From a virus: DNA of 24,039 bases. Location: the IMG/VR virus record IMGVR_UViG_3300044701_000609, positions 1 to 24,039 of that record, one strand, 5' to 3'. Position 1 is the stretch's first letter; every line of letters starts with the position of its first letter. Below the pieces are notes generated by a model. That model made no database searches and was not told where the DNA came from. It saw nothing but the letters and a program-made list of their open reading frames with translations. Position numbers and translations under genes: made by a program. Shown here one piece after another: positions 1 to 24,039 of the stretch.

Positions 1-795
1 GCGCTGATGGGATTCATTACCAGTCCCGAGGGCGAGCTGACGGCGGATGAGATGTACGAAGGCGAGCGCGTGAGCGAGTTTTCTCCTGGGGTCTTCAAGT
101 ACCTCGATCCGGGTCAGAGCGTGACCGTGCCGGACATGAACGCACCGGATGGGCAGCTTGAGCCATTCACCCGGTCGATGCTGCGCGCTGTCGCTGCTGG
201 CCTGGGCGTGAGCTTCGAGAGCATCAGCAAGAACTTCTCAGAGAGCAACTACAGCAGCAGCCGGCTGAGCCTGCTTGAGGAGCGTGATGCGTACCGCGTG
301 CTGCAGCGGTACATGATCGAGAACTTCCATCAGCCGGTGTTCAACGCATGGCTGGAGATGGCGGTGCTGAGCGGTGCGGTGAACCTGCCTGGGTATGAGA
401 CCAACCCCGACCGCTATCGCGCTAGCAAGTGGATCCCCCGTAGTTGGGAGTGGGTGGACCCGCAGAAGGAAGTGGATGCGTACAAGACCGCCGTGCGCTG
501 TGGCTTCAAGACTCTGACGCAGGTCATCGCAGAACAGGGCGGTGATCTTGACGATGTGATGCTCACCCGCCAAAGCGAGTTGGCGATGCTCGATGAGTTC
601 AACATCATCACCGACACCGATCCGAGCGAGGTGACTGAGGGTGGTGCGGTGCAGGCTGCAAGGCCGATGGGCACCGAGGCACCGTTCGAGGAGACCGAGG
701 CACCGTTCGAGGAGACCGAGGCGGTGATCGAGGAGGAGGAGGATTATCCCGAGGAGGAAGGGACTGAAGATCTGACGGAAGACCTACAGGAATAG
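1..795 (+). CDS. Phage portal protein, lambda GpB family (C-terminal part)
   Basis: The reading frame is open from base 1, so this is the C-terminal end (about 264 residues) of a gene that begins outside the window. The segment with WIPRSWEWVDPQKEVDA followed by a Gly-Thr turn (GFKTLTQV) is typical of lambda-type portal proteins, which form the dodecameric ring at the capsid vertex through which DNA is packaged and ejected. The last 45 or so residues are extremely acidic and contain a duplicated 7-residue unit (TEAPFEE). Lambda GpB is processed at a terminus in the virion, so an expendable tail is plausible. It lies directly upstream of the protease/capsid gene, as expected. The first in-frame ATG inside the window (base 7) is not the true start. 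Confidence 0.85.
   Translation, partial: ALMGFITSPEGELTADEMYEGERVSEFSPGVFKYLDPGQSVTVPDMNAPDGQLEPFTRSMLRAVAAGLGVSFESISKNFSESNYSSSRLSLLEERDAYRVLQRYMIENFHQPVFNAWLEMAVLSGAVNLPGYETNPDRYRASKWIPRSWEWVDPQKEVDAYKTAVRCGFKTLTQVIAEQGGDLDDVMLTRQSELAMLDEFNIITDTDPSEVTEGGAVQAARPMGTEAPFEETEAPFEETEAVIEEEEDYPEEEGTEDLTEDLQE
673..714 (+). repeat. Two perfect 21-bp tandem copies in the portal gene 3' end
   Basis: The unit accgaggcaccgttcgagga(g) occurs at 673-693 and again, identical, at 694-714, followed by a partial third copy (accgaggc) at 715-722. It is in frame and encodes TEAPFEE twice in the acidic tail of the portal protein. Perfect identity suggests a recent slippage duplication. Confidence 0.9.
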
Positions 796-803
796 GAATC
801 CCA

Positions 804-3116
804 ATGGCCGATAGAATCAAGGCAATACAAGAAAAAAGCGCCGTGGACTCAGAGCGCCCCTATCCGAATGAACATGCTGCTCGGCTGACCGATCCCGAGC
901 AATATGATTTGTTACGTCGAGAGAACGATGCGGGCGGCTCAGGCATTGATTTCATCTACGGGATCAAGGAAGGCGTGAGCGAAATCCAAGCCATCCGGTT
1001 CCGTAGCTCGCAGTTCACGCCTGCTGAGGCGCGCGACTGGTTGGCTGAGCATGATTTCAGCCCGATTGAGTTTGAGGAAGCCACGGGCGATGGTGAAGCC
1101 GATCGTGCGGCACCAAACGAACTGAGCGAGGGTGACTTCGTGCAGTGGGATTCGAGCGGCGGCACTGCTCGCGGGCGGATCGAGCATGTGATGCGTGAAG
1201 GCACGCTGGGTGTGCCCGACACTGAGTTCAGCATTGAAGCTACGGCTGAGGATCCTGCTGCGCTGATCCGCATCTACCGCGAAGGTGAGGATGGCTGGGA
1301 GGCGACCGAAACGCTGGTCGGCCATAAGTTCTCGACGCTCACCAAGATCGCGGCACTGCGGAGCCTGACGGGCAAATATCAGCGTGCAGAGCTGACCAGC
1401 TTTGATGAGGTGGAGGAGCGGACCTTCGAGTTCCCCTTTAGCTCGGAGTATCCGGTGGCTCGGTATTTCGGCAATGAGATTTTGAGCCACGAAAGCAAGG
1501 CGGCTGATCTCAGTCGCCTGAACGATGGCGCTCCGCTGTTGTTCAACCACAACCCTGATCGCGTGATCGGTGTTGTGGAGCGCGCGTATATCGACGGCAA
1601 TAAGCGCCGAGGATATGCGCGTGTGCGGTTTAGCCGCAACTCATTCGCTCAAGAGATCTTGAGTGATGTGAAGGATGGCGTTCTCAGGAATGTCTCCTTC
1701 GGCTACTCCATCGACAAAATGGAGGAGCGCGGCAGTGGCGACTTTGTTGCTACTGCTTGGTCTCCTTACGAGATCAGCGTTGTCTCGGTGCCAGCTGACC
1801 CTGGCGTCGGGATTGGCCGATCGCTTGAGGATGACAATGCTGCTTCGGCAGCACCAACACCCGATCCCATTCCTTCAATGGAAAACACCACCCCCGATCT
1901 GGCAGTGGTGCGGGCCGAAGCCGCTAAGGCTGAGCGTTCCCGCATTGCTGGCATTTCCGCGCTGTGCGATAAGCACGGCATGGCCGACCTCGGCCACCAG
2001 CTGATCGAATCTGGTCGTTCTATCGACGAGGCTCGCGCTGCTGTGCTCGACAAACTCGACATTCAACAGGAGCCCGTGAACATGAGCGCCGCTGACATCG
2101 GCCTTACCGCACAGGAGAGCCGCAGCTTCTCCTTCCTGCGTGCCATCAACTATCTTTCGAACCCGACCGATCGTGCTGCCCGTGAGGCTGCTGCGTTCGA
2201 GATCGAGGCTTCCGAAGCTGCTGCCTCCAAGCTCGGCCGTCAGTCCCGTGGCATCACCGTGCCCCAGGAAGTGCTGCGTCGCGACCTGAACGTTGGCACC
2301 GCTTCTGCCGGCGGCAACCTGGTTGCTACCGAGCTGGATGCTGGTTCGTTCATCGACCTGCTCCGTAACGCTTCCGCCCTGGATCAAGCTGGCGCCACCG
2401 TGCTGACCGGCCTGACCGGCAACGTTGCGATCCCCCGCCAGTCCGGCGCTGCTACCGCTTACTGGGTGGCCGAGTCCGGTTCTCCCACCGAGTCCCAGCA
2501 GACCGTCGACCAAGTGAGCCTGGTGCCCCGCACCTGTGCTGCTTACACCGACTTCAGCAGGCGCCTGATGATCCAGTCCTCCATCGACGTGGAGAACATG
2601 GTACGCAACGACTTGGCGCGCGTGATCGCTCTCAAGATCGACGCCGCTGGTCTGTACGGCACTGGCGCCAGCAACGAGCCTCTCGGCCTGAAGAACACCA
2701 CCGGCATCGGCACTGTTGACTTCGCCGCTGCTGCTCCTACCTTCGCTGAGGTGGTGGATTTGGAGAGCGACGTGGCTACTGCCAACGCTCTGCTTGGCTC
2801 CCCGGTGTATCTGATGAACGCTGCCATGCGCGGCAACCTGAAGACCACCAAGAAAGATGCAGGCTCCGGCATCTTCATCATGGAGAACGGTGAAGTCAAC
2901 GGCTACACCGGCGTGCTCTCCAACCAAGTGGCTTCCGGCGATCTGTGGTTCGGCAACTTCGCTGATCTGATCATCGGCTACTTCTCCGGCCTCGACATCA
3001 TGGTTGACCCCTACACCCACAGCACCTCCGGTACTGTGCGCGTGGTGGCCCTCCAAGACGTTGATATTGCCGTCCGCCACGCCGAATCCTTCAGCCGCGG
3101 CAACGATTCCCTCTGA
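804..3116 (+). CDS. Fused DUF2945 (TUDOR-like) - HK97-type prohead protease - major capsid protein
   Basis: This is a 770-residue polyprotein. Residues 15-95 resemble a conserved N-terminal segment of phage protease-region proteins (GIDFIYGI, QAIRF, EARDWLAEH). Residues 107-185 match a DUF2945/HVA1 TUDOR-like domain (GDFVQW, ATETLVGHKFSTL). Residues 198-340 are a U35/S78 prohead protease, with His249 in FNHNPDRVIG and Ser298 in NVSFGYS as the likely catalytic pair. Residues 360-425 are helical and charged, like the scaffolding delta domain of HK97 capsid proteins. The rest is an HK97-fold major capsid protein. The protease normally matures the capsid by removing the delta domain. Codon use becomes strongly biased (Ser TCC, Arg CGT, Ala GCT) from about base 1880, fitting a highly expressed capsid. 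Internal starts at 1881 and 2082 could give separate capsid protein. Confidence 0.88.
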   Translation: MADRIKAIQEKSAVDSERPYPNEHAARLTDPEQYDLLRRENDAGGSGIDFIYGIKEGVSEIQAIRFRSSQFTPAEARDWLAEHDFSPIEFEEATGDGEADRAAPNELSEGDFVQWDSSGGTARGRIEHVMREGTLGVPDTEFSIEATAEDPAALIRIYREGEDGWEATETLVGHKFSTLTKIAALRSLTGKYQRAELTSFDEVEERTFEFPFSSEYPVARYFGNEILSHESKAADLSRLNDGAPLLFNHNPDRVIGVVERAYIDGNKRRGYARVRFSRNSFAQEILSDVKDGVLRNVSFGYSIDKMEERGSGDFVATAWSPYEISVVSVPADPGVGIGRSLEDDNAASAAPTPDPIPSMENTTPDLAVVRAEAAKAERSRIAGISALCDKHGMADLGHQLIESGRSIDEARAAVLDKLDIQQEPVNMSAADIGLTAQESRSFSFLRAINYLSNPTDRAAREAAAFEIEASEAAASKLGRQSRGITVPQEVLRRDLNVGTASAGGNLVATELDAGSFIDLLRNASALDQAGATVLTGLTGNVAIPRQSGAATAYWVAESGSPTESQQTVDQVSLVPRTCAAYTDFSRRLMIQSSIDVENMVRNDLARVIALKIDAAGLYGTGASNEPLGLKNTTGIGTVDFAAAAPTFAEVVDLESDVATANALLGSPVYLMNAAMRGNLKTTKKDAGSGIFIMENGEVNGYTGVLSNQVASGDLWFGNFADLIIGYFSGLDIMVDPYTHSTSGTVRVVALQDVDIAVRHAESFSRGNDSL
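2068..2084 (+). promoter_or_regulatory. Candidate internal ribosome-binding site and start for free capsid protein
   Basis: Inside the fusion gene, AGGAG (2068-2072) lies nine bases before an in-frame ATG (2082), which is good Shine-Dalgarno spacing. Initiation here would give a 344-residue capsid protein lacking the protease and most of the delta-like segment. The match may be chance, because the same bases encode Q-E-P in the polyprotein. Confidence 0.4.
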
Positions 3117-3118
3117 TC

Positions 3119-3325
3119 ATGTTGATCAAGGTCCTAAGGCAGACCATGCTGGCAGGCCAGGTTGTTCGGATCGGGGATGTCCTTGAGGCATCCCCCTCCG
3201 ACGCCAAGTTTCTGATCGGCATTGGCAAAGCTGTTGTGGCTGCCGCTGCGGTGGCCGAGGTGGTTGAGGAAATCACTCAACCTGCACCCAAACCAACTAC
3301 CCCCCGACGGAGGGCTAAATCATGA
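3119..3325 (+). CDS. Small head-region protein of unknown function
   Basis: The product is 68 residues. It starts two bases after the capsid stop (TGA-tc-ATG), with no clear Shine-Dalgarno, so it is probably translated by coupling. The first 40 residues follow a pattern common to small proteins beside phage capsid genes: a short basic start, a turn with hydrophobic strands (VVRIGDVLEA), then DAKFLIGIGKA. The end is Ala/Val-rich, then Pro-rich and basic (PRRRAKS). Its stop overlaps the next start (ATGA at 3322). The position suggests a head-completion or capsid-associated role, but I do not recognise a named family. Confidence 0.7.
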   Translation: MLIKVLRQTMLAGQVVRIGDVLEASPSDAKFLIGIGKAVVAAAAVAEVVEEITQPAPKPTTPRRRAKS

Positions 3326-3702
3326 CCATCCACAATCTTGGTTCTAAGACCACGGTTCTCGGCCTGCTCCGCAACGACGTTGTGACCGCTACCGGGACCG
3401 GCTCTGCCATCGATCTGCAGGGCTACGAAGGCGACATTGCTGTGCTGCTGGACGCCGAAGCTGGCGGTGCTGGCGTCACCTATGCCGTGAAGCTGACCGA
3501 ATCCGACACCTCCGGCGGTTCCTACACCGACGTAACTGGTGGCGGCTTCACCACCACCACCGCAAACACTGCTTCGCTGCAGAAGATCTTCGTCAACGTC
3601 ACCTCGCTGAAGCGCTACGTCAAGGTCTCTGTGACCGTGGCTGGTGGCACCGGCGCTGGTGCTGTTGCGGTGATCGGCCTGGCTTCCGCCAAGTACGGCT
3701 GA
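3322..3702 (+). CDS. Probable capsid decoration/cement protein
   Basis: The product is 126 residues, rich in Thr, Gly, Ala and Val, with predicted beta strands and no transmembrane segment. GGAGGG (3309-3314) seven bases before the ATG is among the strongest ribosome-binding sites in the window, and codon use is as strongly biased as in the capsid gene. Both point to very high expression. A small beta-rich, highly expressed protein just after the capsid gene is most simply a decoration protein that coats the head. Function is inferred from position, size and expression signals, not from a recognised motif. Its TGA is followed by tc-ATG of the next gene, the same junction as after the capsid gene. 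Confidence 0.6.
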   Translation: MTIHNLGSKTTVLGLLRNDVVTATGTGSAIDLQGYEGDIAVLLDAEAGGAGVTYAVKLTESDTSGGSYTDVTGGGFTTTTANTASLQKIFVNVTSLKRYVKVSVTVAGGTGAGAVAVIGLASAKYG

Positions 3703-3704
3703 TC

Positions 3705-3983
3705 ATGGCGATCACTGAGGATCTGGATGCGTTCTTGGCGGATTTTGGCGTTAGCTGCACAGCTGGCGCTACTACCGCCAACGGAATCCTGGACATGCCA
3801 AGCCAGGTGATCAGCGATGGGATGGTGCTCACCACCGACTACACGCTGACAGCCAGAACCTCGAAGTTTGGGAGCCTCATCCGCGGCGATTCAATCACTG
3901 TGGATGGGGCTGCCTACACCGTCCGAGAGACGATGTTGATTGACGATGGCAAGTTCGTTCAGCTCGGGATACAGAAGACATGA
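3705..3983 (+). CDS. Head-tail connector / head completion protein (lambda FII-like)
   Basis: The product is 92 residues. The pattern MAITEDLDAFLADFGV, then a strand-rich middle (LTTDYTLTARTSKFG, RGDSITVDGAAYTVRE) and a C-terminal DDGKFVQLGIQK, matches small head-tail joining proteins of the lambda gpFII type, which bind the portal/adaptor and receive the tail. Length and position, after capsid and decoration genes and before the tail terminator, agree. It overlaps the next gene by ATGA at 3980. I am fairly sure of the class, less of the exact family. Confidence 0.7.
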   Translation: MAITEDLDAFLADFGVSCTAGATTANGILDMPSQVISDGMVLTTDYTLTARTSKFGSLIRGDSITVDGAAYTVRETMLIDDGKFVQLGIQKT

Positions 3984-4618
3984 GCGGTCCCTTCAAGGTC
4001 AACACACGGAGCCAGTGGGCAGCGCAGAATCCTGTGCTGATGGCGGGAGAGCCTGGCGTTGAAAGCGAGACCGAGAACCTGAAGATCGGTGACGGCAGGA
4101 CAGCGTGGAATACGCTGCCGTATTTCAGCAGTCCAGCGAATTGGGGTTCGTTCTGGGATACAACGTCACAGACCGCTACGGCTAACACGCCGGCGACAAT
4201 CCTGCTGCGTAAGAACGACCTAGACAACCGTGGCATCAAGGTGATCTCGGATAGCCGGATCACGGTTGACCATCCGGGGATTTATAGCTTTACGTTCTCG
4301 ATCCAATTCAGCAATACCGACACGCAGATCCACGACATCAACGTGTGGTTGCGCAAGAACGACAGCGGCGCAAGTGGCGACGTGCTTGACAGCGATAGTA
4401 AGTTCAGCATCATCGCTAGCCACGGCGGCACTGCTGGCAATGTGATCGGCACGGTGAACTTCATCCTCAAGTTGGCGGCGGCGGACTACATCGAGCTGAT
4501 CTGGGCGACTAGCAATGCTGCCGCCTACATCCACGCTGAGGCAGCGGCCACCAGCCCGTTCGCGCATCCGGGGATTCCGGGCATTATTTGCACAGTGGCG
4601 CAGGTGGCTTCAGCATGA
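3980..4618 (+). CDS. Fibre-like protein: Mtd-type N-terminal module plus C1q-like jelly-roll domain
   Basis: The product is 212 residues. Residues 13-48 (WAAQNPVLMAGEPGVESET, then KIGDGRTAWNTLPY) are a short module common at the N-terminus of phage tail fibres and tropism proteins. Residues 53-212 look like a C1q/TNF-type jelly roll (PGIYSFTFSIQF, INVWLRKN, DYIELIW, IHAEAAAT, IICTVAQV). The same N-terminal module opens the large fibre at 12179. This adhesin-like protein sits among head-completion genes, between connector and tail terminator, an unusual place for a tail fibre. A head fibre or capsid-displayed adhesin is a reasonable inference. It is translationally coupled on both sides by ATGA overlaps. 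Confidence 0.7.
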   Translation: MSGPFKVNTRSQWAAQNPVLMAGEPGVESETENLKIGDGRTAWNTLPYFSSPANWGSFWDTTSQTATANTPATILLRKNDLDNRGIKVISDSRITVDHPGIYSFTFSIQFSNTDTQIHDINVWLRKNDSGASGDVLDSDSKFSIIASHGGTAGNVIGTVNFILKLAAADYIELIWATSNAAAYIHAEAAATSPFAHPGIPGIICTVAQVASA

Positions 4619-5043
4619 CAACACGCCGCGAATCGATCCTTGCTCGGATTGAAACGGTGCTTGCTGGCACCACGGGCGTCAGCACGCGGATCTATCGCAG
4701 TCGGGTAGAGCCTCTGGCGAGGGGCGAGAGCCCGGCGATCGTGATCGAGCCGGTGCAGGATCAGGCCGAGCAAAACACCAGCCTGCCGACGTTGGACTGG
4801 AGCTTGACGGTACGGATTGCGGTGATCGTGCGCGGTGCAGTGCCGGATCAGCAGGCTGACCCGATCATCGAAAGCCTGCACAGCAAGCTGATGGCTGATC
4901 TGACGCTCAACGGCTATGCCATTGATGTGCAGCCGCAGTCGGTCAATTTTGAGATGGTCGAAGCTGACCAGCCAGCTGGTGTGATCAGCTGCGATTACTT
5001 GATCCGGTATCGCACCAGTGTTACTAATCTGGCCAGTGCATAG
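4615..5043 (+). CDS. Tail terminator / minor tail protein U-like
   Basis: The product is 142 residues from the ATG at 4615, which overlaps the previous stop (ATGA). An upstream in-frame start at 4588 would overlap the preceding gene by 31 bases and is less likely. The layout RRESILARIETVLAG, ARGESPAIVIEP, LDWSLTVRIAVIVRG, DPIIESLHSKLM, ending with SCDYLIRYRT, fits the family of small alpha/beta tail terminators related to lambda gpU. These cap the tail tube and join it to the head. Position just before the tube gene supports this. Confidence 0.7.
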   Translation: MTTRRESILARIETVLAGTTGVSTRIYRSRVEPLARGESPAIVIEPVQDQAEQNTSLPTLDWSLTVRIAVIVRGAVPDQQADPIIESLHSKLMADLTLNGYAIDVQPQSVNFEMVEADQPAGVISCDYLIRYRTSVTNLASA

Positions 5044-5051
5044 TGGCTACT

Positions 5052-5213
5052 ATGGTGGATGAATACCAAGGGCAAGGCGGCTCGTATCTGCTGAACCCGA
5101 AAACCGGCAAGCGCAAGCTCATCGAGCGAACCGAGCCGGCGCAACCACTCAACCCTCAAGTCGAGGAATTAAGCGATGGCTCTGCTGACCCGGAAGCGCC
5201 TGCTGCTCGCTAA
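5052..5213 (+). CDS. Small ORF of 53 residues overlapping the tail tube gene
   Basis: The reading frame from ATG 5052 (a GTG at 5043 directly abutting the previous stop is an alternative, 56 residues) encodes MVDEYQGQGGSYLLNPKTGK, then a basic and Pro/Glu-rich tail. It fills the otherwise empty 132-base gap between tail terminator and tail tube, and overlaps the tube gene by 38 bases in another frame. The N-terminal pattern (GGSY, DPKTG-like, then LIERT) resembles small proteins I have seen in other phage tail operons. No function can be assigned. Confidence 0.55.
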   Translation: MVDEYQGQGGSYLLNPKTGKRKLIERTEPAQPLNPQVEELSDGSADPEAPAAR

Positions 5214-6111
5214 GGCAGAAGCGACATACGGCACGGACAGCTCCCCTGCTGGCACCGATGCGGTGCTGGTGCGTGAGATGGAGATCACTCCACTGCAGAG
5301 CGACACGGTTGATCGTGAGCTGATCCGCCCCTACCTGGGCGCCTCTCAGCAGCTGCTGGCCAATACTCGCGTCGAGATCACCTTCCAAGTTGAGCTTGCC
5401 GGCTCTGGCACTGCAGGAACCGCGCCTCGGTTTGGCTCGATTTTGAAGGCTTGCGGTTTCAGCGAAACCATTGTGAGCAGCACCAGCGTCACCTATGCGC
5501 CGGTGAGCAGCAGCTTCAGCTCGGTCACCCTCTACTACAACGTGGACGGTGTACGCCACAAGCTGACCGGCTGCCGGGGCAATTTCACGCTCAACGGAAC
5601 CGTGGGCGAGATCCCGTATATCGAGTTCACGATGACGGGCATCTACAACGCACCGACTGACACGGCGCTGCCGTCCGCCACCTACACCAACCAGGCTGTG
5701 CCGCTGGTGTTCAAGGATGGCAACACCAGCAGCTTCGAGTTGCTGAGCTATGCCGGCTGTCTGCAGTCCATCGAGATGGACATGGGCAATGAGGTTGCCT
5801 ACCGCGAGTTGGTCGGCTGCACCAAGGAGGTGCTGATCACCAACCGCAACGTGACCGGCACCGTGATGATGGAAGCGGTGGCGCTGGCCAGCAAGAACTA
5901 TTTCACGGCCGCGCTGTCGGACAGCACCCTCGGCAACCTGCAGTTCACGCACGGCACCGCCGCTGGCAACATCATCACGGTGAGCAGCAGCACCATTGAC
6001 GTGGGCGACGTGAGCTACGACGACCAAGATGGCATCACGATGCTTTCGATCCCGGTGATTGCAGTTCCGAGCGGTTCGGGCAATGATGAGGTGAGCATCG
6101 TCTTCACCTGA
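5176..6111 (+). CDS. Major tail tube protein
   Basis: The product is 311 residues, with AGGAAT upstream (5164-5169). It begins RKRLLLAKAEATYGTDSSP and includes ANTRVEITFQVELAGSGTAG and LTGCRGNFTLNGTVGEIPYIEFTMTGIY, a pattern typical of siphovirus tail tube proteins, in which an aromatic-rich beta sandwich stacks as hexameric rings. Its position between terminator and tail assembly chaperone is diagnostic of the lambda-type order (U, V, G/GT, H). The last 80 residues (NIITVSSSTIDVG to EVSIVFT) may form an extra surface domain, comparable to the C-terminal Ig-like domain of lambda gpV, but I cannot prove that fold. Confidence 0.82.
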   Translation: MALLTRKRLLLAKAEATYGTDSSPAGTDAVLVREMEITPLQSDTVDRELIRPYLGASQQLLANTRVEITFQVELAGSGTAGTAPRFGSILKACGFSETIVSSTSVTYAPVSSSFSSVTLYYNVDGVRHKLTGCRGNFTLNGTVGEIPYIEFTMTGIYNAPTDTALPSATYTNQAVPLVFKDGNTSSFELLSYAGCLQSIEMDMGNEVAYRELVGCTKEVLITNRNVTGTVMMEAVALASKNYFTAALSDSTLGNLQFTHGTAAGNIITVSSSTIDVGDVSYDDQDGITMLSIPVIAVPSGSGNDEVSIVFT

Positions 6112-6117
6112 TCCTGC

Positions 6118-6498
6118 ATGGCGTTTGTCCTTAAGCAATCTCCGACCTACAAATGGCCGGTGAGCTTCCGTGTGCCGACTGATGGCGGCAAATACGAGAA
6201 ACAATCGTTTGACGCTGAGTTCAAGCGTCTCCCGCAGTCCCGGATCAATGAGATCCAGTCCGAGGTGCAGGCACGCCTGAAGGCTGCTGAGAAGGGTGAA
6301 TCGAGCGAGGGCGAGATCAGCGACATCTCGATCGCTGATGAGGTGCTCGCCGGCTGGGAGGGCATTGTTGATGATGAGGGTGATGAGATCCCCTATAGCG
6401 CCACCAGCAAGGCCCAGTTGCTGAATGTGCCGATGATGGCCGGTGCGATCATCGAGTCCTACTTCGACAGCGTGGTGGGTAAGAAGACAAAAAACTGA
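6118..6498 (+). CDS. Tail assembly chaperone, G-like (short, unshifted product)
   Basis: The product is 126 residues. It starts six bases after the tube gene stop. It lies between tube and tape measure genes and ends right at a slippery sequence, the hallmark of lambda gpG-type chaperones that coat the tape measure protein before tube polymerisation. The sequence has an N-terminal strand-rich part (YKWPVSFRVPTDGGKYEKQS), a mixed charged middle with KAAEKGESSEGE, and a helix ending VVGKKTKN. The last sense codons are aca-aaa-aac, then TGA, so the heptamer A AAA AAC sits in the zero frame immediately before the stop. Confidence 0.82.
   Translation: MAFVLKQSPTYKWPVSFRVPTDGGKYEKQSFDAEFKRLPQSRINEIQSEVQARLKAAEKGESSEGEISDISIADEVLAGWEGIVDDEGDEIPYSATSKAQLLNVPMMAGAIIESYFDSVVGKKTKN
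6489..6495 (+). other. A AAA AAC slippery heptamer for -1 programmed ribosomal frameshift
   Basis: A(6489) AAA(6490-6492) AAC(6493-6495) is a canonical X XXY YYZ slippery site in the correct phase of the upstream chaperone frame, followed directly by a TGA at 6496. A slip of -1 continues in an open frame to 6818. The arms ctgatc (6495-6500) and gatcag (6537-6542) are perfect complements and could form a weak downstream stimulatory stem, though the loop is long. Confidence 0.85.
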
Positions 6499-6818
6499 TC
6501 GAGGCTGCGCGTTACTGGCTCAAAGGCGGCGTGATTGATCAGACCGCTGAAGACGCTGCAGCCTTTGGCATTGAAATTGATCTGCCGAAGCAACCGGACT
6601 ATTTCGAGGTGGATCCTGACGCGTGGCCTGCAGTGCAGCTATTTCTGCGCTGTCAGACGCAATGGCGCAGTGGCCCGGCTGGGTTGATCGGGCTGGACTA
6701 TTTAGCGGTTGAACTGACCTCTAGACTGTATGGAGCAACGGATCTCGCGGCCATGCTGGAAGACATCCAGGTGATCGAGGGTGAGATCCTGCTGGCAGTG
6801 CATGAGAAGGCGAAATAA
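6495..6818 (+). CDS. Tail assembly chaperone T extension, read by -1 frameshift from 6118 (233-residue GT-like fusion)
   Basis: After the slip the frame reads LIEAARYWLKGGVIDQTAED and continues for 107 residues, so 126 zero-frame residues plus 107 give a GT-like protein of about 233. An independent start (GTG at 6531) would cut off the conserved-looking LIEAARYWLKGG, and no Shine-Dalgarno precedes it, so translation by frameshift is preferred. In lambda the T domain recruits tube subunits to the tape measure-chaperone complex. The segment includes AWPAVQLFLRCQTQWRSGP and GLDYLAVELTSRLYG. It ends two bases before the tape measure gene. Confidence 0.8.
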   Translation: MIEAARYWLKGGVIDQTAEDAAAFGIEIDLPKQPDYFEVDPDAWPAVQLFLRCQTQWRSGPAGLIGLDYLAVELTSRLYGATDLAAMLEDIQVIEGEILLAVHEKAK

Positions 6819-6820
6819 CG

Positions 6821-8572
6821 ATGGCGCTGAACATGGATGCTGCCGTCAAGATCAGAGCAAGTGTTGATGGCCTTGCTGAGATTACAAGCCTGAATAAGGC
6901 CCTTGGCGGTACTGAGAAGCAGGCAAAGGAAACCAGCGGCGCGTTGGGCAAGCTGCGTGCAGCGACTAGCGGCCTGAGCGGCGCATTGGGCGGCCTGGTG
7001 CCTGCTGTTGGCATTGCGGGCTTGGCAGCACTGGGCAAGCGCAGCATCGACGCAGCTGACAACCTGAACGATCTCAGTCAGCGCACTGGTGTTGGCGTTG
7101 AGAGCCTGAGCAAGTTTGGGGCAGCCGCGGCCGACAGTGGCAGCAGCATCGAAGAGGTATCGAAGGCAATGGGCCGCCTGTCAAAGGGCATTGCGGACCC
7201 GGCATCGAAGACCAATGAGGCGTTGAAGTCCATTGGCATCAGCTCGACGGATGCACAGGGCAAGATCCGCGGCGTTGATCAGATCATGCTCGACCTTGCC
7301 GATAGGTTCTCCAAGATGCCTGATGGCGCACAGAAGACGGCGCTGGCGATGGAGCTGTTCGGCAAGTCAGGCATGAATCTGATCCCGATGCTTAACCAAG
7401 GGCGTGACGCCTTGGGGCAGTATTCCGCAACCATCGACACGCAGATGGCGCAAGCTGCAGACAAGTTCAACGATGCGCTGAACGCCATTGCTCGATCCGT
7501 GGCTGGCCCATTCAACCAAGCCATCACAGCATTGCTGCCGTTCATCACGCAGGTGGCTCAGGGCATCGCTGGCCTGTCGCAATGGTTTGCTGGGCTGCCT
7601 GCTCCGCTGCAGAACATCGTGGCAATCATGGGCGGTTTGACTGCCGCCTTCATCGTGCTTGCACCTGCGATCACGGCGCTGGTCTCAGTGCTGACGCTGG
7701 TAGGCCCGTTGTTCACGGGCATTGCTGCGGCACTGGTGAGCATCCCCGCCTTGATTGCCGGTTGGGCTGGTGCGATCGCGCCGCTGATGGCTGCATTGGC
7801 TCCCCTCGGCCAGCTGCTGCTGGCGATCTTCAGCGGCCCCGTGGGCTGGGTGGCGTTGCTGGTGGCTGCCGGCGTGGCGGTGTATGCCTTTCGTGATCAG
7901 ATTGCGCAGGCGTTTGCTGCTATCGGCCAGGTGCTGCAGCAGGCCGCGGCTGGCTTCAAGATCGTCTTCATCGACCCGGTAGCCAATGCGCTTAAGGCGA
8001 TGGTGGATGGGATCAAATCGCTGTTCTCCGGCCTGGCTCAGGCACTGGCGGCCCCCTTCACCGCCGCGGCCAACATGATCAAGGGCGTAGTGAACGGCAT
8101 CATCGGTGGCATCGAGCGCGGCATCAACGGGGCTATCTCGGCACTCAATCGCATGATCGCTGGTGCTAATGCTGCACTGTCACGGCTTGGTTTGCCAACC
8201 ATCCCAACGCTTCCAACGGTCACCTTGCCACGCTTTGCCGAGGGTGGTGTAGTCAACGGCCCGACCGTGGCAATGGTTGGTGAAGGCGGCGAGCCGGAAT
8301 ACATCGTGCCGCAGTCCAAGGCTGCAGGGTTTGCCGCCAACTGGATGGCCGGCCGCCGTGGTGCTGCTGCTATTCCTCGGTTCGCTGAGGGTGGTGTGGT
8401 GATGCCAAGCACTGCCCAGGTGAGCATCCAGACCGGGCCGGTCACGCAGATGAATGGCACCAACTATGTCACCACGCAAGACCTTGGCCAGGCTGTGCAG
8501 TTCGGTGTGCAGCAGACGCTGGATTTGATCCGCAATGACATCGGCGTGCGCAGCGCACTGGGGATGGGCTGA
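6821..8572 (+). CDS. Tail tape measure protein
   Basis: The product is 583 residues. It has the usual make-up: an N-terminal coiled region (MDAAVKIRASVDGLAEITSL), a domain at about 80-225 with DLSQRTGV and AMELFGKSG, common to TP901-type tape measures, hydrophobic membrane-like segments at about 264-358, and a C-terminal part with duplicated RFAEGGVV (471-478 and 520-527) around VAMVGEGGEPEYIVP. It sets tail length and is ejected with the DNA. Using the rule of roughly 0.15 nm per residue, the tail would be near 90 nm, on the short side for siphoviruses. The stop overlaps the next start by one base (TGATG). Confidence 0.9.
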   Translation: MALNMDAAVKIRASVDGLAEITSLNKALGGTEKQAKETSGALGKLRAATSGLSGALGGLVPAVGIAGLAALGKRSIDAADNLNDLSQRTGVGVESLSKFGAAAADSGSSIEEVSKAMGRLSKGIADPASKTNEALKSIGISSTDAQGKIRGVDQIMLDLADRFSKMPDGAQKTALAMELFGKSGMNLIPMLNQGRDALGQYSATIDTQMAQAADKFNDALNAIARSVAGPFNQAITALLPFITQVAQGIAGLSQWFAGLPAPLQNIVAIMGGLTAAFIVLAPAITALVSVLTLVGPLFTGIAAALVSIPALIAGWAGAIAPLMAALAPLGQLLLAIFSGPVGWVALLVAAGVAVYAFRDQIAQAFAAIGQVLQQAAAGFKIVFIDPVANALKAMVDGIKSLFSGLAQALAAPFTAAANMIKGVVNGIIGGIERGINGAISALNRMIAGANAALSRLGLPTIPTLPTVTLPRFAEGGVVNGPTVAMVGEGGEPEYIVPQSKAAGFAANWMAGRRGAAAIPRFAEGGVVMPSTAQVSIQTGPVTQMNGTNYVTTQDLGQAVQFGVQQTLDLIRNDIGVRSALGMG

Positions 8573-9072
8573 TGGCTGCTTACGACATCATGTGCTTCCT
8601 TGAGTATTACTCCGACCGCAACAATGTTGAATCGGGCGGTCTGCGCACACCGACAAGGCAGTGGCAGAACTTCTACCAAGAGGCGCAGACGTTGAGCGTC
8701 GATGCTGGCGTGGCAGGTACTTATGCCTATTTGGCATTTGACGTGAACGGTTTCGGCTCGACAGCCGCAGCCAGCATCAACGATCTGAGCATCAATGCTG
8801 CTGCAACCGCTGATCTGGTGGACATCACCGATGCGGCTATTGCCGCTGACAACCTCGTGATCGCGTCGCTGTATATCCAAGATCCGGGCGAGGATTCCTT
8901 CGATGGCACCAGCGCCCAACTGATTAGTCGTTACATCGGCAGCATTGAAGGCGCCAGCGTCAGTGATGAAGAGGTGAACTGGAAAGTGAACCCTGCCATC
9001 AATAAGCTGAAGTCTCAGGTGCCGACCCGTAAAATCACGGCAGACATGCTGATCCGTCAGCAAGGGCAATGA
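8572..9072 (+). CDS. Minor tail protein (tail tip region)
   Basis: The product is 166 residues and lies between the tape measure and the J-like hub, where siphoviruses encode distal tail and tip assembly proteins. The sequence is beta-rich at the start (MAAYDIMCFLEYYSDRNN; TYAYLAFDVNGFG) and ends with a conserved-looking VNPAINKLKSQVPTRKIT and a charged C-terminus. Its place matches lambda M/L-like tip proteins, but no iron-sulphur Cys cluster of the gpL type is present. I can support tail-tip protein but not a specific family. It is coupled to the next gene by ATGA. Confidence 0.6.
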   Translation: MAAYDIMCFLEYYSDRNNVESGGLRTPTRQWQNFYQEAQTLSVDAGVAGTYAYLAFDVNGFGSTAAASINDLSINAAATADLVDITDAAIAADNLVIASLYIQDPGEDSFDGTSAQLISRYIGSIEGASVSDEEVNWKVNPAINKLKSQVPTRKITADMLIRQQGQ

Positions 9073-9299
9073 GTGAAGCCATCCTTGCCATTGGAATCAC
9101 TGCTACCTGCGCTGATGGTTCGGTGCATGACGATGTGATCATGCGGCTGGTGGATGGTCAAGTGATTTATGCAACGCCAAATGGCGAGCACCTTTGCGGT
9201 GATTGTTGCGTAAAGCTGCTTGATAACGCTCGCTTTGTTGTGCCGCCTGGCTTGATTGCTCAGGCGATTGAGCAATATCGCAAACAGGAGGCCGGGTGA
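9069..9299 (+). CDS. Small protein of the tail-tip operon, unknown function
   Basis: The product is 76 residues, overlapping both neighbours by ATGA- and TGATG-type junctions. It contains the cysteine group ATPNGEHLCGDCCVKLL with three Cys in four positions, plus one Cys near the start (TATCADGS), which could bind metal. The end is helical and basic (EQYRKQEAG). It lies just upstream of the hub gene. I do not recognise it. A chaperone or adaptor of the tail tip is possible from position only. Confidence 0.6.
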   Translation: MSEAILAIGITATCADGSVHDDVIMRLVDGQVIYATPNGEHLCGDCCVKLLDNARFVVPPGLIAQAIEQYRKQEAG

Positions 9300-11314
9300 T
9301 GGCTGAAGGTTGGGCACCGATATACAGATACCAAGCTGGCCGGCAGTTCATTGTTGGCTGGAACAAAGTTGATCCACCAGCCGCCAAACCTGAGCCAGCT
9401 GCTCAAGTCGGCAACAGTTCCACGCGCAGTGATGCTGCGATTGAGAAAAGCAAGAAACCGCAGACCGAGATCGCAAAGCAGCAGGTGGTTTCACAGGCTG
9501 GCGACACGGTGCCGATTGTGTTCTGCAAGCGCAGTGGTGGCGTGGGCGGAACCTGGGTGCAACCGCCATTGGTTAAGACTGGCTCGATTGATTTCGTCGG
9601 GCAGTTTCTGTATGCCATCAGCCAAGGGCAAATGGTTAGCAGCCCGGTGAAGCACTACGCCTGGGTGGGTCTTAACAACATCAAGTTCTTAACTAACAGC
9701 GCATCTATCACGCTCACGCACTATTACGCGTCAGCAGCGGCGATGGAAGCGACACCCAATGCCTGCCCGATTACAAGCGGCAAAATCTTCTGCGATCTTA
9801 ACTCCTACTCCTACTTGCAACCAGTTTGGACAACTAGTGGCTACATCGAACGTGAGGCTGATTATAGCCAGTTTTATAACGTCGTAAGCGTCATTACTCG
9901 TGGCACCGGTGATACGAGCAACTCGGTGATCGATTTTCCTAATTCAGGGCTTGGCGTTTATGACAATAAAACTGGTAACGATGTCACTGCGGGTTACTGG
10001 TCTTATTTGGGAGTCAACCCTGCAACAACTAGCACGGCAATCAATCCGGTAATTGGTGGCGGTGGTGTGGTCACTGGTGGATATACAGTCGGCACGATTC
10101 GACGATTTCCTACAACCGGCTGGACTGCTCCAGATCCAAACTATTTCACGAACTTTGGTGCGACAGGTCCAGTCACTTACGTCTATGGCAATGGCACAGT
10201 TAACAATCAAGTAAACCCTGCCAACCCAGCAAGCACAGGCACACTGACGGGGATTCAGCTTGAGATTCAACTGAGCCCATACGCAGACCCAGCTTCTCCG
10301 CCGAGCACGGCTGATTACACCACCTTTGCCGACATCACGTTCTTGCAGATCACGGGCAATATTTACGATCCGCCGGATGGAGGTTCTTTTCCCACGACCA
10401 CTCGGCAAATCTCGCTGTTCTACGAAAACGGCGCCACCGTTGACCTTTACAGCGGAGGATTAGTTGGCGGCGTTTATGCCACGGGTGCCAGTAATCAGTT
10501 TGTCGATCTAGCGATGTACCTGTTCACGCTGATGAAGCGTGCGAGCGGGGCTAGCACCAATGCCTTGGCTGCGCCAATGGATGTGAGCAATCTGCAGACA
10601 CTGGCGACGTTCTGCACCAACACCGGCCTGTTCTTCAACGGCATCATTGAGCAATCGGTCAACACGATCGACTACATCAGCAAGACTGCGCCGTATTTCC
10701 TGCTGTCGTTTGTCTCAAGCAATGGCCGTTACAGCTTGCAGCCGCTGCTGCCCCTGAACGCCAGCAATGGAATCAAGGTGACGGCGCTGACGCCTGTGCT
10801 CACCTTCACCGAAGACGACATTCTGCCCGGCAGCTTCCAAAAGGAATACATCGACGCTGATCAGCGCCGTGCTGTGAATATCTCGCTGGTGTGGCGTGAG
10901 GCTGATCCTCTGACCATTGGCATCCAGCGGACGACCACCGTGCGTTATCCGGGCACTGATGCCAACGCGCCCACGCAGCAGTACGACATGACGGACTTTT
11001 GCACCTCAGCTGCTCATGCCACCACCTATGGCAAATACGAGCTGGCGCGGCGGAAGTATTCGGTTCACACGATCAGCTTCTCAACGGCTCTGCTCACAAC
11101 CAGCCTGATCCCCACGCAGATCATTAAGGTGCAACGCCAACGCATCAACAGCCGCGGCGACAACCGCACAGAGATCGAGTGGTATCAAGTCACCAACGTG
11201 AAGCACAGCAGCGCAGGCGTGAGCAGCATTAGCGCCAGTCAGTTTCCGGTCAACGGCAGCGACATCGCCAGAATCAGCAATGAAGTGGTGAACGGCACGT
11301 TTGAGGTGATCTGA
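9299..11314 (+). CDS. Tail tip hub protein, J-like (host attachment)
   Basis: The product is 671 residues from the ATG at 9299, chosen because AGGAG (9286-9290) is eight bases away. A GTG at 9296 is a close alternative. N-terminal segments (GDTVPIVFCKRSGGVGGTWV, then FLYAISQGQM) and a central stretch (VDLAMYLFTLMKRASG, DVSNLQTLATFCTNTGLFF, then SKTAPYFLLSFVSSNGRYSL) follow the pattern of lambda gpJ-type hub proteins, which form the tail tip and carry the host-binding face. Residues about 120-390 are rich in Thr, Asn, Gly and Tyr, and their DNA looks more AT-rich than the flanks, like an inserted variable region. The protein is shorter than lambda gpJ (1132 residues), so it lacks long C-terminal fibre domains; separate fibre genes follow. 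Confidence 0.75.
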   Translation: MAEGWAPIYRYQAGRQFIVGWNKVDPPAAKPEPAAQVGNSSTRSDAAIEKSKKPQTEIAKQQVVSQAGDTVPIVFCKRSGGVGGTWVQPPLVKTGSIDFVGQFLYAISQGQMVSSPVKHYAWVGLNNIKFLTNSASITLTHYYASAAAMEATPNACPITSGKIFCDLNSYSYLQPVWTTSGYIEREADYSQFYNVVSVITRGTGDTSNSVIDFPNSGLGVYDNKTGNDVTAGYWSYLGVNPATTSTAINPVIGGGGVVTGGYTVGTIRRFPTTGWTAPDPNYFTNFGATGPVTYVYGNGTVNNQVNPANPASTGTLTGIQLEIQLSPYADPASPPSTADYTTFADITFLQITGNIYDPPDGGSFPTTTRQISLFYENGATVDLYSGGLVGGVYATGASNQFVDLAMYLFTLMKRASGASTNALAAPMDVSNLQTLATFCTNTGLFFNGIIEQSVNTIDYISKTAPYFLLSFVSSNGRYSLQPLLPLNASNGIKVTALTPVLTFTEDDILPGSFQKEYIDADQRRAVNISLVWREADPLTIGIQRTTTVRYPGTDANAPTQQYDMTDFCTSAAHATTYGKYELARRKYSVHTISFSTALLTTSLIPTQIIKVQRQRINSRGDNRTEIEWYQVTNVKHSSAGVSSISASQFPVNGSDIARISNEVVNGTFEVI

Positions 11315-11685
11315 TGACAACCTTTCCGAGCCTTGAACCTGCCAGCCGTCAGATCAGCTTTGGTGATTATCCGCAGCTGGTCTACACCGGCACCAGTGGC
11401 GCAACGGTCAGATTCCTGCAAGGCACGGATCGAGTGAATCAGCTGCTCAAGCTGGGCTTCACCTACCTGAGCGAGACGCAGATGTACCTGATCCTCGACC
11501 ACTACAACGGTCAGGAGGGGACACTGCTGCCGTTTGATCTGCCTGCTCAGGTCTGGGCAGGCTTCACGACTGCGCCGATTGGCGTTGAGTATGAGTGGCG
11601 CTACGCCAGCGAGATCAGCATTGATCAGGCCGCACCGCTCACCTACAACGTGGATGTGGAGCTGATCTCGGAGATTGCGCCATGA
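11314..11685 (+). CDS. Minor tail protein, first of two tandem paralogues
   Basis: The product is 123 residues. It shares an ordered set of positions with its downstream neighbour: P-S/A-L near the start, GDYPQ versus GNTPQ, F-x2-G-x2-R-x2-Q-x-L-x-L, the segment around HYNGQEGT versus HYIDRQGT, W-x-G-x-TT-x-P, and a C-terminal YNV-x-V. The two genes are therefore tandem duplicates that have diverged. Position between hub and fibres suggests a tail-tip or fibre-anchoring component. I know no named family with certainty. Confidence 0.6.
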   Translation: MTTFPSLEPASRQISFGDYPQLVYTGTSGATVRFLQGTDRVNQLLKLGFTYLSETQMYLILDHYNGQEGTLLPFDLPAQVWAGFTTAPIGVEYEWRYASEISIDQAAPLTYNVDVELISEIAP

Positions 11686-12182
11686 CATATCCGGCACTGA
11701 TCCCATCAACGCGCGTCTTCAGCCCTGGCAACACGCCACAGGCGCGGCAGACATCACTGAGCGGGATGAGCGATGGCTTCAGGCGCGGCAACCGGCGCAT
11801 CGGGCAGATGCTGCAACTGAGTTACCTGAACCTGGTCGAGGCTGACTTTCTTCTGCTCAAAGCGCATTACATCGACCGGCAAGGCACCTACGACATCTTC
11901 TTCCTGTCGACCGAGACATGGAACGGCATGACGACACCGCCGGTGCCGCTGCTGTCGGACTATGCATGGAAATACAGTGCACCGCTGGTGGTCAGCCATG
12001 CATCTTGCGACCGCTACAACGTCGAGGTGCAGCTTGAGACGCAGCCCATTGATCTGAGTGATCTGATCATTGATGGTGGACTGGCTGGCGCAACACCAGT
12101 CAGGGACTATATTGTCGATGGTGGCCTTGCCGCAGCTACGCCAGCTCGCACCTATGTGATCAGCCCTGGAGGCGCCGCATGA
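11682..12182 (+). CDS. Minor tail protein, second tandem paralogue, with C-terminal repeat
   Basis: The product is 166 residues. Residues 1-120 align with the preceding protein. The C-terminal 40 residues are extra and contain two related units, IIDGGLAGATPVRD (129-142) and YIVDGGLAAATPART (143-157). It overlaps both neighbours by ATGA. The added repeat tail could be the connector to the fibre encoded next. Role is inferred from position only. Confidence 0.6.
   Translation: MTYPALIPSTRVFSPGNTPQARQTSLSGMSDGFRRGNRRIGQMLQLSYLNLVEADFLLLKAHYIDRQGTYDIFFLSTETWNGMTTPPVPLLSDYAWKYSAPLVVSHASCDRYNVEVQLETQPIDLSDLIIDGGLAGATPVRDYIVDGGLAAATPARTYVISPGGAA
12065..12153 (+). repeat. Degenerate tandem repeat encoding DGGLA-x-ATP units
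   Basis: Two in-frame copies of a unit of about 45 bases encode IIDGGLAGATPVRD and YIVDGGLAAATPART at the C-terminus of the 11682-12182 protein. Third-position differences show an older duplication than the one in the portal gene. Confidence 0.65.
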
Positions 12183-13753
12183 GCATCACCCTCTCAGCAC
12201 TGCAGAAGCAGCGGCGTGATACGGCTGCAAACTGGACGACGCAGAACCCCACGCTGCTGGCAGGTGAGCTTGGCTACGAGTCTGATACCGGCTACTGGAA
12301 GGTCGGCGATGGCACCACCGCATGGGCTTCGCTTGCATATATCCCCGGCTCCAAGCTCAGCGCCTATCCGCTAGTCAACGTTGATATCGCCAGCAACGCT
12401 GAGATCGCTGTCAGCAAGCTGGCTGATGGCAGCGCACGGCAGCTGCTGCAGACCGATGCAGCCGGCACTGGCGTTGAGTGGGCAAGCAACATCGATGTGC
12501 CCGGCACACTGGATGTAACCGGCGCCGCGACGTTCGACAACAACGTTGTCATCCAGGGTGATCTGACGGTCAACGGTACCGAAACGATCATCAACACTCA
12601 GACCTTGGATGTTGAAGACAAGAACATCGTCATCGGCAAGGTCACCACGCCATCGGATGTGACGGCTGATGGTGGCGGCATCACGCTGAAGGGCACCACC
12701 GATAAGACCATCAACTGGGTAGATGCCACTGATGCATGGACGTTCAGCGAGCACGTTGACCTCGCAAGCGGGAAGGCGTATTACATCAACGGCACGCAGG
12801 TGCTCAGCAGCAGCACCCTGGGCAGTGGCGTCACGGGTAGCAGCCTGACCAGTGTTGGCACGATCGCAACGGGCGTCTGGAATGGCACCACGATCGGCAC
12901 GGGCTATGGCGGCACGGGCATTGCAGGCAGTTACACAGACGGTCAGCTCCTGATCGGCAAGACCGATGGCACGCTGGCCAAGGCAACGCTCACAGCCGGA
13001 AGCAACGTCAGCATCACCAACGGCGACGGCACCATCAGCATTGCCAGCACGGATACGACCTACACCGCAGGCGATGGCCTGGATTTGGTTGGCACCACAT
13101 TCTCCGCTGACCTGAAGGCCAATGGCGGCCTGGTGATCGAATCAACGGAGCTGGCGGTTGACTTGGGCGCTAGCAGCATTACCGGCACGCTTGGTGTTGT
13201 AGATGGCGGCACCGGCCAAACCACCTACACCGATGGTCAGCTGCTGATCGGCAACAGCACCGGCAACACGCTTGCCAAATCGACGCTGACAGCTGGCACT
13301 GGCATCAGCATCACCAACGGATCGGGCAGCATCACGATCGCTTCCACGGTTAGCGGTGGCCTGCCGACTACAGGTGGCACGCTGACTGGTGATCTGCTGA
13401 TGGATAACCAGACCGATGTGCGGTTTGGCGAAGCTACGGCGAATGGCAGCAACTGGGTGGCGTTTCAAGGTGCTGCAAGCATCGCGGCCAATGTCACATG
13501 GACGCTTCCCAACGCTGACGCCACGGTTTCAGGCCATGCACTTAAGAGTGACGGCGCAGGCAACCTTAGCTGGGGTACTGCAGGCGGGGCAACTGGCGGA
13601 GGCACTGATGATGTGTTCTACGAGAACGCTCAAACTGTCACCACCAATTACACTTTGACTACCAACAAAAACGCCATGAGCGCCGGGCCGATCACAATCA
13701 ATAGCGGTGTGACGGTGACCATTCCGTCAGGCGCCTCTTGGGTGGTGGTGTAA
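12179..13753 (+). CDS. Modular tail fibre protein
   Basis: The product is 524 residues. Residues 17-54 carry the short N-terminal module WTTQNPTLLAGELGYESDT then KVGDGTTAWASLAY, also present in the protein at 3980. A middle region (NNVVIQGDLTVNGTETIIN, LDVEDKNIVIG) is typical of trimeric phage fibres. Two 48-residue repeats follow, each starting GGTG and including YTDGQLLIG and ISITNG or VSITNG. The end (TDDVFYENAQTVTTNYTL then ITINSGVTVTIPSG) is a terminal beta domain found in many cyanophage-type fibres. It probably trimerises and contacts the host surface. It overlaps the upstream gene by ATGA. Confidence 0.8.
   Translation: MSITLSALQKQRRDTAANWTTQNPTLLAGELGYESDTGYWKVGDGTTAWASLAYIPGSKLSAYPLVNVDIASNAEIAVSKLADGSARQLLQTDAAGTGVEWASNIDVPGTLDVTGAATFDNNVVIQGDLTVNGTETIINTQTLDVEDKNIVIGKVTTPSDVTADGGGITLKGTTDKTINWVDATDAWTFSEHVDLASGKAYYINGTQVLSSSTLGSGVTGSSLTSVGTIATGVWNGTTIGTGYGGTGIAGSYTDGQLLIGKTDGTLAKATLTAGSNVSITNGDGTISIASTDTTYTAGDGLDLVGTTFSADLKANGGLVIESTELAVDLGASSITGTLGVVDGGTGQTTYTDGQLLIGNSTGNTLAKSTLTAGTGISITNGSGSITIASTVSGGLPTTGGTLTGDLLMDNQTDVRFGEATANGSNWVAFQGAASIAANVTWTLPNADATVSGHALKSDGAGNLSWGTAGGATGGGTDDVFYENAQTVTTNYTLTTNKNAMSAGPITINSGVTVTIPSGASWVVV
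12908..13348 (+). repeat. Two 144-bp in-frame repeats in the fibre gene
   Basis: Copies at 12908-13051 and 13205-13348 encode 48 residues each: GGTG, then YTDGQLLIG, LAKATLTAG or LAKSTLTAG, SITNG and SIAST or TIAST. They are similar rather than identical at DNA level and are separated by a 51-residue spacer. Confidence 0.8.
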
Positions 13754-13756
13754 GTC

Positions 13757-14203
13757 ATGGCAATCACGATTAACGGCACTGGTTCAATCACTGGCATCAG
13801 CGTCGGGGGTATCCCTGATGGCACGGTTGACACTGATGTGCTGGCTGCCAACGCCGTCACCTACGCCAAGATCGGCACCACTGAGCAGGGGCAGCTTTGC
13901 AAGGCGTGGGTGAGTTTTAATGGCACCTCGACCGTGACGATCCGCGCTCAGTACAACGTCAGCAGCATTACGGACAACGGAACGGGGGACTATACGGTGA
14001 ACTTCACGACGGCGTTGGCGGATGCAAATTATTCAGCGGTAGCAGGGGGTAATTGTACGGGCGCAACTTTTACGGTCGCACAGCCAAATACCAACGGCTC
14101 TTTTGCTTACGTAGCTCCTACAACATCAGCTTGTAGGTTTCTTTTTTCTAATAACACTGCAGCAAAAGACATTGACGTTTGCAACGTCGCCATCTTCCGC
14201 TAA
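13757..14203 (+). CDS. Small tail fibre / receptor-binding protein
   Basis: The product is 148 residues. It starts four bases after the fibre gene. A Gly/Thr-rich start (INGTGSITGISVGG, GTVDTDVLAANAVTYAKIG) is a fibre-type shaft segment. It is followed by CKAWVSFNGTSTVTIRAQYN, then SSITDNGTGDYTVNFTTALA, a tip module that I recognise from many marine and freshwater phage fibres. The 3' third (about 14030-14170) looks more AT-rich than the first part, with different codons, as expected for a swapped receptor-binding end. Whether it forms its own fibre or caps the 524-residue fibre is not visible. Confidence 0.7.
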   Translation: MAITINGTGSITGISVGGIPDGTVDTDVLAANAVTYAKIGTTEQGQLCKAWVSFNGTSTVTIRAQYNVSSITDNGTGDYTVNFTTALADANYSAVAGGNCTGATFTVAQPNTNGSFAYVAPTTSACRFLFSNNTAAKDIDVCNVAIFR

Positions 14204-14207
14204 CACT

Positions 14208-14621
14208 ATGAAACGAATCATCTACCAAAACGAGACCGGCGGAGTCTCCATCATCATCCCCACCGAGTCTGTCGAACTGGCACTGAAGGATGTCCCCGAA
14301 GGCGTGCCCTACGAGATCGTGGACGAAGCCGACATCCCCAGCGACCGCTACTTCCGCAATGCGTGGGTCATGGGCGATTGCTGCGTGGAGCACGACCTCG
14401 ATAAGTGCAAAGAGATCGGCCACGACCGTCGCCGCCAGCAACGCGCTGAGGAGTTCGAGCCTTACGACGAGGTGATCGCCAAACAGATCCCTGGTGCTGA
14501 TGCCACCGCAGCGGAAGAAGCCCGCCAACAGATACGCGACAAGTACGCCCTGATTCAAGACGTGATCGAAGGCGCGTCTACCCCTGACGAAATCAAGACC
14601 GCCTTGGAGGCAAACAAATGA
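14208..14621 (+). CDS. Fibre-associated protein, possible fibre assembly chaperone
   Basis: The product is 137 residues from ATG 14208. An in-frame upstream start at 14172 would overlap the previous gene. Pattern: MKRIIYQNETGGVSIIIPT, ALKDVPEGVPYEIVDEADIP, FRNAWVMG, KCKEIGHDRRRQQRAEEFEP, then an acidic and Ala-rich helical end. Similar proteins sit beside phage fibre genes, and small charged helical proteins there often act as fibre assembly chaperones, so that is the suggested role; it is not shown by any catalytic motif. Codons are GC-rich and unlike the neighbouring fibre tips. The stop overlaps the next start (ATGA). Confidence 0.65.
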   Translation: MKRIIYQNETGGVSIIIPTESVELALKDVPEGVPYEIVDEADIPSDRYFRNAWVMGDCCVEHDLDKCKEIGHDRRRQQRAEEFEPYDEVIAKQIPGADATAAEEARQQIRDKYALIQDVIEGASTPDEIKTALEANK

Positions 14622-15259
14622 CCTTACGTCTCAACGGCAGCACATCGGGTTACACCGAGATCGACGCTCCGGCAGTGGCTGGGTCGAACACGCTGGTGCT
14701 TCCGACTGGTAATGGCTCAGCGGGCAACATCCTGGGCACCGACGGCTCGGGCAATCTGAGCTGGGTCAACGGGCGGATGGTGCTGGAGACCGCCAAAACA
14801 GCAACCAGCACTGCTGTGGACTTCACTGGCATCCCGAGTTGGGTTAAAAAAATTACGGTGATGTTTAACGGGGTGAGCTTAGCAAGTACAAATAATCTCC
14901 TCATTCAATTAGGAACCTCCTCTGGGTTAGAGCAAACTTCCTATGTGTCATCGGGAGGTCAGATGACAGCGGGCGGCACTTCTACTGTGTACAATGGGTC
15001 TAAAGGTTTTGTTATTACAAGCCCAAGTGCTGCATCGCTAATTTCAGCAGTAGTTACTATCTGCTTTGTATCTGGCAATACTTGGGTTTCTGGCCACTAC
15101 GGAGCTGATGGCAACAGCCGTGCGTTAGCAGGTGGCGGCACCAAAACTCTTTCTGGCACTTTGGATCGTATTCGTATCACTAATGTGGTAGGTACTGACG
15201 GAACAGTCGGCACCGACACCTTTGACGCCGGGTCGATCAACATTTTATATGAAGGATGA
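14618..15259 (+). CDS. Tail fibre / receptor-binding protein
   Basis: The product is 213 residues. The N-terminal 50 residues (LRLNGSTSGYTEIDAPAVAG, NTLVLPTGNGSAGNIL, DGSGNLSW) are a shaft module shared in style with the fibre at 12179 (SDGAGNLSW). The rest (from ETAKTATSTAVDFTGIP) is a beta-rich tip with SGTLDRIRITNVVG near the end. The DNA from about 14840 to 15110 looks clearly more AT-rich than the first 200 bases, which suggests the tip was exchanged by recombination. It is followed immediately by a homing endonuclease gene. Confidence 0.7.
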   Translation: MTLRLNGSTSGYTEIDAPAVAGSNTLVLPTGNGSAGNILGTDGSGNLSWVNGRMVLETAKTATSTAVDFTGIPSWVKKITVMFNGVSLASTNNLLIQLGTSSGLEQTSYVSSGGQMTAGGTSTVYNGSKGFVITSPSAASLISAVVTICFVSGNTWVSGHYGADGNSRALAGGGTKTLSGTLDRIRITNVVGTDGTVGTDTFDAGSINILYEG

Positions 15260-15263
15260 TGCC

Positions 15264-15752
15264 ATGATTACCCAAGAACGCCTTAAGCAACTAGCTACAT
15301 ACGATCCTGAAACAGGCTTGCTAATCTGCTCCATGAACAGGCGTGGAAGCAAAAATAAAGCTGGTGACATTCTTGGATCCGTTAATCGTTCAGGGCACGT
15401 TGAAGTTCAACTAGACGGCCGTAAATACTTTGTTCATAGGCTTGCCGTTCTCTATATGACTGGAGAAATGCCCGACGGTGTAATCGACCACATCAATCGA
15501 AATCCTGCTGATAACCGCTGGATCAATCTTCGGGTCGTTACTCAAGTTGAAAATGGCCACAATCAAAATCGCCTTCCAGAGCACAACAAAACTGGTTACG
15601 TTGGCGTTCATCACTGGAACGGCAAATACCGAGCCAAACTGGTTGTGAATAAAAAACAGTTACACCTTGGAACGTTTGACGATCCCGTCGCCGCCTCTGC
15701 TGCTTATGAAGCGGCCAAGCAAACCCATCGACCCCTTCAGGAGGTGAGCTAA
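15264..15752 (+). CDS. HNH homing endonuclease with AP2 DNA-binding domain
   Basis: The product is 162 residues from ATG 15264 (AAGGA at 15252-15256). The HNH core shows FVHRLAVLYMTG (56-67), DHINRNPADNRWINLR (75-90) and VTQVENGHNQNR (92-103). An AP2-type domain follows (NKTGYVGVHHWNGKYRA, 108-124, then LHLGTFDDPVAASAAY). Such free-standing enzymes cut a target locus and spread by copying repair. The DNA looks more AT-rich than the neighbouring GC-rich genes. It sits exactly between two fibre genes, overlapping neither by more than a few bases. AGGAGGTGAG (15739-15748) at its 3' end serves the next gene. It is a mobile gene, not a virion part. Confidence 0.88.
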   Translation: MITQERLKQLATYDPETGLLICSMNRRGSKNKAGDILGSVNRSGHVEVQLDGRKYFVHRLAVLYMTGEMPDGVIDHINRNPADNRWINLRVVTQVENGHNQNRLPEHNKTGYVGVHHWNGKYRAKLVVNKKQLHLGTFDDPVAASAAYEAAKQTHRPLQEVS

Positions 15753-16820
15753 GTGTCTTCAATCAAAGTAACCAACCTTCAACACGCCTCAGCGGCCTCG
15801 CCCGCCATCGTGCTGGCATCAGACGGCACCGCCACCGCGCAGCTCAGCAGCCTTAACGGTGGGGCGCTCAGTGGTGCTCGCAACCGCATCATCAACGGCG
15901 ACATGCGGATCGACCAGCGCAATGCTGGGGCGAGTGTGACGCCGACTGCTGGCACGTATACCCTTGATCGCTGGTACTGCGCTATGCCGGTCACCAGCAA
16001 ATACAGCGTTGCACGCAGCACTACTGCTCCGACTGGGTTTACAAATAGTGCATTAGTCACGTCTCTGTCTGCCTATACGGTCGGCGCTAGTGAAACCTTT
16101 AACATTCAGCAAGTAATTGAAGGTTTCAATGTCGCTGATCTGGATTACGGAACAGCTTCCGCAGTGACCACTACTCTTTCCTTTTGGGTGAGGTCTTCAC
16201 TAACGGGGACTTTTGGTGGTGCAATCCAAAACGGCAGTGCAAATCGAAGCTATCCGTTTACGTTCAGTATTTCTGCAGCTAACACGTTTGAGTACAAAAC
16301 TGTTGTTATAGCCGGAGACACTTCTGGCACCTGGCCATCCGATAACACCGGAGCCATGGCTGTGATCTTTTCGCTTGGCACTGGCTCAACTCTTTCTGGC
16401 ACCGCAGGAAGCTGGTCTGGCAACAATTACAAGTCAGCCACCGGAGCCACCTCTGTCGTCGGCACCAACGGCGCCACCTTCTACATCACCGGCGTCCAGC
16501 TTGAAGCCGGCAGCGTCGCCACCCCGTTTGAGCGCAGGAGCTACGGGCAGGAGCTGGCGTTGTGTCAGAGGTATTACGAAAAAGGCAAAGTTCAGTTTGA
16601 AGTTTATGCAGCTAGTGCAAATGTTTTTGGGCAAACTGTTTACTACAAAGCAACAAAAAGAGCTGCGGCCACAATTTCTTATTCATCCACCAGCTACGCA
16701 ACTGCCAGTGGTTTAACAAGTGCTTATTCAGATGAAAGTTCTTTCTACGCGCAAGCAACTGCTAGTGGAACTTCAAACGTTGGTTTTTACACTAACTGGA
16801 CTGCCGCTATTGAGCTGTAA
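15753..16820 (+). CDS. Large tail fibre / receptor-binding protein
   Basis: The product is 355 residues from GTG 15753, preceded by AGGAGGTGA (15739-15747), the strongest Shine-Dalgarno seen here. N-terminus: IKVTNLQHASAASPAIVLAS shaft, then RNRIINGDMRIDQRNAGAS and YTLDRWY, a widely distributed phage adhesin motif. This leads into a jelly-roll, carbohydrate-binding-like domain (SFWVRSSLTGTFGG to FYITGVQLEAGSVATPFERR) and LALCQRYYEK. The C-terminal 80 residues are a variable tip. DNA at about 16030-16310 and 16560-16820 is relatively AT-rich, whereas the VQLEAG segment is GC-rich, again a mosaic. It probably binds surface glycans of the host. Confidence 0.75.
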   Translation: MSSIKVTNLQHASAASPAIVLASDGTATAQLSSLNGGALSGARNRIINGDMRIDQRNAGASVTPTAGTYTLDRWYCAMPVTSKYSVARSTTAPTGFTNSALVTSLSAYTVGASETFNIQQVIEGFNVADLDYGTASAVTTTLSFWVRSSLTGTFGGAIQNGSANRSYPFTFSISAANTFEYKTVVIAGDTSGTWPSDNTGAMAVIFSLGTGSTLSGTAGSWSGNNYKSATGATSVVGTNGATFYITGVQLEAGSVATPFERRSYGQELALCQRYYEKGKVQFEVYAASANVFGQTVYYKATKRAAATISYSSTSYATASGLTSAYSDESSFYAQATASGTSNVGFYTNWTAAIEL

Positions 16821-16823
16821 CCC

Positions 16824-17057
16824 ATGACCTACCAACTCACCACCGGCGACATTATCCTCCGCCTTGCGGACAACGCCTTCATCCCACCCGACCACGCCAA
16901 CACCGACTACCAGACCTACCTCGCTTGGCTGGAAGCCGGCAACACCCCCGAGCCTGCACCCGAGCCCGAGCCCGTCCCCGAGCTGACGCCTGCTGAAAAG
17001 CTGGCCGCCGCCGGCCTCACGGTTGACGACCTGCGAGCCCTGCTCGCTGAGGGCTGA
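16824..17057 (+). CDS. Small fibre-cassette protein with Pro/Glu-rich linker
   Basis: The product is 77 residues. It has an N-terminal segment YQLTTGDIILRLADNAFIPP then DYQTYLAWLEAGNTPEP, a Pro-Glu linker (residues 42-53), and a C-terminal helix AEKLAAAGLTVDDLRALLAEG. Proteins of this shape follow fibre genes in many phages and are of unknown function. The linker suggests two small folded parts. The stop overlaps the next start (TGATG at 17055-17059). Confidence 0.65.
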   Translation: MTYQLTTGDIILRLADNAFIPPDHANTDYQTYLAWLEAGNTPEPAPEPEPVPELTPAEKLAAAGLTVDDLRALLAEG

Positions 17058-17194
17058 TGGCCGTCCGCAGCAAAACCGGCACCGCTCGCATCGAGCACCA
17101 GCCCGGTCCACCGAAGACCACACGCCAAGGGTATGGACAACAGTCCCGCCCACGTCGCCGCGGCCGCAAGCCGCTGAGGGGGCAAGGCCGCTAA
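17057..17194 (+). CDS. 45-residue basic protein (cyanophage-type small ORF)
   Basis: The protein starts MAVRSKTGTARIEHQPGPPK and continues with a run of Arg, Gly and Gln (SRPRRRGRKPL). It has no membrane segment and is strongly basic, so nucleic-acid or membrane-surface binding is possible. It overlaps both neighbours by one base (TGATG at 17055-17059, TAATG at 17192-17196). From memory, very similar sequences are common in cyanophages, which supports both that it is real and that the host is a cyanobacterium. Function is unknown. Confidence 0.7.
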   Translation: MAVRSKTGTARIEHQPGPPKTTRQGYGQQSRPRRRGRKPLRGQGR

Positions 17195-17361
17195 TGGATC
17201 GCGATACGCTCGAAAACTGGCGCAAGATTCGCGACCACCTCGAGCGTGCCGGGAAGACGGACAATCATTACTATCGCCGTGCTGTAGCCATCCTGCAGGG
17301 GAGGCCGGACCCGTTCGATCGCTACGATGGATGGGATGGAAGTCGCCACAGCGATGGCTGA
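17194..17361 (+). CDS. 55-residue helical protein, unknown (cyanophage-type small ORF)
   Basis: The start at 17194 shares one base with the preceding TAA. The sequence MDRDTLENWRKIRDHLERAG is amphipathic, followed by KTDNHYYRRAVAILQGRPDP, a pattern I recall from other cyanophage small genes. No catalytic residues stand out. It lies between the basic small protein and the membrane protein and overlaps the latter, so it belongs to the lysis-region operon. An upstream in-frame start at 17023 would overlap two genes and is rejected. Confidence 0.65.
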   Translation: MDRDTLENWRKIRDHLERAGKTDNHYYRRAVAILQGRPDPFDRYDGWDGSRHSDG

Positions 17362-17587
17362 AGAACCACAGAGCGTAGGTGGCGTCTTCTCCGCCTCGCT
17401 GCCCACCGTCTTAGCTACTGGCATGATCGCCATCGGTGGTCTGCTGATCTCGATGCAGATCCAGTCCGCACGGATCGAGGCCACTGTGGTGCAGATGGCC
17501 AAATCGATTGAAGAGCTGAAGATCGACGCACGCAACGAACTGTCCGACCTAGATAAGCGCGTGCGCGCACTGGAGCTTCAGCAGTAA
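17354..17587 (+). CDS. Single-span membrane protein with coiled coil (holin or spanin-like candidate)
   Basis: The product is 77 residues from ATG 17354, which has GGAAG at 17338-17342. Starts at 17327 and 17336 are in-frame alternatives adding 9 or 6 residues. There is one hydrophobic segment (LPTVLATGMIAIGGLLISMQI) near residues 16-36, then a charged heptad-like helix (VVQMAKSIEELKIDARNELS, DLDKRVRALELQ). Placed shortly before the endolysin, it could be a holin, a holin regulator or an inner-membrane spanin. The lack of a lipoprotein partner speaks against a classic two-component spanin. Confidence 0.6.
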   Translation: MAEEPQSVGGVFSASLPTVLATGMIAIGGLLISMQIQSARIEATVVQMAKSIEELKIDARNELSDLDKRVRALELQQ

Positions 17588-17611
17588 CTTAGGGATTCAG
17601 GCACTGCTGCT

Positions 17612-17752
17612 ATGTCCCCTGAAACCATTGCGATCATCGCGATCATCATTGCCGCTGGCTCCGAGATCATCGCCATCACCCCGCTAAAGTCCAATAGCTG
17701 GGTTCAACTGCTCCTGCAGGCGCTGCGCATCATGTTCCCGAAGCGCCGCTGA
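17612..17752 (+). CDS. 46-residue membrane protein (holin candidate)
   Basis: The sequence starts MSPETIAIIAIIIAAGSEII and continues with AITPLKSNSWVQLLLQALRI and a basic end (MFPKRR). One hydrophobic helix is followed by an amphipathic helix and a positively charged C-terminus, as in small holins and other membrane-disturbing peptides. It ends one base before the endolysin gene, the classic place for a holin. Similar short proteins (with SNSW-VQ) occur in cyanophages to my knowledge. No clear Shine-Dalgarno precedes the ATG. With the neighbour at 17354 there are two candidates for the membrane lysis step. Confidence 0.65.
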   Translation: MSPETIAIIAIIIAAGSEIIAITPLKSNSWVQLLLQALRIMFPKRR

Positions 17753-17753
17753 C

Positions 17754-18836
17754 ATGGCCAACACGGCACCGATCACGCTGCAGACTCTGTTTCGGTATTA
17801 CAAGGGGCTTCCCCACCAGGCCGCGGCGATCAGCCTGCTAGAACAAGACATCGCTGCCAATGGCTACCAGCAGGCGATGCGGCGTGATCGGCCGTGGTTC
17901 GAGGCTTGGTCGCAGGATGGCAAGCAGGTCGATCTATCGGCTGGCATCAACCTGATCAAGCAATTCGAGGGTGTGCATCTCTCCGCCTACCCCGATCCGC
18001 TTAGCGGTGGCGATCCATGGACGATCGGCTACGGCACCACCCGCTATAGCGGTGGCGTGCCGGTGAAGCGCGGCGACAAGATCACCATGATCGAGGCCGA
18101 CATGATGCTGCGGCTTGAGGTAGATCGCATCGCTGACAAGCTGGCCAGCACCATCCCGCACTGGAAGGTGATGGACGACAACCAGCGGTCGGCGTTGGTC
18201 AGCTTCGCCTACAACCTCGGTGCTGGCTTCTACGGCACACCCGGATTTGAGACGATCAGCAAGGTGCTGCGCGAGCAGGCATGGGACAAGGTGCCCGCCG
18301 CCATGGAGCTGTACCGCAACCCTGGCACCAACGTTGAAGCCGGCCTGCTGCGGCGCCGTAAGGCAGAAGGGCAGCTATGGGGCGACCATCGCCCGAAGAT
18401 GCAGCAGGAGCCCGCCAGGCTGACGCCAGACTCATCGTTCAGCGCGCGCATCACACCGCACATCCGCCTGGGTGAGTTTGCGCTTGATCAGGAGGCGCGG
18501 CGCTTCGTCCATCAGTATCAGGTGAACACTGCAGCGGAGCTGGCGGCGTTCCTTGAGCGTGTGCGGCAACGCTTCGGCGGCAAGAGCATCATCATCACCT
18601 CGGGCTTCAGGCCGGCTGCCATCAACGCATCAGTCGGTGGTGCCACCAACAGCGAGCACCTCTACTCAGCGCCTGGCGTTGGTGCGGTCGATTTCGTGGT
18701 CGATGGTGCCGACATGAAAGCTGTTGAGAAATGGTGCGATGAAAACTGGCCGCACAGCCTCGGCTACGCTGCACCGGCCTTTACTCATCTCGGTCGCCGC
18801 GCTGATGGCAAGCGGCGCCGCTGGGATTACGCCTGA
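17754..18836 (+). CDS. Two-domain endolysin: GH24 lysozyme plus M15-type peptidase
   Basis: The product is 360 residues. Residues 1-58 are an N-terminal helical part. Residues 60-212 are a GH24 lysozyme with Glu72 in QFEGVHLSAYPDP, an Asp (81 or 87) and Thr95 in GDPWTIGYGTT, plus NQRSALVSFAYNLGAG, the T4-type layout for cutting the MurNAc-GlcNAc backbone. Residues 235-360 match peptidase M15 (D,D- or L,D-carboxypeptidase type), with ITSGFRPAAINASVGG, His302 in NSEHLY, Asp313 in GAVDFVV and His345 in FTHLG as probable zinc ligands. One protein would therefore attack both glycan and peptide bonds of peptidoglycan. No signal peptide is visible, so it would depend on a holin. Confidence 0.88.
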   Translation: MANTAPITLQTLFRYYKGLPHQAAAISLLEQDIAANGYQQAMRRDRPWFEAWSQDGKQVDLSAGINLIKQFEGVHLSAYPDPLSGGDPWTIGYGTTRYSGGVPVKRGDKITMIEADMMLRLEVDRIADKLASTIPHWKVMDDNQRSALVSFAYNLGAGFYGTPGFETISKVLREQAWDKVPAAMELYRNPGTNVEAGLLRRRKAEGQLWGDHRPKMQQEPARLTPDSSFSARITPHIRLGEFALDQEARRFVHQYQVNTAAELAAFLERVRQRFGGKSIIITSGFRPAAINASVGGATNSEHLYSAPGVGAVDFVVDGADMKAVEKWCDENWPHSLGYAAPAFTHLGRRADGKRRRWDYA

Positions 18837-19351
18837 TGATTTTGCCCGATCATGAGATCCGCCGGTTGTGCGAGCAGCACGCCATGGTGGTGCCGTTCGA
18901 TCACGAGCTGCTGAACCCTGCCAGCCTTGACCTGACTTTGGGGGATCGCATCATGATTGAGGTGCCGGATCGCCCTGAGCTGCAGATTGTCGGCATTAAC
19001 GGCCACACCGCTGAAACCCCCTACTGGCTGCAACCGGGGGAGTTTTGCCTGGCCGAAACTCGCCAAATTTTTTCGATGCCAGATCATGTGTGCGGCTTGT
19101 TCTACCTGAAATCCAGTCGTGCGCGAGAGGGTTACGAGCACAGCCACGCCGGATTTGCCGATTGTGGCTGGTACGGCTCACGGCTCACGCTGGAGCTAAG
19201 CAATGCTCGACGGATGCACCCCATCCCCCTCTATCCCGACATGAAGATCGGTCAGATGATCTTTCACATCATGGCTGGACTGCCTGATCGCACCTATGCC
19301 GCCACAGGCCGCTACAACGCCGATCTCGGCGTCACGGGCAGCAAGGGCTAG
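18836..19351 (+). CDS. dcd: dCTP deaminase (Dcd)
   Basis: The product is 171 residues, slightly shorter than E. coli Dcd (193). Motifs: LNPASLDLTLGD (26-37), KSSRAREG (92-99), AGFADCGWYGSRLTLELSN (105-123) with Glu120 in the place of the catalytic Glu, KIGQMIF (137-143) and GRYN (158-161). It turns dCTP into dUTP, the precursor for thymidylate, and so feeds phage DNA synthesis. I cannot separate it from a bifunctional dCTP deaminase/dUTPase by eye. The start overlaps the endolysin stop by one base (TGATG). Its stop TAG lies in the palindrome gctagc shared with the stop of the opposing gene. Confidence 0.88.
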   Translation: MILPDHEIRRLCEQHAMVVPFDHELLNPASLDLTLGDRIMIEVPDRPELQIVGINGHTAETPYWLQPGEFCLAETRQIFSMPDHVCGLFYLKSSRAREGYEHSHAGFADCGWYGSRLTLELSNARRMHPIPLYPDMKIGQMIFHIMAGLPDRTYAATGRYNADLGVTGSKG

Positions 19352-19536
19352 CGCGCCATCGGATGCTGCAGCGGCGCCATCCGCAGCCGGTGGATGTTGC
19401 CGGGCGCTTCGGCCGGATCATCCAGCGGGATCATCGTGTAATCGTCGCAGCCGTGCTGCTCCGCAAAGGTGGTGGCAGCGATGTGAGTGGTGAACGGTCC
19501 GATATGCCACGGACCGATGCGGAGGATGTAAGTCAT
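19348..19536 (-). CDS. 62-residue protein, unknown
   Basis: The sequence begins MTYILRIGPWHIGPFTTHIA, then ATTFAEQHGCDDY, and IPLDDPAEAPG in the middle. This pattern (RIGPW, PFTT, aromatic-acidic, PLDDP-EAP) resembles small proteins in other cyanophages that look up to the same short domain. It is convergent with dcd: both stop codons overlap at gctagc (19348-19351), leaving no room for a terminator between them. The start overlaps the upstream gene's stop by ATGA at 19533-19536. Function is unknown. Confidence 0.6.
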   Translation of the reverse strand: MTYILRIGPWHIGPFTTHIAATTFAEQHGCDDYTMIPLDDPAEAPGNIHRLRMAPLQHPMAR

Positions 19537-19697
19537 GGGTGGGATTCAAGTTCAGCAGCGATTTGCAGGATGCGCTGGCGAATAGCGTGATGAGCAGCAA
19601 ACACGCCTGCATCTGCGTCGGTGTCGCCTAGCGGCGATTCCATGTGCAGCTCGGCAGCTATGGCGCGCAGGATCGCGGCAGTTGATGGTTCGGTCAT
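19533..19697 (-). CDS. 54-residue protein, unknown
   Basis: The frame from 19697 encodes MTEPSTAAILRAIAAELHME, then SPLGDTDADAGVFAAHHAIR and a helical end (RILQIAAELESHP). It ends in an ATGA overlap with the next gene. Helical with conserved-looking DTDAD and HH groups. The coupling and the lack of any other gene in this stretch support it being real. Another frame in the same region codes for a Cys/His-rich nonsense-like peptide and is rejected. Confidence 0.6.
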   Translation of the reverse strand: MTEPSTAAILRAIAAELHMESPLGDTDADAGVFAAHHAIRQRILQIAAELESHP

Positions 19698-19710
19698 GGT
19701 GGCGAGAGTA

Positions 19711-19728
19711 GGGCCGCCGAAGCGGCCC
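19711..19728 (-). other. Intergenic hairpin with UUCG tetraloop
   Basis: GGGCCGC (19711-19717), CGAA, GCGGCCC (19722-19728) is a perfect 7-bp all-GC stem. On the minus strand, the transcribed one, the loop is UUCG closed by C-G, one of the most stable RNA tetraloops. It lies between the 19737-19961 gene and the 19533-19697 gene. No U tract follows (UACUCUCGCC), so it is more likely an mRNA-processing or stabilising structure, or a leaky terminator, than a full intrinsic terminator. Confidence 0.75.
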
Positions 19729-19736
19729 GGTAAAGA

Positions 19737-19961
19737 TCAGGCGACCTTGTGATAGCCCTTAGCGGTGAGCTGCTGATAACGCTGACGAATCCGGCCAGTC
19801 CAATCAAAGCCACCACCTTGAGGCTCCCACTGGCCATCCTCGACAGCAAAGCGGGTCATCATCATCTGGTGGCCGCCGGCCTCGCAGAAGCGGACCAGCT
19901 CGGTGCCATCGGCGGAGATCAGGAAGTGGTTGGCGCGATCAGTGAGGGCGGGGAGGATCAT
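19737..19961 (-). CDS. 74-residue protein, unknown
   Basis: The sequence starts MILPALTDRANHFLISADGT, then ELVRFCEAGGHQMMMTRFAV, and ends with GRIRQRYQQLTAKGYHKVA. It looks like a compact alpha/beta domain; I do not recognise a family. It is the first gene of a three-gene minus-strand unit. A TATAGT box (19985-19990, minus) upstream would give a leader of about 17 bases. The UUCG hairpin lies just downstream of its stop. Confidence 0.6.
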   Translation of the reverse strand: MILPALTDRANHFLISADGTELVRFCEAGGHQMMMTRFAVEDGQWEPQGGGFDWTGRIRQRYQQLTAKGYHKVA

Positions 19962-19984
19962 CGGTCCGGTGCGTTGATGTGTGA

Positions 19985-19990
19985 ACTATA
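19985..19990 (-). promoter_or_regulatory. Candidate promoter -10 box for the minus-strand trio
   Basis: TATAGT on the minus strand (plus: actata) lies about 24 bases before the ATG at 19961. A spacer of 17 places the -35 position at 20008-20013 (GGCACT), which is not a consensus -35 and falls inside the GGGCACAGTGCCC palindrome. This would suit a regulated promoter with an operator over the -35. It is a sequence inference only. Confidence 0.4.
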
Positions 19991-20001
19991 CCCCGCCGAC
20001 A

Positions 20002-20014
20002 GGGCACAGTGCCC
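20002..20014. promoter_or_regulatory. Perfect 13-bp palindrome, candidate operator
   Basis: GGGCAC-a-GTGCCC lies in the 136-bp intergenic region (19962-20097) between divergent genes. A further ccggatgcaGGGCAC copy follows at 20015-20027, and GAACTGTCACA at 20035-20045, whose reverse complement recurs at 23303-23313. The rest of this intergenic region contains nothing else I can name. Confidence 0.45.
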
Positions 20015-20097
20015 CGGATGCAGGGCACGTTAACGAACTGTCACATCTGCCGATCCCGTTGCACCCGCTACCGTTTAACCAGCCGGGGCTGCCGCCC

Positions 20098-20283
20098 ATG
20101 CGGGCGTACATCGTGGAGATCACCGCCAAGGTGCTGGTGCGCTCCGAAACCGATCCCGAGGAGCTGCCGGCTGACATTTACTCCCAAATCGCTGAGTTCG
20201 TCCACAACGAGGAAGATCTCCTAGAGCTGGGCATCGAGCTGTTCACCCTCCCCGTGGACCTCTGTGGATCAGCACCACATTGA
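20098..20283 (+). CDS. 61-residue acidic protein, unknown
   Basis: The frame from ATG 20098 encodes MRAYIVEITAKVLVRSETDP, then EELPADIYSQIAEFVHNEED and LLELGIELFTLPVDLCGSAP. It has an N-terminal beta strand (AYIVEITAKVLV) followed by acidic helices. An upstream GTG (19981) would run through the operator-like palindrome and is unlikely. It overlaps the HNH gene by 20 bases. Small acidic proteins in accessory regions are sometimes inhibitors of host enzymes, but nothing here shows a target. Confidence 0.55.
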   Translation: MRAYIVEITAKVLVRSETDPEELPADIYSQIAEFVHNEEDLLELGIELFTLPVDLCGSAPH

Positions 20284-20608
20284 AGAAACCCGCCTGGTCA
20301 CTCGCCGCTCGGCCCGTGATCAGATACTCCTGCGCTGGGGGTATAGGTGCGCCTACTGCAACGATCCCCTTGGCCGGAGCCCCACCCTCGATCACGTCAT
20401 CCCGAAGGTCCATGGCGGCCTGACAGTGCCCAGCAACATGGTGGCCTGTTGTTGGTCCTGTAATTGCTCGAAATCGCACAAACCATGGGTGGACTGGTAT
20501 CGCGCCCAACCGTTCTGGTCGGCGCTCGGCGAATGGGCGATCGTCCAGTGGATCACCAGCCACTCAGAACATCGTCAACCAGATAGTGGCGAGCAACATG
20601 CCGCCTAG
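20264..20608 (+). CDS. HNH endonuclease with CxxC zinc pairs
   Basis: The product is 114 residues from GTG 20264. The core is RWGYRCAYCNDP (Cys29, Cys32), TLDHVIPKVHGG (Asp43, His44) and SNMVACCWSCNCSKS (Cys63, Cys66, Asn67), the usual HNH layout with two zinc-binding CxxC pairs. The start is a GTG inside the preceding gene, with no strong Shine-Dalgarno, so translation is probably coupled. It is a single-domain enzyme without a visible targeting domain. It could be homing-like or a phage-encoded nuclease attacking host DNA. The 3' end overlaps an opposing 27-residue ORF. Confidence 0.82.
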   Translation: MDQHHIEETRLVTRRSARDQILLRWGYRCAYCNDPLGRSPTLDHVIPKVHGGLTVPSNMVACCWSCNCSKSHKPWVDWYRAQPFWSALGEWAIVQWITSHSEHRQPDSGEQHAA

Positions 20609-20647
20609 CCAGGTGAGGCCGAAGATCACGACCGGCGGGTACTTCAT
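20564..20647 (-). CDS. 27-residue single-pass membrane peptide
   Basis: The frame encodes MKYPPVVIFGLTWLGGMLLA then TIWLTMF, nearly all one hydrophobic helix. The start overlaps the stop of the upstream gene (ATGA at 20644-20647). Its 3' 45 bases overlap the HNH gene on the other strand. The tight coupling and clear membrane character support it, but so short an ORF needs expression data. It is the last gene of the minus-strand operon. Confidence 0.5.
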   Translation of the reverse strand: MKYPPVVIFGLTWLGGMLLATIWLTMF

Positions 20648-20814
20648 GGCCGCAGCATCTGATTGAGGTAGATCTCTGCCTGAAACCAGTCCGAGCTATA
20701 CCGGCATACGCCACCGACGCAGCTTCGGTAATACACCTCACCCTTCACAGGCATCAGCACCTCGATGTAGCCGCCGTCTCGATCAGTCCGGCTAATCACT
20801 TCAGGTCCGAACAT
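20644..20814 (-). CDS. 56-residue protein, unknown
   Basis: The sequence starts MFGPEVISRTDRDGGYIEVL, then VYYRSCVGGVCRYSSDWFQA and ends EIYLNQMLRP. A C-x4-C spacing (SCVGGVC) with aromatic residues around it suggests a small beta-type fold. The stop overlaps the next start by ATGA. It overlaps the upstream gene by 19 bases. No family is recognised. Confidence 0.6.
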   Translation of the reverse strand: MFGPEVISRTDRDGGYIEVLMPVKGEVYYRSCVGGVCRYSSDWFQAEIYLNQMLRP

Positions 20815-21008
20815 TGCCGTGCCTCCTCACGATGAATCCATGTTTTGAGGGCCGCCACATAATCCCGCAGCACCTGCGCCTGCTGGAGGTGCCACCCATC
20901 ACCCGAGTCAAACCACAGGCGGTTGTGCCGGTCGATTGCCTGCAGCGATTGATGGATGAGCACATTCCAAGGCTCACGGATTGGCGTGTTGAACTCACGC
21001 TTGGACAC
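20796..21008 (-). CDS. 70-residue protein, unknown
   Basis: From GTG 21008, encoding VSKREFNTPIREPWNVLIHQ, then SLQAIDRHNRLWFDSGDGWH, LQQAQVLRDYVAALKTWIHR and a charged end. A longer reading frame from 21089 would overlap the upstream gene by 62 bases. The GTG, 20 bases after the upstream stop, with AGGT nearby, is preferred. It is mostly helical. The pattern I-DRHN-LW-x2-GD-HL-x-QA resembles small genes in other cyanophages. Function is unknown. Confidence 0.6.
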   Translation of the reverse strand: MSKREFNTPIREPWNVLIHQSLQAIDRHNRLWFDSGDGWHLQQAQVLRDYVAALKTWIHREEARQCSDLK

Positions 21009-21027
21009 GGCGACCTGGCGGCCTCTA

Positions 21028-21366
21028 TCAGTCTGGCGAAGCCAATGCCCGATCAAACATCTCGCACACAACGGCGTAGCGCCCACCACTGCGCTTCGCT
21101 TCAGGGATCATCAGCTCACATCGCTGGCGGGTCATATCCCACTGCAGGCAATCCCAGCACATCACTGCGCAGCCAGTTGGCCTGATGCTTGCCAGTGCTG
21201 CATCAAAGATTTCATGGGCACGCAGCAGCGCCTCCTGCAGCTGGTTGGTGCCCGTATCAATGTCGAGCTGGTGGTCAGGCTTCGGGCCCAGGATTACCCG
21301 TGCGTGCCATGTCTTATCGGCGCGGTCGCACACCAGCAGCAGTCGGCCGGCGTGCAACCTGATCAT
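21028..21366 (-). CDS. 112-residue protein with C-terminal zinc-ribbon-like cysteines
   Basis: The first 65 residues are alpha/beta (MIRLHAGRLLLVCDRADKTW, DHQLDIDTGTNQLQEALLRA). The C-terminal part carries CAVMCWDCLQWD, then RQRCELMIPEAKRSGGRYAVVCEMF, with the Cys-x2-Cys, Cys, Cys spacing expected for a metal site. The PEA motif between cysteines recurs in small phage and prophage proteins. The start overlaps the upstream stop by ATGA (21363-21366). It could bind nucleic acid, but that is inference. Confidence 0.6.
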   Translation of the reverse strand: MIRLHAGRLLLVCDRADKTWHARVILGPKPDHQLDIDTGTNQLQEALLRAHEIFDAALASIRPTGCAVMCWDCLQWDMTRQRCELMIPEAKRSGGRYAVVCEMFDRALASPD

Positions 21367-21584
21367 TCATCTTCGCCGTAACTCGGCTGGTGATACAACC
21401 GCTCAAGCTGCATCGTCACCGGTTCATCAGCCTCGGTGATGTCAATGGGATCGGTCTGATCCCTCACGACAAACACCAGCCGCGAGCCGTGGCGCTTCAC
21501 CACCAGCAAGCCGATGCGCTCACTGCGGCATAGGATCCGCAGCGCCATGCGCTCAAGCCAATTCAGCCGGAGGTGTTCGAGCAT
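21363..21584 (-). CDS. 73-residue protein, unknown
   Basis: From ATG 21584 (a start at 21620 is possible but would overlap the DUF3310 gene by 58 bases), encoding MLEHLRLNWLERMALRILCR, then RIGLLVVKRHGSRLVFVVRD, and an acidic end (DITEADEPVT, ...PSYGEDE). The middle has two beta strands with basic residues. GGAG lies about five bases before the ATG. It overlaps the upstream gene by 22 bases. Similar proteins, to my memory, occur in cyanophages; no function is known. Confidence 0.6.
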   Translation of the reverse strand: MLEHLRLNWLERMALRILCRSERIGLLVVKRHGSRLVFVVRDQTDPIDITEADEPVTMQLERLYHQPSYGEDE

Positions 21585-21823
21585 GACTCCATCTTGGCAA
21601 TGAGTCGGTTCAGATACCACTCTGCTTTAAGCGCATCCTCCAAGGCGCTTCCCTTGAGCCACATGCGGATCATGTACTTAAGTGCCTGGCCCTGCAGGTA
21701 TGCCGGGACCATGTGAGGTGCGTCGCTGATCACCGACTCGATGAAGTCGATGGCTTCCACCGTGCCCGCCTGGTAATGAGCCGGATGGTTCACAAGGTCG
21801 CTTGCTGTTCTGCGTTCTTCCAT
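21563..21823 (-). CDS. DUF3310 (SaV-like) protein
   Basis: The product is 86 residues from ATG 21823. NHPAHYQAGTVEAIDFIES (12-30) and YLQGQALKYMIRMWLKG (42-58) are the signature of DUF3310, a small family found in many phages and often called SaV. The final helix ALKAEWYLNRLIAKM is also typical. Its biochemical role is not established. It overlaps the upstream HTH gene by 34 bases. Confidence 0.85.
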   Translation of the reverse strand: MEERRTASDLVNHPAHYQAGTVEAIDFIESVISDAPHMVPAYLQGQALKYMIRMWLKGSALEDALKAEWYLNRLIAKMESCSNTSG

Positions 21824-22032
21824 TTCTTGCGGGTGATGATGTCGTAGATGTGGGTGCTGGTGATGCCGTAGATAGCCGCCAACTGTTTGATTGTCCAGCC
21901 GCTGGCGTACAGCTTTCGGATGTCGATGGCGTTTTGCGGCGTCATTACAGCATTTCCGGGCACATGGCCTGGCTTGAAGCTGGTGCTGGTTGGTGGCCTC
22001 AGGCCCATTTGCCCAGCAGCACTTGGCGGCAT
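21790..22032 (-). CDS. Small helix-turn-helix DNA-binding protein
   Basis: The product is 80 residues from ATG 22032, or 72 from ATG 22008. Residues 28-70 are a helix-turn-helix of the resolvase/HTH_23 type (NAIDIRKLYASGWTIKQLAA then IYGITSTHIYDIITRKKW). The preceding segment SFKPGHVPGNA resembles the FKPGH-x-PWNKG element seen near HNH homing endonucleases, so this may be a leftover or domesticated DNA-binding part of such an enzyme. No nuclease residues are present. As the only clear HTH in the window it is a candidate regulator of the small-gene operon. Confidence 0.65.
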   Translation of the reverse strand: MPPSAAGQMGLRPPTSTSFKPGHVPGNAVMTPQNAIDIRKLYASGWTIKQLAAIYGITSTHIYDIITRKKWKNAEQQATL

Positions 22033-22277
22033 ACCTCAATGGCCTGCTGCGCCTGCTTCTCGGTCATTACCGATTCGGTCTCATCCATCGCCTTCACCAC
22101 CCGCTTGAAGATCTCCTCGTAGCTGGTGTCGCGGAAATTGCTGGCCATGTCACGAGCGAACTCTTCCCACAGTCCCGTCACAGTGCCACGCAGTGGATGG
22201 CCATAGGGCAACTCCTCACGGCCGCTGCGCTGGTACAGCGCCTCCATCATGTCGGCGCGTTGCTGGTCAAGTCTCAT
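21999..22277 (-). CDS. 92-residue helical protein, unknown
   Basis: The sequence starts MRLDQQRADMMEALYQRSGR, then ELPYGHPLRGTVTGLWEEFA and RDMASNFRDTSYEEIFKRVV, with a final helix (MTEKQAQQAIEVCRQVLLGK). It is largely alpha helical and charged. The start overlaps the upstream gene by 11 bases, and the 3' end overlaps the HTH gene by up to 34. No motif is recognised. Confidence 0.6.
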   Translation of the reverse strand: MRLDQQRADMMEALYQRSGREELPYGHPLRGTVTGLWEEFARDMASNFRDTSYEEIFKRVVKAMDETESVMTEKQAQQAIEVCRQVLLGKWA

Positions 22278-22473
22278 CGTCTAAATAGCGGCGGATGTGA
22301 AGCAGTTCACGGCAAAGCTGCTCACGGTTACGGATGCCCATGGTGCCGTGAAGCTGATCGATGCGGATGTTGATCAACAGCCGAAGTCGATCACGTTCTG
22401 ACTGCTGGCCAGCCTTGAAGGTGTTGCTGCCCTCCAAGAGGCTATAGAGGCGGGCGCGTGCTGCTGGGTTCAT
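22267..22473 (-). CDS. 68-residue helical protein, unknown
   Basis: The sequence starts MNPAARARLYSLLEGSNTFK, then AGQQSERDRLRLLINIRIDQ, and ends ELLHIRRYLDDET. Two long amphipathic helices with many Arg residues are predicted by eye. The start overlaps the upstream stop by ATGA (22470-22473). Function is unknown. Confidence 0.6.
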   Translation of the reverse strand: MNPAARARLYSLLEGSNTFKAGQQSERDRLRLLINIRIDQLHGTMGIRNREQLCRELLHIRRYLDDET

Positions 22474-22700
22474 GCCACCTCCACGGTGGCATTGGGCCAG
22501 CGGTTCTGGGCGTAGCGGATCGCAGCGCCGACATTCTCAGCACGGGTGATCCAGAGCATTGGCTTGGCACCACCGGGAAAGATCATCAGCTTGTATTCCT
22601 TGGTGCGTGCGCCATGGCGTGGCCTGCTGATACCTTCGCCGTAGATGCCCTGCTCCTCTGGGTCAGTGCGCCATTGGAAGGCGATCGGCGAATTACTCAT
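22470..22700 (-). CDS. 76-residue protein, unknown
   Basis: From ATG 22700, encoding MSNSPIAFQWRTDPEEQGIY, then RHGARTKEYKLMIFPGGAKP and WITRAENVGAAIRYAQNRWP. An in-frame start 75 bases further upstream would overlap the preceding gene and is rejected. It has mixed beta strands and one helix. It overlaps the upstream gene's TAA (ATGAGTAA at 22693-22700). No family is recognised. Confidence 0.6.
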   Translation of the reverse strand: MSNSPIAFQWRTDPEEQGIYGEGISRPRHGARTKEYKLMIFPGGAKPMLWITRAENVGAAIRYAQNRWPNATVEVA

Positions 22701-22863
22701 TGGGTAGGCCTGTGACGGTTTCAGGGTTGAGCCATTCGATCTGGTTCCAGAATGGAAGCCATGTATCGGCTGCAATCAGCTTGGCCTCGGTCAGGCTGTG
22801 CGCCATCACGCATTCACAGACGTTTGCATCCTTGATCGTGAAATAGAAGCGGCGGGGGGTCAC
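22693..22863 (-). CDS. 56-residue protein, unknown
   Basis: From GTG 22863, which overlaps the upstream TGA (GTGA, 22860-22863). It encodes VTPRRFYFTIKDANVCECVM, then AHSLTEAKLIAADTWLPFWN and ends NPETVTGLPNE. One Cys pair (CEC) and an amphipathic helix (SLTEAKLIAADTW) are visible. The beta-strand start followed by a helix resembles small domains that take substrate-like folds, but no function can be named. Confidence 0.6.
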   Translation of the reverse strand: MTPRRFYFTIKDANVCECVMAHSLTEAKLIAADTWLPFWNQIEWLNPETVTGLPNE

Positions 22864-22994
22864 TTGCGCACCTCGATGTAGGACTGGGTGCCGGAGTGCG
22901 TAGCGCCTGCTTGATTGCCGGCCTCGATGCCGATCATGGCGAACACAGCAGCGACGACAAGAAGGCAGATGGCGTTGTTGATGCGGTTAATCAT
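22860..22994 (-). CDS. 44-residue membrane protein
   Basis: From ATG 22994, encoding MINRINNAICLLVVAAVFAM, then IGIEAGNQAGATHSGTQSYI and a basic end. One transmembrane helix (residues 8-24) is followed by a polar tail; a signal peptide without a clear cleavage site is the alternative. The same frame is open further upstream, but that part is Pro/His/Arg-rich shadow sequence. No Shine-Dalgarno is evident. Confidence 0.55.
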   Translation of the reverse strand: MINRINNAICLLVVAAVFAMIGIEAGNQAGATHSGTQSYIEVRK

Positions 22995-23015
22995 GGCGTT
23001 GATGGAATAAATAGA

Positions 23016-23031
23016 GAGCCCCGGAGGGCTC
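23016..23031 (-). other. GAGCCC/GGGCTC hairpin between operon genes
   Basis: GAGCCC (23016-23021), a 4-base loop, and GGGCTC (23026-23031) form a perfect 6-bp stem at the stop codon of the 23030-23227 gene. On the minus strand it is followed by an A/U-rich run (UCUAUUUAUUCC). It could act as a weak terminator or attenuator that reduces expression of the downstream genes. Confidence 0.55.
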
Positions 23032-23227
23032 AGGTGTGAGCCAAAGCCAGTTGCCGGACCTGAACCAGGGTCATTACCTGGGCTTGAGCAAAGGTGTCGC
23101 CGGGACGGTAAACCCGGTAAGTGGGGCCACCGTGGATGCCGCGGCGGCTGCTGCTGAAGCTGGGGCAATTGTTGACAACGGTGATGCCGGCTTGGTCGAG
23201 GATGCGGCGGGCTTGGCTGAGGGTCAT
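23030..23227 (-). CDS. 65-residue protein, unknown
   Basis: The sequence starts MTLSQARRILDQAGITVVNN, then a Ser/Gly-rich turn (CPSFSSSRRGIHGGPTYR) and ends TLVQVRQLALAHT. A helix, a strand and a C-terminal helix are suggested. It is the first gene after an 87-base intergenic gap that holds two inverted repeats. Another frame on the plus strand is long here but has no coding character. Function is unknown. Confidence 0.55.
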   Translation of the reverse strand: MTLSQARRILDQAGITVVNNCPSFSSSRRGIHGGPTYRVYRPGDTFAQAQVMTLVQVRQLALAHT

Positions 23228-23270
23228 AGCTGGAGTGCGGTGGAGGCGTTTCCCTCCGATGCACTAATCA

Positions 23271-23288
23271 TGCCCCACAGACGGGGCA
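23271..23288. promoter_or_regulatory. TGCCCC-n6-GGGGCA inverted repeat, candidate operator
   Basis: TGCCCC (23271-23276), acagac, GGGGCA (23283-23288) is a perfect 6-bp dyad in the gap between the 23030-23227 gene and the 23315-23548 gene. It resembles the GGGCACAGTGCCC palindrome at 20002-20014. It could be a protein-binding site or an RNA hairpin in the operon leader. Confidence 0.45.
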
Positions 23289-23301
23289 CATGCCTAGGGG
23301 T

Positions 23302-23320
23302 GTGTGACAGTTCTTCACAC
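23302..23320. promoter_or_regulatory. GTGTGA-n7-TCACAC inverted repeat
   Basis: GTGTGA (23302-23307), cagttct, TCACAC (23315-23320) is a perfect dyad with 7-base spacing. It includes TGTGACAGTTC (23303-23313), whose exact reverse complement occurs in the other intergenic region (20035-20045). The dyad resembles the general shape of sites for dimeric regulators such as CRP family proteins (TGTGA-n6-TCACA), with one base more in the spacer. It overlaps the 3' end of the zinc-ribbon gene. Confidence 0.45.
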
Positions 23321-23548
23321 GGCCTCGGTGCCCACCGCGATCTCTACCGGCACGCGCAGCACCGGCTTGCTTTGCCCCTTCGCATCAATCCGCCCCCAGC
23401 CGACCACCGCCGGGCTAACGGGCAGCTCCACCGTGAACCACACAAAACCACAATCGGCACACTGTCGCTTCCGCACGGTGACGCCAGGCTCCTTGTTGTT
23501 CGTCGCCACCGCCCTCACCATCGAGCTGGAGCATCGCTGGCACTGCAT
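23315..23548 (-). CDS. Zinc-ribbon protein resembling the NrdR N-terminal domain
   Basis: The product is 77 residues from ATG 23548 (an earlier in-frame ATG at 23572 is less likely). Residues 1-42 show MQCQRCSSSMV (Cys3, Cys6), then a VRKRQCADCGFVWFTVE segment (Cys30, Cys33), closely like the zinc ribbon of NrdR, the repressor of ribonucleotide reductase genes (CPxC...RRRxCxxCxxRFTTxE). The ATP-cone domain of NrdR is absent. The rest is a short, beta-like tail. It is the first gene of the minus operon, so it could be a transcription regulator. The zinc site is seen; its DNA target is not. Confidence 0.7.
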   Translation of the reverse strand: MQCQRCSSSMVRAVATNNKEPGVTVRKRQCADCGFVWFTVELPVSPAVVGWGRIDAKGQSKPVLRVPVEIAVGTEAV

Positions 23549-23584
23549 TGCTATCATGATCGTGTGCCCCACTGGTCTAGCACA

Positions 23585-23782
23585 ATGCGGTTCGGTGAGT
23601 GGATGCTGGTGGAGCTTTCGCCAGAGCAGCAGTTCGAGCTAGAAAAACAAGCCCGCACCCTGCTCTCAAGCCCGGATGCAGGCATCATGGCGGCCGCCCT
23701 CCTCAAGCAAGCCCACTATCAGCAGCAGCTCCTCCAGCAGGCGGTCAATGAGATCGCCCGCCTGGAGCTTGAGCTGATGTAG
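23585..23782 (+). CDS. 65-residue helical protein (cyanophage-type small ORF)
   Basis: From ATG 23585, encoding MRFGEWMLVELSPEQQFELE, then KQARTLLSSPDAGIMAAALL and YQQQLLQQAVNEIARLELEL. All helical, with a coiled-coil-like end. Nearly identical patterns (FGEWMLVELSPEQQFELE) occur, as I recall, in other cyanophages and cyanobacterial genomes. The frame is open much further upstream, but that part runs over the opposing gene and two inverted repeats and lacks coding character. It is divergent from the zinc-ribbon gene across 36 bases. Neither gene has a clear Shine-Dalgarno. Confidence 0.65.
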   Translation: MRFGEWMLVELSPEQQFELEKQARTLLSSPDAGIMAAALLKQAHYQQQLLQQAVNEIARLELELM

Positions 23783-23783
23783 C

Positions 23784-24035
23784 TCAGAACATGTCGTCGC
23801 TAGTGTCGATGTTCAGCACCACGCCATCGGTGGCAGTAGCCAGCTTCTGCGCAGCATCACCGGGATCCACCCAGTCGCGCGGCGGCTGTGCCACGGCACT
23901 CACATAGGCCAATCCCTTCTGGCTGGTCTTCTTCCAGCCGCTGATCGGCACCTGGACGCTGCCGTACTGGTCGGGCGTCTGGCTCATCACAAAGCGGCAG
24001 AAGGCATCCAGCTCCTCCACTTTGATGTTCATCAT
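23784..24035 (-). CDS. Protein with acidic C-terminal tail, probably complete or nearly so (83 residues)
   Basis: The sequence starts MMNIKVEELDAFCRFVMSQT, then VQVPISGWKKTSQKGLAYVS, and ends DGVVLNIDTSDDMF. An acidic tail ending in Asp-Asp-hydrophobic-Phe is the hallmark of single-stranded DNA-binding proteins (DDIPF type), but no OB fold is visible in 83 residues. The start lies four bases from the window edge, so the N-terminus could extend further. The stop is one base from the stop of the convergent gene. It might be an SSB-interacting or SSB-mimic protein, or something unrelated. Confidence 0.5.
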   Translation of the reverse strand: MMNIKVEELDAFCRFVMSQTPDQYGSVQVPISGWKKTSQKGLAYVSAVAQPPRDWVDPGDAAQKLATATDGVVLNIDTSDDMF

Positions 24036-24039
24036 CCCG

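Follow-up and report, generated by a model that had tools for sequence, protein, structure and literature searches.

How a phage that encodes its prohead protease and its major capsid protein in one reading frame could make many shell subunits and little protease is the question raised by the gene described here. Our analysis suggests that the gene is very probably read in two ways, giving a full-length chain from position 804 and an abundant delta-capsid protein from a nested in-frame start, ATG 1878.

Domain organization of the fused gene

The gene lies in a 24,039-nt stretch of DNA (referred to as the window), a 24 kb IMG/VR virus record (IMGVR_UViG_3300044701_000609) from a freshwater cyanobacterial virus whose nearest annotated relatives are the Synechococcus siphoviruses S-CBS3, S-CBS1 and S-LBS1. 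The initial annotation had read positions 804-3116 as a single open reading frame (ORF) joining a DUF2945-like domain, a U35-type protease, a delta-like segment and a capsid protein, and this layout was confirmed (Table 1). The Peptidase_S78 profile matches with E = 2e-9 (38.2 bits against a cut-off of 21), and of the two protease residues already named, Ser298 is invariant and His249 is at least 90% conserved in an alignment of 29 sequences. By profile and conserved His/Ser, the segment is a predicted prohead protease of the HK97 type (S78/U35). The capsid part is an HK97-fold major capsid protein: the Phage_capsid profile (PF05065) matches residues 503-765 above its cut-off (E = 3e-45, 155 bits versus 24.2), and the best PDB match is the capsid of phage R4C (8gta, 40% identity, E = 1e-20), followed by HK97 entries. 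The fusion as a whole is spanned by phrog_617 (residues 196-768, E = 3e-172); the NCBIfam model for protease/capsid fusions, NF045541, reaches 185 of the 525 bits that its cut-off requires, with the match confined to residues 203-441. A second scaffold helix segment was found at residues 436-477, and the single long disordered linker of the chain, which contains Met359, separates the protease from the delta/scaffold helices. A BRX profile match fell below its cut-off and was taken as chance.

Table 1. Features of the fused gene and of the proposed nested gene, with positions in the window
Feature	Position	Strand	Evidence or remark
Fused gene: N-terminal modules, HK97-type (S78) prohead protease, linker, delta/scaffold, HK97-fold major capsid	804..3116	+	770 aa
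N-terminal module 'RPYPNEHAARL...', residues 20-91	861..1076	+	well folded in model; absent in some relatives
Hva1_TUDOR / DUF2945-like domain, residues 110-156	1131..1271	+	22.3 bits versus Pfam cut-off 24.1
Prohead serine protease, Peptidase_S78, residues 234-334	1503..1805	+	Pfam profile, conserved His/Ser
His249 (codon 1548) and Ser298 (codon 1695)	within 1503..1805	+	
Disordered linker, residues 331-363, with the proposed internal initiation region	1794..1892	+	AlphaFold pLDDT 32-39
Predicted RNA hairpin UGCUGC-UUCG-GCAGCA	1838..1853	+	24 nt upstream of internal ATG; compensatory changes in most cyanophage relatives
Unstructured pyrimidine-rich spacer without Shine-Dalgarno	1854..1877	+	
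Proposed internal start codon ATG (Met359) of nested delta-capsid	1878..1880	+	conservation, context, codon switch
Nested delta (scaffold)-capsid gene, proposed abundant product	1878..3116	+	412 aa; codon switch, start region
Delta/scaffold helices, residues 366-417	1899..2054	+	phrog_617 match, AlphaFold model
AGGAG and ATG 2082 (Met427), possible secondary start	2068..2084	+	limited to the window's clade
Segment equivalent to capsid chain modelled in mature vB_DshS-R4C, residues 503-770	2310..3113	+	structure comparison

To judge from the relatives, the N-terminus of the fused protein is modular. S-LBS1 and ep3 have neither N-terminal module, S-CBS3 lacks the TUDOR domain, and the first module is missing in some relatives. 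The initial annotation had found a DUF2945-like domain unusual in a capsid polyprotein; the candidate domain seen here, just below the Pfam cut-off, recurs in the family, with Hva1_TUDOR matching the homologous position of 12 relatives out of 29 examined (best E = 7.5e-13). The module at 804-1076 has no trusted Pfam match, and its presence is independent of TUDOR. In addition, many relatives are extended upstream by another ~100 aa in frame. An N-terminal extension that is fused in CRP-821 forms a separate overlapping ORF, also annotated as 'major capsid protein', in the Roseobacter phage CRP-823.

Among the other genes of the window, those at 3980-4618 and 12179-13753 have tail-fibre matches or matches to a major-tropism-determinant-type N-terminus, and the same region contains an annotated mtd gene in both S-CBS1 and S-CBS3. 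A dCTP deaminase-like protein is encoded at 18836-19351, directly after the endolysin gene.

A conserved start codon in the linker

Internal initiation had been suggested at 1881 or 2082. The codon at 1881 is GAA and not a start codon; the ATG occupies 1878-1880, and sequence comparison strongly supports internal initiation yielding additional delta-capsid, with the site at this ATG and not at 1881 or mainly at 2082. We collected 361 related ORFs, reduced to 86 representatives at 85% identity. All truly related ORFs long enough to judge are fused, and among relatives with full coverage we found no split homologue beginning at the equivalent Met; the separate capsid genes that were found (such as that of PG1) are too distant for their starts to be aligned. 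The linker has an ATG in 81 of the 86 fused representatives and a GTG in four of the other five, leaving a single representative (L303) with no start codon in the linker. In two of the cases with valine (L137 and L144), the GTG stands exactly at the aligned Met position. Some start codon in a linker of 30-80 residues is likely to occur by chance, so the argument depends on where the codon lies and on its context. In most cases it precedes the helix marker by 15-20 codons, or by 46-47 in the gamma group, and its distance to the helices is mostly fixed while the length and sequence of the linker vary.

The context of this codon was assessed with the linker start chosen by position and not by its Shine-Dalgarno (SD) sequence. 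For phages of the alpha type (Roseobacter/Rhodobacter-type), SD energies of -5 or lower were found at 92% of linker ATGs but at 17% of the remaining in-frame ATGs (p = 8.6e-13), and the linker start is likewise enriched for SD in gamma-type phages (p = 9.5e-5). VP882, phiHAP-1, R4C, B8b and a Helicobacter prophage also have an SD there. Cyanophages have none (median dG +0.4). The mRNA has a local minimum of structure at the linker start in all groups, and in the window ATG 1878 ranks among the 1.4% of the gene with the least structure.

Synonymous variation, measured in 9-codon windows across 67 unique close relatives, is lowest in the whole gene at codons 354-362, which straddle ATG 1878 (observed/expected 0.19), followed by codons 342-350 (0.25) and 361-369 (0.30). 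Initiation regions used as controls are also low, with 0.47 at the gene's own 5' end and 0.43 at the 3' end before the next gene. The same dip is present in a marine cyanophage clade (L297; 0.06 at the linker start) and is similar in L267, partial or weaker in the S-CBS3 and L248 clades, and replaced by little constraint at the linker start in the CRP-811 alpha clade. Another low window, at codons 527-535 (2382-2408; 0.36), lies inside the capsid domain. Taken from sequence comparison, the assignment of ATG 1878 as the internal start of a separately made delta-capsid is strongly supported.

Codon usage changes at the start of the delta-capsid part

The abrupt change in codon use that had been noticed near base 1880 is real and significant. 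In a change-point scan the likelihood ratio peaked at base 1914 with a value of 135, on a plateau extending from about 1878 to 1974, compared with a mean of 61 and a maximum of 92 in 60 synonymous shuffles, and the effective number of codons (ENC) is 47.6 before the switch and 34.0 after it. Codons that rise across the switch include Ser TCC (2 to 20), Thr ACC (7 to 21) and Ala GCC (5 to 19), while Arg CGG (8 to 0) and Asn AAT (5 to 0) disappear; the increase in Arg CGT, cited along with Ser TCC in the initial annotation, is small (6 to 9). A scoring model trained on sequence away from the boundary gives the window's clade -0.28 per codon over the ten codons that lead up to Met359 and +0.35 over the ten that follow, a change of sign. 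In the cyanophage group the mean likelihood-ratio profile of the representatives peaks at the linker start codon itself (offset 0); in the alpha and gamma groups the peak comes 10-30 codons later. In these three clades, which differ in codon preference, it lies at or just after the linker start, although the best change point of a single gene can fall far from it.

The only other tested gene of the window with capsid-like codons (LLR +0.25, ENC 30.3) is the 126-aa gene at 3322-3702, which belongs to phrog_5707, has weak similarity to the head cement protein Bbp16 and probably encodes a putative decoration protein. Its codon use fits selection on expression, with codon use following protein amount.

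A small predicted hairpin upstream of the proposed cyanophage start

Lacking an SD, the cyanophages have a GC hairpin of 4-6 bp located 19-31 nt upstream of the linker start. On an alignment built without structure, covariation of the stem is 0.222, against 0.071 +- 0.014 after shuffling (0 of 500) and at most 0.109 for slid versions, and four stem pairs have changes on both sides. The register is not kept in five of the 41 cyanophage sequences (the AERG clade). A search of Rfam gave no match in the window, nor at a relaxed threshold in 1750-2150, and among the matches listed there was no comparable C(UUCG)G element before other genes of the window phage.

The hairpin could be a mere by-product of the Ala-rich linker, as the pattern GCN GCN NNN GCN GCN is nearly self-complementary, and most single sequences are indeed non-significant against synonymous shuffles (p = 0.015-0.72). 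We consider this somewhat unlikely. The stem persists where the encoded residues change from AASAA to TASAV, AVTTA, AAETA or AAQPH, its free wobble pair is complementary in 36 of 41 sequences, the hairpin codons 342-350 rank second in the gene for low synonymous variation, and the pooled score against synonymous shuffles reaches z = 4.3, a value inflated by the kinship of the sequences. Our tentative proposal is that the small GC hairpin, an unstructured pyrimidine-rich spacer of 19-31 nt and ATGGAA may together form an SD-free internal initiation element that drives very strong capsid synthesis in cyanophages, with its strength setting the protease:capsid ratio.

Alternative explanations

The AGGAG that had been pointed out nine bases before ATG 2082 is present, and this ATG has the best SD among the in-frame ATGs of the gene (dG -7.0). 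It also occurs in all 67 unique close relatives, with CAGGAG or CAGGAA in nearly all. As the main internal start it is nevertheless highly improbable and was rejected on conservation, synonymous variation and codon usage: S-CBS3 and the marine cyanophages lack it, none of the proteobacterial phages has it, synonymous variation does not dip there (observed/expected 0.73-0.97), and it is preceded by 68 codons that are mostly capsid-like already. Its product would also be without the scaffold helices at residues 366-417. A role as an additional minor start is possible.

The gene might instead yield a single polyprotein, cut by its own protease and supplying protease and capsid at 1:1, with the codon switch reflecting accuracy selection in the capsid domain or a modular origin of the gene. 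Such a reading can draw on the capsid being the most conserved domain and on the presence of a protease, and proteolysis alone could account for an R4C capsid without its N-terminal part. It is very unlikely, though, since it leaves unexplained the conserved ATG/GTG, the SD outside cyanophages, the structure minimum and the placement of the strongest synonymous constraint in a disordered linker; moreover, the codon switch begins before the capsid domain, at the start of delta, and recurs at the same place in clades of different codon preference. An unlikely but less remote route is that the delta-capsid comes from its own mRNA, made from an internal promoter or by RNase processing with the hairpin shielding the new 5' end. 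A stable hairpin directly upstream of an initiation region would suit a processed end, and this route is compatible with an internal start, as the start codon at 1878 would be required anyway. No sigma-70-like promoter was found in 1500-2200 (phage promoters may differ), and the relatives with an SD-led start need no separate mRNA.

Proposed mechanism and comparison with known systems

The conserved start codon, the SD of relatives, the low structure, the synonymous constraint, the hairpin covariation and the codon switch are features of the sequences themselves, and the step from the conserved start codon to actual translation from ATG 1878 is strongly supported. Ribosomes starting at 804 would produce a scarce full-length protease-delta-capsid chain, while ribosomes initiating independently at ATG 1878, within the disordered linker that follows the protease, would give a delta-capsid like HK97 gp5. 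We infer that the latter would be far more abundant, so that most shell subunits would carry no protease, and that the few full-length chains would co-assemble through their own delta-capsid part and thereby bring the protease into the procapsid. The protease would then remove everything up to about residue 502. The internal start would be led by an SD in proteobacterial relatives, and in cyanophages it would lie SD-free in an unstructured pyrimidine-rich stretch behind the conserved hairpin.

In phage lambda, the protease gene C contains a downstream in-frame start that makes the scaffold product Nu3. The arrangement proposed here resembles it, and the feature that marks this type of nesting, an internal start codon that is conserved and has an initiation context, was found as far as sequences can tell; in lambda, however, the capsid protein E is encoded separately and gpC is an S49-type protease, whereas the nested product here would comprise scaffold and capsid. 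Like the gene of the window, HK97 gp4/gp5 combine an S78-type protease, a delta scaffold fused to the capsid N-terminus and an HK97-fold capsid, the scaffold being described as an N-terminal domain of the capsid protein (PMC10275583). HK97 encodes protease and delta-capsid in two genes, unlike the one ORF here with the gp5 equivalent apparently nested in it. Protease-capsid fusion as such is already known from phrog_617, NF045541 and the fused 'major capsid protein' genes annotated in many phages. Those of S-CBS1, S-CBS3, S-LBS1, ep3, phiHAP-1, VP882 and R4C share the domain order of the window gene and are annotated as a single protein, with no internal start in the records inspected. We found no description of an internal start in a protease-capsid fusion, or of the hairpin, in the open-licence literature.

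Data on virions of two relatives bear on the mature product. The R4C capsid structure (8gta) models 268 C-terminal residues, which align to residues 503-766 of the window protein; the words 'protease' and 'cleav' are absent from the paper describing it. The fused protein of B8b (685 aa) was detected in virion proteomics with 937 spectra and a coverage of 42.7% (PMC4294664); this would fit virions that contain mainly the capsid part but does not prove it. In cyanobacterial genes without SD, weak structure around the start has been described as compensating (PMC6847405, PMC5397173). ATG 1878 shares the weak structure and differs in lying inside a coding sequence with a conserved hairpin upstream.

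The capsid gene of a large and widespread group of phages, including cyanophages, roseophages and ep3-, VP882- and phiHAP-1-like phages, thus appears to be an unannotated nested gene, and codon-usage breakpoints within ORFs can expose such hidden genes. If true, this arrangement would solve the protease:capsid stoichiometry of fused head genes, giving many shell subunits and little protease, and would offer a testable route by which protease enters the procapsid. In its cyanophage form it would provide a naturally occurring, strong start that is independent of an SD and includes a small RNA element, and could bear on the debate over SD-free initiation in cyanobacteria.
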